From positions 5,518,001-5,582,000 of the forward strand of contig OY754475.1 in assembly GCA_963575645.1 (NCBI GenBank): a stretch of DNA of 64,000 nt, read 5' to 3'. Shown in pieces: positions 1-64,000 of the stretch; the stretch's first letter is position 1, and the number at the start of each line of letters is the position of its first letter. The position numbers were made by a program, and so were the translations under genes. This DNA is from Xanthostigma xanthostigma (taxonomy: Eukaryota; Arthropoda; Insecta; Raphidioptera; Raphidiidae). The notes below the pieces were generated by a model. The model was not told the DNA's origin, did not search any database, and was given only the letters and a program-made list of their open reading frames with translations.

Positions 1-29
1 GCTAAACTACCCTTCGACATTTAATATTT

Positions 30-292
30 ATTGTAACAAAACTAATACATTGAAGGAGATTTATTTGGTTGAGGAACAATAGAAATAAGCTTTACCTTGT
101 GGCCAACGTTTCGAAAATTATATTTTCATTCTCAGGACAATTTACCATTTCAACTTGCATTGAGGCCCTGAGGATGGAAATAATATTTTCGAAACGTTGG
201 CCACAAGCGATACTTTGGTAAAGCTTATTTCTATTGTTCCTCAACCAAATAAATCTTCTTCAATACATATTTTGGAACAAAACTTCTACTAA
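30..292. repeat. Foldback element, family R, copy 1
   Basis: Two inverted arms (about 47-138 and 167-267) pair around a short centre. The left arm lacks about 14 bases that the right arm has. Each arm carries the outward-reading motif: on the plus strand CTGAGGA at 168-174, one T, the stem GGAAA/TTTTC (176-190), then GAAACGTT (191-198). A second copy lies at 27,395-27,650, and flanking bases around 270-290 match that copy too. No coding content is seen. Confidence 0.8.
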
Positions 293-809
293 TACCGACA
301 ATATTCCTTTTGGTTTCAGAACGAAGAACTCCAAACTATTTTACTGGAATATTCTACAAGGGCAAAAACTGAAGAGGAATATTTTCAAACTTTGTTGTTC
401 ATTAATAAAATTCGTAATTTCCCAGTTAAATTCAACGCAATATTTTTTGATATCAAGTTACCGCTATTTTCCTCAGTAAGTTTTTCAAAATAGTTTTCGA
501 AAAAACGCTGAACTTTTTTAAATTAAAATATTTTTTTTAGCTACTTGGAAACATCGTCACGTATGTTCTTGTGGCTTTACAGTTTCAAATAAATGACAGT
601 AAATAACTGAATTAAAATTTATAAAATGTTAGACCTATTTGAGTGTATTTTATCACTGTTTTTAACAGTATGTGAGAGAAGGTCAATAAATAAATTTGGG
701 GTGTGTACGGTTTTTTTATACAACATAATATTCAGGCTTAAGAAGTTGTCTTAGGTTTGTCTAATAAATATTAGTATGAACAATTAGACTTATGTTTAAG
801 AAAAAATAA
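293..809. other. Intronic AT-rich stretch, nothing recognised
   Basis: Short frames only; no repeat family, RNA gene or exon signal that I can support. It lies downstream of the DM13 exon on the minus strand, so it is probably still intron of that gene. Confidence 0.5.
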
Positions 810-843
810 ATTCCACGTGGACGAAGTCGCGGGTCACGGCTAG
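810..843 (+). mobile_element. Helitron 3' terminal fragment
   Basis: The sequence CCACGTGGACGAAGTCGCGG followed by GTCACGG and CTAG (840-843), then T, matches the 3' end of short lepidopteran Helitrons: a GC-rich subterminal segment followed by CTAG at an A/T insertion site. I see no matching 5' end nearby. Confidence 0.6.
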
Positions 844-1064
844 TTTGAAATAAAAATATACATTTTTCTACAACGTCGAGGGTCTACTGTAATATTCTGG
901 CTAATTTATTTGATAAATCGACTCTTTATTAGGCAGATAGACTTTCATTTTTATTGAGGTTTATATTATATATTTTACTTCCTGTGTTATTTTTAAACGC
1001 TTTATATTAGTTTGGGTTGTAAATATGTGTGTATGTATGTCCGTAACGGAATCTTTGAGCATAA

Positions 1065-1480
1065 TTTTCACCAATTTCCCGAAGTCTGATTAATTTGAAA
1101 CTTTGCATACGTATCAAGGACCGATGACAATGCAATAATTTGATAACAGTTTCCCATTATCCTTATTAGGACCCCCAGGATTAATAAATTCTTTTATAGA
1201 TCCTCTGTAGTAAACGCTTTATTTTCACCAATTTCCCGAAGTCTGATTAATTTGAAACTTTGCATACGTATCAAGGACCGATGACAATGCAATAATTTGA
1301 TAACAGTTTCCCATTATCCTTATTAGGACCCCCAGGATTAATAAATTCTTTTCCCGAAGTCTGATTAATTTGAAACTTTGCATACGTATCAAGGACCGAT
1401 GACAATGCAATAATTTGATAACAGTTTCCCATTATCCTTATTAGGACCCCCAGGATTAATAAATTCTTTTATAGATCCTC
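1065..1480. repeat. Tandem triplication, about 125-158 bp unit
   Basis: Three nearly identical units begin near 1,072, 1,230 and 1,350. Each runs from TTTCCCGAAGTCTGATTAAT to AGGATTAATAAATTCTTTT. The first unit also carries a tail (TATAGATCCTC...) that reappears only after the third, so the second and third copies look like later local duplication. It directly abuts the palindrome at 1,497. Confidence 0.85.
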
Positions 1481-1496
1481 AAACTAAAAAGTGAAA

Positions 1497-1720
1497 AATA
1501 AAATATAGTTTAAAAAAAACTAAAAAACACGCTTTATATCGGACTAAAAAGTAAAAAATAATTGTTTTAAAATAAGCTTAAAAAGCGTTGGGCGCTCGAT
1601 GTACGAAAATGTGGAACAAAGCGCCCAACGCTTTTTAAGCTTATTTTAAAACAATTATTTTTTACTTTTTAGTCCGATATAAAGCGTGTTTTTTAGTTTT
1701 TTTTAAACTATATTTTATTT
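1497..1720. repeat. Perfect-arm palindrome, family P, copy 1
   Basis: Arms of about 100 bp (1,497-1,596 and 1,620-1,720) are almost perfectly inverted around a 23-base loop, CGATGTACGAAAATGTGGAA plus CAA. The arms end in the segment GCGTTGGGCGCT beside the loop. A second copy at 41,638-41,948 has the loop in the opposite orientation. Both copies are preceded some 500 bp or less upstream by a related segment (CGCTTTATATTA...GTATGTATG), so the palindrome may be part of a larger element. Confidence 0.85.
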
Positions 1721-1807
1721 TTCCTACGTTGGTGTTGTGTTTGATACAAAAGTGACCTCGACGACTGAGGTTGGCAGGCCTCACTTTCATTTACGTTTAT
1801 CAATGAG

Positions 1808-1991
1808 GTAGGGGAGGACGGGGTCTATTGTAACACGGGTCAATTGTAACAGTGACTATTTTAGTGACATTTACCAACAAAATCAGAAAATGATACTACT
1901 GCATTGATGTACATTCAGTCACCAGCGACTCATTTTGTTGGTAAATGTCACTAAAATAGTCACTGTTACAATTGACCCCGTCCTCCCCTAC
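1808..1991. repeat. Foldback MITE with GTAGGGGAGGACGGGGTC ends
   Basis: The inverted arms begin GTAGGGGAGGACGGGGTC at 1,808 and mirror this at 1,991. They include the segment ACTATTTTAGTGACATTTAC. The left arm contains an extra partial duplication (two copies of a TTGTAAC segment), so it is longer than the right. The loop is about 45 bp. No open frame of interest. Confidence 0.8.
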
Positions 1992-2247
1992 TTTATTTAC
2001 TTTATTTGGACATTGTCATGTTGCAATTACAACTAATATGTATGTTTTCATAATACAGAGGAGACTGCAGTCTGCGCAGGAACTTAAAATTACACCTTTA
2101 ACGAATTAGATTGCACAATATAGACGCTCAAAAGTTTGCATCTTTATTTAGTAAAGCACTATGGGCTCTGAATCGACCACATAAGCAGAATACCGGTCAA
2201 TAATTTACGTTCTTCAAGCGCCAAAGGTTCCGTACATCATTTTCCTA

Positions 2248-2692
2248 TATAGGGTGATCGGTAATTGCTCGTATTCTTTGCGAGAAAAGAAATTATGACT
2301 AATTTGACTTAGTCTTATCACTTGGGGGTCGGTAATGCGTAATTTTTTTTATGAAAATGACACTTCTGTAAAGAATTTTTAATTTATTTTTTTACTTATC
2401 GTAAGTTTTAACACACAACGTAAAAATTAACGGTAAATGTCTTGGTTTTTAGCTTTAGGAAGGTTGGCCAATTAACAAGCTATCATATCATGGAAAAATT
2501 CAGGCCAAAAATTAAGGATATATTTTTTTTATTTTTAACTCCCAAAATCCGGATTTTTGTAAAAAGAAAACATAAGTAGATTTTCTCGAAAATGACGCAT
2601 TCCAGACCCCCAAGTGATAGAGGTTAAATCATTCCAAATTAGTCACAGTTTCTTCTCCCGTGAGGAATACAAGCAATTACCAGTCACCTATA
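2248..2692. mobile_element. TIR element, about 95 bp inverted ends
   Basis: The left end (TATAGGGTGATCGGTAATTG) is mirrored at 2,594-2,692 (CAATTACCAGTCACCTATA). The imperfect arms include the shared CACTTGGGGGTC segment. The roughly 250 bp interior is AT-rich and carries no recognised frame, so this is a non-autonomous DNA element. Superfamily not assigned. Confidence 0.7.
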
Positions 2693-2996
2693 GTCTTCAA
2701 ATGCCTGATTTTTTTCAAAGTTTTATACGCATTGCTTCTGATTATAGGCGAGCCATACTTTTTTTGGTAAATTTACTTAAAATAATTTTTGAAAGATCAT
2801 AAAAAAAGTTTCCAGTATCAGAGAGTTATGTAAAAAAAAAACCTGGTAGGTACATTAAAAATTGATAGCCAAATTTTACCAACCAAATTAAGATAAAGAA
2901 CAATAGGTATCTATTTATTTATTTATTTATTTTTCAATTATCACAATAAGTAATTGTTATTAATATTACTATTATTATTATTTCTCACATATTTAT

Positions 2997-3110
2997 ATTC
3001 TTTTTGTTATGATTTGGACTGAAAACCAGCTTTAAGCTGAATTCACGCCTTTCGATAAAATTTCTGTTTTTCATCAATAAAGACATTATTATTATTATTT
3101 ATTGTAGATT
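2997..3110 (+). mobile_element. LINE-type 3' tail with polyA signal and ATT repeats
   Basis: A segment containing TTCACGCCTTTCGATAAAAT, then AATAAAGACATT and (ATT)n, recurs at 8,495-8,596. A shared tail with AATAAA and a simple-repeat end is what 5'-truncated non-LTR retrotransposons leave. No coding part of the element is present here. Confidence 0.55.
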
Positions 3111-3139
3111 ATAAGTGCTCAACAACTTAAGTTAAACTT

Positions 3140-3240
3140 AATCGACATCCATGAGCAGATATGGGATTCGAACCCACGACAGTGCGATTCAAAGGCAGGC
3201 TTTCAAAAAGACATCGCAACTCCGCGAGCATAAGATTCAC
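3140..3240 (-). other. tRNA-like degraded sequence (SINE head or tRNA pseudogene)
   Basis: On the minus strand a good B box (GGGTTCGAATCCC) follows an arm-like stretch from about 3,225, but the A box and anticodon stem are too degraded to assign an amino acid. It most likely derives from a tRNA or tRNA-headed SINE and is not a working tRNA gene. Confidence 0.4.
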
Positions 3241-4008
3241 GCGAATTAAGTCGTGGGTAAAGGCCAGAATAAAAATAGCGTGTATAATTCAGAAAAAATT
3301 ATTAGATTAAACAGTGATTTCTAGTTGCAAAAATCAGATAAGTGCAACGCATGAGTCATTGGCATGTCACGCCCACATAAGTCACGCCTATGTTAGCATC
3401 AATAATAATAATCACTGATGTGTCTATATGTGTAAATTTTTTTTTGTAGAAAGTTTGTACCGCTGAGCGTGTGGGAGTGATTGTTTGAAATTATAATTTA
3501 ACCTTCACCTACTGTGCATTTTTTTTTATTATTTAAGTGTTCATCTCGACGAAGCGTCATAAATTGAATCGTGGGTCGACTAGGTGCGCTACAGGCTAGT
3601 GGAAAATCAAAACGAAAAAAGATACATCCGTCTACTATAGTGGCTGTTGGATTCAGCATGATTGAAAAATATTTGACAGATCTCGATTTTTGTGATTTTT
3701 TTAAATAGAATTTATTTATTTATTATTCCAATTATTCCTATAGGTACAATTATTATCTGTATTTACATTTTGACTACCCAACTTGGTAAAAATCAGTGCT
3801 AGGGCAGTGGTGTATGTTTTTTGACTGAATTAAAATTATTTGTAGAAAAAAATATGCTCATTCCACATCCGGTACTCTTTTGCTTTAGGAGTTCAACAAT
3901 ATTAAGTTTAAATGAAACACATTTCTTTTTCCTTCTGATAAAAAAAAATATTGCATCTTAACCTAATTTATAAACAAAATACAACATAGGCATTTGTTTT
4001 TATTTTAC
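3241..4008. other. Intron downstream of the DM13 exon
   Basis: This stretch begins at the splice donor gtaaaa (4,008 downward on the minus strand). It is AT-rich, with short A and T runs and no recognised element or exon. Confidence 0.6.
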
Positions 4009-4155
4009 CTGGTCCTTGGCCATCGTAAGTAAAGTCCTTAATGTGAAGCGTGCGGCCATCTACCACATAAACTTCACCGGAAACTCCATGATGAAGCTCT
4101 GACAGTTTTCCCAAAAATTTGCCGACGTAAGGCGTACGTTGTGACGTCACTCGTT
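4009..4155 (-). CDS. DM13-domain exon, Skeletor-like (internal exon)
   Basis: This 147 bp exon encodes 48 whole codons plus a split codon at each end. The protein contains GKLSELHHGVSGEVYVVDGR followed by TLHIKDFTYDGQGP, the start of a DM13 domain: the HHGVSG, VY..D and TL.I..F.YDG.GP positions are all present. Of the insect DM13 proteins it looks most like Skeletor, an extracellular/matrix protein combining DM13 and DOMON domains; Knickkopf is the main alternative. Boundaries are clear on the minus strand: acceptor ttcttctttttcag before 4,155 and donor CAG/gtaaaa after 4,009. It opens with two bases of a split codon and closes with one, so both flanking introns are phase 1. It fits in phase onto the signal-peptide exon at 21,569. 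The rest of DM13 must lie beyond the left edge. No stop or frameshift is seen. Confidence 0.85.
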
Positions 4156-4274
4156 CTGAAAAAGAAGAAAAACCAAGTTGAAAAAATAGCTTGTTGTGCT
4201 GTTTTGTTGACGGGGACGCCTAACTGAGATTTATTAGATAGGTATTAGCTTAGTTACTTAACGACGGCTCCTAT

Positions 4275-4725
4275 TTTTACCCGACTGCGGCGAAACCAAA
4301 AAGAAGGGTTATGAGTTTAGTTAGTCTATGTATGTTTGTATTTACGGATGTTCCACCGTAGCGCCTGAACTATTCATCCGATTTTGATAAATAAGGTGTC
4401 AATTGATTCGTTGTTATGACCCGGGTAACATTGGCTACATTTATTTTTGAATTTTGGTCCCAGAGCGGAGCAAACTGAAAACAAATAAAAAAAACAACCC
4501 GACTACTGAAAAGTATGAAACAAGAAAATATTCTCATCTGAGGATAGTCGTGGTCGTATGCCATCTCATATTTATATGAGGCCCCTCTAGATGTATAGCC
4601 CTAGAGCTTACGATCGCTTATACTGTTAAAATGTAATGTTTTGTTAGGGTAGGTGGCATATGACCACGGCTATCCTCAGATGAGAATATTTTATTGTTTC
4701 ATACTTTTCAGTAGGCGGGTTTTAG
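4275..4725 (+). mobile_element. Foldback element, family D, copy 1
   Basis: It begins ACCCGACTGCGGCGAA and ends CAGTAGGCGGGT. An inner inverted repeat (TATGAAACAAGAAAATATTC on one side, its complement on the other) surrounds about 120 bp. Copies lie at 37,681-38,120 (same orientation) and 61,861-62,370 (inverted). It is a well-known kind of lepidopteran repeat and carries no coding frame. Confidence 0.8.
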
Positions 4726-6415
4726 TTTTTGAATTTATTTTTTATTTCGTCTATAAATACGGCCTCCGGCACACATAATTTGTATGGATATTTCGTGATG
4801 TTTCTTTCGGAATATTTTCTGATTCTTTATCAGACTTACATAAATTGTATCGAGCCGATGGAACGCAAGGTCTAAGGTTAAAACGTGTCCATAATATTAT
4901 TATATAAGAATTCATTTGCCAGTCAGCTAGGCTATACGTACGTCGACTGGAATGTTGTAATTAGCATTCCGTTACGCGATATTTGCCATTTTAAAAAAAT
5001 GAGTTCACAGACCGTAATCGGTTTATAACGCGGCTACACTTTAGCTAAAGTTTATCCGAGACTGCGCTCCAAAACTTTGTTCCTAATACTCAAATCTAAT
5101 TTGACAATTAACTGGAGCGCTACAGAACAACCGAAATCTTTCGGAACGTTATAATTTTAGAGTGAATTATATTTTTGAAGTAAGACTTCTTTAGGGACGC
5201 TTGACTTGGGGAGTAAGCTGGTAAATGCCTGACGAAAGCGTTTACGGAAGTGCGTCATCGGACGAGGCGAACGGTGCGTCATCGTTCGAGGCGAACGGTA
5301 GTTGAGAGGGAAATATAAGTTAGTGAAGATAGTAAGAGAGAGAGTTACGTTTCGTATATTGTGAGATTGTGAGTGCGACAAAGATGGAACATTAATTGAA
5401 ATTCTTTTTTTTTGTTCAACTATTTGACGTTTAAAATGAAAACAATTGTTTTTGTATCAAAAATACATTTTTGCTGCATTTCGTAACGGGAAATAATGTA
5501 GGTTAGTTAATAAATCCTTTTAAATGTATTATAAATTATGCAAATAAATATATATACATATTTTGCTTATTAATTAATCAAAAATTATATTTTAAACATT
5601 TCGTCTTTGTAGATATGTGCCACAGAGTGAGGCTATATTGTGTCGTTAAATCAGGATGTCTAATCAAAATATGGTGATAGATTATCAAATATTATTGTAT
5701 CATTATTATATATTATATATGGCAGGAAGAAGTTTTACTTCAGTCGTGTGGTCTAAAGCACACTCGCTTTTTTATGTTTATAAACTAGCAAGGAACCTAG
5801 TGGTAAATCCAGCCTCGTGTGCAGCGGACTTGAAGTTATTGTCTAATGAGATTAACTGACAATGCGCTAGCTCCGTAAAATTGTGCTTATGATCATAAAC
5901 TGTTAGAATAATCTGTACCGGTCGTCCTTGTCAATAAACAAAACACATTTATAATTGTGCAGGTAAAAGGAAACAGTTATATTATGCATATACCGTCGAA
6001 TAAAGAAAATATGGAGGATTGACTTTTTGTATCAATTTTTCAAATAAACTTGTTTACTTTAGAAAAAAAAACTAGATACAAGGCAAAATAATAACTACAT
6101 ACGGAGAGTAAATGCTATCTCATCCGCCGCGATAGTGGCAAATTCGGGTTAAAGTTTTTCTTATATAGCACTGCGCAATGCGTGGGTCTCAACAATAATA
6201 AAGACTATAAATTTAATGGAATACTTTATTTGAAATGTGCAACATTTTCAACACATCAACAATTGTAAGGAGACACTGGTTAGTATTGAATAATGAGTAT
6301 TTATATTATTATTGAATATTTTATTATATTGAAGCAATCATTTTAATGTTTTATGAAATGTTCTTTAAAATGTCACTTTCGCTATTGTACGTTAATAGCC
6401 CGATATAATATATAA
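4726..6415. other. Intronic sequence; one small duplication
   Basis: Mostly unique AT-rich DNA. At about 5,245-5,302 the segment TGCGTCATCG..CGAGGCGAACGGT is repeated twice in tandem. Around 5,745-5,850 a stretch ending in CTCGTGTGCAGCGGACTT matches the terminus of the element at 32,639-32,882. No exon signal is convincing. Confidence 0.5.
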
Positions 6416-6417
6416 TA

Positions 6418-6943
6418 CAGAATGATTTTTAAGGTGATTCTTTTTTTAACACCGTATAGAAATCAAAAAGATGAACAAATATTTCAAGTAACTTTTTTAT
6501 CAAAACTCAAAATAGAAAGAGAGAACAAGCTTTCAAAGTTTTATTAAATTTTAGCAAATTCTCATGTCGGTCCTGGCGTTATGTTGTGTCACTATAGAAA
6601 TATGTTATGTCATTATCAAGTGTTCACTGAAATTGTCTCGAAGTTGTCCCCGTTTTGTTCGACACAAAGATGCGGGCGTCGTGACAATGCTTCTGTACAT
6701 ACGTGCTTGTAGTAGCGATAAGGGCCTTCCGCGAATTATTTGGGATGCATTTCCGATTCGTGCTATCATTTCTTCGCGTATGTTAACCGGGCTTTTGAAT
6801 TAATTAAATAGGATTTAATTAAACTTTGAAAAACTGTTTCTCACTTATTTTTGAGTTTTGTTAAAATAGTTACTTAAGGTTCATCTAGGTATTTGATTTC
6901 TACACGCGGTTAAAAAAGAAGAAACAACTTAAAAATCAGTCTG
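6418..6943 (-). mobile_element. TA-flanked DNA transposon remnant, family V, copy 1
   Basis: The element has TA on both sides (6,416-6,417 and 6,944-6,945) and long imperfect terminal inverted repeats of about 100 bp, with CAG at the tip and GATTTTTAAG just inside. The central part reads on the minus strand as a protein fragment, with EEMIARIGNASQIIRGRPLS visible, that is shared with the copy at 25,899-26,382. This suggests a piece of a transposase or accessory protein left in a deletion derivative. TA target and CAG tips suggest a Tc1/mariner-like mobiliser; I do not recognise the protein. The orientation given is that of the protein fragment. Confidence 0.75.
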
Positions 6944-6945
6944 TA

Positions 6946-7889
6946 TAATAATAGATTATTATCGATGTAATTTGTTCATAGAGGTTTATTTATTTGTTAT
7001 TCATTAATAGACTATTACATAACATTATTATGCGCTGAATTTTATCAACGCATTAAAAGAAAAAATTCAAAGTATGTGATTACTTTTGTCGTTTAGTCTG
7101 GATTTCTGCACCTATATTTTGCCATGATAAAACTACAGATTTTATACAATATCATCATATAATTAATAATTTACTGTATGAATCATTGTCTATCTACTCA
7201 ATTTGCGGTGAGTGAACGCAACAAAGCGTATCGAAAATATATCTGCATCTCTTTCTTCGATGTAATTCCCCGATTTCTCCGATGATAGGATCGGTTGATG
7301 TACTTGCATTCAATCAGAATAAAGTATCTCTGTTTCAAAAACTTTGTCTTTTTCTATAACGTTAACATGGGCGTGCTTTTGGCCCAGGAGAGGGCAAATT
7401 AGAAATTTCTTAAGCCGGGTCCCCCGTGCTTGTTTTGCTCTCCTGGATACGCCAGTGCTTACGGCGTAAAAAAAGACAAAAGTATATGTTTGCACCCTAA
7501 TGGTTCGATTGCGATTTTATTCCTATGCTCAGTATAGAACAAAAGTATATGATTTATATCAACGAAACATTATTTCACCTTGTTCATAATTTAAGTCACC
7601 TGTATAAGGTACCTATAAGTATTTTTTCCATAAAAAAATAATATCTGAAACGTCACATGAGTTGATTAACCTGACAGAGGCAATCAAATCAATAACATGT
7701 AATTAGAAAGTTAGTAAATGGAAATTAAAGCAAAAATTTCTGAGGAAGTTCACATGTTTTTATATATGGCCTTTAGCATAGAAAACAAGAATATTTTAAG
7801 TTATTGGATTGTTGCTAATGATCTTAGTAACAGCTTATACAGATTTCTGTAATTTCCTTGTTCATTCAAAAAAATATTTATTTATACAT
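6946..7889. other. Intronic AT-rich stretch, nothing recognised
   Basis: No repeat family, RNA gene or exon is supported here. Short frames at 7,310-7,495 have no family features. Confidence 0.5.
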
Positions 7890-8331
7890 TAACGATCCGG
7901 CTTCGCTCGAATTTGTAGATTGCCACCGTTTTTTTTGTCGACTTACTTAATTGGTCTCCACGTCTTAAAAAGCCACGCCGCCACTGGTGTACTTATATAG
8001 AAAAAAACAGAGGCAATATGGCAGCGGAGTGTATGAACTAGGAAGTAGTGTTCATGTTAAAAAACTTAAATTAATAAATGTGTTGAATAAAAGAATAATT
8101 GATACAAACTGGCGCCCAACGTGGGGCCCGATCACGCTCGAAAATATGTTGAATAAAATAATAATAATTGTTACAGTTTTATTTTAACGCGATAATATAT
8201 AGCCTATGTCTATCCTGAAGGATCATTCTAAATACCGGAGAAAAAAATTTTGAAATCGGATGAGTAGTTTCGGAGATTACCTCCTACATCCAAACTTACA
8301 AACTTTACTTCTTTATAGTATTAGTATAGAC
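7890..8331 (-). mobile_element. Helitron family B copy split by an LTR-derived insertion
   Basis: Read on the minus strand it has the family B order: TCTATACTAATA start at 8,331, then CCGAAACTACTCATCCGATT, the CGCGTTAAAATAAAA block, CGTAAGTCGAC-like block and GAAGCCGGATCG near 7,892. The terminal CTAG is mutated to TTAA. Family B sequence is interrupted between about 7,955 and 8,180 by LTR and primer-site sequence, with loss of about 8 bases of the host copy. Confidence 0.8.
7955..8180 (+). mobile_element. LTR / tRNA-Lys primer-site mini-element
   Basis: The insertion runs from ACGTCTTAAAAAGCCACGCC through an LTR-like region to TTGATACAAAC, then TGGCGCCCAACGTGGGGC (about 8,111-8,128). That is the complement of the 3' end of tRNA-Lys and so a retroelement primer-binding site. 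After only some 20 further bases (CCGATCACGCTCGAAAATA) it returns to an LTR tail ending TTGTTACA. So it is LTR, primer site, a few bases, partial LTR, with no gag or pol. Insect gypsy-type elements are known to use tRNA-Lys; assignment to that group is inference. Confidence 0.75.
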
Positions 8332-8494
8332 AGAAAAAGTTACAAAATAGTAGATTATATACATCAAGTCTTTGAATTATTATTTTGTGACGAAAGTGAT
8401 ATTTTGGTAAAACGAGCGTCTAACGACTTTAAACAATCACCCAAGTCATGAAATAATATATATATAGTATTTTTTAGCTGATTTTCATTCTATA

Positions 8495-8596
8495 ATAAGT
8501 ATATTGGATTGAAAACAAGCCTTAAGCTTATTCACGCCTTTTGATAAAACTCTGTTTTTTTTTCAGCAATAAAGACATTATTATTATATAATATAC
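8495..8596 (+). mobile_element. LINE-type 3' tail, second copy
   Basis: It matches 2,997-3,110: a TTGGATTGAAAACAAG segment, TTCACGCCTTTTGATAAAAC, then AATAAAGACATT and ATT repeats. Same orientation; no coding part present. Confidence 0.55.
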
Positions 8597-9574
8597 TTAT
8601 TTATAGGTACCTACATCTGACAGTTCGACCATGTTGGAATTTTGGATTGTTTAAATGGAATTTTTCAGAGATATAACTATTTTACTACCGCTGCACAGGC
8701 ATGAAAAGTAGCTATTTCGCAAGGGGTTGTGCAAAAAAAAAATCACTTCATAATCGATTCGTAAAGCAGATTAAAAAAAAAGTGTCTGACGACCCAATTA
8801 GGGGTTAGAATCGATCCGATGTCTAATAGTAAATGTCCAAAAAACAAAAAATCATGACCTTAAAAACTGTAAATAAACAAAAATGGTTAGCGTTTTTAAT
8901 AGTAAATTAATTACAATAAATCAACACGAATTCCATTAACTCTGTCAATACATGTATCGTCTGTCTCGCTTCGGTCTGTGCGTTGCAAGTACGAGACGGA
9001 GAGAGACGACTGTATGATGTTGAACTGTTAAGTTGGTATGCCAATATACGGCAACCAATTATATTTTTATTTGATAAAGATCGAAATTCATTCGGTGAAA
9101 GAATGTGCTAAACCGTTATCCCTGCATTCTGCTACCGTGTTGCCGGTTGATGGTAAGTATTGATGATTTGGTTACATCTTGCGTTACAGAATGTCAACTT
9201 GTTATACAGCCGACTCGGAATAATCTCTACTACTACAATGCCGGCACTTCACATGGCTATTTGTATTTGTGTATTTGGCAAACAATTACCAAGTGTGGAC
9301 AGTCTATTTGACAAAGTGTTGGCCTTATTTGCCTATTTGACAAATAAAGCCAATACCAAATACGCGTTACCGTGCGCATGCCGGTTTTTCGAGGCACATC
9401 AAAGGAGTGAAATAGGCAAATACGCAAATAAACTGTCCACACAATGGCCATATTCAGAAGCGCACGCGCCGTGAACCTGTACAGACGTGCAGTATTTTTG
9501 TGTCTGTGCTGTAAGCGAGAACTGGAACAATTACTATTGAAATTGAATTGGGACAATGAAACAGTGCTAAAATT
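8597..9574. other. Intronic stretch with a small inverted motif pair
   Basis: Mostly unrecognised. At 9,265-9,450 the motifs AATAGGCAAAT/ATTTGCCTATT and TGTGGACAGT/ACTGTCCACA occur in inverted positions about 150 bp apart, which suggests a degraded foldback. Overlapping short frames on both strands here share this composition and show no family features. Confidence 0.4.
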
Positions 9575-9637
9575 CCACCAGGGTACACCAGTGGCGGGGT
9601 GGCTTTTTAAGACGTGGTGTTACAAATTGAATTTAGA
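9575..9637 (-). mobile_element. LTR 5' end fragment, tRNA-Lys family
   Basis: On the minus strand it starts TGTAACACCACGTCTTAAAA and continues AGCCACCCCGCCACTGGTGT and ACCCTGG, matching the LTR start at 7,955 and at 31,217. Only about 60 bp remain. Confidence 0.65.
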
Positions 9638-9764
9638 ATTAAAAAACACCATCTTCTGTCGCTCTTGATTATGAGCCGGAAAGCTCATAAAGCGATTCAT
9701 TTTGAAGAAATATTTTGGAATATCGAAATTACGATGTATAAACTTATTACACGAACAAACTATA

Positions 9765-10479
9765 TAGTCCGGGGGTGGTGTCAAAATTTATCAGTGATTT
9801 ATCTCCGACTCAAATGTAATTGATTGAAGTTTTTAACCATTACTCTGTTCGAAATCGAAAGTCAGTCAGCGCGACCGCGGTGGGTGTGGGCGTGGGAGGC
9901 TGTGAAACTCGTCGGAAAACTATGAAAAAAAGTGATAAATCTGCTGATGAAAATTTGTTAGATTATAAATAATTGATGATTAAACGTGAAAATACTCGTC
10001 AGTCACTTTCCCGACGGGGGAAACATCGTCAGTCAGAGGTTTGAAGCCTTTAAAAGAATATCAATTGCTCAGTGTTTGAATTTAAAATTGATATTTTCAG
10101 AACGAATAGTAGGAACTGAAACATTCTATTCCTACTATTCGTTCTGAAAATATCGATTTTAAATTCAAACACTGAGCAATTGATATTCTTTTAAAGGCTT
10201 CAAACCTCTGACTGACGATGTTTCCCCCGTCGGGAAAGTGACTGACGAGTATTTTCACGTTTAATCATCAATTATTTACAATCTAACAAATTTTCATCAG
10301 CAGATTTATCACTTTTTTCATAGTTTTCCGACGAGTTTCACAGCATCCCACGCCCACACCCACCGCGGTCGCGCTGACTGACTTTCGATTTCGAACAGAG
10401 TAATGGTTAAACTCTTCAATCAATTACATTTGAGTCGGAGATAAATCACTGATAAATTTTGACACCACCTCCCGGACTA
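9765..10479. mobile_element. 715 bp near-perfect palindrome with TA ends
   Basis: The arms 9,765-10,115 and 10,129-10,479 are inverted around a 13-base loop, with equal arm lengths and few mismatches. The tips read TAGTCCGGGGGTGGTGTC and the complement. The outer TA on each side may be a target duplication, leaving an element of 711 bp. It has no coding frame. The size, symmetry and high similarity of the arms suggest a young foldback or hairpin DNA element, perhaps moved by a TA-targeting transposase. Confidence 0.85.
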
Positions 10480-10887
10480 ATAGACTTGTCTCTATACATA
10501 TTATTATATCTATTAAATTTCGAAAAAACTGTTTCCGATCGCCTGTATGCAATATGTCAGCATCTATATATATGCAGTGTCAATTTTAACTGTTACTACA
10601 CATACAACCTGTGGTCGTGTGTATTATATTTTTAAAACATCGTGATTTATATTTTCACATATGTACATATTAAATTGCACTATAACAGTTATTTTTAAGT
10701 TAATAGCGCCGGCGTTCACGCATGCCAACCATAATACGTTACCTGCGGCTAATATCACTTCAGTGCTAAAGCCTGGATCACATATTTTACGGAGAAAAGA
10801 GGTCAACGCTAAACTTTTTTTTTCAATTTGTGCAAGGCAACTAGTTTCTCATACTTAAAAAGGCGATTCTCTTACCGATCTAATTTA

Positions 10888-11237
10888 CTAGCGGACCCGT
10901 CCGGTTTCACCCGGTGCAAAAGAACGAATGGGGAAGGGAGGGACATGAGTACGCACATTCTTCTTAGTTTACCGAGATGAATGTTGTGTTCAAATTTCAT
11001 GATGATCGGAGTTACCGTTCAAAAGTTTTTGTCGGACGGACAAATTTTGAGTTACACTTTGCATCATTTTTCATTGATGCTCCGCTCCTATTGGTCGTAG
11101 CGTGATATTATATAGCCTTTCTCGATAAGGCTATCCAATAAAAATTTTTTTTTTTCAATTTGTACCAGTAGTTCCTGAGATTAGCGCGCTCAACCAAACA
11201 AACAAACAAACTCTTCAGCTTTATATATTAGTATAGA
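10888..11237 (-). mobile_element. Helitron family A, complete copy
   Basis: On the minus strand it starts TCTATACTAATATATAAAGC at 11,237, has the GCTAATCTCAGGAACTACTG and ATCATGAAATTTGAACAC blocks, and ends CGGTGAAACCGGACGGGTCC-GCTAG (10,888). It is flanked by A and T as Helitron insertion predicts. 350 bp, non-autonomous. Confidence 0.85.
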
Positions 11238-12695
11238 TAACATTTTTAGTGGCGTGTGAACATAGAAGCGCCTTAATAAGTAGGCGATGTTTTAGTGCGT
11301 GATTATATTATGTTAAAAACGAGTCACATCAAGTTCTAACAGTCACATGATTCATTATATCATCACGTATGAGATACAAGAGACGTAATTCCTATAGAAT
11401 AGCTGATTTTCACGATATTTAAAAAAAACTGACAGCTCAATGTTGAGCAAATTCACTTCTTATTAGTGTATTTGCCATAAGGCACTTACACTATTGGCGT
11501 CGGTCGGATGGCGGGACCTAGGGGTCGGACCAAAATTTCTCGACGTTTCATAAGTTTCTAAGAAGTTTGGCACCATTTTTGGAAATGTTTATATATATAT
11601 GTATATATATATATATATTTATATAGATATGTGTGACCACGATAACTCTCGACAGACTTAATCGATTGAAACGAAATTTGGTCCACATGTTGGAATCCAT
11701 CATCGCAAGAAGCCTATTTAAAATGGGCCCGATCGGGCCATTTTAAGGGGGGTATTTAGGGGTTGAAAAATGTTTTTGGGCCCAAAAATACGGAAAAAAT
11801 TCTCAGAATCACTTCAAATTTGAAATTTAACCCTTTAGTAATTATTGAAATGTGCTGCTAAAATTTAAATAAAATCGGCCCGACAGGACCGGACTTACAA
11901 GTTTTATGAAAACGCAAGTTTACTGATATGGATTTACATACTGAAGGGTGTATATAATTTGGTACAGATGTTGAATTGGTATGTAGTATTGAAATTAAGT
12001 AAAAAAATGTTGTTTTAAGGGGTGTATTAGAGGGTAATTTTTTTTATTTTGTCCAAAAACAAAGTTAATTTCATACAATAGAGCCACACTGCTTATAAAA
12101 GCAAATACACTATATTGTCGGCAGGGTTTCGCACTGCGACCCGAGTTTTTTTTAGTATGGCAAATGTAGTACGTGACAACATATTTTACTTTAAGCACTA
12201 GTACGAAATGAGTCATTTTATAATCGCTATACAGACACAAAAAGCTGTTATTTCATAGGAGAATTATTCACAATAAAATAAAAATAATGTTTAATTGTAA
12301 TCGATTGTACCCTTTAGACGCGGAAAATAAAGTTTTGTTTTATCCCTTGGGAACTACTGAATCGACCGGGATAAAAAATTGTCCATGTAAGAAATTAACC
12401 TAAAATATGATTTAACTGTACTTCTATAAGTTGATGTGTTCCGAACACATAATACGTATAGATGTTGGTGTGAATCGAGCTTTAAATATTTTTCTCACCT
12501 GTTTATCTGTAACGATCAGCTCTTCTTTGCTCATATACAGACTACAGAATACTTGTCTGTATCTATAAGCTATTAACTGTAAGTTTCGTAACATAGAATG
12601 TAGATGACTAAAGACGTAATATATTTATATTAGATTATAACCGTGTTTACCCGGCTTTGTCCGAGAATGACAGCTTTATAATACAATAAACTTTT
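11238..12695. other. Intronic stretch with AT microsatellite
   Basis: A (TA)n-rich tract lies at 11,589-11,632. The following 300 bp (AATCGATTGAAACGAAATTT...) reads like a repeat-derived segment but I see no second copy in this window. No gene. Confidence 0.45.
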
Positions 12696-12940
12696 GACGT
12701 GATAACGTCTTATAAATTGATGAAACACCAGCTGCACGCACGAAAAAGTGTAACGCCGTAACGTTCCGCCTGACCCTGTGCGTGCAAGCGAGAGCGCAGT
12801 ATAAGCGATAGAGAAGCACGATCGGCCCAAGTTAGACAGCTACTAAAATTTAGGTTATGTATTATTAAATATGATATACGAGCGGAATACGTTATCACGT
12901 AAAACTATCGTCCGTAAACCGACTTTACAGACAACCAATT
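12696..12940 (+). mobile_element. Foldback-ended element, family I, copy 1
   Basis: It begins GACGTGATAACGTCTTATAA and ends with CGTTATCACGT followed by CCGTAAACCGACTTTACAGA. The same two ends occur at 17,434 and 18,010, where they are about 330 bp further apart, so this copy is an internal deletion or that one carries an insertion. Confidence 0.65.
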
Positions 12941-13007
12941 TTTTTTTCAGAACTATTCGTGGAATATAACATGAACCTCAGTTGAATTGTTTCGGCGAGT
13001 TTATTTA

Positions 13008-13245
13008 TTAATTCGTGGCCCGAAATTGTAGATTACCAACGTATTTTCGTCGACTTGCGTTGCAAAATTGGTCTCCACGAAAAACGCTTTTATTTTAACG
13101 CGATATATATAGCCTATGCCCGTCCTGAAGGTCCATTCTAAATATTGGTGAAAAGATTTTTGAAATCGGATGAGTAGTTTCGGAGATTACCTCCTACATC
13201 CAAACTTACAAACATTTACCTCTTTATAATAGTAGTAGATATAGA
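13008..13245 (-). mobile_element. Helitron family B copy
   Basis: It contains the family B blocks on the minus strand (CCGAAACTACTCATCCGATT, CGCGTTAAAATAAAA, GCAACGCAAGTCGACGAAAA), ending near 13,017 without a clear CTAG. Non-autonomous and degraded at its 3' end. Confidence 0.7.
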
Positions 13246-13451
13246 TGATTAAAATTCGTCTGCTTTTAGGACCTTGTACCAAAATGGAACCTTTTTGGCG
13301 AAACCCTGTCACAGGCCGCTAAGTTGACCTTAAAAACTTAAAATACTCTAGGTCGCTTTTCCTTAAAAAAAAATAATTGCTACTTTTGCAGTCAATAAAG
13401 AGACAAACCCTTTACAGAAAACCGCATCTGAATTGATCAAACCGTTTTCCA

Positions 13452-13546
13452 GATAAATGGCGACATTCGAGTGCACAAACAAACAAACAATTTCTCAGGC
13501 TAAACGCATATACCTGCTCCGTTCCGTAATCCGTTGTGGGTAAAAA
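13452..13546. repeat. Dispersed repeat W, copy 1
   Basis: It contains AACAATTTCTCAGGCTAAAC and GCATATACCTGCTCCGTTC, found again at 22,774-22,842. It lies directly before family E, so it may be part of an older element into which E inserted. Confidence 0.5.
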
Positions 13547-14092
13547 ATATTTTTAACAAAAAAATTGAACCGACTTCAAAATATGCACTAAAAAGTACCT
13601 AATAAAATAATTGCGTATTGAAATGAAAAATATTAGACTTCTTAAAATTCAATCAAATTATTACGATAATATCATGTACTTACAATTATTGTTATTTTTG
13701 GAGTCGGTGTCAGCCAAAATGAAATCTATTCCGCGCGAGAACTAGAGACATGTAAGATTTAAATTGCTACTTTCGAATTCCGATGTGACACCGACTCCAA
13801 AAATAACAATAATTGTAAGTACATGATATTATCGTAATAATTTGAATGAATTTTAAGTAGTCTAATATTTTTCATTTCAATACGAAAATTTGACAGTTTC
13901 CCTCGATTTCTCCGGATTCCACCATCAGATCTTGACTTCGTTCCGATGGGACCACCTCGGAAGTGCACTCTTTCGAATAAAAAAAGAATTTTGAAAATCG
14001 GTCCATAATTGACGGAGAAATCGGTGAACATACATAAAAAAAATATACAGTCGAACATAGAACCTCCTCCTTTTTTGAAGTCGGTTAAAAAT
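13547..14092. mobile_element. Foldback element, family E, copy 1
   Basis: Termini TTGAACCGACTTCAAAA and TTTTGAAGTCGGTTAAAAAT form inverted ends. Inside, arms 13,616-13,711 and 13,786-13,882 form a second near-perfect inverted repeat that includes TTTTTGGAGTCGGTGTCA. The right third carries TTTCCCTCGATTTCTCCGGA, also found in copy 2 (35,326-35,790). This is a common lepidopteran repeat; its frames are not genes. Confidence 0.8.
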
Positions 14093-14261
14093 GAAAAAAA
14101 TCATTAAACATGTGTTATATCCTTGAAAAAGAAGATTTTTTTTATTTTTTGATCAAATAAAAATAAATGTGTTGACAAGAAACAAGCATTTAAAGAAGGA
14201 AGATTACAGAAACACTATAGCAAAAAAGTCAGGCATTGCAAAACGAAATAAAAAATTATCT

Positions 14262-14290
14262 TACTTCTTTTTGAAGTCGGTTCACCTATT
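14262..14290. repeat. Family E terminal fragment
   Basis: CTTTTTGAAGTCGGTTCACC matches the right end of family E. Only the end remains. Confidence 0.45.
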
Positions 14291-14395
14291 TTTTATAAAA
14301 TATGCCTAGAAACTGGAAATCGAAAACCTGCTTAAGTACATTCTGATTAGCTACATATTGTAATCAAAATTATACATATCAAGCTTTCACGCAAT

Positions 14396-14485
14396 GTTCC
14401 AAGCACGATACACCGTCATGCGCAGGTAGCTAAACCGTGTTCCAAAACCGATACGGTTTCGTTTTAGCTACTGCGCATGCGGGTG
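14396..14485. repeat. Short inverted repeat around CATGCGCAGTAGCTAAA
   Basis: CATGCGCAGGTAGCTAAACC is mirrored by GGTTTCGTTTTAGCTACTGC-GCATG across about 20 bases. It could form a hairpin or be a small MITE. No coding content. Confidence 0.55.
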
Positions 14486-14927
14486 ACGTACATACCTAAT
14501 TTAATAAAAGCTATTGTATTCTGAAATAAGCTTTTAAAAACAATTTATAGTTTGTGCGCATAAAATATGTAGTACAATGTTAATTAAATGCTTGTAGGTA
14601 TACGTGCCTACACAATTGTGTTAATGTTAAACTTCGTTTGTAATTAAAGGTCGTTAATCATAGTGTCGTTGTGTCAAAGCCATTAATTAATTATTATTGT
14701 AACAAAATGCAGTTTGTTATTGTTTTACCAGACAATCATATTTCACATTATAATGTAAAATTTCATAACATCTTGATTAAGATTTTAATCACGCGACATT
14801 ACAAAATCAAATCAAACTATTAAAATAATGACCCTAATTAATTAATGCATGCCAGTGGCGTAGGAGTACGACTGGGCGGTTCACTATTTTATAGCACCCG
14901 CGACAAAAATTATTTGTCTGTCTATAA

Positions 14928-15267
14928 TCTAAATATATAAAAATAAACCATGACTGACTGATCTATCAACGCACAGCTCAAACCAGTGGATGGATTGGGC
15001 TGAAATTTGGCACACAGATAGTTATTATGACGTAGGCATCCGCTAAGAATGGATTTTTGAAAATTCAACCCCTGAAAGGGTGTAACGGGGATTCAAAATT
15101 TGCATGGAGATATCACATAAGATCAATTCGGGAATGCGCAGGGTTATTCGTGTCAACAAATAAATAAACACGCGTTTCATGCTTTTTCAAAAACAACCCC
15201 TTCAGAGGGTGAAAAGGAGTAAATAGTCTAAAAATCAACAAAGTGCGAAGCTGCGGGTAACGGCTAG
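14928..15267 (+). mobile_element. Helitron family C copy
   Basis: It begins TCTAAATATATAAAAATAAA after A, continues with GACTGACTGATCTATCAACG, GGGCTGAAATTTGGCACACA and ATTATGACGTAGGCATCCGC, and ends GCGGGTAACGG-CTAG (15,264-15,267). This is a very familiar lepidopteran non-autonomous Helitron. The following base is A, not the expected T. Confidence 0.8.
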
Positions 15268-15444
15268 ACATAATCTTCATATAAATTAATACGCTAAGGT
15301 TAAAGATGTGTGCCTCCCTTTTTAGAAAAAACCTCACAATTTCTCCACATAAATTATATATCATTTTACAGATAATTGCTTGCTCTACTGACATCGACAA
15401 CTAAAAAATTTATTATTGCTTTTGTTTTTGTAAATTAATTAAAA

Positions 15445-15560
15445 CACAGCAACGCTGAACAACGTCTGCCATCTGACGGCTTTAATTTTGAAACAGCGAG
15501 CAACGCTGAACAACGTCACAGCAATGCTGCATTATGCCATCTGACGGCTTAGCTCAACGC
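15445..15560. repeat. Imperfect tandem duplication
   Basis: Two units share AGCAACGCTGAACAACGTC and GCCATCTGACGGCTT. A third, weaker GCCATCTGA occurs near 15,613. Function unknown. Confidence 0.6.
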
Positions 15561-16250
15561 TTTTGCTACTTGCGCCTCTATATGACAATTTTAGTAAAAT
15601 ATTTCTTCGATCTGCCATCTGAGCTTCATATTGTAATACAACAAAAAGAAGAACGTTATAAGCAGTGCGCAAAATTAGAAACGAATTGAATATCTGCAAT
15701 CATATTTAAAAAATAATTTTGTAAAGTGATAATTATTATACTAATTTAGTGCGAATTATTCGCACAGGTCACACTAGTATATATAAATACGGAAAGGAAA
15801 AAAATTGTGTGGTCGTAGTTATATTTTTTTTCATTCGTCTAAGTAAATAATCATTACGGTTTGACCAGCATCCGGTCAAATAGGTGACGTATAATTGAGA
15901 TTCTACTGTATTTATTTGAAAGTGAACAAACATCGAAGCAATATTGTAACTTTTTCTTCGTCGCTTTATTACTTCCTATGCAACGGATTCTAAAAGATGC
16001 ATTTGTAAGTATATAAAATTGTTGACATACTGCAGTGTTTGACCGCGAAAGCTTCATCATTATTATTGCTGTGGTATGGAAGAGATTTCACATATCTTTA
16101 ATTTTTATATAATTTCATTAAATTAACGAAACATTAAATACGAACAGCGCATGCGCAGTCTGCTCAGTTTTGAAAGCGTGCTAAATAATCATCGTTATGT
16201 TCACACGTTGATGTACTTATATCGAAATATATCAGGTGTTCTATTTTATC
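15561..16250. other. Intronic stretch, nothing recognised
   Basis: Unique-looking AT-rich DNA without exon or repeat signals that I can support, except a GCATGCGCAGTCTG segment at 16,149 resembling the tip motif at 14,417. Confidence 0.45.
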
Positions 16251-16251
16251 G

Positions 16252-16460
16252 TCATAAGAGGTAGTTTGTTTGTATGTAGGAAGTAATCTCCGAAACTACT
16301 CATCCGATTTCAAAATTTTTTTCACCAATATTTACAATGGACCTTCAGGATGGACATAGGCTATATATTATCGCGTTAAAATAAAAGCGCTCTTGGAGAC
16401 CCAGTTTTGCAACGTAAGTCGACGAAAAAAACGGTGGCAATTCACAAATTCGGGGCACAT
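16252..16460 (+). mobile_element. Helitron family B copy, 5' and 3' truncated
   Basis: It contains ATCTCCGAAACTACTCATCC, TATCGCGTTAAAATAAAAGC and GTAAGTCGACGAAAAAAACG. Both true termini are missing. Confidence 0.7.
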
Positions 16461-16487
16461 GAAATCATACTCTATAACCATTGCATG

Positions 16488-16605
16488 GTTTATTTTAGTT
16501 CACAGCTCACGTTGCGATCGATACAGTTGTCCCCACTCTAAACTCTGCACCTGGCCAATATCGCTAAATTACAAACAGTTATTATGTCAACATCTTTACA
16601 ATTTT
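16488..16605. repeat. Dispersed repeat J, copy 1
   Basis: It shares CACAGCTCACGTTGCGATCG and GGCCAATAT with 60,165-60,245. The matching stretch is about 80 bp and may be part of an unrecognised element. Confidence 0.5.
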
Positions 16606-17034
16606 TAAATTTCATGAAATTATCACATCTGGTTTCGAATGCGCGTAATCTGACCGCCAAGAGTCAAGGAGGACACTCTGTAGTCCGAACAGCATTCGTT
16701 TAAAGTTTAAACTATTAACTATTGCTAAACAAGCCACGTTTTCGCGACGACGGCTGCGTTTCCACGCACAAATAGCTGCACGCGGTGTGGAGAGTTTAAC
16801 GCTCGGTCAGGAAAGCAATTCCGCACTATCAATCAGCGATACCATCAATTCGGGTTCGTTTGTTAAATGCCTTAGCCTATAAGGTGGCACGATTTTGCAC
16901 CAAACAAATGAGGTGTCACAGTATTTAGTAAAATATACGTCCAATGCCCATCCTAAGTTTTATTTTCTGTAAGAACTTTGTGCCGGAAACTAAACTATTG
17001 CTGTCTTCCTGATACAAGATTTATAAAATAAAAT

Positions 17035-17375
17035 TATCGAGCAATTTTTCAGACAATAAATAAAATTATCAACTAATTTTAATTATTTGAAGAGTTATAT
17101 TCAGACGTTAATCAAAGATTTGAATTTTTAGACAATATATTGACAAAATATAAAATTATAATTCAATAAATTAACGTTTCGGTCCAGATTTGAGACGTCT
17201 TCAGAATTGAGCTAATTTCTGTTAGAAACTAATTAATAATTTTTTTTTATATTTTTAGTTCCATTTTGAAGAAGCCCTAAATCCGGACCGAAACGTTATT
17301 TATTGAATTATAATTTTATATTTTGTCAATATATAATCTGAAAAATTGGTCGTTAATTTTATTCAGACGTTAAAC
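17035..17375. repeat. Foldback element, family Q, copy 1
   Basis: Outer ends carry AATAAAATTATC and GACAATATATTG. Inner arms (about 17,133-17,182 and 17,288-17,340) each hold GAAACGTT. On the minus strand CTGAAGA at 17,198-17,204 leads to GGACCGAAACGTT at 17,173; on the plus strand TTGAAGAAG leads to GGACCGAAACGTT (ending 17,297). Relatives lie at 53,258 and 55,525. Confidence 0.8.
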
Positions 17376-17433
17376 AAACATTTGAGTACAAGATTCTAAT
17401 ACTGAAATTCACTTGTTCTATGAGCGTATTTTT

Positions 17434-18010
17434 GACGTGATAACGTCTTATAAATTGATGAATCACCAATCTTATAAATTGATGAAACACCGGCTGCATG
17501 CACGAAAAAGTGTAACGTTCCTAACGTTCCGCCTGACCCTGTGCGTGCTTTTCTCGAAAACGGCCCTAACGATTTGGATGAAATTTACTGAAAAGGGATT
17601 TTGGGGGGGCAAAAAATCGTTTTAGCTAGGTCTCATCTCTCGAAAAAATCGTTTTCATACAAATTTTATCATTATAAATATCAATTTTTTGACGTATGAA
17701 AATACTTAAATATTGTAAGTAGGTTTTGGAATTTTATATCAACAGTGAAACAATTGTTTTCAAAATATTATGACAATTAATCTTTGAGACTTAAAATAAA
17801 TACGAAAGAAAGAAAGTTAAAAAAAACAATTATTATTATAGGTGGTGAGTATTTTAATACATAAAAATTAACCTAAATTTGAAGCGAAAGATGCAATATC
17901 ATAGATTCGAATTATTATAATTATTATATGTAGAATTTAGGTTATGTATTACGGAATACGTTATCACGTAAAACTATCGTCCGTAAACCGACTTTACAGA
18001 CAACCAATTT
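17434..18010 (+). mobile_element. Foldback-ended element, family I, copy 2
   Basis: It starts GACGTGATAACGTCTTATAA, has a local duplication of CTTATAAATTGATGAA, and ends with CGTTATCACGT and CCGTAAACCGACTTTACAGA. Compared with copy 1 (12,696-12,940) it holds extra AT-rich sequence in the middle. Confidence 0.65.
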
Positions 18011-18015
18011 TTTGG

Positions 18016-18937
18016 GAAACCAAATAGACGGATAGCCCTAAATTTGTCTGTATGAAGGGGTAGACAAATAGGAAGCCACAATTATTATTATATTTATAAC
18101 TTAACGAATTAATAATTAATAAATATAATTAGATTCTTTAAGCAAACTTTTATTTCACAAATTAGTGAATAACATAAGTATAGAATCAAACAAACTTTTT
18201 AATAGAGTCAAACGATTATTGTAATACTTTTTAGACGGCTCATGTATAAGAAAAAATGTAAATGTCACTGTCGGGAATTGAACCCAAAACAACTGATTTC
18301 GCGTTGGTTAAATTCCATTACTCCACAGTGCCCACACAGGTAGACCTGTAGACATTTGATTCCTCGCATATGCACCGTTGAAATCACTGCGAGAGTTGAT
18401 ATTTTTATATAATGACAACATTGCAGAGAATGTCGTGTCTTTCTCAAATATTATTCATTGTTATAAACAATAATATCGTAAATTTCGCATTATTATTAGA
18501 TTTTTATTTTACCAAATCAGAGGATATAGAACCCGCGGTGAGAGTTGAAGTCAGGCACGTCATCAATAATATGCTAGTGAACGCCTACTTGCTCGCAGAC
18601 AGTGGCGTGTGAAATAAATTCGACATATCCATTTATAACGATAGATATAGCGGTAGAATAAAAATAAACACTCGACGCACATGGATCTCCGAAACAGCCA
18701 ATAGCAAGCTAGAAGGCGGGCGCAATGCGTTCACGTCACAATGACGCGGTGGCTGCATCTTTCGCCGCAGCTAGTATACCATGATCGCTTCTGGTAATAT
18801 TATGGAATGTTTTTATGTCATCGACTACATAAAATTGATGTCAAAATGTCGATCGAATGAGAGTCAGGGTTCATCCTAGCGCGATCTCTTGGCATCTTAA
18901 ACCTATCATTTCGACTTATATAGGTTTCTTACAAAAA
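18016..18937. other. Intronic stretch with a tRNA-like remnant
   Basis: At 18,255-18,330 the minus strand has GGGTTCAATTCCC, a plausible B box, after an arm-like segment, but no full cloverleaf. The rest, including CpG-containing DNA around 18,660-18,790, shows no supported gene. Confidence 0.4.
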
Positions 18938-19189
18938 TCTATACTAATACTACTTATAAAGAGGTAAAGTTCGTAAGTTTGGATGTTGGAAGTAATCTCC
19001 GTAACTACTCATCCGATTTCAAAAATTGTTTCACCAATATTTAGAAAGAACCTTCAGGATGGGCATGGGCTATATAATATTATCGCGTTAAAATAAAAGC
19101 ACTTTTCGTGGAGACCAATATTATTTTGCAACGTAAGTCGACGAAAACCCGGCGGCTTTCTACAAATTCGGACGAAGCCGGATCGCTAG
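18938..19189 (+). mobile_element. Helitron family B, complete copy
   Basis: It starts TCTATACTAATACTACTTAT at 18,938 and ends GAAGCCGGATCGCTAG at 19,189, flanked by A (18,937) and T (19,190), exactly as Helitron insertion requires. 252 bp with no coding capacity. It is the best reference copy of this family in the window. Confidence 0.85.
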
Positions 19190-19526
19190 TGTACAAAAAA
19201 AGTTAAGATTTTATTTGTTTGAACTGTTACATGAGAAACCGTAAGTACAGTGAAATGTGACAAATCGATGCACTTTTACTGTACTTATGTAAATTAAGAA
19301 AGTAATTAGCATAGAACCTTTGATTTAGAAGGTCAGCTTTTTATAGCGTTTGTAAACAGTCTAGAAATCTTTTATAAATTTTATCGTGTATATTATGAAA
19401 GTTGAAAAACATAAAGAACCTGCAAAATTGCTTTCAGGAAGACATAAATATCACTTATATTGTATTGCAGGTTGCGACGATGTAACAATTTCGAACTTGC
19501 ATTTATTCTTTTATTTTCTTTTTTCA

Positions 19527-19634
19527 GGCTACCGACCGTTGGGCCTGTCATTGACAACTGATATTTTTCAATTTATTGGTACTAGTGGATTCCGTGCAAA
19601 AATCAAAGAACATTTATATGAAGCTCTGAAGTAG
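19527..19634 (+). CDS. Possible orphan terminal exon, unrecognised
   Basis: A pyrimidine-rich tract ending ttttcag is followed by an open frame of 35 codons ending in TAG at 19,632-19,634. The peptide includes YRPLGLSLTTDIFQFIGTSG then FRAKIKEHLYEALK. Its composition looks protein-like, with a charged helical end, but I do not recognise the family. No partner exon or polyadenylation site is clear. It could be the last exon of a gene nested in the opposite-strand intron, a retrocopy fragment or chance. Confidence 0.25.
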   Translation, partial: GYRPLGLSLTTDIFQFIGTSGFRAKIKEHLYEALK

Positions 19635-19974
19635 CGCAGATTATTAAATAACTGTTTGACAGAGAGTAGGTTCCCAAATTCAGGTAAATAAGCAAAAAGT
19701 TTAACATTCTATATAGCGAAATTAAAGGGAGCAGTATTTTTTGCGTTATAAAGGCTTTCCGTTAAACATAGAGTAAAAGAAAATAATTTTTTACGGATAG
19801 GTGTTTTTTTTTTTGACTAAATTAACTGAAAAAAATTACATAACAAAATTAACTTTATCGTAAACGACAAACAAATTAACGCATGTCTATAAGAATGCCA
19901 TTGTTAGAATCTAAATAATGACGTATTGTTTCGCTATTGAGAGTGGTTTTTATGCTATACAGAGTGTTTCAATA

Positions 19975-20300
19975 ATATATGGGTATAATACGCGCCACGA
20001 ATCTAAAATGCTCGGAAGTTAGATGCGAATGCGTGCTTGCGCTTGTACAGTCTGTTGAAAAACTACAAACTCGCAACTCAACAAAACTAAAATATCAATA
20101 ACAACTTGACAATAGCGTACTCGACTGTACTTTAAAGCAGGAAAACGACAAGTGACAAAAGCAACGAGCGATCACGTTCCGTACAGGTAGCTGGGAGGTG
20201 GTGGTAGGAGTATCAACGGCTCTAAAATGTGCCTTTGCGACGCTGTTTGTGACTAGCTTCCGAACCTTTTAGATCCGTGACGCGTATTATAACAAACCCT
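19975..20300. mobile_element. TIR element, TATAATACGCG ends
   Basis: GTATAATACGCGCCACGAAT with TAAAATGCTCGGAAG on the left is mirrored by CTTCCGAACCTTTTAGATCC and GTGACGCGTATTATA on the right. The imperfect ends are about 45 bp around a 220 bp interior without coding frame. Non-autonomous DNA element. Confidence 0.7.
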
Positions 20301-20967
20301 AGCAACATGAGTTTTTCGTTAAATATAAGTTCGCTAAATAGAATGTACGTTGTATATTAAAATTATTTCTATTACAGTACCTAACAAAATATAGTAGATA
20401 ATATAATTGGTCAATGTGTATGAAAATTATTTACCCACTTTCCTCTATATATACGCATTGTTTTGATAACTTTTACATGCGTTATTTATGCGAATTAATT
20501 AGAATACGAATAAATATATATCACGTTCAATTAATTTTAAATAGCTCCAATTTTCACTGTATAATAATTTTCTGCACTGTTTAACAGTGTATCACTATTT
20601 GCATTAAACAGCTTTAATGATTTGATTTTTTAACACTAATATAATATATTTATCTTGATTTATTTTTAGTAAAAAATGCAACATACAAATTCGTTGAAAA
20701 ATAAGTAGTACTACCAATATTAGACATGATTTTCATCCCGATCGGAAAAATAAAAAAAAAGATCCATAAAAAAGAGTTTTTTTATTGCAACGCATAAAAC
20801 TCAAAGCTCTGACATTAATACCTGGCTTTCTGATTTGCTCCCTATTTTTAATTAATTTAAAAAAGTTACTTTGTTTTTCTTCAGTAGTGTAAGAAAAACA
20901 GACTTGCGAAGCTTGATGTATTATAATTATTTATTTGCTACAAATCTCAAAAAATATTTATTGACAA
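20301..20967. other. Intronic AT-rich stretch
   Basis: Nothing recognised apart from A/T runs. Confidence 0.5.
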
Positions 20968-21175
20968 CTAGCGGCCCGGTCGGCTCCTCCCGAATTTGTA
21001 AATTGCGACTGTTCTTTTGTCTCCACGAAAAGCTCTTTTATTTTATAGCGATATTATATAGCCTATATCCGGAAGATCCATTCTAAATATTGATGGAACA
21101 AATTTTTGAAATCGGATGAGTAGTTTCGGAGATTATCCAAATTCACAAACTTTACCTAATTTATATTAGTATAGA
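20968..21175 (-). mobile_element. Helitron family B copy, internally shortened
   Basis: On the minus strand it starts TCTATACTAATATAAATTAG (21,175) and ends in CTAG (20,968), flanked by A and T. It includes CCGAAACTACTCATCCGATT. Several short internal deletions reduce it to 208 bp. Confidence 0.8.
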
Positions 21176-21214
21176 TGGCGAGTTGATAACCTATATTTCG
21201 CTTAAAAATAGAAA

Positions 21215-21568
21215 ATACTAATATCTATCCGTTAAACAACAATGGTTAGCCAATGGAATTTTCAAGTCTGTCCGATTTTTGTTAGAGTTCGAAAAACTTA
21301 TTAATTATTAAGCTCCGTACCAAGTCGGGTTGGGCAACTAAAGTAAGAAACAATTCAAAAAATAAAAGCGGGAATTAAATCGGCACTAATATACTAGTAT
21401 CTATCCGTCAAACAACAATGGTTAGCCAATTGAATTTTCAAATCTGTCCGATTTTTGTTAGAGTTCGAAAAACTTATTAATTATTAAGCTCCGGACCAAG
21501 CCGGGTTGGGCAAAACTAAAGTAACAAATAATTCAAAAAATAAAAGCGGGAATTAGATCGGCACTAAC
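21215..21568. repeat. 176 bp tandem duplication ending at the splice donor
   Basis: Two units, 21,215-21,390 and 21,391-21,568, are about 90 percent alike by eye. Both contain AACAACAATGGTTAGCCAAT and AAAAGCGGGAATTA followed by ATCGGCACTAA. The right unit ends exactly at the exon-intron junction and includes the working donor. The left unit's copy of the donor region reads ATTAGTGCC where the working site reads GTTAGTGCC, so it has lost the donor GT. Confidence 0.8.
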
Positions 21569-21659
21569 CTGCATTATAAGCAACAAGGATCACAACAATG
21601 GTGGTGAATCGTAACAAAGCACTGTTCAATTTAATAAAACCGTGTCTTTCTGAAGCCAT
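21569..21659 (-). CDS. First coding exon: signal peptide of the Skeletor-like protein
   Basis: ATG at 21,659 (context aacaATGG, a good start context) opens 30 codons plus one base. The N-terminus is charged (MASERHGFIKLNSALLR) and is followed by a hydrophobic run FTTIVVILVA at residues 18-27, a typical secretory signal. The exon ends GCAG/gttagt, splitting a codon after its first base. The DM13 exon at 4,155 begins with the two remaining bases, giving Glu and an open frame into RVTSQRTPYVGKF. A secreted or membrane-linked N-terminus fits a DM13 protein. The pairing of the two exons is inference from phase, strand and order; cDNA would settle it. Confidence 0.7.
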
Positions 21660-21700
21660 TGTTAGTTCCGCACACAAACTAAACAACAACTGATCTCTGA
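21660..21700 (-). promoter_or_regulatory. 5' UTR with possible initiator or splice acceptor
   Basis: On the minus strand TCAGTT at 21,693-21,688 matches the arthropod initiator, putting a start at about 21,691 and a 32-base leader. The same stretch also ends in ttgtttag (to 21,679), which could be a splice acceptor if a non-coding exon lies upstream. I cannot decide between these. No TATA box is evident. Confidence 0.4.
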
Positions 21701-22267
21701 TTGCGGACTGCAGTCTTTCTTAAATCAACATTTACAACAAAATCAGATAAACACACTCTACACGTACCGCGTTTGCAGATCCCTTCTCTTTTGGTACCGC
21801 TGTTTGTACACGGTATACGGGCTTCGCGATGATGCAGGGATGGTCCTAACCTCAACATTTTCAAAAAACGGCACGACGAATAACGCAAGGGCGTAGGTAA
21901 GGCTGGGGGGGATTAAAGGGGATAATAATAATACAAAAAATAAAACTGAAAATAATACGAATACCAGGCTAAAAAATAAAATTTAGAACTACTTCTTGAA
22001 AAAAAATTGTAGAATTGGTTTGGGAATTAATATTTTGCTTGACACCTTTTTTTGCTTTACCCCCCCCCTCCACAGAAAAATAAAATAACGAACCCTTAAA
22101 CGAATTGTATGGTTCTAATACAGACTTCCTCGTTGTGATTCGAATTTGAAATTCCAAAAATATTGAATAAAAACGCACATTTAGAATATTTTTTGCACAC
22201 TTCTTAGAAAACAGTTGATTTTCATAGCACCCTCTGTAGCGAGAGTAAAATGACACATTTCGAACTC
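21701..22267. other. Upstream flank of the first coding exon
   Basis: The minus-strand flank (21,700-21,890) is richer in G+C than its surroundings and holds a short frame without family features. A run of C (22,063-22,070) and AT-rich DNA follow. It may contain promoter sequence. Confidence 0.35.
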
Positions 22268-22284
22268 GTGCGTAAAGTGAAATA

Positions 22285-22700
22285 ATAATAATAATGCGTT
22301 TTACGTCCGTTCTTCTACTTTATGTTATAACAGACGTCATTCGCGCCATTACTATTTTCCATCCATACGTTATTTTCTACATTTTTAAACTTCCACTTAA
22401 TTAATAACAATGGACGAATGAAGGAATTTTTAGAAAATTAAGATAAGGTAGGCAAATTTTGAGTATAGGAGTTCGACAGGTAATCGGCCATGGCCTTGAA
22501 TAAAGGAACCATCTCGATATTTATCTGGAATTATTGAGGAAAACCGTGGAAAACCTCAACAAGATGGCCGGTACAGGAATTACCGTTTCTCGGCGAGAGG
22601 CAGCAGAAAATCCCCATCCACATCTGTCCCCGCCGGGATTCGAGCCCGGTATCACCCGAATGCGAGTCTAGTGCTGTCACCACTACGCTACACCGCTCGG
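22285..22700 (-). mobile_element. tRNA-headed SINE, copy 1
   Basis: On the minus strand the head (from about 22,700) has an A-box-like GTAGTGGTG segment and the B box GGGCTCGAATCCC, then a body of about 340 bp containing GAGAAACGGTAATTCCTG, ending in ATT repeats at 22,285. Direct repeats resembling TGCGTAAAGTGAAATAA (22,268 and 22,701, a few mismatches) flank it, as expected for LINE-driven insertion. Copy 2 is at 34,356-34,762. Confidence 0.8.
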
Positions 22701-22773
22701 TGCGTTAAGTAAAATAAAAAAGATGGGCCTCTGGGTATCTGTACGGAAGTTTAATGTGTTCGAATTAAATTTT

Positions 22774-22842
22774 AAAAACAAACAAACAATCTCTCAGGCT
22801 AAACGCATATACCTGCTCCGTTCGGTCGTGGGTAAAAATCAC
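22774..22842. repeat. Dispersed repeat W, copy 2
   Basis: AACAATCTCTCAGGCTAAAC and GCATATACCTGCTCCGTTCG match 13,480-13,530. Confidence 0.5.
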
Positions 22843-23394
22843 TTGAAAAGCCAGTGTTACTCAAGTACTGAGGTAAGAACAAGTGTCAAAGCTTTCTCAA
22901 TAAATAAATTATATAATTTTATTGGAAGCCCGTGCGAAACACAATTTGGCCACTCCTGGCATATAATTATTTTAAAGCAAAGCCAGAATAGAGAGAAGTG
23001 AATGTGTTAGCAGAGAGAGATGGACAGTGGTGTAGACCAATCAGAGCGATTAAATTGACAGATCAAGATTAGATTCCTCGGATTATTAAGTGCGTGTTAA
23101 ATTTATTCCTAAATCGAAGTGTATTTAACTTAATAAGTAAATTTTTACCAGTTCATTCGTTTTAATTTTTATATAGATACCTTATGTTTTAATCTGATTA
23201 ATTTTGATGAAATTTACATCCAAACAAGTGATAGTATGAAAATTTCTAGCAGTTATCATGTCGACAGTGAGGCGCCATTTTGTTCAAAAATGTCTTCTAA
23301 AAATTTCATTATAGATATTCCGCACTTTAAAAAAAATATGTTTTAATGTTTTTCATACACAAGTGATTAATAAATAATTAATTGTATATTCCTA
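22843..23394. other. Upstream stretch, nothing recognised
   Basis: AT-rich sequence without supported features. Confidence 0.45.
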
Positions 23395-23739
23395 CTAGCG
23401 GTCCCGCCCGGTGTCACCCGGGTGCAAAAGAACGAATGGGGGGGAGGCTCATGAGTACACATTCATCTTAGTTTACCGCAATGAATGTTGTGTCCAAATT
23501 TCATGATGATCGGAGTTACCGTTCAAAAGTTTTTGTCGGACGGACAAATTTTGAGTTACATTTTGCAACATTTTTCATTGATGCTCCACTCCTATCGGTC
23601 GTAGCGTGATATTATAAAGCCTACAGGCTTCCTCAATAAATGGGCTATCCAACAAAAAAAATTCAATTCGAACCAGTAGTTCCTGAGATTAGAGCGTTAA
23701 ACCAAACAAACTCTTCAGATTTATATATATTAGTATAGA
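23395..23739 (-). mobile_element. Helitron family A, complete copy
   Basis: On the minus strand it starts TCTATACTAATATATATAAA (23,739) and ends CCCGGGTGACACCGGGCGGG-ACCGCTAG (23,395), flanked by A and T. It shares GGAACTACTGG and ATCATGAAATTTGGACACAA with other family A copies. Confidence 0.85.
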
Positions 23740-24509
23740 TTTGAACAACCTAAAAAAATCGCCAAAAAAACGTTAGCGTAGATGTGATACCTCAATTTTA
23801 ATGGCTCATTGAATTACCGAAAACCAGCTACTTTTCATTTTTCAATGAAATAATAGAAAATCTTTAGACCTATGTTTTAGACCGGCCGTATCTTCCCGAC
23901 TACGTCCCTGCTGAGAGGAGGGGAACAAGTTTAGTGTTTCGTGTTGGTTTTGTATATTATTCAGGAGTAACTGTGGTCAGTTTCAAATCGATGAAGACAT
24001 TTGTCTAGGAAATAGGGTCTTCCCACATTCAAAATTTGATAATTTTGAACAATGCATGTTATTCCTCACACACAAACAAATACAATTGAAAATCGTCTTT
24101 TTCGTTCTTATATACTACAAACAAGCAAACAAGAATTTAAAAAAGTGTATATTTTTTAAACTTTGATGACGAAAAAGACTAGTCGCACTTCTTTATCAAC
24201 AGAAAGAGATGCTTATAGATTATCTGCGTCGTGGTTTGACAGATCAGTGGGCGTGACACAGTAGATCCAGTCACGCGTTGCAAAATTATCGACACGTTAT
24301 TTCGGAAGGGATACAAATCCTATTGAAAATACACGCTTTTGTGTTTATTGTTATGAAAAAAGTTTCTAAAAATGTTTTAAAAAAATCGTTTCGTAATTTA
24401 TTTGTAACGTGGATTCCAACAAAAAAATAGTGGGGGCGACCCATCGGATAATTGAAGTTTTTTTTTATATTGAGTAATTTTTGAGGTTGTTGCGCCGTAT
24501 ATTTTGTAA
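23740..24509. other. Stretch with a weak dispersed repeat
   Basis: About 24,025-24,140 (CAAAATTTGATAATTTTGAA, CGTTCTTATA) resembles 53,655-53,760. No gene is supported. Confidence 0.4.
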
Positions 24510-24690
24510 TCTATATAATATATAAAATTTTAGTAACATGTAACGTTATCTGATAGAATTCGCTCAAAGCTCAGAAGCAAATCAAATGGAATTTGTTCAA
24601 AACTATTAGTTCAGACGCTGGGCCGCAAACGAAATACATTTTGCAGAATAATATCTATCGTACCCGGGTGAAACCGGGACGGACCGCTAG
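24510..24690 (+). mobile_element. Short Helitron with family A 3' end
   Basis: It starts TCTATATAATATATAAAATT after A (24,509) and ends CCCGGGTGAAACCGGGACGG-ACCGCTAG before T (24,691). The middle differs from family A, so this 181 bp element shares the 3' terminal hairpin but has a different body. Confidence 0.65.
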
Positions 24691-24739
24691 TTTTAGTACA
24701 AAAAAAAACTGGAAATCTAGACGGTGGTCTCTACAATTT

Positions 24740-24940
24740 ATAAGAAAAATCGCAGGATTGTGGACAAGTTAGATTTATTAGTGTACGACGTTTCGTCTAC
24801 AGATTTAGACTTTTCAAGTACAATATTATAATTATTGTTTTGAAATTTCATATTGTACTTGAAAAAGTCTAAATCTATAGACGAAACGTCGTACACTAAT
24901 AAATCTAACTTTTTGTCCACAATTCTGCGATTTTTCTTAT
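24740..24940. repeat. Foldback element, family M
   Basis: Arms 24,740-24,829 and 24,846-24,940 are inverted and nearly identical. Both carry the outward motif. On the plus strand a degenerate TTGAAAAA precedes the stem GTCTA/TAGAC (24,867-24,882) and GAAACGTC (24,883-24,890). The 139-residue frame across this region is a by-product of the repeat. Confidence 0.8.
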
Positions 24941-24988
24941 TAATTATTATCTCGATGGACACGATATCAAATAATATATTATAGGTGT

Positions 24989-25532
24989 CAGCGTTGCCAG
25001 TTTTTTTTTTGCCAAGTCGGGATTTTGGAACTCTTTGAGTGAAAACAGCGGGATTCTTTCGACGAAAGCGGGACATATTAAAAAAACGTATATAATCAGA
25101 AGTTTTCAAATACCTATTTATCTTTTTATTTGAATTAAAATTACGTTTACGTGACAATAGATAGCAAAAATAGCCATAGAAAATCTATTTTAATAAAAAT
25201 ATAATATTTTAAATCAGATTTACCCTATCGTTAAATAGTTGAGTCTTATTCGTCTTCAGAATAAAAAAAAAAAAAACAGAAGTCAAAATCAAAAAAGTTT
25301 TATTCATTAGAAAAATATGGCGTTTCAAACAATAGTCTGTGGAGTGAGTGTTACAAATTGCAACTTACAATAAGAGAATAATTATTTATAAGAATTACTT
25401 ATTCATGATATTTCTGTGAAGATTTAACTTCTTTTAAAGATATCCCCGAGTTATCACCGAAAAGCGGGACTGAGCCTGTCCCGCGCGGGACATTTAATTT
25501 TGATTTAAAAATCGGGACGTCTGGCAACGCTG
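24989..25532. mobile_element. Non-autonomous hAT element with perfect 8 bp target duplication
   Basis: Termini CAGCGTTGCCAG and CTGGCAACGCTG are exact inverted copies and are flanked by ATAGGTGT at 24,981-24,988 and 25,533-25,540. Eight-base duplications and CAG tips indicate the hAT superfamily. Subterminal GCGGGA motifs recur on both sides. The interior (544 bp in all) has no transposase. Confidence 0.85.
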
Positions 25533-25540
25533 ATAGGTGT

Positions 25541-25898
25541 TCTCTACTTCTAGAATGAACGAAATACCGAAGCTTTAATGCGATCGTGCTTTTATATTAT
25601 TATTTTTAGCTTTTTCACTCACAGCCTTTCTCCTCTCGTCGATCAAGTGCAGCGACGCTATTGACAGGTGACATAACCGTTTGTCAAACTCATCGATCAT
25701 CGCCCAAATAGGTCAAACTGTACTCGAACTGCCCTCAAAACGCGCTACTACGAGCCCATGCATCATGAAAATAGTTTGTGTATCCATAGCAAGAGAATGC
25801 AATTATTACGTACGAGTTGTGATGGTGTGTTAAAACGAACATTACCGAGTTTTAACAGTCACGAGATACAGCCACATTTTTTTCACGTCCCTCCTATA
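25541..25898. other. Stretch without recognised features
   Basis: Moderate G+C with scattered CpG. No exon or repeat is supported. Confidence 0.4.
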
Positions 25899-26382
25899 CA
25901 GGTGATTTTTAAGTTGATTCTTGTTTTTTTTTAACAGCGTGTAGAAATCAAATAGACGAATTTTTTAAGTAACTTTTTTATCAAAACTCAAAAATAAGAG
26001 GGAAACAGCCGTTCAAAGTTTTTATTAAATTAATTCAAAAGCCCGGTTAATACACGTGAAGAAAATATAGCACGAATCGGAAATGTATCTCAAATAATTC
26101 GCGGAAGGTCCTTATCGCTACTACGCACGCAACTTTATGTCCAACAAAACGGGAACAGCTTCGAACAGTTTCTGTAAATACTTGATAATGACATAACATA
26201 TTTTCATAGTGACATAACATAACGCCAAGACCGACCTCAAAATTTGATAAAATTTAATAAAACTTTGAAAGCTCGTTTCTCTTTCATTTTTGAATTTTGA
26301 TAAAAAAGTTACTCGAAATAATTGTTCGTCTTTTTGATTTGTACACGCTGTTAAAAAAAAGAATCAATTTAAAAATTAGATG
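25899..26382 (+). mobile_element. TA-flanked DNA transposon remnant, family V, copy 2
   Basis: Inverted relative to copy 1 (6,418-6,943). TA lies at 25,897-25,898 and 26,383-26,384; long terminal inverted repeats carry GATTTTTAAGTTGATTC. The plus strand retains the fragment ARIGNVSQIIRGRSLSLL, aligned with copy 1. A frame break follows in this copy. Confidence 0.75.
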
Positions 26383-26411
26383 TAGTCAACGCTCTTTTTG
26401 GGCTAAGAGCT

Positions 26412-26841
26412 GGCTACGGAGAAAATGGGTGACTCGGTGCAGAGCTGAAAATTTGCAGAATAATAGGAGATAGTACAAGTAAGTAGGGAAAAAATTGCCA
26501 GAAGGCTAGGCGGAAGATAAAGAGCCGCCAGAAGGCGCTAATGTTGCGAAAAATCAGTGCACTTTTGGCAATTTCTATACTTATTCTGTAATTCAAAACT
26601 AGATTATATAATATTATATATTATATAGTTATAAAGGCATACTGAAAATGCAAACATGATATAATAATTACATTCGACAAATATTCAAAATTATTAATGT
26701 CATTTTGATAGAAATAAAATTAATCGTCATATATTTTCATTAATAAAATTACGTTGCCTTCTGGCAATTTTTTCCTTACTTACTTGTACTATCTCCTATT
26801 ATTCTGCAAATTTTCAGCTCTGCACCATTTTCTCCGTAGCC
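26412..26841. repeat. Foldback element, about 90 bp arms
   Basis: GGCTACGGAGAAAATGG... on the left is mirrored by ...CCATTTTCTCCGTAGCC on the right. The arms share AATTTGCAGAATAATAGGAG and AAAAATTGCCAGAAGGC. The 260 bp centre is AT-rich. Confidence 0.75.
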
Positions 26842-27249
26842 ACCTCTCTGTCTATTTGTTCGTTCGCTCGTTTTTTATATAAAAGACGCCTTATATAACA
26901 AGTTGTGCTTTTATTGGTTTTGCAAAAGCTTAATGAGAAATCTAAACAAGCTAACTGAAATCAGACACGAGCTTTCCCAGACACACAAGCGATGTATCTA
27001 AAGTATGACGCTTTTGAGTGGTTAACAGCAGTGCAAACAAAAGTTCGTTATTGATGAGCTTAATTAACGCAGAACTTACGTATTATAGTTTCAATAATAT
27101 TATCATTTCAATGGTGTTCATTTTCAGGAATATTCATTCCGCTGTAATTACACCAAAACTCTAGCTTTGCAAATTTCAAAGAGTAGACAAGTACTCTACA
27201 AGAGGCGACAGTCGAACAAGGCACCTGATTTCCAACTAGAAATTCCTTA

Positions 27250-27400
27250 GGACTTGCGTTGCAAAATTGGTCTCCACGAAAAGCGCTTTTATTTTAACGC
27301 GATAGCCCATGTCCATTCTAAATATTTTTGAAATCGGAGTTTTGGAGATTATCTCGTACATCCAAATTTACAAACTTAATTACCTCTTTATTAGTAGAAA
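27250..27400 (-). mobile_element. Helitron family B copy, interrupted
   Basis: It contains GACTTGCGTTGCAAAATTGG and CGCGATA blocks but has lost about 40 bp, including the usual GATGAGTAG. Its terminal part reappears at 27,651-27,681 (ACCTCTTTATAATATTAGTA then GGTATAGAT), beyond the family R foldback inserted at its end. Confidence 0.65.
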
Positions 27401-27650
27401 TTTTGTTCCAAAAATATGTATTGAAGGAGATTTATTTGGTTGAGGAACAATTGAAAAAAAAGCTTTACCAGAGTATCGCTTGTGGCCAACGTTTCGAAAA
27501 ATATATTTTCATCCTCAGGGCCTCAATGCAAGTTCAAATAGTAAATTGTGCAAATGAGGATGCAAATATAATTTTCGAAACATTGGCCACAAGCGATACT
27601 CTGGTAAAGCTTATTTTTCAAATGTTCCTCAACCAAATAAATCTCCTTCT
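27395..27650. repeat. Foldback element, family R, copy 2
   Basis: Arms 27,423-27,518 and 27,560-27,649 are inverted. The left arm on the minus strand reads CTGAGGA (27,518-27,512), T, the stem GAAAA/TTTTC, then GAAACGTT (27,495-27,488). The right arm has mutated copies (GAAACATT). It is inserted within a Helitron B copy. Confidence 0.8.
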
Positions 27651-27711
27651 TTACCTCTTTATAATATTAGTAGGTATAGATTCAATAGATTTGGTGTTTT
27701 TGTTATTTATC

Positions 27712-27760
27712 TAACGTTTCGGTAAAAGTTTTATGTCATCTTCAGAGAAACTACAATTAT
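27712..27760 (-). repeat. Half foldback carrying the CTGAAGA...GAAACGTTAG motif
   Basis: The minus strand reads CTGAAGATGACATAAAAC then TTTTACCGAAACGTTAG (27,745-27,711). The matching opposite arm is absent here. The stem between the two boxes is imperfect. Confidence 0.55.
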
Positions 27761-29085
27761 TAAAACAATAATACATTTTTTTACATTAAAATAAAATAGA
27801 TTTAAAATTAGATTCAATATTTAGCAACGAAATTCCAATTTATCCGGAACCACAGTTCGATGCATTTGCGATTTAAAAACAAACAAGAATAATTTAAGTT
27901 ATTTGTTAAGTACATTTCTTTCATTTTTGAAATCGTTATTTAAATTTTGCATGACGACAATAACAACAACAACAGCGACAACAACAACACAAAAAAAGAA
28001 AGCGTGCTGACAGATATTTGAATATTATCTAACCATTTCCGAGCTTGTTAAATCATTAGCCTATTGTTTATGTGTAACACAGAATACAAATGAGTTATCT
28101 TAATACGTAAGCATAGATTAATCACAAATAGTTAGAGCATTCACCTTTTTGATGCGAAACATCTACTGGTGCGTTGGGATGGGAGTAAAAACGTGCAAAT
28201 TGCGTAACGCTCGACGCCGTAATGCCGTGACTCTGTTCATGACATGTGTTACGTTTAATTCAATTACCTACTGGAATTTTGTTAGATGACAGCGCAAAAA
28301 TGTGTGTCAGCGCTTGCTGTGTGTATGCGTTGATTTTTGTTGATGGCGAAATCTAACTTACATTCATTAGTGACTAGAAGCAGGGCATCTTGTATCTTAA
28401 AGTCGCATTTGGAAAGCTTTTTATGTTTCACATCTGCTAGGCGCCTCACGACGGAGCTCTTCTTTTTTTATTAGGAATCCGTCTGTCAAGTCTGCCACGG
28501 CTTCCGAGGTTTGTCTTGCGTCATCTGTAGCCAATAAACTGAAAATAAAAAAAGAATATTTAGCATATTGTTCTAAAGGGCTCACTTTGAATATATTTTA
28601 TTTCATTTTTTTGTGGATTTTTTTTATAGGTTACCGTGTAAAAATGTACCAAAAAAGTGTGTTTACAGAAAGTATTTTGAAAAAAAACATCTTTTATCTG
28701 TATAAAGTGGCTGATAAAGATTATGTAGCGAAGGTCAGATATGTTCAGTATTTTTTGAGTTCCAGAACCCGTCTAAACGAAATGAGAGATATATCACACA
28801 TAATATGTTAATACTTAGCCAAAAGACGATAATCGTGTTTACAATGTTGAGAATTTTATTCTGAGGGAGGTTCCACACATGTAAATGGGAAGTTGTAACA
28901 ATTTTAGTTTTTCAACCTAGACAGTTGTGGTGTATCGTTATTTAGAGCTCCGTAAGTAAAACACGACAGTATATTTTTTAAAATTTTTTAGATTAAATAT
29001 AACGATGTGAGGGGTCGTTAGAGTTGCCAATTTTAAGTAGTTTTTGTTAAGGCTTTATCGCGAAAACGACACAATCTACGAACTT
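27761..29085. other. Upstream stretch with ACA microsatellite and a weak repeat
   Basis: A (CAA)n-like tract lies at 27,956-27,990. About 28,170-28,300 (GGGAGTAAAAACGTGCAAATT) resembles 36,210-36,290. A frame at 28,587-28,811 is AT-driven and shows no family features. Confidence 0.4.
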
Positions 29086-29322
29086 CTAGCTACCCGGTTC
29101 GGCTTCGCCCAAATTTGTGGATTGTAACCGTTTTTTCCATCGACTTACGTCGCAAAATTGGTCTCCACGAAAAGCGATTTTATTTTAACGCGATAATATA
29201 TAGCCTACGTCCGTCCTAAAGGTCTATTCATAATATTGGTGAAAAAAAAAATGTTTGTGATCGGAAGATTATCTCCTACATCAAAACTTACAAACTTTAC
29301 TTCTTTATAATACTAGTACAGA
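29086..29322 (-). mobile_element. Helitron family B copy with intact ends
   Basis: On the minus strand it starts TCTGTACTAGTATTATAAAG (29,322) and ends CTAG (29,086). The blocks GCGACGTAAGTCGATGGAAA and TATCGCGTTAAAATAAAATC are present. The 5' start carries two substitutions. Confidence 0.75.
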
Positions 29323-30150
29323 TATTATAACATAATATTCTATATTTAAACGACTACCAAAAATACTTCCATGTTTTATTTTTGATTTAGATACCACGAA
29401 ACAGTAATTTTTTTATACGTATGTCGTTCAGGACGAATAGAAAAAATTGTGATAACCATCGGTACATGGAATTCTTGACGTGCTTCTAACGGCGGTTGTA
29501 CGAATAACAGCTAGGCTTCAATGGTAATCATCTTCGCTTTCGATAATTTAATTTTAATCGTAGTTTTTAAACAGGCCAGAAATAATACTAACTGATAATC
29601 AAATCCACTCAAAATTGTTATAGAATTTTCAATTTATAAATAATATAGGATATACACCATAGATACTTTTCGACAGTCTTTTCTTCAATAGCATATATTA
29701 TTTTGTATCAACATAAAATTATGTTTCAGACGGCGTTCTCATTTTTTCCGACTAATATATATCATCAAAGTAAGAACGCAACATATCTGATGCGATGTAT
29801 AATATATAAACATAATTGCATATATGTGAGTGTATTTTATACAGGATGCCCGTCTCTAGTTCCATTCTCATTCCAAAAATACGGTTGCCCAGTCCTACAT
29901 TATTGCCCAGTCTTACATCTATTACACATTACAGTCAGACCCATGTATTTTCAACACCATCTAATTTCAACTGATTTTATTCATTTACTTACAGGCAGTG
30001 AAAAATACGCTTAACCTCAAATTAATAAAAGCTTTTTTCTCATTGGTTTATGGCTGCCACGAAGTGAGAATGAAATTAATAATAAAGCATAGGACCTCTA
30101 CGAAAATTTGGAATCTGATCCTATTGCCATATTTTTGACTTGAAGTCAGG
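29323..30150. other. Upstream stretch, nothing recognised
   Basis: AT-rich. A short frame at 29,703-30,014 has no family features. Confidence 0.4.
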
Positions 30151-30365
30151 TGGTTCCTTATTCCTTAACTTCTTCCCGAACAGTTCTTTTCCAGAATATT
30201 TTTATCATCCTCTTTTACGATATCCTCGTGGGTCCAATCCAAGACTATGCCGTCATCTGTCTTCCGTAGCGTGTGTCCCATCCAAGTCCATTTGTTACGT
30301 TTTATAGTTGTCCAGATACCCAACCCATCTCGGCTGTCCTTCTTCCTGGCCATCATGTTTGTCTA
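30150..30365 (-). pseudogene. Non-LTR retrotransposon fragment, RTE-like C-terminal region
   Basis: The minus strand encodes IKRNKWTWMGHTLRKTDDGI followed by VLDWT, matching the W.WIGHTLRK....I..AL.W pattern at the C-terminal end of RTE-type LINE polyproteins. Only about 60 residues are open; the reverse-transcriptase motifs are absent and the frame decays after the DWT segment. A dead 5'-truncated copy. Confidence 0.7.
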
Positions 30366-30566
30366 ATACCCGCCGAGAATGGCCCCCGGCTAATCCATGT
30401 CCCCAATCCTAATATCCGTGTATTCCATCCCTCATGTATCCCTGTTTTTGTTGCTTCATATTGCGTCGCTTATTTTCCCAATCATTCAATCCAGTTAATA
30501 CTTGTCGGAGTAAAGGCCATTTTGTTAATTATAAAAAAAATATAAATATAAATTCTTATTATTTTT

Positions 30567-30885
30567 TTCAACATATTTATTAACGTAAGTTTGTAACATG
30601 AATATTATTTACTTGAACATATTTATTAACGTAAGTTTGTAACATGAATATTATTTAATTCAACATATTTATTAACTAAGTTTGTAACATGAATATTATT
30701 TAATTCAACATATTTATTAACGTAAGTTTGTAACATAAATATTATTTAATTCGACATATTTATGAACGTAAGTTTGTAACATGAATGTTATTTAATTCAA
30801 CATATTTATTAACGTAAGTTTGTAACATGAATGTTATTTAATTCGACATATTTATTAACGTAAGTTTGTGACATGGATATTCATG
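30567..30885. repeat. 46 bp minisatellite derived from LTR sequence, seven units
   Basis: Units of about 46 bp, each containing ACATATTTATTAACGTAAGT and TTGTAACATGAATATTATTT, repeat seven times with few changes. The unit is the reverse complement of the LTR end seen at 30,886-30,936. Immediately after the last unit the orientation flips. Confidence 0.9.
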
Positions 30886-31217
30886 TTACAAACTTACGTT
30901 AATAAATATGTTGAATAAAATAATAATAATTGTTACAAGCTGGCGCCCAACGTGGGGCCCGATCACACTCGAAAATAAGTTTAAATGTCAATTTAAATTA
31001 ATGCGAAGTATAATTTTTGTGTAAAATTGTAAAGTAGTACAAACTGGCGCCCAACGTGGGGCGCCAGTTTGTAACAATTATTATTATTTTATTCAACAAA
31101 TTTATTAATTTAAGTTTTTTAACATGAACACTACTTCCTAGTTCATACGCTCCGCTGCCATCTTGCCTCTGTTTCTCTACACGACCGCCAGGGTACACCA
31201 GTGGCGGCGTGTTACAA
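30886..31217. mobile_element. Inverted LTR and primer-site complex
   Basis: Going left to right: a plus-strand LTR tail ending TTGTTACA (about 30,936); a tRNA-Lys primer site TGGCGCCCAACGTGGGGC; about 85 bp of leader-like DNA; a second primer site (from about 31,040); then a minus-strand LTR from 31,067 to 31,217, whose TGTAAC start is at 31,217. So two LTR ends point at each other across primer sites. No gag or pol is present. Confidence 0.8.
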
Positions 31218-31764
31218 TATATAGTTTTATCCACGTTTATTACATTAATTCGACTGTATTTTATATTCTTTGAGAAGTTGATCATTAATTTTTTTTTATT
31301 TTGTAGCCAGATACTTTTTTGAAGTATCTTCTGCAGCTCAGGTGACCGTATCATTTTTCAATCGCGATAAAACGAACGCTTTGTATACAAGGCATATTAT
31401 GTATGTTACAAAACAACACAGATATCATTGACCTTTTCTTTTCACATGTAACGTATTACAATACAGCATAAATACTAACATGTCTATTATTAATTACTGA
31501 ATACTGGTTACCTTTAATTTATGTAATACGCTAAATTACTCGCTACATGACAATCATTGCGTTACTTGGATTACTTGATTACTGTACAACAATAGCACAC
31601 GCTCTAACGGACCACGCTGTATGTGCGATATTGATCAAGACGGAATGACGTTTGTTGGCGAGCGTCTATAATCTGCAATAATATAAACCGGGGATGCACA
31701 AGATCGCGGGCCCGCCAGCTATGATTTTATGTTCTTTTGTGTACACATTGAGTTAAAATCATTA
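31218..31764. other. Upstream stretch, nothing recognised
   Basis: AT-rich sequence with scattered CpG after 31,580. No gene is supported. Confidence 0.4.
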
Positions 31765-32115
31765 TCTAAACTAATATATAAAACTGAAAAGTGTGTTTGT
31801 TTGTTTGGTTGAACGCGCTAATCTCAGGAACTACTGGTTCGAATTGAAAAATTTTCTTTATGTTGGATAGCCCATTTATCGAGGCTATATAATATATATA
31901 TAGGCTATATAATATCACGCTACGCCCAATAGGAGCGGATCAACAATGAAAAATGTTGCAAAGTGTAACTCAAAATTTTATCGTCCGATAAAAACTTTTG
32001 AACGTTAACTCCGATTATCATGAAATTTGGACACAACATTCATTTCGGTAAGCTAAGATGAATGTGCGTACTCTCATGTTTCTCTCTCCCATCGTTCTTT
32101 TGCACCCGGGTGAAA
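31765..32115 (+). mobile_element. Helitron family A copy, 3' end lost
   Basis: It starts TCTAAACTAATATATAAAAC after A and carries GCGCTAATCTCAGGAACTAC, AGGAGCGGATCAACAATGAA and ATCATGAAATTTGGACACAA, then stops inside CACCCGGGTGAAAT without reaching CTAG. Confidence 0.8.
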
Positions 32116-32638
32116 TTTTTTATCCCCTCTATCTTAAATTGGGTCCAGATTCCGCCTATATATCATAGAAGAAAAAACGCTCTCAATTACTTAAATAGCT
32201 TATGTGCCAAGCGGCAGAAGGTTGGGACGACATGGTTTTTTGGCGCGTCAGCTCACTAACTATAGCTAATTAGTCTTACGAAAAATCTTGAAATTTTTGA
32301 CAACAAGCTCTTGTACTAATAGCTATCCCGCATAATATGATACCTGCGGGAAATTAGAGGTAAGTATTATGTTGTCATTGTTCAAAACTCTTTCACGTAT
32401 GTGTTTTGTTAATGTCGAGTCCCTTTATTCCCTTTATTCTTCTTTTGTTTGCACAGTTATAGGCGCGTATTCATTCATTAGTCAAAACTGTCTGTAGTAA
32501 ATATATGGAACAAAAGTGAGTGTTTTAGAGTTATTAAAGAGGTGTGGAAAATATTCATCTTCTATATTAAAACAGTACTCCAAAGACAAACTATGTTGAG
32601 TTCAAAATTGTCGAAATAAGTTTTTTTAAGTGAAACTT
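32116..32638. other. Upstream stretch, nothing recognised
   Basis: A frame across 32,062-32,259 is half Helitron and half unique DNA, so it is not a gene. Confidence 0.4.
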
Positions 32639-32882
32639 AAGGCCGCTGCACACGAGGCTAGAAACACTGCTTGGACTTCTGCTGGCCGACAGGCTGGATC
32701 CGAGGCTATATAGAAATGACGTCACTGCGGGCTCGCCTGCTAGCTCACAAGATAGGTTTTAAAATTAGAACAGGGATTATTTTTCTTGCTAGATTAAGAA
32801 AGCCAGCGCTAAAAAACTAGTAAGTAGTCAAAACTTGCAAGGGATCTAGCGGCAAATCCAGTCTCGTGTGCAGCGGACTTTA
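32639..32882. mobile_element. TIR element with CCGCTGCACACGAG ends
   Basis: AAGGCCGCTGCACACGAGGC on the left and CTCGTGTGCAGCGGACTTT on the right form inverted ends about 18 bp long. A related right end is at 5,800-5,835. The interior (about 210 bp) is non-coding. Confidence 0.6.
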
Positions 32883-32991
32883 GGCGCGCCAGGCGGATAA
32901 ATTGGCCTGGATCAGTGGAAAAGTGAAACGCTTCTCCTTCTTCGACTTCAACCGACAGAAAGAGTGGGGCAATCGTTTCGTTAAATCTATA

Positions 32992-33342
32992 TCTATACTA
33001 ATATATAAACCTGCAGAGTTTCTTTGTTTGAACGCGCTGATTTTAGGAACTACTGATTCGTATTGAAAAACATTTTTTTTGTTGGATAGTCTATTTATCG
33101 AGGAAGGCTATAGGCTATATAATATCACGCTACGACCAATAGGAGCGGAGCATCAATAAAAAAATGTTACAAAATGTAACTCAAAATTTGTTCGTCCGAC
33201 AAACATTTTTGAACTGTAACTCCAATCATCATGAAATTTTGACTCAACATTCATCTCGGTAAACGAAGATGAATGTGCGTACTCATGCCCCTCTCCCTCA
33301 TTCGGTATTTTGCACCCGGATGAAACCGGGCGGGACCGCTAG
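32992..33342 (+). mobile_element. Helitron family A, complete copy
   Basis: It starts TCTATACTAATATATAAACC at 32,992 and ends GGATGAAACCGGGCGGGACC-GCTAG at 33,342, flanked by A (32,991) and T (33,343). 351 bp. Confidence 0.9.
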
Positions 33343-33737
33343 TAATTGATATAGGAAGCAAGATGTTGGTTTGGAAACCAAAATCTACCCAGGCGAAGTC
33401 ATACATGGAATGGACACGGGCAACGCCGGGCTTATAACGGATCGACTTAAATATTTCAATGATAGTTCAATGAAATGAATGCCTTATACGTTTGTTCTTA
33501 TCTCATGTCTATCTTTTTGTGACATTGAAATCTACAATTTCTATTTACAGTGACACGTTTTTTTTGTTAAATGATTTATTAATTTATACAAAATTGACAT
33601 AAAATTAACACGTGTAACGCAATGAATAATATAATAATGAAGCACGCAGTCGCGTACATCTACAGCTGATCCCTAAGTCAACGTTTAAACAAGAATTTTA
33701 AAACAAAAATTTAAAATAAGTTACTTAGTCGATGAAC

Positions 33738-34079
33738 AAAGAGGTAAAAAAACTTTTAAGTTAAAAGTTTTTATTGTACAAGCGATAAGGTACCAAAAAC
33801 TAGAAAATGAATATGAGTCACCATTGGGGGTTTTGATTGAACTAAAATAAAATCGTGGGGGGGCATTTAATAAAAACTTTTATTTGTTAAGATTGGAAAT
33901 CATATTTAGTTTTCGACTGTCTTCTAGGAACATAATGTAACTATAAATGCCCCCCCACGATTTTGTTTTAGTTTAATCAAACCCCCTAATAGTGACTTAT
34001 ATGTATTTTCTAGTTTTTAGTACATTATCGATTGTAGGTACAATAAAAGCGTTTAACTTAAAAGTTTTTTTACCTCTTT
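33738..34079. repeat. Foldback element with poly-G/C inner arms
   Basis: Arms 33,738-33,872 and 33,948-34,079 are inverted. They share AAAGAGGTAAAAAAACTTTT and AAAATCGTGGGGGGGCATTT. The centre is about 75 bp. No coding content. Confidence 0.8.
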
Positions 34080-34355
34080 TTATTTTTAGTGTGCTTTATT
34101 AAAAGTGCAATTTGAAACCGGACGAAAGCCGGAAAGGTCAGTTAGTTATTATAATACTGTATTGTCATCGGAACTACATACCTATGCAAAATTTCAACTT
34201 AATCGGATAATGGTAAGTAGTTGAAAAAGCTGTCCCAAGATTTGAAACAAGATATAAATGTATTAAGAAATATACGGAGTCAAGCTTAAAAAAAACGCTT
34301 AAAAATGATTTTTCTCTCAATTAAATGGATAAACAGTCTTAAATAGGAAACAAAA

Positions 34356-34762
34356 TTAAAAATAATAATAATGCGTTTAACGTCCGTTTCTCGACTTTAT
34401 GTCATAACAGATGCCATTCGCACCATTACTATTTTCCATCTATCACACTTCCTATTACTTTCTACATTTTTTTCAACTTCAACTTAATAGCAATGGGCGA
34501 ATGAAGGAATTTTAGGACATTAGGATAAGGTACGCAAATTTTGACAGGTAATCGGCCATGGCCTTGAATAAGGAACCATCTCGATATTTATCTGGAATTA
34601 TTGACGGAAACCATGGAAAACCTTAACAAGATGGTCGGTACAGGAATTACCGTTTCTCGGCGAGAGGCAGCAGGAAAAAGTCCCAGCCACATCTGCCGGG
34701 ATTCGAACCCAGTACCCCCCGAATGCGAATCTAGTGCTCTCACCACTACGCCACCCCGCTCG
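34356..34762 (-). mobile_element. tRNA-headed SINE, copy 2, with 13 bp target duplication
   Basis: Perfect direct repeats ATAGGAAACAAAA (34,343-34,355 and 34,763-34,775) flank it. On the minus strand the head has GGCGTAGTGGTGAGAGCACT, a loop with CGC (Ala-like anticodon position) and the B box GGGTTCGAATCCC, then the body and an ATT-repeat tail. It is about 407 bp and appears younger than copy 1. Confidence 0.85.
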
Positions 34763-34775
34763 ATAGGAAACAAAA

Positions 34776-35325
34776 ACTACGACAAAATAACAACTGCTAT
34801 GGCACAAAAAATTATTGATAATAATACAGTCGACGTTTCACCGGTTTTTGTGTACATCCTCAAGGATCACAATTACGGTTGAATTGCTTATATTTGTTTT
34901 ATTTCACGCACTAGTGTTATATAGGTCATTTTACGACCGCTTAATAAACATGAAAAGCAGTTATTTTATATAGGGGGTGTGTTATAATACACTTATATGG
35001 ACGTACCATCTATATAGACAAACAAACAATAATTGTAACCATTATTGCAACACATCCGATTTGGCGTTAACCTATGATGTCATTAATCAGATAATCTCTT
35101 ACACAATGCGTAGTGCATATTGTGTTATGTATTAGCATAATACAATCGCATAAAACACGGTAATTAGGGGGGGAGACAGATCTGTATCAATACACTAGGG
35201 TCGGTCAAAAATTCACGTAGAATATCCACCTGTCGGTACTTTCTATTACGCCATCGCGAGTGAACCGCTTTAAGCGAAATAAAAAATTCTTTTGACTACG
35301 ATATGAACACTTTAAAATTATTTAA
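34776..35325. other. Upstream stretch, nothing recognised
   Basis: Unique-looking; short frames only. Confidence 0.4.
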
Positions 35326-35790
35326 TAAAATATTTTTAACAAAAAAATTGAACCGACTTCAAAATATGCACTAAAAAGTAAAAAATAATAATTATTGTTA
35401 TTTTTGGAGTCGGTGTCAGCCAAAATGAAATCTATTTCGATGTAAGATTTAAATTGCTACTTTTTAGTGCATATTTTGAAGTCGGTTCAATTTTTTGTTA
35501 AGAATATTTTATTTTTCTCTTTTTATTAGTGTTAGATAAAGTATTGCAATGGGTAGGCCAAGTATGCGTGCCTTTGAAATTTGAGAGTTTCCCTCGATTT
35601 CTCCGGATTCCACCATCAGATCCCGACTTGGTTGCGATGGAACCACCTCGGAAGTGCACTCTTTCGAATAAAAAAAAAAATTTTGAAAAGCGGTCCATAA
35701 TTGACGGAGAAATCGGTGAACATACATAAAAAAAAAATATATATACAGTCGAACATAGAACCTCCTCCTTTTTTGAAGTCGGTTAAAAAT
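35326..35790. mobile_element. Foldback element, family E, copy 2
   Basis: It has TTGAACCGACTTCAAAATAT at the left and TTTTGAAGTCGGTTAAAAAT at the right, plus an extra inner arm at 35,458-35,513 that mirrors 35,330-35,380. The inner inverted repeat of copy 1 is mostly missing. The right third (TTTCCCTCGATTTCTCCGGA onward) matches copy 1 closely. Overlapping frames on both strands are repeat-derived. Confidence 0.8.
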
Positions 35791-36899
35791 AAGAGTCAAG
35801 TAGCTTATTGCGAGACTTTCTTCAAGAACGGAGTCGAACTTGAACGCACCCCATATACGGGGACTATGGGGACTGGTGCATTGGCGAGAGAATCGGCACA
35901 ATATCAACCGCGGCTGTGATTATCCTTTTAATGTGTTATGTAATCACTGATGTACATTATTATATACATATACATTATACACGTGCATTGATGCTGTATT
36001 TATGGATGTATTATGTCACCGGCGTATCATAAATATATAATGTAGAGTAGAGTCAACGAGAATGGGCGAGCTATATCCACTCTCCAAGAACCTGCTGAAC
36101 GCTGTGCGAAATTTATGGGGGAAGTACAGAAACATCTCGCATACGTGTACGAGAAAGAAAAATATGTGCCAAATTTTAGGTTTTTTTTAAATGTAAAACG
36201 TCTAGTGGCGCGTTTGGTTGGGAGTAAAACCGTGCAATTGGCACGACACTTTTAGAGGTTACGTTTATGTGCGTTGGATTAAACACGGCTTTAGTTGAAG
36301 GCGACATCTAGATAACAGGGCGAAATATTTAGTTAGCGTAAGGAAATAATTTTATTAAAGACGACAACTAGATGACGCCAAAATTAGTTACAGGGCGATA
36401 TTTTGTTACAAAAATTTCCTTAGCTGACAGGGCGAAATTTACTTTTGGCTCTTCCGTCTCAAAAGGTTACCGACACCCGGTCTATCTAAATCTCGATGAT
36501 TCATTTTATTCACTCGCTTCTGATTGCCTGTACTCTATTAAACTGTGCGTAGCATTTTCAATAACGCATAGGTACTCTTGTCATTATGAATGATATGTGT
36601 ATTTGTATTGTAGGCTCGCAGCCATTGTTTTATATGCCTACTGACATAGAGTTATGCATAGAGTACATTAATTTATACACCGTGTCTCATTTAGCTCCGT
36701 TTGCATTATGCACAGAGAGAAACCTGTCAGTTTTAAGTGCAGAAAACATTGTCAGAAAAATTACTTTCACAGTGGCTTTAGTTGATCGTAATGTTATTTA
36801 CGACTCGTGTGACCGTTAAGCCTCGCGGATTGCTCGTATTTCCGTGTCACAACTCGTACACAATAACTGCATTCGCATTCTAGATACATGTACTAACTA
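35791..36899. other. Upstream stretch with repeated CAGGGCGAAAT motif
   Basis: CAGGGCGAAATATTT (36,317), CAGGGCGATATTTT (36,391) and CAGGGCGAAATTT (36,428) occur within 125 bp. The complementary motif recurs at 42,460-42,512. No supported gene; frames at 36,372-36,819 have no family features. Confidence 0.4.
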
Positions 36900-37632
36900 C
36901 AGTGAAACCTGAGTAAGTGAGAAAACTCTCTATGTGAGAGTAATTGCCAGGTTACCGTCCTTGTAACCCTCTGAAACCTCTATAAGGGAGAAACAGAATA
37001 AGAGAAAGACGTTTTTCACTCAAAGACCTCTGTAACTGAGACTACTACTTGCCTGTTCTCCAGAAGCGATAGTCGAACGTATTGATAGTGCCACGAAATA
37101 TGAATCATAAATAGCTGAATCAACTACCACTGTTTTTGTATAGTTTTTATATACAGTAGGCGCTCGATAATCCGGCACCCGATTTTTTCCCTCTATGCCG
37201 GATTGTCGGAACTGCCGGATTATCGGATTTTCGCTTGCTTCTTGCCATAATAAATTTTTTTAATTATCATTTCTCTTAACTTTCTCAAATTCAGTAGAAA
37301 CAGCATCATTTATTATTTCTTCATCGGTCATTACAGGGTGAGAATCCGAGTTTTCCGCAAACCATTCCTCAATATCGAGAGAAACTACTCGAACCCGCTC
37401 AGTAGTCCGGCGTTCAGCAGTGTAAAATGCCGGATTATAGAGCGGGCTACCTGAGTCCCAAAATGCCGGACTACTGAGCGTGCCGGATTGGCGAGCGCCG
37501 GATTATCGAGCGCCTACTGTACCTATATAAGTGAGAAAGGTGTACCTCTATAAGATAGAAACTCGGGTTAGTGAAAAACCTCCATAAGCGAAAAAGAGAT
37601 TGCGGAACTTTTGCTTATCCATGGTTCGACTG
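36900..37632. mobile_element. Outer pogo/Tigger-like element, split
   Basis: Tips CAGTGAAACCTGAGTAAG (36,900) and CTTATCCATGGTTCGACTG (37,632) are imperfect inverted repeats with TA on both sides. Several CCTCTATAAGNGAGAAA-like motifs repeat inside. A second TA-flanked element (37,154-37,519) is inserted in it. Without that insert it is about 365 bp. No transposase frame of its own is seen. Confidence 0.75.
37154..37519 (-). mobile_element. Nested pogo/Tigger-like element with transposase remnant
   Basis: Tips CAGTAGGCGCTCGATAATCC and the complement GGATTATCGAGCGCCTACTG are near-perfect and flanked by TA (37,152-37,153 and 37,520-37,521). The minus strand of the middle reads WFAENSDSHPVMTDEEIIND, like the TDEEI segment near the end of Tigger-type transposases, so this is a deletion derivative of an autonomous element. 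Confidence 0.8.
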
Positions 37633-37680
37633 TATTTAAATTTTAAAGTATCCTTGAATTAAAATGTATAACATGAATCT

Positions 37681-38120
37681 TTTTACCCGACTAAGGCGAA
37701 GCCAAAAGGAAGGGTTATGAGTTTACGTATGTTTGTATTTACGGATGTTCCACCGTAGCGCCTAAACTATTTATCCGATTTTGATAAATAAGGTATCAAT
37801 CGATTCGTTATTAAAGCCCGGGTAACATTGGCTACATTTATATTTCAATTTTGGTCCCAGAGGGGAGCAAATTGAAAACAAATAAAAGATAAATCCGACT
37901 ACTGAAAAGTATGAAACAAGAAAATATTCGCATCTGAGGATAGCTGTGGTCGTATTCCATCTCATATAATATATGAGGCCCCTCTAGATGTATAACGTGA
38001 TGCGCTTTGCTTATGATCGCTTATATAATGTTTTGTTAGGGTAAGTGGCATATGACCACGGCTATCCTCAGACGATAATATTTTCTTGTCTCATACTTTT
38101 CAGTAGTCGGGGTTTTAGTT
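37681..38120 (+). mobile_element. Foldback element, family D, copy 2
   Basis: It starts TTTTACCCGACTAAGGCGAA, has the inner TATGAAACAAGAAAATATTC inverted pair and ends CAGTAGTCGGGG. Same orientation as copy 1. Confidence 0.8.
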
Positions 38121-38695
38121 TTTGAACTTATTTTTTTCATTTATTATTTTTCTATTTGAAACTCGGTGTAAGATAATGATATACGAGGTATTGATGTATG
38201 CATGATGCATTTGTTTTGTTTTAATGTTGGTACCCATTGTTATAACATCCAAGCGCAGTCAACTGTTCGCAATTTAAAATATATAATACGCTCTTTTTGA
38301 AACAATATAATATTGCAGACATGTTCCTCTAGTTTATCATTTCATTTTCAACCGAACAGATGGGGTTTCGTGTTATTTGAAATTTAGAAAACAAATAAAA
38401 AGAGTAGAAAAAGTAATAAATAACTGCGTATCTCGTTTGAAATGGAGAACTGTCATATATAAATAAAAGAAAAACTGGTTCACGTCACATTTTTCTTTTG
38501 AAAGAAATTGTTTCTTTATTTTTAATTAACTCTTCTTAAACGCACTGAATTGATTTACCTTTTATATAAAAGTATAATGCGTCTTTCTTCAAGATGATCA
38601 AATATGTAAGAGAGAGAGTTTGTAGCATCCAGCACATTTCACTCAATACATGGCCGGATTTGTAGACTGCCTATTAAAGATTATAATGTGTCTAC
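38121..38695. other. Upstream stretch, nothing recognised
   Basis: AT-rich, no feature supported. Confidence 0.4.
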
Positions 38696-39370
38696 TAGAG
38701 TTGGGGAAAAAATAACTTCACGATGAAAAAATCACTGTGACAAGCCGTCTAAAATAATCACTGTGATCTGACAAGAAATATCTACGTTCCAAAGTAACGT
38801 ATGTCGTTCCATGTCACCGCAGTCACTGTCGCTCAAATATGACACTATGATCTGACGAGATATCTACGTTCCAAAGTAACGTATGTCGTTCCATGTCACT
38901 GCAGTCACTAGCTGCGGCTTGTAAACGGCTTTTTCTAACCATTTAGGTAAAATTTTAAATTTGGCACAAAAAATATAATGCCGCTAAATGTTTAGAGAAA
39001 ACAGCTCACGCATCGCAAAAAACCATGCATTGATTGCCGTTTCCCCATGAAAAAAAGAATATTTACGTTATGTTATCAAATGCGACAGTCCTAAGCCTGT
39101 ACAAGTGTGAAGGTTATTTTGAATTTAACTATAACTTTGCATCTAAACATCATAACAGACAAGTAACGCCGTATCAGATGACAACATATTACTAAATGGT
39201 GTATTCGTGATCGGAGTGACAACTGTAACGATAATCAACTAAAAAATCCTAAAAACTAGAAAACATTTATTGTGATGTGAGTGATCGACGTGACAAAGTC
39301 ACGATGATTTTTCACTGCGATTTTTGTGTAACCGGAATAACAGTCACTGTGATCTCATAGTAACGACTTT
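38696..39370. repeat. Element with internal 84-87 bp tandem duplication
   Basis: The segment TATCTACGTTCCAAAGTAAC followed by GTATGTCGTTCCATGTCAC occurs at about 38,780 and 38,865. CACTGTGATCT motifs recur at both sides of the block (38,730-38,770 and 39,340-39,360), suggesting that the whole 670 bp is one repeat element. Confidence 0.55.
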
Positions 39371-39390
39371 TCCCATGTCTAGTGTCTACT

Positions 39391-39424
39391 TTGGACATTG
39401 TATAATTATGCAATGTCCAAAGTT
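39391..39424. repeat. Perfect 12 bp-arm hairpin
   Basis: CTTTGGACATTG is separated by 10 bases (TATAATTATG) from its exact complement CAATGTCCAAAG. The function is unknown; it may be a small inverted-repeat insertion. Confidence 0.7.
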
Positions 39425-39520
39425 TGCCTTGAACTCATGTCCGTATTTACCCCCCGTTTCCCCGAACTACTGCTCCCTGTTATAACAGCATAATGAGACC
39501 GTCCCGAATATTTTACCTCG

Positions 39521-40053
39521 GTAAAAAGGAACCCTTATAGGATCACTTTGTTGTCCGTCTGTCTGTCAAGGCTCTTGGGAATCAAAACGTACAGGGCACT
39601 TCCCGTTGACCTAGAATCATGAAATTTGACAAGAAGCAATGTCTTATAAAAAAAGTAAGGGGAAAAATCCGAAAACAGTAAATTTGTAGTTACATCACAA
39701 AAAAATAATGTTTTTAAATCGCAACAACATGCTACGCACGTACAGCTCTAACACAAAACAAGCGTCCGCTACCGGTGCGTTTATACAGCACAATATATGA
39801 GAACTCTCGCATACAACACGGTACGACAACTAGACTATCGGATATAGCCACGAGTTACAAAGTTCAGTAGTCCATCTGAACTCATTGCAATTACGCGCTT
39901 AGTAGGCACGACCTTTGTCGAGACAACAGTTTTCCAACGACTAAGTGAGAAAAGAGACTCGTCACTCGACTCCCGTGATGGACAAACTATTTACATACGT
40001 ACAAGTTTGTACGGAACCCTCGGTGCGCGAGTCCGACTCGTACTTGGCCGGTC
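39521..40053 (+). mobile_element. Lepidopteran GGAACCCT repeat element
   Basis: It carries GGAACCCTTATAGGATCACT, TCTGTCAAGGCTCTTGGGAA and CGTACAGGGCACTTCCCG, and ends ACGGAACCCTCGGTGCGCGA with GTCCGACTCGTACTTGGCCG. The order and wording are typical of moth and butterfly genomes. The frame at 39,945-40,157 is a by-product. Confidence 0.7.
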
Positions 40054-40071
40054 TCTATATAAAAGTTTCTG

Positions 40072-40466
40072 TTAGAAGATTAAAGGATGAAACCTGGCGG
40101 CATAGGATCAATGAACTTGCAAATACTGAAGGTATTTTTATTGCATTTTATATCTGACGTTTCGGAAATCTTTATGGCATCTTCGGAGAATCTAGAAGAT
40201 TTATATATAAAAAGTTTTTAAGTTATTATTGTTAAAGTTATTGTTGTTAAAGTTAAAGTTAAAAAATATATTTTACTTCCAATTTTTTAACTTTAACTTT
40301 AACAACAATAACTTAAAAACTTTTTATATATAAATCTTCTAGATTCTCCGAAGATGGCATAAAGATTGCCGAAACGTCAGATAATAAAATGCAATAAAAA
40401 AAAACCTTCAGTATTTGCAAGTTTATTGATCCTTTGCCACCAGGTTTCATCCTTTAATCTTCTAAT
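40072..40466. repeat. Foldback element, family S
   Basis: Arms run from TTAGAAGATTAAAGGATGAA (40,072) to its mirror ending 40,466. Both arms carry the outward motif. On the plus strand CCGAAGA (40,348), T, the stem GGCA/TGCC (40,356-40,370), then GAAACGTC (40,371-40,378). The centre is rich in GTTAAAGTTA repeats. Confidence 0.8.
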
Positions 40467-40882
40467 ATTTAAACAGGATCATCATCACTCTAAATTATTA
40501 GAGTTATTTTTGACAATAAAAGTTTCTTTTAAGAAAACGCGCTGTGATCGCTTTCTTAAACCGCTGTTAAGTAACGACAGTTAACAAACAGTAGCTGATA
40601 AACATCGTTTCTACGTATGGTATACAGTACATGTGTAGCGTTAAATAAAGGTGTTGTGTTGTTTTTTTTTTCTCTTCAATACAACTCTCACTGAGAGAGG
40701 GTCCCGGCGGACATAAGTAGGTGAACCAGTTCTGAATCGGTGTGTTCAACCACAACACCGCGGGGTTTCTCTCTCGATCTCATCAACGTCAAGTTGTACA
40801 CGCCTTATCATTTATAGATTATGTAGTCGAAGACGCAATTCGACGAAATTTTGACTACAGTTAAATATGTCAGGAATTTTGG

Positions 40883-41335
40883 AAGGGACCCCGGCGCAAA
40901 CCTTATTTGATTTGGTTCTCGGTTAAATTGATCGAAAATGGTTTTATTTTACAGTCTGAAAGCAAATATATTAATAGCTACAGATATGTTTAGCGAGATT
41001 TTAGATATAGAGAAAGAGATGTCCATTGAATTCACAATCTTAAAAAATCATAAGCTCTAGAAATATATTTTCGAGTGCGCCGAATCCGAATATGACATTA
41101 TTATTTTATACAGAGTGACACCTTCCAACATTACCTAGTTTTCGACTATTTATCTATTTCTAAAAAAGCACAAGAGTTGAATTCAATGGATATCTCTATA
41201 TATAAAAATCTCGCTGGTTTTTAGGCTATGCGCCCATGGACACATTTTCCTAGTGACCTTTAAACTATAAAATAAAACCATTTTCGATCAATTTAACTGA
41301 GAACCAAATCCCATAAGGTTTGTGCGGGGTCCTTA
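40883..41335. mobile_element. TIR element, family K, copy 1
   Basis: AAGGGACCCCGGCGCAAACC with GATTTGGTTCTCGGTTAAAT on the left is mirrored by GAGAACCAAATC and GTGCGGGGTCCTTA on the right; the ends are about 75 bp. The inner side carries more inverted sequence (TTGAATTCAAC-type). Non-coding. A partial copy is at 51,450. Confidence 0.75.
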
Positions 41336-41516
41336 CCTGTTGATGTTAAGACAGTTAAGAAAAAAATGTTTTAACTCGTTTTGTGGTTACGTTTTTACAC
41401 GCTTTATATTAACTTAACTTGTAAGTTTGTATGTATGCATGCTTGTTTGTAACCTTCGTTTGAACTACAGCAAGTGGTTTATTACTGTAGTATAATATGC
41501 CAGCACTGTAACTACA

Positions 41517-41606
41517 GTGGTTAGCCGTGCGGTCTAAGGCACGGGTCTTCGCTGACGTCAACTCTCGGAATCACACGGGTCGTGAGTTCTAATCCCGTCC
41601 ACGCCG
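41517..41606 (+). other. Type-II tRNA-like pseudogene or SINE head
   Basis: AGTGGTTAGCCGTGCGGTCT resembles a Leu/Ser-type A-box region and GTGAGTTCTAATCCC is a degraded B box. They are spaced for a long-variable-arm tRNA, but stems are broken and no anticodon can be assigned. It lies directly before palindrome P copy 2. Confidence 0.45.
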
Positions 41607-41637
41607 AAAAAAAAATTGTTTTTTTTTCGACAAATAT

Positions 41638-41948
41638 CAAACTAAAAAGTGGAAAATAAATATAGTTTAAAAAAAACTAAAAAACACGCTTTATATAGAA
41701 CTAAAAAGTAAAAAATATTTTTTTTAAAATAAGCTTAAAACAATAATGAATAAAAAATACAAATATTATTATGAAAAAAGCGTGGGGCGCTTTGTTCCAC
41801 ATTTTCGTACATCGAGCGCCCCACGCTTTTTCACAATAATACTTGTATTTTTTATTGTTTTAAGCTTATCTTTAAAAAAATATTTTTTACTTTTTAGTTC
41901 GATATAAAGCGTGCTTTTTGTTTTTTTTAAACTATATTTTTATTATTT
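41638..41948. repeat. Palindrome, family P, copy 2
   Basis: Arms 41,638-41,792 and 41,813-41,948 surround a loop TTGTTCCACATTTTCGTACA-TCG that is the reverse complement of the loop in copy 1 (1,597-1,619). This copy has GCGTGGGGCGCT where copy 1 has GCGTTGGGCGCT, changed on both arms, and an additional AT-rich stretch on each arm. Confidence 0.85.
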
Positions 41949-42590
41949 AGTGACTGATTTTCGGTTCCATTAATTCGTTAGTCTAAGGTTAAAATAGTAG
42001 AGTTGCGAAATGCCTAATAAGAATGCTATCAAGACATCACTGCATACATAAATAAAATTGCATTGACCTCACTGATCTCCTAACTGATTGACTGTTATAA
42101 AATTATTAAGAAATTTATAATATTCATAAATATCTAGTTTATTTATTGTATAAATCAATTAAACAGACACTTGAACGAACGTTATTGCAGTAAATTTAGT
42201 ATGCAATTAATTTTGTGCCTTTAATGTTGGGCAAGATTGTATATTTATGACAAAAAAAATATGGTAGGGTCAGGGCCGGTTTTAGAACCTCTGCGATGCT
42301 ATTTGAAAATAGTACTTTATGTATCTAGAACGTAAATTCAGTTATGGTACGCGTTCTGGCATTGTAATGGAACTACCGACCGGCAAGAGCTCGAATTTTT
42401 GGGAGTTGTCGTGGGATTCCTGGTAAATGTGAAGCGAAATTCTAGTAACTAAATTTCGCCCTGTAAGTAAATACAATCCTGTCATCAACTAAATCTCGCC
42501 CTGTCAAATAAAATTCTAGTGATTTTTACAATTGATCAGAGATAATTAAATGACTAGATTTTCTCATAGCGACGGGTTAGAGATCTTTTT
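41949..42590. other. Upstream stretch, nothing recognised
   Basis: Contains two TTTCGCCCTGT/TCTCGCCCTGT motifs (42,455-42,515), complementary to those at 36,317-36,440. Confidence 0.4.
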
Positions 42591-42592
42591 TA

Positions 42593-42690
42593 AGTATTTC
42601 TTTTATTATAATTTGTAAAAATAAACTTTCTTTTATTATAATTTCTAAAATTAAACTTTCTTTCATTATAATTTCCTTTGAAATTTTATC
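42593..42690. repeat. Three-unit tandem repeat, about 38 bp
   Basis: CTTTCTTTTATTATAATTTC and close variants occur three times in a row, ending in TTTCCTTTGA. Confidence 0.7.
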
Positions 42691-42749
42691 AAAAAAATTG
42701 CGTCGTTGAAAAAAACATTTTCTATTTCCCTGTCAATGATGATTCAAAA

Positions 42750-42788
42750 TTATAGACGCTCGACATCTTAGGTCATCAGCGTCTATTA
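42750..42788. repeat. Hairpin ATAGACGCT...AGCGTCTAT, copy 1
   Basis: Nine-base arms enclose a 17-base loop containing GGTCATC. An almost identical hairpin lies at 49,519-49,554. The two bracket the TTCCTGC hairpin arrays. Confidence 0.65.
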
Positions 42789-42915
42789 AAGCACATTTTT
42801 TAAAGTCCGTTTGATATGTAAAAACCGATTAATAAAATTTTCTGTTAGAGTAGTTACAGAAAATAGGCAGAATTTTGTACAGCGGTGTAATGCGTGTAGT
42901 CGAAACCAGAAACAA

Positions 42916-43039
42916 TTCCTGCAAAAATAGCAGGAAAACACAAAACGATTTTTGCTGAATCTTTTGTATGCACTGACGGTAATGTAGAACGCGATGTGTT
43001 ATTTCATTAAACAAAAAATTCCTGCAAATTCAGCAGGAA
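42916..43039 (+). repeat. Two isolated TTCCTGC hairpins upstream of array 1
   Basis: TTCCTGC...GCAGGAA hairpins at 42,916-42,936 and 43,019-43,039. The second has the same arm and loop lengths as array units but the 73 bp spacer sequence is absent. Confidence 0.75.
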
Positions 43040-43439
43040 TTTAATCACGACGCTAAATGTAGGTCACGCAAAAATGAATATATTACTTACATAACATGTT
43101 AAGTTCGTTTAAGTTTAAAATAAGATGAAAGTTTCAGAAAATTGGAGAGAAAACTTCCTAATTTAATTATTAAAGATTAGTTTATATTTATGATTATTTT
43201 CTAAAGGGGAGATATTTTAAGAATTTGTATGGCTGTTGATTAACTAAGAAATAACTTAACTAATAATATAACGCATACAGCCACGCTGCACCGCGTTTAC
43301 AAATAATAAAACTAAGAAATAAATGTTGTAAAAACCGGAGATGCCGAAAAATACATTTTAATGACTGAAAACAGTAGATTTTATACTTAGTGTCGTAATA
43401 ACGTTACGCACGACGTGTATATAGCATTTTTTAACACTA

Positions 43440-44005
43440 AGATGTCTTTCAAATACTACATAAAATGGGTTCTCTGAATAATTCCTGCAAATTCCAAAAG
43501 GAAAGATTATTAAGACGTTAAAATACTACATAAGAAGCCCTCTGAATTAATAGCAGGAATGATTATAAGACCGTTGTTAAAATACCAAATAAATGGGCCC
43601 TCTGAATAATTCCTGCAAATGTTAGCAGGATTGTTTTTTAAGACGTTGTTAAAATAAAACATAAAATGGGCCCTGTGAACAATTCCTGCAAATGTCAGCA
43701 GGAATGTTTATTAAGACGTTGTTAAAATACCAAATAAATGGGCCCTCTAAATAATTCCTAAAAATTCCAGTAGGAAAGATAATTCAGAAATTCTTACAAA
43801 CCACATAAAATGGGCCCTGTGAACAATTCCTGAAAATGTCAGCAGGAATGTTTATTAAGACGTTGTTATAATAGGCCCTCTGAGTAATTCCTGCAAATGT
43901 CAGCAGGAATTATTATAAAGACATTGTTAAAATGCCATATTTAAAATGGACCCTCTGTATAATTCCTGCGTATACCAGCAGGAATGATTGTTAAGATGTT
44001 TCCCA
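43440..44005 (+). repeat. Hairpin minisatellite, array 1
   Basis: About eight units of a 73 bp repeat. The consensus unit is a hairpin (AATTCCTGC, loop AAATGYCA, GCAGGAAT) followed by a conserved spacer with TTAAGACGTTGTTAAAATAC and AAATGGGCCCTCTGAAT. Hairpins start near 43,482, 43,610, 43,683, 43,755, 43,827, 43,888 and 43,963; one unit near 43,540 retains only the right half. The spacer is conserved, unlike a CRISPR. The arms differ less than the spacers, although several arms have one-base losses. No coding content. Confidence 0.85.
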
Positions 44006-44225
44006 CAGAGCTTTAGAGCTTCCAGTTGCAATTTAGTGGAACTGACATGAACTTAATTTCCAAGCAACGGCGTTCATTTCGTAACCGGAATTTGATATAA
44101 AGGATTTATCACTTGTGTCAGTTTTATTTGGCTATTTCAGGAAGCTGAAATATGCTATATCCAGCGGTTAATCTGTCTACCATTGTTTCAGATACATTAC
44201 AGCGGTGTCTGGAGTACTCAAGGGA

Positions 44226-44295
44226 CAGCCGGGTAGGTAGGACGGCCGAGCGGTCAGTGTGCTAACGGGGACGCTCTACCGGGTGGCCCATAATT
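44226..44295 (+). other. tRNA-like 5' fragment
   Basis: GACGGCCGAGCGGTCAGTGT resembles the 5' half of a Leu/Ser tRNA with an A box, but there is no B box or matching acceptor stem. Low-value tRNA-derived remnant. Confidence 0.3.
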
Positions 44296-45400
44296 CTTCG
44301 GCTGACTGTTAGCAGAAATATTGCGAGTTATTTTTGAACGAATTTTCGGTAACTAAAACTGTCTATTTGAAATCGCAATTTTGTTAAGGTTATCAAATAG
44401 CAAGATTGTTTGGGTTTAAACTACTGAAATAGTTTAGTTTGAGACGGCTTCTTCGGACACAATAGGGTACGAAAATTGTGGTATCATTAATTATGAAATT
44501 TATTTTGGTTCCACCTCGTATACTATAAGCTTTGTCTCGAGGCAAGGATTGTCAAAAGCAATTGTAAACGTCATTTGAAGGATGATCTATGCACTCCCAG
44601 AAGAAATATTATTAATCAGGACACTGCTGGCATTGCCAATTAAAGTTACTTTAGTACTTTGAAAATGTTCAAAAATATTATTTAAAACAACATTTTCGTT
44701 TAAATGTTACAAAAACACGCATTTTTTGTTAAAATTACATGACGTGGGTAAGCAAATATTTTTTGTTTATTTAAGAGTTTTTTGTAATTCTTGCAATGCA
44801 GCAGGAACGAGAAAAGTTTGCTATCCATATTTTTTACATCACGGCCTTTAAACTTCGTTCTGTAAACTGAAAAATATTTTGAAACTTTGATGATGTCCAC
44901 CAATAATATTATCCCAAAAAACATCGACACAGCAAGATAAAAAAATGCAACGTGCGCCTAAGAAGATAAAGTCATTGAGATGACAATGACGAACTATAAT
45001 GACAAAACGAGCAGTTGTTAAAAAAAAAAAATATTCCTGCTGTGCAGCAGGAAAAAAATTATTGATATTTTTTATATTATAAAAATATTTAGAACTGATG
45101 ACGTATGACACTAATATTAGTCTCCAAGATAGATACAAGGCGGGATACAAATTCAAAACGCGGCGCTTCCAAGAAAATATTATTGCGATGATTTTGTTGG
45201 AAAAAATGAGCATCGGGTGCCACGGATATGACATCAAAAGTTTGATGTTACCAGCAATCGCCTCGGAAAAATGAATGTTTACTGATATTTGAAGTTTGAT
45301 GTCATTCCTGCTGGCGCAGGAGAGGTACAGATTTTTGTTATCTCTCTTTTTAGGTGAATCTTTGCAATAAACATTGACAAAAACGCTCATACATTTGGAA
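44296..45400. other. Stretch between arrays with three lone hairpins
   Basis: TTCTTGCAATGCAGCAGGAA (44,788), TTCCTGCTGTGCAGCAGGAA (45,034) and TCCTGCTGGCGCAGGA (45,306) are arm matches without the array spacer. A 180-codon minus-strand frame spans 44,848-45,390 but has no domain, biased composition and crosses two hairpins, so I do not call it a gene. Confidence 0.5.
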
Positions 45401-46031
45401 TGAGAGTACAGAGAGAGAGAGAGCGACTAATGACAAAAATACATACTCCAAAAATGTAGATAAGGAGAAAATCTGATGAAAAGAGATCGATATACACATT
45501 GCATGATGCGAGCGAGAAAAGCTTGCCTTAGTTGCATGCAGGAGCGAAAAGAAAATATAATTTATAAACGAGAGAGAAAGTATTATTAGACGAGACAAAG
45601 ATATAGAAGGGCGCGGGAAAATCAATAAACAAAGAGAGCGTTAGTTCGCGAGCAGGCCGCACAGAGCCGCCACTTTACAAACAAAAGCTAAACATAATCT
45701 CGCTAGTTGGCGAATTTCGTTCGTCGACCGTCGGCGTGGCCGAGACGGCACGCGATGGGTTTTTGTTTGTTACACGAGATTCGATCTTGTTTTGTGTTTT
45801 GCATTTGCGCACTGATAACTTGGGACATTTTACGTTTCGTGTGAGGAAAATCTTGACATTAGGTTGGCTACCGTGTACGGCCGAGGTAGTTAACAACAAG
45901 AGGTATAATTAATTAACTATACTTTGAATCGTTTGGATCGAATCTTGTTGTAATTTATTATTATTAAAACATTTTTGTCATCATTTAAGTTCGGTTTTCA
46001 CGACTTCGGTTTCTTCGTTTCAATACTTTAG
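45400..46031 (+). promoter_or_regulatory. Candidate promoter and non-coding first exon
   Basis: A (GA)n tract at 45,411-45,423 and further GAGAGA runs precede a block (45,611-45,770) with an unusually high number of CpG for this window. GA-rich sites beside a CpG-rich core are typical of insect promoters. A strong plus-strand donor, TTTAG/GTGAGTT, lies at 46,031/46,032, and a weaker AG/GTATAA near 45,903. This suggests a plus-strand transcript starting here. Minus-strand use as a distant promoter of the DM13 gene is also possible. No coding exon is seen. Confidence 0.35.
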
Positions 46032-47239
46032 GTGAGTTAAAATATTGAATTTGTTTAATTTCTTGAAGTTTGCAGCACGCACGAATTTTGTCTATCTGCA
46101 CTGCAGCACTTGTTATAATGCACATGTTTTATTTTTAAATATTATTGAAAACAACTTTTCCGGGTTTTTTTGAATCGAAAAAATTTTAGACTGTTGAATA
46201 TTTACCGGTCGGAAATTAAAGTTGTTTTCGGTACGTTGTTTTTTCAAGGAGGTATTGATTAAATGATTTTCATTATTTCTGGGCCACTTACGTGAAAATT
46301 CGGCAACAAACGTGTTTGTGGTTTTTTTTTTATTTAAATAACAGCCGATTTATTTCGTCGCCATTTGAAATTTTAATTATCGTTATTTTATTTATAACTG
46401 CCCGTTGTATATTTTAACTGTATATACATTTGGGATGAACAAAAAAAAAATATAGTAGCCTTGACCTTTCCAGTTGAAGCGCTAAAATACAGGGCAGTTG
46501 CGATTTTTTTAGGTAATTATCAAAATATAATTAACTTCTGTAATTATAATAAAAAAAACATTAAATTAAAAACGTTGATTACTTACTGTCCCGTGTTTTT
46601 AATTACTGGAGTTTTTCGAATAAATAATTATTTATTTTTATGGTTTGAATTAATCATTACGACGTTAAAAACTCATTAAAAATGTGTTAATTACTTAGTT
46701 CTAAGTATCTGTTGCAATATATCTACGTTTTGAGTATCATTCATGAATGTACGATAACAATTTAATATTTTACTATTTATAACTTTACAACCTTTTGCTA
46801 TATGGTTGATGACTGATAAAGTTGCTGACATCTAGTATACGGCCTGGAAAACTTCCGTTAACCCAACGCTAATTTTATTATTCACAGCTCAAACATTTCA
46901 TAAACCACAACCAAAAAAAAATCAAATTACAAAAATTTCAATTTTCTTCAGTTTTTTTTCTAATACACGTTTTGAAAAACTTTTGGATCACGGTGTATTA
47001 TACTTTATTAAAAAAATGTAAGTAATAATAGGTGGGCAGTGAGGTTATACGTCAGATGAATTACAATCGTGTCATCAATAACGAAGTATTCACTTGTTTA
47101 TGACGATTGTTTCTCAATTGTTTTATCGATGACCTTGTCTGATATTCTATTCCTCTATATTCATTTTTTACGTACTAATTCTGGACTGAAGAATGGATTT
47201 TCGGAAAATCTGATTTGACAACGACCTTAGATTGTTACC
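46032..47239. other. Stretch between promoter candidate and array 2
   Basis: AT-rich, looks unique, no repeat family recognised. If the donor at 46,032 is real this is the start of an intron. Confidence 0.4.
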
Positions 47240-47795
47240 ATACATATTTCTCCAAACTAGCAGGATTAATAAAATGGGTTCTTTCAATAATTCCTGCCAA
47301 TGCCAGCAGGAATGATATTCATATACCACATAAAATACAACTTATGTATAATTCCTGCAAATACCAGCAGGAATTATTATTCAGACGACGTACAAATTCC
47401 ACTTAAAACGGGCCCCCTGAATAATTCCTGCAAAAGCCAGCAGGAATGATTATTAAGATGTTGTTGAAATACTATATAAAAAAGGCTTTCAGGATAATTT
47501 CTGTAATTATCAGCAGGAATTATTATAAAGACGTTATTAAAAAAACAATTTAAAAAGGACCATCTATATAATTCCTGCAAATGTGGATAGGAAAGATTTT
47601 AAAAACGTTGATAAATACCACATAAAAAGGACCTTCAAAATAAGTCCTGCAAATACCAGCAGGAATGAATATTAAGACGTAACAATACTATTTAAAAAGG
47701 GCCTTCTGTATAATTTCTGCAATTATCAGCAGGATTTTTTTTAAGATCACTAAATAAGGCCCTCTGTATAATACCTGCAAATGCCATCAGATGTT
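47240..47795 (+). repeat. Hairpin minisatellite, array 2
   Basis: Eight or nine units of the same 73 bp repeat as array 1 and in the same orientation. Hairpins start near 47,291, 47,352, 47,425, 47,498, 47,572, 47,644, 47,714 and 47,772, spaced mostly 70-74 bp. Loop is usually AAATRCCA. Spacer has TATTAAGACGTT and GGGCCCYCTGAAT, with more mutations than in array 1. The last unit is half lost. Confidence 0.85.
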
Positions 47796-48324
47796 TAGAT
47801 ACTGAGGAAACTAGATGCTGGACAACTAAGGTCATTAGATTGAACGTAGCTGTAATATAGAGATCGATGTAACTGAGTATACTGGGTTAGTGAGGTAACT
47901 ATTTAGCTTCAACCGGTCATAATAGTCAACAAAAAATTTAGGTCAGATTGTTGACCTCACATTTTTGTACCTGAATACAAAAACAATATTTGTTTCCAAT
48001 TTGCACGTAAATCTTGTCTGGGCATATAACTCTAATTCTATAATTAGCGCAGGAAGTCGTAATCAGTTAATTGTTTTGCTTGGCTAGGTAATTAGTAATT
48101 AATTAATTAATAACTATTTCATATATCTCAAAATTAGAATGGTTTCAATATTTCAATTATATTCCATCCTGAAATAGTATAGAATAATGAATCGTTTCTA
48201 TTTGAAGTTTTTGAGAAACTACAGTTGTTACATAGCGTAGGTCCCTAGTCATTTTCAAATGCAGGAAATCCGATAAACTTTAAAACTGTTCTTAACGTTA
48301 TCTATATAGATTTATAACAATATA
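47796..48324. other. Stretch after array 2, nothing recognised
   Basis: Unique-looking AT-rich DNA. Confidence 0.4.
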
Positions 48325-48490
48325 ACGTTGCAAAAAATGTTTCCACAAAAAGCGCTTTTATTTTAACGCGATAACATATAGCCTATGTCCTTCCTGAAGG
48401 TTTGTTCTAAATATTGGTGAAAAATTTTTGAAATCGGATGAGTAGTTTTGGAGATTGCCTTCTGCATCCAAACTTACAAATTGCCTAATC
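48325..48490 (-). mobile_element. Helitron family B, left half of an inverted pair
   Basis: It contains CGCGATAACATATAGCCTAT and CGGATGAGTAGTTTTGGAGA, that is, family B on the minus strand. It lacks its own CTAG end and meets the plus-strand copy at the TCTATACTAATA side. Confidence 0.75.
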
Positions 48491-48724
48491 ATTACTAATA
48501 TTATAATGAGGAGTGCGAATTTTGTAAGTTTGTGTAGGTATATCCGGACGGCAAACTCCGAAACTACTCATCCGATTTCAAAAATGTTTTCATCAATATT
48601 TAGAATGGACATAGGCTACATATTATCACGTTAAAAAAAAAATAGACACCAATTTTGCAACGTAAGTCGACGAAAAAAACGGTGGCAATCTACGAATTCG
48701 AGCGAAGCCGAACTGGGCCGCTAG
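48491..48724 (+). mobile_element. Helitron family B, right half of an inverted pair
   Basis: Starts about CATTACTAATATTATAATGA and ends GAGCGAAGCCGAACTGGGCC-GCTAG (48,724) before T. Blocks CCGAAACTACTCATCCGATT and GCAACGTAAGTCGACGAAAA are present. Confidence 0.8.
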
Positions 48725-49518
48725 TCTTAAATATAATTAGAACACTTAGTTTCTTGATTAGAATTTGGAACTGGAGGCTTCATACTGGAAAACAGAACGC
48801 GGCGTTTAGACTTATGGTTAGATCATAACTCGCAAACGATAAACGCGTGGACTGTACAGATATTTCGAGGCATTTGCATGAGTGATACTATCTTCAGTGC
48901 GTTTATCACGTCTCCGGTGACATTTATGGCACTACACTGTGTCCCTAGTTGATAGGGACATAAATATATCCATCCCCACCTGGCGTGACCACCATGTGCC
49001 CTCATCTACGCAGATATTCAGCTTATTATATCTGGATTATAAAATAAAAATAAAAAAAACGCTTGCTATTCTAAAGCTGTTTTTTTTTAAACCGACTAAA
49101 AGAAATAAATTATGAATTCGACGTTAACGTTTGTTTTGAATGTTAGCGATTTTGTTAGGATCTACTAGACCGATTTGAATTTTCGAAGTTATACTTCTTT
49201 AGACGCGTTATGAAAACAAATGCGCGCGAAACGCCGTAACTTTGAAATTAACAGGACGGAGTTGCTCTCAAAAAAGGCTACCAAAAGAATAGAGGTAGTA
49301 GCCATGTTTGCATGCGCGTGACGTATAATTTTTTTATATTTCTCATTAATATATAAATAAGAAAATTAAATTATATAAATTTTGTTTTTTGTTATATTTC
49401 TTATTAATAAATAAAAAGATTAAAATTTCATTCTTTTGTTGCAACGTCAATATATAAACTGTGTAAATAACTACCGTCGTGTGTCCACAATATTTTAGAA
49501 AGAGAGAGAGATTGTGAA
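48725..49518. other. Stretch with a dispersed AT-rich repeat
   Basis: 49,330-49,500 (CTTATTAATAAATAAAAAGA, CGTCGTGTGTCCAC) resembles 55,180-55,310. No gene. Confidence 0.4.
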
Positions 49519-49554
49519 TTATAGACGCTCAACAGCTGAGGTCATCAGCGTCTA
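49519..49554. repeat. Hairpin ATAGACGCT...AGCGTCTAT, copy 2
   Basis: The same nine-base arms and GGTCATC-containing loop as 42,750-42,788. It lies about 1.7 kb beyond array 2, as copy 1 lies before array 1. Confidence 0.65.
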
Positions 49555-49989
49555 TATAATAAAAAAAAAGACGGGTTGCACTCAGGGAGTGCCGGCAGAA
49601 GTGAAAACTTGAATATTAACGTCTTAATTTTTTGCATTTAGAAGCATTGTTAATTTATTGGCAACACTTGTAAATAAAATGGATTGTATCATAGATTGCA
49701 TTTTTATGTACGATATTTCAACGCTAGATGTCTAACGTTGTATAAAAAGTATCTGGCAATTACTATCACTTAGAGAGTCTCACCCAGTTCTTACTTTTCC
49801 TGACGCGAGTTTAACATTTTTTACCCATTACAAAAAAAGTGTACAACGCCGCTAAAGAAGTTTTCACTTCAAAAAAACATCAAAATAAAAGATAAAAACA
49901 AAAAATCAACAACAATTGTTAGCAAAAAAAAAAGAGTTGTATAAACTCTATAAATTAACAATAAACAAGAAACAAATAACAGATAAATA

Positions 49990-50312
49990 AATAAAATCAA
50001 AGAAATCGATCAAGACCGGTCTCTTTTAAAAATCGAAACAGCAGATCGACATTTTCCGGGTCATTCCCTAAAATCAAAGAGAGATCACTTGACAATCCGA
50101 TCTGCTGTCGTGTGTCCCTAAACTGTACACACTCAATTAAAATATGTGAGACAGTGATTCGAGTGTCACACGTCTCACAGTATGGCGGTTCCTTGCGAGC
50201 CATCAAGAATCCATGACGGCATGAGTCAACCTACAGTGACCGATGTGAAGCCGAGTAAGGACCACTTCCTCCCATCTGGAGGCCCGGCAAGATGTAAGCC
50301 ATGGTTCAACTG
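49990..50312 (-). pseudogene. Jockey-type LINE 3' end, frameshifted
   Basis: On the minus strand, EEVVLTRLHIGHCRLTH (about 50,280-50,225) leads, after a frame break, to GFLMARKEPPYCETCDTRIT then VSHILIECVQF, the conserved C-terminal zinc-knuckle region (C..C....H...C) of jockey/R1-clade LINE polyproteins. The frame ends at 49,997 with LFRFLKETGLDRFL and a stop, followed by a short AT-rich 3' region and an A-rich tail on the element strand near 49,930. The frame break coincides with a short duplication of CATG sequence near 50,215. 5'-truncated and dead. Confidence 0.8.
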
Positions 50313-50899
50313 TAGGTTTAATTTATTCTTCACAATATTTTAGGTTCGCCTGTATTGAATATCAATAAAGTGCGTATTTTGCCCTTACCTGTACATAAGT
50401 ATAGAGAAACGTAAAAAATGCAACCAGGCGTTTTTTTTTTTTAGTAAAAGAGAATAAACTATAGGTAGGCGTTTTTTTAATACGTCTAGCTTTTAAAAAT
50501 GTAACAAATGTATTTTATTTTATGAGCTAGCTATTTTTATGACGTTCCATAGATATATATATAAGCATATAGAAAACATGTTGTTTTTTGAAACTCATTT
50601 TCCGACCTGGAATACGTTTTCCCATTTTCATAGCAGTTATTTTTTGCGACCATTCATTACTTCTATTCCTGTGGATGACATTTGGAATTAAAAAATTGTA
50701 TTTTCTGTACTTTACAATTATGAACAATTTAATAGCAAAAATAGAAAAAATATGTTTTGCAGTGGTGGTTAAATTTATAAAAAAAAAATGTTCTTTAATT
50801 AAGCATTTTATGGGCTGCATTATGATCAACAAAAATAGCCCTTTTCTAGTTCAGAAATATTCACTTAAGTGAAAAAGTCAACTAAGCACTTTTATTTCT
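50313..50899. other. Stretch without recognised features
   Basis: AT-rich; overlapping frames on both strands at 50,527-50,872 have no family features. Confidence 0.4.
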
Positions 50900-51150
50900 A
50901 ACGCAATTCGGAGCGTGAAAATAAAAAATTTCATTCCTCAGTTCTATGTGTGGAAAGCAACCCCAATATTTTTTATAATTTCATAAGATTCGACGGAAAG
51001 ATGGCGGAGTTATAAGGCTGTGACATATTGACGTACAGACGGACGTGGCGCCATTTGGCAACGGACCCTGATGAGACAAAGAAACGGTTAAAAATTACAA
51101 AAAAAAAAATAATAAAAACGGTATATACGGAACTCTCGGCGCATTAATAC
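50900..51150 (+). mobile_element. Lepidopteran G element, copy 1
   Basis: It contains GGAAAGCAACCCC, AAGATGGCGGAGTTATAAGG-CTGTGAC and GACGGACGTGGCGCCATTTG, then an A-rich part and ACGGAACTCTCGGCGCATTA. It matches 57,844-58,230. Confidence 0.65.
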
Positions 51151-51449
51151 GTTCATGCCTTGCGTTTTTTCAATGTTATTAAAAAAATCTAGTTCAAAAG
51201 AACTAAATGTACGTTTTTATAAAACATCTACAATCGATTTTTTAATGTAATCACTATTTCTGGAGTTGGATGTTTACAAAAAGAAAAACAAAACAAAGCA
51301 GTTTTATGTTGGTTGGTGCGTGTACAAAAAGCATAAAACAACGAATGTCAATAAGAAAAGTTACATAACGAATGAAAAATAGATGCAGTTGGAATAAAGC
51401 CCTTACTCGAAACATTATCTGCACCTGATATCGAACTTAAAAAACACCG

Positions 51450-51508
51450 AACTTTATGGGATTTGGTTCTCGGTTAAATTGATCGAAAATGGTTTTATTT
51501 TATAGTTT
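51450..51508 (+). mobile_element. Family K terminal fragment
   Basis: GGGATTTGGTTCTCGGTTAA followed by ATTGATCGAAAATGGTTTTA matches the end of the element at 40,883-41,335. Confidence 0.65.
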
Positions 51509-53257
51509 AACTCTTTCAGGTTTAGTGGTCAGTTATCAAACCACCTATTCTAGATTTTTTAAAACATATTTTCACGCTATCTATTGACAATTTGTGGTTA
51601 ATTAATTATTAGGTGGTCATTACTTTTTTTCATAATAAATAAACCCTATATTTACATTAGAAATCGTGTTCACAGACTAACAAACGCACAGACTTTTTCC
51701 AAAAATATGTTTTTTGGTTTCGGGGGACCTTGAAACGAAAAAATGATTTTGAAAAGTGATTTTTGATTAGTACCATTCCCCACTTGTGGAGTTGGAATGA
51801 TAAAATAGGTTATGCGAAAGGCAATCATTGTTTCGACCGGTTATTTATTGATTGTCAAAGTTGGTAGAAATTGTGTCGTTAACACTTTAATTGGATACAA
51901 TAAAAATGTAAACTTTGTCGAGTGAGGCAACGTAAATAAAAAAACGAGAAAAAAATCACACGTGTGTTTTGATAATTAAATGTTTTCAGGTGAGCTGATT
52001 GAAGGGCTGCTAAAATTGATTGTCATTTTGTTTAATCGACCGTGCAATGGCTTCGATTAGCCGTTATTTTAATTATTTGTGATATCTATAGTCTATACGT
52101 TCTTTTGTTTATCTACGTATTTTTAGATGCTCGTCTTTTTTTCTCGCATTCTCGTATTCTATTGTTTTGATCCGCACAATGATAGAAGTAATTTCTACTA
52201 AACTTTCTGTTATTATTTTTTCAAACAGGTAGTGGAAAAATAAAACTAAAGGCAATAAAATTATATAAAAAGCTCTGAAATATTTTCAGAAAAATTGTAG
52301 ATTGTTGAATATTTTAAACTAACACGACGTCCTTCAAAATAAGTGTAGGTACTAATAGTCTAAGATCCGACTGCAAGATTATTACACTCATCGAGTTTTT
52401 AATTAAAATCTAATTTTTACATATATTTATGAATGGGGGGAATATATTTTTTCCGAGGTGTTTATCAAAATGTGGCCGCTAGTATTTTAATTTAAACTTA
52501 ATATTAATCGATTTTTCGGAAAAAAATTGTATTCACTTAAATTTTTTAAATTTAAAATATAATCCACTTCACAACAATCTTTGTAAAGAACTTGAAAAGA
52601 TATGGGTGCCATTGCACCCAGATCTCTGTCTATAGTAATTTTATGAAATTTAAAATACTAATTTATTTGACGTTACCATAGTTTGTGTGTTCCAAATTTT
52701 TAGTATATGACCTGTTTCTGTTGTTTTTGTAGTTATTAAAAAAATCGGAAATTCTTCGAGGACATTAAATGCACGTTTAAAAAAGATTACGCCAAATAAA
52801 TTAATAAAACACGCGTACATGTGTGACGGAGATGCACGTATACAAACGAACGTTGACGAACGCACGGTTTCGAACGACAGACATATTTTTTTAAAACCAT
52901 AAAAACGGTTTTAAATAAGACTAACCTCTCACACTCCGTTAAGTGTTTCTGCACAGAAGAAGTCACGTGATTTTGCGTTAGAATATATTTATATAATATA
53001 CATATATATATATATAATCAATAAACAGTATGCAAGGTTTGTTAAAGCTTAACTATTAGCTTTAAAGCTTTTGTAAGCTTAATGTTTTGGTGAAAACTGT
53101 GTGCTTTTGTATATATTATGTGCTACATAAATATATAATAACTTTTCGTATTTTCAGTATTAGTACATACTATTGTGCCACTGTTTGTTGTTTTTTAACT
53201 GTTTGCCAAAGCAAAAAATCATTTGTTTGTAATAATAATAATTTTATTGATACTATC
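51509..53257. other. Long stretch, nothing recognised
   Basis: AT-rich throughout, with (TA)n at about 52,990-53,018 and a small duplicated motif AAGCTT around 53,046-53,078. No exon or repeat family is supported. Confidence 0.45.
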
Positions 53258-53580
53258 AAATAAATAAAATTATCGACCAAATTTTTTCAGACTGTATATT
53301 GACAACAAATTATAAAATTATAATTCAATATCTCAATAAATGACGTTCAAAAATTATAAAAAAATTCAGTCTTAATTCTATTGTAAACTAAGTAGACACT
53401 AATTCATTTTTATATTTTTTAGATTACATATTTCTGAAGAAGATCCAAATCCAGACCGAAACGTCATTTATTGAGATATTGAATTATAATTTTATAATTT
53501 GTTGTCAATATACAGTCTGAAAAAATTTGGTCGATAATGGTATTTATTTGAAGATTTCTATTCAGACGTTAATCTAAGAT
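53258..53580. repeat. Foldback element, family Q, copy 2
   Basis: Outer ends AATAAAATTATCGACCAAAT and the mirror. The right arm reads CTGAAGA (53,434-53,440), AGATCCAAATCCAGACC and GAAACGTC (53,458-53,465). The left copy of the motif is degraded to GACGTTCAAAA. Confidence 0.8.
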
Positions 53581-54837
53581 TTGTTTATTGATATTAGTTT
53601 TAATGTGAGCGATAAAGGGAAACCTCGCGTTTATCATTAGATTAGAGTCGTCTTAAGTATCAAAATTTGATAACTTTAAGCAGTTCATGTTCCTCATATA
53701 AATAAACAAATAATGTAAATCATCTTTTTTGTTCTTATACCCTTCTTCTTAATAACAAACACGAATTAAACTGTGTGTTTAATTAATAAATTAATAACGT
53801 TTTTTTTGAATATTTTCTTATGCAATCTTACGAAAATTATATATGAATTTATAGAAAATAAATTGGAGATTTCGAATACGTAAAAAAGTATATTTTGCCA
53901 TTTGAAAAAAACATGTAGGTACACTTCCGGTTGAGTTGAAGTACAAAAAAAATTCATCAGCAGTTTCCGGTAGTTGAAAAGAAAGTATTGAAACAGGATA
54001 CAAAGAATTAATCACTGTTACCGCTACCGGTAAGCACAATGTTTTATATAAGACGTAGACTTATTTATCTATGAAAAGAGATGTAGATACATTATTTCCC
54101 CCGTGCTTGGCTTTTTAGGTTCAGTTAGTCAATTTTGATACAGGTATGTATTGTTGGGATCTTTTTGTTATAGAAAAACTTGAGTTAAAATCCTCAAAAA
54201 ATTGTTTTATTATCTGTTTACAATGTAAAATCTAACAAAAAAAATTATATGGGATGCCGGATGACCCCGTTTTCTGGCTAAAAAAAGCGGTGTGTGGTTT
54301 TGTTGTACAACATTGCGTAAAAACCCTTTCATCTCTGCGTACATACAAATTCCAATTACATTTCAAAACAGCTAGTATCTACATAATAAAATAGTTTTAC
54401 ACAACAAATTATTCTGTAATTATTTAGTTTTTGGTGGCACGACAAAGACATTAAAAGTTTTGCGAAGTTATGTATTTATGTTTAACCTGTACGAAACAAA
54501 TAACGATTTATTATCCTACCCAAAACGTTCATGTATCAAAAATGGACGAAACAAAAACTCTAGCATTTCATTTGTCAAATCTCAGTGCTTAGTTTAATCT
54601 GACAAGGCGTAAATAATAAGATGTTATTCCCCGAAGGGCACGCCGTGATGGCCGTATATATAGAGTGTACGAAAAACAAAACCGCGCAAATTAATAGAAC
54701 CTAGGATTTTTGAGGCTACGCTTTCTCAACGCAAGCCTCGGGGCTGACGGTGAATTCGGAAAAACAAACGAACGTCACGAACACAAAAACGCACAAACAG
54801 ATCATAGTTTAAACAAGCGAAGGACCATAAAAACAGA
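53581..54837. other. Stretch with a weak dispersed repeat
   Basis: 53,655-53,760 resembles 24,025-24,140. Otherwise nothing is recognised. Confidence 0.4.
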
Positions 54838-54965
54838 GCGCACATACGTCATCGATATTATATTATACACACTGAAGATGATACAAAACGTATCGAAACG
54901 TTAGTATTAAATGCAAGTTTAAAAAAGTCTCAGTGTTGCTTCATTTTCGATCCTTATGCCACGGA
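54838..54965 (+). repeat. Half foldback with the CTGAAGA / GAAACGTT motif
   Basis: CTGAAGA (54,872-54,878), one T, perfect stem GATAC/GTATC (54,880-54,894) with loop AAAAC, then GAAACGTT (54,895-54,902). Following sequence (GATCCTTATGCCAC) resembles the arm end of family S. Confidence 0.7.
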
Positions 54966-55524
54966 ATTCTTTCCAAATACTCATCATTAACTTCAATGGA
55001 TCACAGTTACTCTATTTATTGAATAGAGTCAATCTTCATTATATTATATACTTTTGCGTTGAGACCGGTCTATTCTACCTGCGAAGGGGTGCAAAGACAA
55101 CCGACAGCCGTCATTAATTTAGTAAATATGCTCAAATCCCAAATTAACATAAATTAATATTTTTCCTTTTTTTACTGAGAATTTTGTTATCTTATTAATA
55201 AATAAAAAAATTATAATTTCGCTGTTTTTTGTGTAAGGGTAAATTTTAAACATTAATATAAAATACGTAAGAAGTATAACTTCCGTCGCATGTCCACGAA
55301 CCGACGCACCTCTTTTTTTCTGTTTTGTGGTATTCTTTGTTACTCGTCCGTGCTAAAAAACATTTCAACAAATTTCTTTTATCAATAGATATAACTTTTC
55401 TGAAGAGTAACTCACGGAAACCAAAACAAAATAATGCTGCGTTAAGGCAGTGTATTTAACGTCGACGCCAAAAAAAATCACAACACATTTTGAGAAATTC
55501 AAATCTTTGATTAACGTCTGATTA
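54966..55524. other. Stretch with the AT-rich dispersed repeat
   Basis: 55,180-55,310 matches 49,330-49,500 loosely. No gene. Confidence 0.4.
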
Positions 55525-55925
55525 GGACTCTTCAATAAATAAAATTATCGACCAATTTTTATTCGTGAAAAAAATCTTTCACGAATTTACATTAAAAATA
55601 AATAGAAACTAATTATTAATTATTTTTTTATAATTTTAGATCCGTTCTGAAGAAGATCCAAATCCGGATCGAAACGTTAATCGTTTAATGTAATACTGAT
55701 ATTTTTGTTAATATATTGTCTGAAAAATTGGTCGATAATTTTATTTATTGAATAAAATTATCATTTATTGAATAAAATTATCGACCAATTTTTCAGACAA
55801 TATATTAATTATTTTCTATATTTTTTTGAAGATCCAAATCCGGATCGAAACGTTAATGTATTAATTATATATTTTGTTAATATATTGTTTGAAAACTTGG
55901 TCGATAATTTATTGAACATTTTGAG
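55525..55925. repeat. Foldback element, family Q, copy 3, partly duplicated
   Basis: CTGAAGA (55,647-55,653), A, perfect stem GATCC/GGATC (55,655-55,670), then GAAACGTT. A second, shortened motif follows at 55,826-55,853 (GATCC/GGATC, GAAACGTT). The end segment ATAAAATTATCGACCAATTT occurs two or three times, so this copy has undergone a local duplication. Confidence 0.8.
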
Positions 55926-56299
55926 AAACTTATTTTACAAACACTATAATATAATATTTTTTTTTTAATTTCTTAATTGGACGAATCTAATCCAAGACCT
56001 ACTCAGTTATTGAACAGGGGTTATTATGTTTCAACTTTTGCGTGCGTTCATATTATATAATTTAACGAATTCGTGCGTAGATTAAGTCAGGTGATACGAA
56101 ACGAACGCATATAGAGCACCGCGACGCTAATATATAGGTATATATACGACGTCGACATGCAAGGGGCGTTATATGCGCTGAACAAATATGAATTCTTGGA
56201 ACTCACCCTGTCCACTTTATCTACTTTGTTTAAAACCGGTTCAGAACCTTTCATTATAAAGCAGTGAACTATGCATTCTGTTTCAACTCTCGAATGAAT
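55926..56299. other. Stretch without recognised features
   Basis: AT-rich then moderately CpG-containing DNA; no feature supported. Confidence 0.4.
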
Positions 56300-56690
56300 T
56301 TTGCTCTCGGTCTCGAGATAGTCATCTCATGCATACAATGCTTCATGGAACAGACGCAGATAAAAGATCTAGCATGGTAATGGACTGTGGCTGTAAAAAC
56401 ACAATTCATTCTATCTGTCTATGCATTCGATATGATTATTATAACTCTAGATTTCGATTGTGAGACTTGAGAGAGTCACCTGCATGCATTGCTTCATGGA
56501 ACAGACGCAGATAAAAGATCTCGAATGGTTATGGACTATGCGGGTAAAAGCAAAATTCATTCTACCTGTCTATGCATTCGATATGATTATTATAACGGAT
56601 GAATTTAGCTCTAGTTTTCGATTGTGGGACTTGAGAGAGTCACCTGCATGCCGTGCTTCATAGAACAGAGGCAGATAAAAGATTAATATA
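56300..56690. repeat. Three-unit tandem repeat, about 150-165 bp
   Basis: Each unit has TGCTTCATGGAACAGACGCA followed by GATAAAAGATC, and the first two also TCTATGCATTCGATATGATT. Starts near 56,339, 56,489 and 56,656; the third is truncated. Confidence 0.8.
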
Positions 56691-57398
56691 CTGTGAATTG
56701 CAATCTGAGGGAGACAACTGTATTCAGTGTTTTGAAGAGTAAAGAAAGAACGTATTACAATAATTTATTACTGGAGATTGTAAATCGTAACTCAGGTATA
56801 AAAATCATTCGAATGATTTTGAATAGCCTCTCGAGCGATTTTTAAATAATCGAATAGTTTGATAAGTTTCATTAGAAATATCCCCACTGCTAACTCACTC
56901 AACGATACATAGTAAATATGACGGTGGGCTCTTAGTCACGTTTTTTAACGTTGTATGGCGACTCTGTAACTTTTCATTTTGAGGTTACACCAGATGTGAC
57001 TAAACTGTAGTAACAGGATACTAATAGAAATTTAAATGCAACACGAGGCTTTTGTATAAAGATAAAAATTCATGTAGTCAGAGGTTAATTCTTAATAAAT
57101 AATGGAAAATTTTATGAGACTCGAAACGTTTAATGAGAAAACGAGAATTTTAATTTATATTTAATTAGCGGCGTCCGTTGGCGTTAACGATTCACCGAAC
57201 AAAACTGTCGACAATTTTGAACTTTGTCGTCGCGCATCGAATCGACTCGGTTTGGTTCGGAAAGACACGAAAAAGAATAAACATGTTTATTATTTCATTC
57301 GCGGCAAAAAATGATCTAAATATTAAGAGCACTGTGGTTGAAACAAAAATAAAAAATAAAGAATAGTTACTTCTTACCACAACAGTTTTATTAGCGAA
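56691..57398. other. Stretch without recognised features
   Basis: Short overlapping frames on both strands at 57,178-57,380 show no family features. Confidence 0.4.
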
Positions 57399-57480
57399 TG
57401 TACATTTCGGGAGCTATGCTCTCATCTTCAACAAACTCCAGTGTTTGCTGAAGATGAGAGCATAGCTCCCGAAATGTACA
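57399..57480. repeat. Perfect 32 bp-arm hairpin with the CTGAAGA motif
   Basis: Arms 57,399-57,430 and 57,449-57,480 are exact complements around an 18-base loop. Plus strand: CTGAAGA (57,448-57,454), T, stem GAGAGC/GCTCCC (57,456-57,470, one mismatch), then GAAATGTA. Confidence 0.85.
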
Positions 57481-57771
57481 AATTTAACATGTGGGCGGAG
57501 TTTACGCACAATGTAATGTTATATCCGCCATTGTACATATATATTATAGTTCAACTAACTATTCACAGGGATTATCTGATTATAAAAATATCTTTTCGTT
57601 TAAAGTATTTAGGAAGCGTTAATATCTTAAATTTCTATTTTTTTTAATCGTATGGTTGCAAAGTTAGAGAGGGTACACATAAATGATTTAGGAGCTTATA
57701 TTTCGAGAAATATTTAGCTAAGAAAAAAAATCACACGAGAATTTTTTATGCATTTTTAAAGGCCTGTCCTT

Positions 57772-57843
57772 TTTTTATTTTCGTGAACCACATTGCGTGA
57801 GGTATCGTTATACCTCACGCAATGTGGTTCACGAAAATAAAAA
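57772..57843. repeat. Near-perfect 34 bp-arm palindrome
   Basis: Arms 57,772-57,805 and 57,810-57,843 (inner part TGAACCACATTGCGTGAGGT) surround a 4-base loop. It lies at the left end of the G element copy. Confidence 0.8.
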
Positions 57844-58230
57844 TTTTCATCCCTATGTATGGAACGCTACCCCTGAATAATTTTTTTTTTGGGAATTTCT
57901 TTACACAATTGTCTGGCGGTTCATATAAGATACCGCTCTGTAAAATTTCATCAAAATCGCTAGAAAAATGGCGGAGCTATAAGGCTGTGACCAGACTTGT
58001 TAAGTATTGAAGAAAAGTATTTCAAAATACAAAAACAAATACTTTTCTGGTATTTCTATTTGTATTTCAAATACTGTTATAGAGTACTTTTTACAAGTAT
58101 ATGCATGTATTTAAATACTAATGAAGCAATAGTGTTTGTATTTAAATACTTTTAAAAAGTACTTTTTACAAGTCTGGCTGTGATTCTAAGGGTTCCGTTT
58201 TTGCAATTAGGCTACGGAACCCTTAAAAAG
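57844..58230 (+). mobile_element. Lepidopteran G element, copy 2, split by a hAT element
   Basis: GGAACGCTACCCCTG, AAAATGGCGGAGCTATAAGG and CTGTGA match copy 1 at 50,900. The copy is interrupted by a CAGACTTGT-ended element and resumes at 58,177 with GCTGTGATTCTAAGGGTTCC. Confidence 0.75.
57992..58176. mobile_element. Short hAT element in the G element
   Basis: Tips CAGACTTGT and ACAAGTCTG, flanked by GCTGTGAC (57,984-57,991) and GCTGTGAT (58,177-58,184), a 7-of-8 match. Body is made of TATTTGTATTTCAAATAC-like pieces. Non-autonomous. Confidence 0.85.
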
Positions 58231-58565
58231 GTACGTTGCCAAATTATGGCGGTATTATGCATCATTACAATATGTAATGAAAGCTTCAAACACAAAAATA
58301 ATTAAACATTTCTAGCGCGCGTAAAACGAGACGTTTTCTAATTAAAACAACGTTGTTTTATTTTCGAAACAAAAATTCTTTTGACTCCAGTAACTGACCT
58401 TCGTTTGTGTTTTGTTTTTATATAATGTGCATTCATTTGGCGTTCTTCAACGCAGCCGGTATTGTTGTATAATGTTAACGCGGTTTAACGTTTCATATAG
58501 AGAGAGAATGTTATTATCAAATTGTTAAGTGTAATCTTACACACATACCCGTAATATCATCTCAC

Positions 58566-58780
58566 CGAGACCGAAGTAACTAAAACAACATCAAACGGAA
58601 CGCTTGTCTGTGTGTCCGGGTGCTCTGCCCTCCTTCCTGCCGACGTCGGATACACCGCCGACGCACACGAAAAGGCCTCTTTCCTTTTGTGTACGGCTGG
58701 ATTTTCTATTTTAGAATTTTCACGATTCTGTCGAAGAATACTCTTTAAAGAACATGACAACTGCTGAGCTCGTAGAGTTG
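58566..58780 (-). promoter_or_regulatory. Candidate CpG-rich promoter or non-coding first exon
   Basis: 58,560-58,690 has much more C+G and CpG than its surroundings. A good minus-strand donor, TCTCG/gtgaga, ends it at 58,566. If transcribed on the minus strand it could be an upstream non-coding exon for the DM13 gene, which would then use an acceptor near 21,679. It carries a 67-codon frame without family features. Alternatively it is a relic of a repeat. Confidence 0.3.
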
Positions 58781-58889
58781 TTTATCCAGACTCGTCTATC
58801 CTGAAAAGAAGAAAATAAATTGTTTATCTTTGTTTGACATAACCTACATTCAACATCAAAAAATCTGACGCCTGGCAGATGGTAATTGA

Positions 58890-59346
58890 CAGACTTGTAA
58901 AAAATACTTTTTAAAAGTATTTAAATACAAATTATACTTTTGCTGCAAGACTTGTAAAAACACTTAAAAAAAAAAATAAAAAATTCGCGTCGACTTGAGA
59001 ACCTCCTCCGTTTTTGTTTTTCGTCGGTTAAAAAGTGTGTGAAATACAAATACTAGAAAAGTACTTGAAATACAAAAACTAGAAAAGTATTTGAAATACA
59101 AAAACTAGAAAAGTACTTGAAATACAAATACTAGAAAAGTATTTGAAATACAAATACTAGGCAAGTATTTGAAATACAAATACTAGAAAAGTATTTGAAA
59201 TACAAATACTAGAAAAGTATTTGAAATACAAATACTAGAAAAGTATTTGAAATACAAATACTAGCAAAGTATTTGAAATACAAATACTAGAAAAGTACTT
59301 GAAATACAAATACTAAACAAGTATTCTGAAATACTTTACAAGTCTG
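58890..59346. mobile_element. hAT element with internal tandem expansion
   Basis: Tips CAGACTTGTAA (58,890) and TTACAAGTCTG (59,346). Flanking eight bases GTAATTGA and CTATTTGA agree at six positions. It contains a 60 bp fragment of family E (58,975-59,035) and the tandem repeat at 59,037-59,330. Confidence 0.75.
59037..59330. repeat. 22-23 bp tandem repeat, about 13 units
   Basis: Units of TACTAGAAAAGTATTTGAAA-TACAAA, with T/C variation at one position (AGTATTT or AGTACTT). The array lies wholly inside the hAT element, so it grew from that element's own sequence. Confidence 0.85.
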
Positions 59347-60759
59347 CTATTTGAATATAATAGTTTTTAAGTGAGCCGTTTTAAAATCGGAATTAAATGG
59401 GTGACACGGGCGACGTCGGGCATAACAACTAGTTTAATATAAAACGGGAACAATGACTTATTATTTTTTTTAATATTAGTAATTTATTTGTTACGTCGTA
59501 CTTGTATGTATTTATTTAATACAGGTATAGCTGCTACAAGGAAGCCAAATTAAAACAAAATAAAAGAACATAAAATTAAATCTCTTTGAATGCACTTGTA
59601 CAAACAGACAAAACTAAAATCCCCTACACTGTTATAATATGATTCCATACACAGTGCATGTTTGTATTTTAATCTTGTGCATTTACACTTTTGCACTCAA
59701 TAAAACGTATATATAGCATAGTAACAAAAAAAACTCACTCTAGTTCTTTTTTATTATTTAGTTTTAATGGCTGAACACTGTACAGATTTATGGCTGACAT
59801 TTATCATGTGCAAAATTTAAACGAGCTTTAATCTTTATTGAGTAACTGAAACCCGCTTGTACGACATTTGTAAACTCATTTAATTGTAGGTTATGTAACC
59901 AGTGCGTGAATTGTTATTTTACGATCGAGCGCCACAAAACTAATAAAATAATCACGCACGAGATATACACAATATATTTTTTACACGCATTCTCAATAAA
60001 ATACTTGATTTTCATTTAATTTTCAAAATTTTTGACAGTTTAATTTTGAGTAAGATCGCTTTTAATTGTAGGCTGCGTTCAATTCTCATGCGGTTATACC
60101 GTGACTTACTGCGGAAATGGTAGTACAGCTTTACGCAATTTTACAGCACTAGTGTTAAATATATAACCGTTGCATTTAGTCCACAGCTCACGCTGCGATC
60201 GATTCAGTTGCCCTCACTACCCGGCCAATATACAGTTGTTGACATAAACATTGTGAAAGGTGGGATATAAATGTTTAATCCTTTTTACGGTCATTAATTA
60301 AATGAATTATTTTGAAAATATATCAGTAAAAATAGTCCCGAGTTTAATTAGCAGACAGAAGCTTTTGCAATTTTATCCTAAGTAGAATTAAAACTTTTCA
60401 TGTAATTTGGTGAGTTACGTATTTGCTTGTGTGAAGTTTATACCCGATAAGCTCGGCTTAAACTCTAAAACTACAATTAGAACATGTTGAAAATTAAAGC
60501 AATTGTAATAATGTCCACCTAACACACACACACTAAAAACTAATTAAAAAAAAATACTTTGTAAAAGTATTATTTGTTGATGAAAAATTGTAACGTATTT
60601 CAAAAAAATACATCTTTTCGTATTTTAAATAACGAGCTTTTTATTACTTTATAAAAAGTTTCTAATGTTTTTGATGAGACAAAATCTTTTCATAAAACAG
60701 TAGAAAATCATTATTATTATTATTTATATTAGATATCGTGTTCATCGAGATAATCTATA
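59347..60759. other. Stretch with dispersed repeat J
   Basis: 60,165-60,245 (CACAGCTCACGCTGCGATCG, GGCCAATATACAGTTGTTG) matches 16,500-16,590. At 59,398-59,436 GGGTGACACGGGCGACGTCG ending in AACTAGT looks like another Helitron 3' end. The rest is unremarkable. Confidence 0.45.
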
Positions 60760-61358
60760 TCTATACTAATATATAAAGCTGAAGAGTTTGTTTGTTTGTT
60801 TGAACGTGCTAATCTCAGGAACTACTGGTTCAAATTGAAAAAATTTTTTTTTGTTGGATAGCCCATTTATCGGGGCCGGCTATAGGCTATATAAAATCAG
60901 GTTACGACCATTAGGAGCGGAGCATTAATGAAAAATGTTGCAAAATGTATCTCAAAAATAAGCTTCTATTCAGGTGAAATGCACTAACTAAATATACTCA
61001 TATAAGCGTTGCAAGAATACAACGCCGGCTAGCTCAATCGGTAGAGCACACGACTGTTAATATCAGGGCCGTGGGTTCGAGCCCTACGTTGGGCGAATAT
61101 ATATTTTTTTTTTATTTTCTACAGGCTTACATTTAAATTTATTTTAATTTTATTTAATTAATTAAAAAAAAATATTAGTTAAAAAAAGTATAAATAAGTA
61201 CTGCTTTTTATCGACAAAAACTTTTGAACGGTAACTCCGATCTTCATGAAATTTGGACACAACATTCATCTCGGTAAACTAAGATGAATGTGTGTACTCA
61301 TGTTCCTCCCTTCCCCATTCGTTCTTTTACACCCGGGTGAAACCGGGCGGGACCGCCA
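60760..61358 (+). mobile_element. Helitron family A copy with an insertion
   Basis: Starts TCTATACTAATATATAAAGC after A. Family A sequence runs to about 60,957 and resumes near 61,211 (CGACAAAAACTTTTGAACGG), ending CCCGGGTGAAACCGGGCGGG-ACCGCCAA, where CTAG is mutated. The inserted 250 bp carries the tRNA-like sequence. Confidence 0.8.
61023..61095 (+). pseudogene. tRNA-Lys-derived pseudogene with GTT at the anticodon
   Basis: GCCGGCTAGCTCAATCGGTA (A box) and GGGTTCGAGCCC (B box), ending ACGTTGGGCG, match tRNA-Lys. The anticodon loop reads CTGTTAA, giving GTT (Asn) where CTT is expected. The anticodon stem has almost no pairing and one acceptor base is missing, so this is not a working tRNA. 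It may be a retro-copied tRNA or SINE head. Confidence 0.7.
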
Positions 61359-61475
61359 AAAATTAATAAAATCCGTTGGATTTAAAGCAACACACGCTAT
61401 ACTAAACATTTCACGGCAACGGGAGCGCCACAGCAACACACGCAGAACAGACGCGTGACCGGGTATAGCTAGTTT
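61359..61475 (+). mobile_element. Possible Helitron 3' end
   Basis: A CpG-rich segment with two AGCAACACACGC motifs ends GCGTGACCGGGTATAG-CTAG before T. The 3' end fits a Helitron; no 5' end is obvious because a family A copy abuts it. Confidence 0.4.
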
Positions 61476-61860
61476 TTCAAATAAATATGTACAACGTTTG
61501 TTTATATTTTGAAGCAATTTATTGTAAAAAGTTTTCTTGTTCGGCTGGCGACGGCACAATAAAAATTCAGCCGTCACTTTTTTAACATTATTATGATCCC
61601 GTTTTCGTCATTCGCTTTCGTTTAAATCAATAATTGATTGATTGTCAATTTTTGACATCGCCGTATAAAAACCACGTTTCGATACACCGTCGTTCAGGAT
61701 TACAAAAAGTGCGATTCGATGTTCAAATTTCTCTTCATTAGTGTTTTGTTTTGAACGTTAAAGGTCTCGGCGATAGCTTTACGTGTCGTGCTCTAAAGTA
61801 TCGGGTTGCGTACACACTGACGAGGCAAGTTTATATCCTTCCGAAAAATTTAAAATAAGT
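61476..61860. other. Stretch without recognised features
   Basis: No supported gene; 61,590-61,830 has moderate CpG. Confidence 0.4.
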
Positions 61861-62370
61861 TTAAAAACCAAAACACGACTACTAAAAAGTATGAAACAAG
61901 AAAATATTCACATTCCAGCCGTGGTCATATGCAACCTACCCTAAGAAAACATGACATTTTAACAGTAGTAAGCGATCATAAGCTCTAAGGCAAAGTGCAT
62001 CGCGCTATACCTACATCTAGAGAGGCTTCATATATATGAGATGGAATACGGCCACGGCTATCCTCAGATGAGAGTATTTTCTTGTTTCATACTTTTCAGT
62101 AGTCGGGTTTTAGTTTTTAAACGTATTTTTTATTTAAATTATTTTTTTTGAACTTATTTTTTATTTGTTTTCAATTTCCTCCCCTCTGGGACCAAAATTA
62201 AAAAATAAATGTAGCCTGTGTTACCCGGGCCATAATAACGAATCGATTGACACCTTATTTATCAAAATTTGGATGAATAGTTTAGGGGCTACGGTGGAAC
62301 ATTCGTAAATACAAACATATATAAACTGCGAAACTCATAACCTTTTGGCTTCGCAGTAGTCGGGTAAAAA
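61861..62370 (-). mobile_element. Foldback element, family D, copy 3, inverted
   Basis: Starts CCAAAACACGACTACTAAAA and ends TTCGCAGTAGTCGGGTAAAA. The inner TATGAAACAAGAAAATATTC pair and TTACCCGGGCC are present. Orientation is opposite to copies 1 and 2. Confidence 0.8.
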
Positions 62371-63637
62371 TTGGTGGGTTTAAGCGATCCTTTTGGTCAT
62401 CCCTTTGTAAGTTAAGAAATTATTCACATCGTAATGGCGTTATTACAAATCTGGCATTAGAATAGTTTTAACGGGAATAGGTCCCCGGTGTGTGTTGCCA
62501 TCTATGTAAAAGAAAATAAAGAGGGAACTTGATAGCTTTTCCCGTATTTACCTTCCGTAAGGTTGAAATAAGCGTTCCCCTACATGTCTTACTTTCTTTG
62601 TATGTGTATGTTTTCTATCCCTTTCTCCACACAACATTCTTCCTTTCTCTCATACATTATATTTTATGTCTCGGCACAGAAACAATCCAGCAGAGAATGT
62701 TTACTTTGCAAAAGACATTGTCAGATTACGCATAGGTATGGTTTCAAGATTCAAATTATCATCTAATTAAATTATTTAAGCATGTCATTTTATTATAATA
62801 CTTCAAAAAAAATGCCAGCCAATTAGGCGACAGAACTTCAAAAAAATATTGACATCTTTATCTATACTAGTGTACCCGTGCAAAACATTTTGAATGTATT
62901 TTCATATTGTTTTCAAAAATCGATATTTTCATACAGAGCTACGACAATAATTTTATTGCTCTTGCATTAGTTTCCATTTACAGTTATTTTTCTTTTGATT
63001 TAGCTTGATCCATCAAGTTGTCTCTATATTTAATTGGTTATAAATTCAAAGAAAATGTATGAGATTTGTTCATCGTTGTCATGGTTACCGCGAAAGAGCT
63101 GTCACAATTCATTTTTAGAAAATCTAACCTTTATTTGATACATTTACGATTTTCACTATATTTTTCTGATCTGAGACCAAATTTTAGACTTGGTACAGTC
63201 CATGTAATATTTAAAAACTCTATTTTGGCATTAAATTAACATAAGCTTACACGTTTTTAAATTATTTGGAAAATAAAATAAAATTTATTTGTGTATTAAT
63301 ATTTGGAATATTTGCGCTAAAAAACTAACTAATTTAAATATACACTTCAATTGTCAAGTCGACTTGTCAAACTGTGTGTAAAATTTCCGACATACGTACA
63401 TATTTGCATTTCTCTCACACTCATGTCTCGTGAACATCGAAGGATTTTCTCTCTTTACGTTTCTCTTCACCCCACTACCCCCTCGTCTTTTTTACTATTA
63501 TCGGTTGAAAGAAGCCCTTTTAAAGAAGTTTCACCAAAAAAAAATTAGTAATAACAGATCTGTGGACTAAAGGCTTTAGTTTAAAAAAAATATTATCTTC
63601 TACTACAAAATTTGTAGAGATTTGCGATCCTTAATCG
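62371..63637. other. Right-end stretch
   Basis: At 62,862 TCTATACTAGTGTACCCGTG looks like a Helitron-type start with no clear end. Short frames at 62,529-62,766 and 63,351-63,548 show no family features. No gene supported. Confidence 0.4.
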
Positions 63638-63687
63638 AAATAATTGGATGGAGAAATCCATAGCCTCTATTTCTCCATCCAATTATT
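63638..63687. repeat. Hairpin with about 19 bp arms
   Basis: AATAATTGGATGGAGAAAT is mirrored by ATTTCTCCATCCAATTATT across 11 bases. Possible small foldback. Confidence 0.75.
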
Positions 63688-63699
63688 AAAAAAAAAATG

Positions 63700-64000
63700 T
63701 GTCAATCGTTTGAGTAGGGATATATAGATAAAATTTCGGTTTGTGTGTTCGTAATTTTTTTCCTCCTAAACGGCATGACCGACTTTAATGCAATGTTTTT
63801 TTGAGATTCCCCACATAAAAAAGAATAATATATAATCCCTAATTGTCAGCCTCCCAGCACGTCTCAATAGTTTTAAATTCAAATTTTTTTTTATATTCGA
63901 AGTCTGTGACAGAACGTCTGCCTACCCGTTTCGCTGTTTTGACATATATAACAAAGAAAATAAAAAAATAAAATATTTGAGGTACGCTACTGGTTGCTTG
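63700..64000. other. Dispersed repeat running off the right edge
   Basis: GATAAAATTTCGGTTTGTGT with GTTCGTAATTTTTTTCCTCC-TAAACGGC is a wording I associate with a common lepidopteran repeat. Only its beginning is in the window. Confidence 0.35.

Follow-up and report, generated by a model that had tools for sequence, protein, structure and literature searches.

Organization of the Locus

The analysed stretch of DNA (64,000 bp, hereafter the window) carries 20 two-armed copies of a hairpin motif within 4.9 kb (42.9–47.8 kb), 15 of them in two tandem arrays of a 73-bp unit and five of them solitary. The features of this region are the following:

42916–42936, plus strand: solitary hairpin I1, loop of 7
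43019–43039, plus strand: solitary hairpin I2, loop of 7; 10-bp stem as RNA
43438–44003, plus strand: array A, eight units of about 73 bp each, A2 without left arm (TRF, repeat search, BLAST, unit profile)
44788–44807, plus strand: solitary hairpin I3, loop of 6; one C to T change in the left arm
45034–45053, orientation ambiguous: solitary hairpin I4, loop of 6
45305–45322, orientation ambiguous: solitary hairpin I5, loop of 4; A to G change in the last arm base
45402–46031, plus strand: putative promoter and first exon, with GAGAG starts, CpG-rich, AG/GTGAGT after 46031; midway between the arrays
47257–47800, plus strand: array B, eight units and a right-arm relic at the left edge (TRF, repeat search, unit profile)

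TRF reported array A as a repeat of period 72–73 at 43552–44000 (6.3 copies, 74% matches) and array B as a repeat of the same period at 47348–47734 (5.3 copies, 70% matches). A nine-unit profile recovered 16 units, eight per array (43461–44000 and 47270–47792), and the start of array A was pushed out to 43438 by a repeat search and BLAST. The two same-orientation arrays of about eight 73-bp units reported in the preliminary description are thus borne out by both TRF and the unit profile. The dyad TTCCTGC-N8-GCAGGAA is present in 15 two-armed array units, always with a loop of 8; both arms are unchanged in six of these hairpins and arm changes occur in the other nine. Unit A2 has lost its left arm (its right arm lies at 43553), and array B includes an extra right-arm relic, GCAGGAT, at 47260–47266. 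Successive two-armed array hairpins are 58–75 bp apart, with 128 bp across the damaged A2.

The array units and I1–I3 match the unit profile on the plus strand, and the orientation of I4 and I5 is ambiguous because the profile scores slightly higher on the minus strand. Three of the five solitary hairpins have perfect arms; as these copies were found via their arms, the intact arms are no independent evidence of constraint. Neighbouring solitary copies are alike (I1/I2, 85% over 27 nt; I3/I4, 86% over 21 nt). Their flanks (43 bp per side, both orientations) were scored against ten array units, and up to 400 places in the window outside 42.8–47.9 kb provided the background. The flanks of I1, I2, I3 and I5 were ordinary in all 16 comparisons, and in 17 of the total of 20 at least 20% of the background places scored equally high. 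The A-rich flanks of I4, a borderline case, fell in the 0.5–3.3% tail in three of four comparisons. Three array units used as controls scored 18.9–29.5, against a background mean of about 4. Since the solitary flanks are unrelated to the unit, it is the dyad, not the 73-bp unit, that recurs. The five hairpins said to lack the spacer are therefore real, with flanks unlike the unit (I4 being borderline), and the last of them starts at 45305 and not at 45306.

Surroundings of the Arrays

With moderate to low confidence, we place a putative promoter and first exon between the arrays. Nine GAGAG starts, out of 62 on the plus strand of the window, lie at 45402–45634; the stretch 45.4–46.1 kb is among the CpG-richest, with three other places in the window equally high; and AG/GTGAGT, picked by eye, follows position 46031. 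The splice-donor pattern [CA]AG/GTRAGT was found on neither strand of the 64-kb window. The array centres (about 43.72 and 47.53 kb) are each about 1.9 kb from about 45.6 kb, so the midpoint of the arrays is the GAGAG- and CpG-rich stretch itself. The CpG observed/expected ratio averages 1.32 over 500-bp windows (whole stretch, 1–64000), apparently a high value even among insects. A published screen did not find GAGA factor in the Lepidoptera that it covered (PMC5094011), so a role for this factor would not apply in a moth.

The window contains 303 frames of at least 50 aa; seven stop-to-stop frames reach at least 120 aa. The longest (192 aa, 44848–45426, minus strand) lies between the arrays and spans I4 and I5. 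Pfam gave no match for 15 frames, this one and all the others of at least 120 aa included, in a search whose scope leaves short exons aside, and a coding role was rejected on this result.

Interspersed repeats abound in the window. At 30557–31070, copies of a 46-bp unit form an array, behind which come an inverted copy and then, near 31045, TGGCGCCCAACGTGGGGC, which resembles a tRNA-Lys primer-binding site of an LTR retroelement. A tRNA-like stretch with A- and B-box-like words lies at 41505–41600 and may be a SINE. A member of a repeat family with several copies in the window is located at 48325–48724 and has 48-nt inverted arms that are 88% complementary.

Relationship and Age of the Arrays

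Unit identity is 79% within array A, 68% within array B and 71% between them. In the unit tree, the A and B units interleave (supports 0.00–0.88), and none of the unit-order registers of A against B stands out (0.68–0.77). The 487–500 bp flanks of the two arrays gave no alignment above shuffles in four comparisons. Neither the unrelated flanks nor the lack of positional correspondence between the units is what one duplicated segment would show; the segmental duplication of one array was rejected on these grounds, and the fallback reading of a minisatellite that was duplicated once finds no support either. Units A4 and A6 are 98% alike, which indicates a recent internal duplication in array A, and pairwise unit identities down to 55% suggest that the arrays are old.

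As in a minisatellite, the copies stand head to tail and the unit falls within 10–100 bp. The 73-bp unit occurs in the arrays alone; the motif, however, also occurs outside them, as five dyads in unrelated flanks, which departs from the definition of a minisatellite.

Distribution of the Motif and Other Hairpins

The exact pattern TTCCTGC-N(2-12)-GCAGGAA occurs nine times in the window and in none of 100 dinucleotide shuffles. A covariance model built from the 20 hairpins recovered all 20 on the plus strand; as these were its own training set, only the best other place in the 64-kb window, with an E-value of 0.68, is telling, and no convincing further copy was found there. A scan allowing up to three arm mismatches returned 48 rows, many of them one hairpin with other loop lengths. 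Eight rows lay outside the motif, which is the chance level (5–18 rows in each of ten Markov sequences).

Exact matches to the core-unit pattern were absent from IMG/VR and GTDB genomes; this would be expected of a repeat from an animal and says little on insects. The bare TTCCTGC-N(2-12)-GCAGGAA pattern is also present in viral contigs, in at least 120 stretches. Among the matches listed, one viral contig (L060) has three tandem hairpins 31–32 bp apart; it was taken to be unrelated to the 73-bp arrays, since both spacing and loop differ. Searches of the literature on hairpin, satellite, insulator and enhancer minisatellites in Lepidoptera, and on ETS sites with Bombyx, found nothing matching among the papers listed, which is no proof of absence in print.

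A second array with a hairpin unit is located at 59031–59334 (26-bp unit, 11.7 copies). Its unit is an unrelated 8-bp dyad, AGTATTTG-AAATA-CAAATACT, reached by none of 500 unit shuffles; the dyad of the 73-bp unit was reached by six of 500. It is one of five tandem units tested besides the 73-bp unit; in the remaining four the dyad is nothing out of the ordinary (218–435 of 500 shuffles do as well). Perfect hairpins in the window amount to 41 rows, with nested ones counted apart, against 7–9 in five Markov sequences, and 18 of the 41 belong to the motif described here.

Conservation of the Arms

Variation was assessed in 58 ungapped columns of 15 units, leaving out A2 for want of its left arm. 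The mean pairwise difference was 0.169 in the 14 arm columns against 0.316 in the other 44 (column permutation p = 0.004, indicative only, as the columns are treated as independent and the units are related). By region, it rose from the left arm (0.144) through the adjoining upstream AATAA (0.189), the right arm (0.193), the TAAAAT region (0.269) and the loop (0.290) to GGGCCCTCTG (0.349) and the downstream part (0.377). The block of 7+8+7 columns with the lowest variation sits 1–2 bp off the arms (0.126–0.127). Constraint, if any, falls on AATTCCT...CAGCAGGA and not strictly on the paired columns. Of the earlier interpretation, two parts are supported: the dyad recurs without its spacer, and its arms vary less than other parts of the unit.

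Compensatory evolution of the stem, for which a check had been suggested, fared less well. Among 140 arm pairs, ten are broken, seven are G-U on the plus strand and two are compensatory, one of the latter in the decayed edge unit B8. The two double-changed pairs were equalled in 41 of 500 shuffles and the covariation score in 23 of 500; an extended stem in the 15 array units did no better (55 of 500). Changes in the left and right arms are independent (Fisher p = 0.62), and the covariation term of RNAalifold is just −0.26 kcal/mol. In favour of structure, the covariation of the true register (0.141) exceeds that of all slid registers (at most 0.063), a control that leans towards the structure derived from the consensus. 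Arm changes give G-U on the plus strand seven times and A-C three times, a strand bias that is not significant (p = 0.34). Compensation is thus weak, and the structure reading is without clear support. The test set beforehand, by which arm changes should be both rarer and more compensatory than spacer changes, gave a divided answer: they are rarer than changes in the other columns and are not clearly compensatory. Changes that mostly lack compensation, and arms that change independently, are more in keeping with a pair of half-sites in DNA than with a folded RNA.

Twelve of the 20 hairpins were folded as RNA and gave stems of 7–18 pairs, the longest interrupted, with z-scores from −2.2 to −6.4. 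The two arrays likewise give more stable folds than their shuffles (z = −4.1 and −6.2), as expected of a dyad repeat. A hairpin-siRNA precursor, one of the roles suggested earlier, is unlikely: such stems look too short for Dicer, and no long duplex arises from the arrays because their units all run in the same direction. Rfam contained no matching family for the region, the one match (E-value of 0.65, 24.9 bits against a gathering score of 55) lying off the hairpins, and the RNA family reading was rejected on this basis. A tRNA reading of the motif region was also tried and rejected.

Possible Origin and Function

Based on the above results, we tentatively put first the reading that the hairpins are DNA-level dyad sites for a paired protein within one regulatory region, in the manner of insulator arrays or baculovirus hr enhancers. 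The hairpin would represent a binding site of about 24 bp (ATTCCTGC-N8-GCAGGAAT) for a presumed dimeric or paired sequence-specific protein, and about 20 such sites would cluster in a single regulatory region surrounding a probable promoter. No result contradicts the protein-binding or insulator role suggested earlier. The two tandem arrays would amplify the site, and the solitary upstream copies would have kept the arms while their flanks and loops diverged. Arrays of this kind would raise the local occupancy of the protein and may act as an enhancer or a boundary. The recurrence of the dyad without the unit, and within 4.9 kb of the window only, fits such a cluster of regulatory DNA sites. 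Against this reading, the arm spacing varies between 4 and 8 bp among the copies, which is unusual for a rigid dimer, and the AATAA beside the arm is nearly as conserved as the arms. We know of no protein for a TTCCTGC-N8-GCAGGAA site; its GGAA core only resembles ETS sites.

Ranked just below the dyad sites, and almost as likely, is a neutral repeat driven by the hairpin itself. The locus would then be an old, functionless minisatellite that dyad-prone slippage and template switching copied in tandem with the spacer and sometimes alone nearby, and the arms would look conserved since palindrome-templated repair tends to restore them. The unrelated hairpin unit at 59031–59334, which no shuffle equalled, and the general excess of perfect hairpins in the window agree with such a process. 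So do the likeness of neighbouring solitary copies, as local copying would give, the recent duplication of A4/A6 and the decay of most array hairpins. On the other hand, tandem slippage alone does not explain two arrays without related flanks or positional match, or the five spacer-free copies; arm variation is about half that of the remaining unit columns; and most of the other tandem units tested have no unusual dyad, so hairpin units are not the rule.

A mobile origin, with a short hairpin or a piece of a larger mobile element inserting on its own and two of the insertions then expanding in tandem into the arrays, is in our view quite unlikely. Copies with unrelated flanks in a window rich in interspersed repeats are what such an element would leave, yet the copies are packed into 4.9 kb, the remainder of the window offers no convincing one, their loop lengths differ and the arrays share no flanks; the lack of an exact IMG/VR or GTDB match for the core-unit pattern also counts against it, with little bearing on insects. 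A transcribed RNA with bound or processed hairpins is very unlikely: the folding of the 12 hairpins and of both arrays, better on average than in shuffles, the G-U changes and the register comparison speak for it, whereas the non-significant strand bias, the covariation that is weak against shuffles and the lack of an Rfam family speak against it, any DNA dyad folds well as RNA, and the copies lie on both sides of the putative start, so that a single transcript is not assured.

If the dyads are protein sites, the locus offers a compact, naturally occurring array in which a regulatory protein could be sought and the effect of repeated sites around a promoter studied, the solitary copies serving as internal controls. 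As a mere product of its hairpin, it would neatly illustrate how a palindrome can spread over a short distance, in some copies together with the spacer and in others alone.

Comparison with Known Systems

The arrays share their unit size, tandem arrangement, diverged copies and recent internal duplication with minisatellites whose units form dyads. They differ from these in that the dyad also stands alone in unrelated flanks and that two arrays with unrelated flanks lie in one 4.9-kb region.

Gypsy-type insulator arrays (Su(Hw) clusters) hold many copies of one binding site within a few hundred bp near a gene. The locus would resemble them in having many copies of one putative site near a predicted gene; the Su(Hw) sites themselves differ from this dyad.

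For the dyad-site reading, the closest working model may be the baculovirus hr enhancers, by likeness of manner and not by membership. The hr regions, found at several places, are built from direct repeats that each contain a roughly 30-bp imperfect palindrome; the palindromes are bound by the viral transactivator IE-1 and have enhancer and origin activity (PMC2834656, PMC6669502). The present motif differs from them in sequence, the GAATTC (EcoRI) core being found in none of the 20 aligned hairpins. It also lies in eukaryote-like non-coding DNA, in which no viral gene was recognised among the 15 frames compared with Pfam. A silkmoth preprint considers loop-extrusion barriers possible and names as candidates the conserved proteins CTCF, CP190 and Mod(mdg4) (PMC11326380); from this proposal one may speculate that undiscovered boundary proteins act here as well. 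An unlikely extension of the comparison is a nuclear, host-gene counterpart of hr, in a lineage whose set of insulator proteins is poorly known: the symmetric old arrays and the solitary sites would pair via a dimeric protein and form a loop or boundary around the start of a gene.
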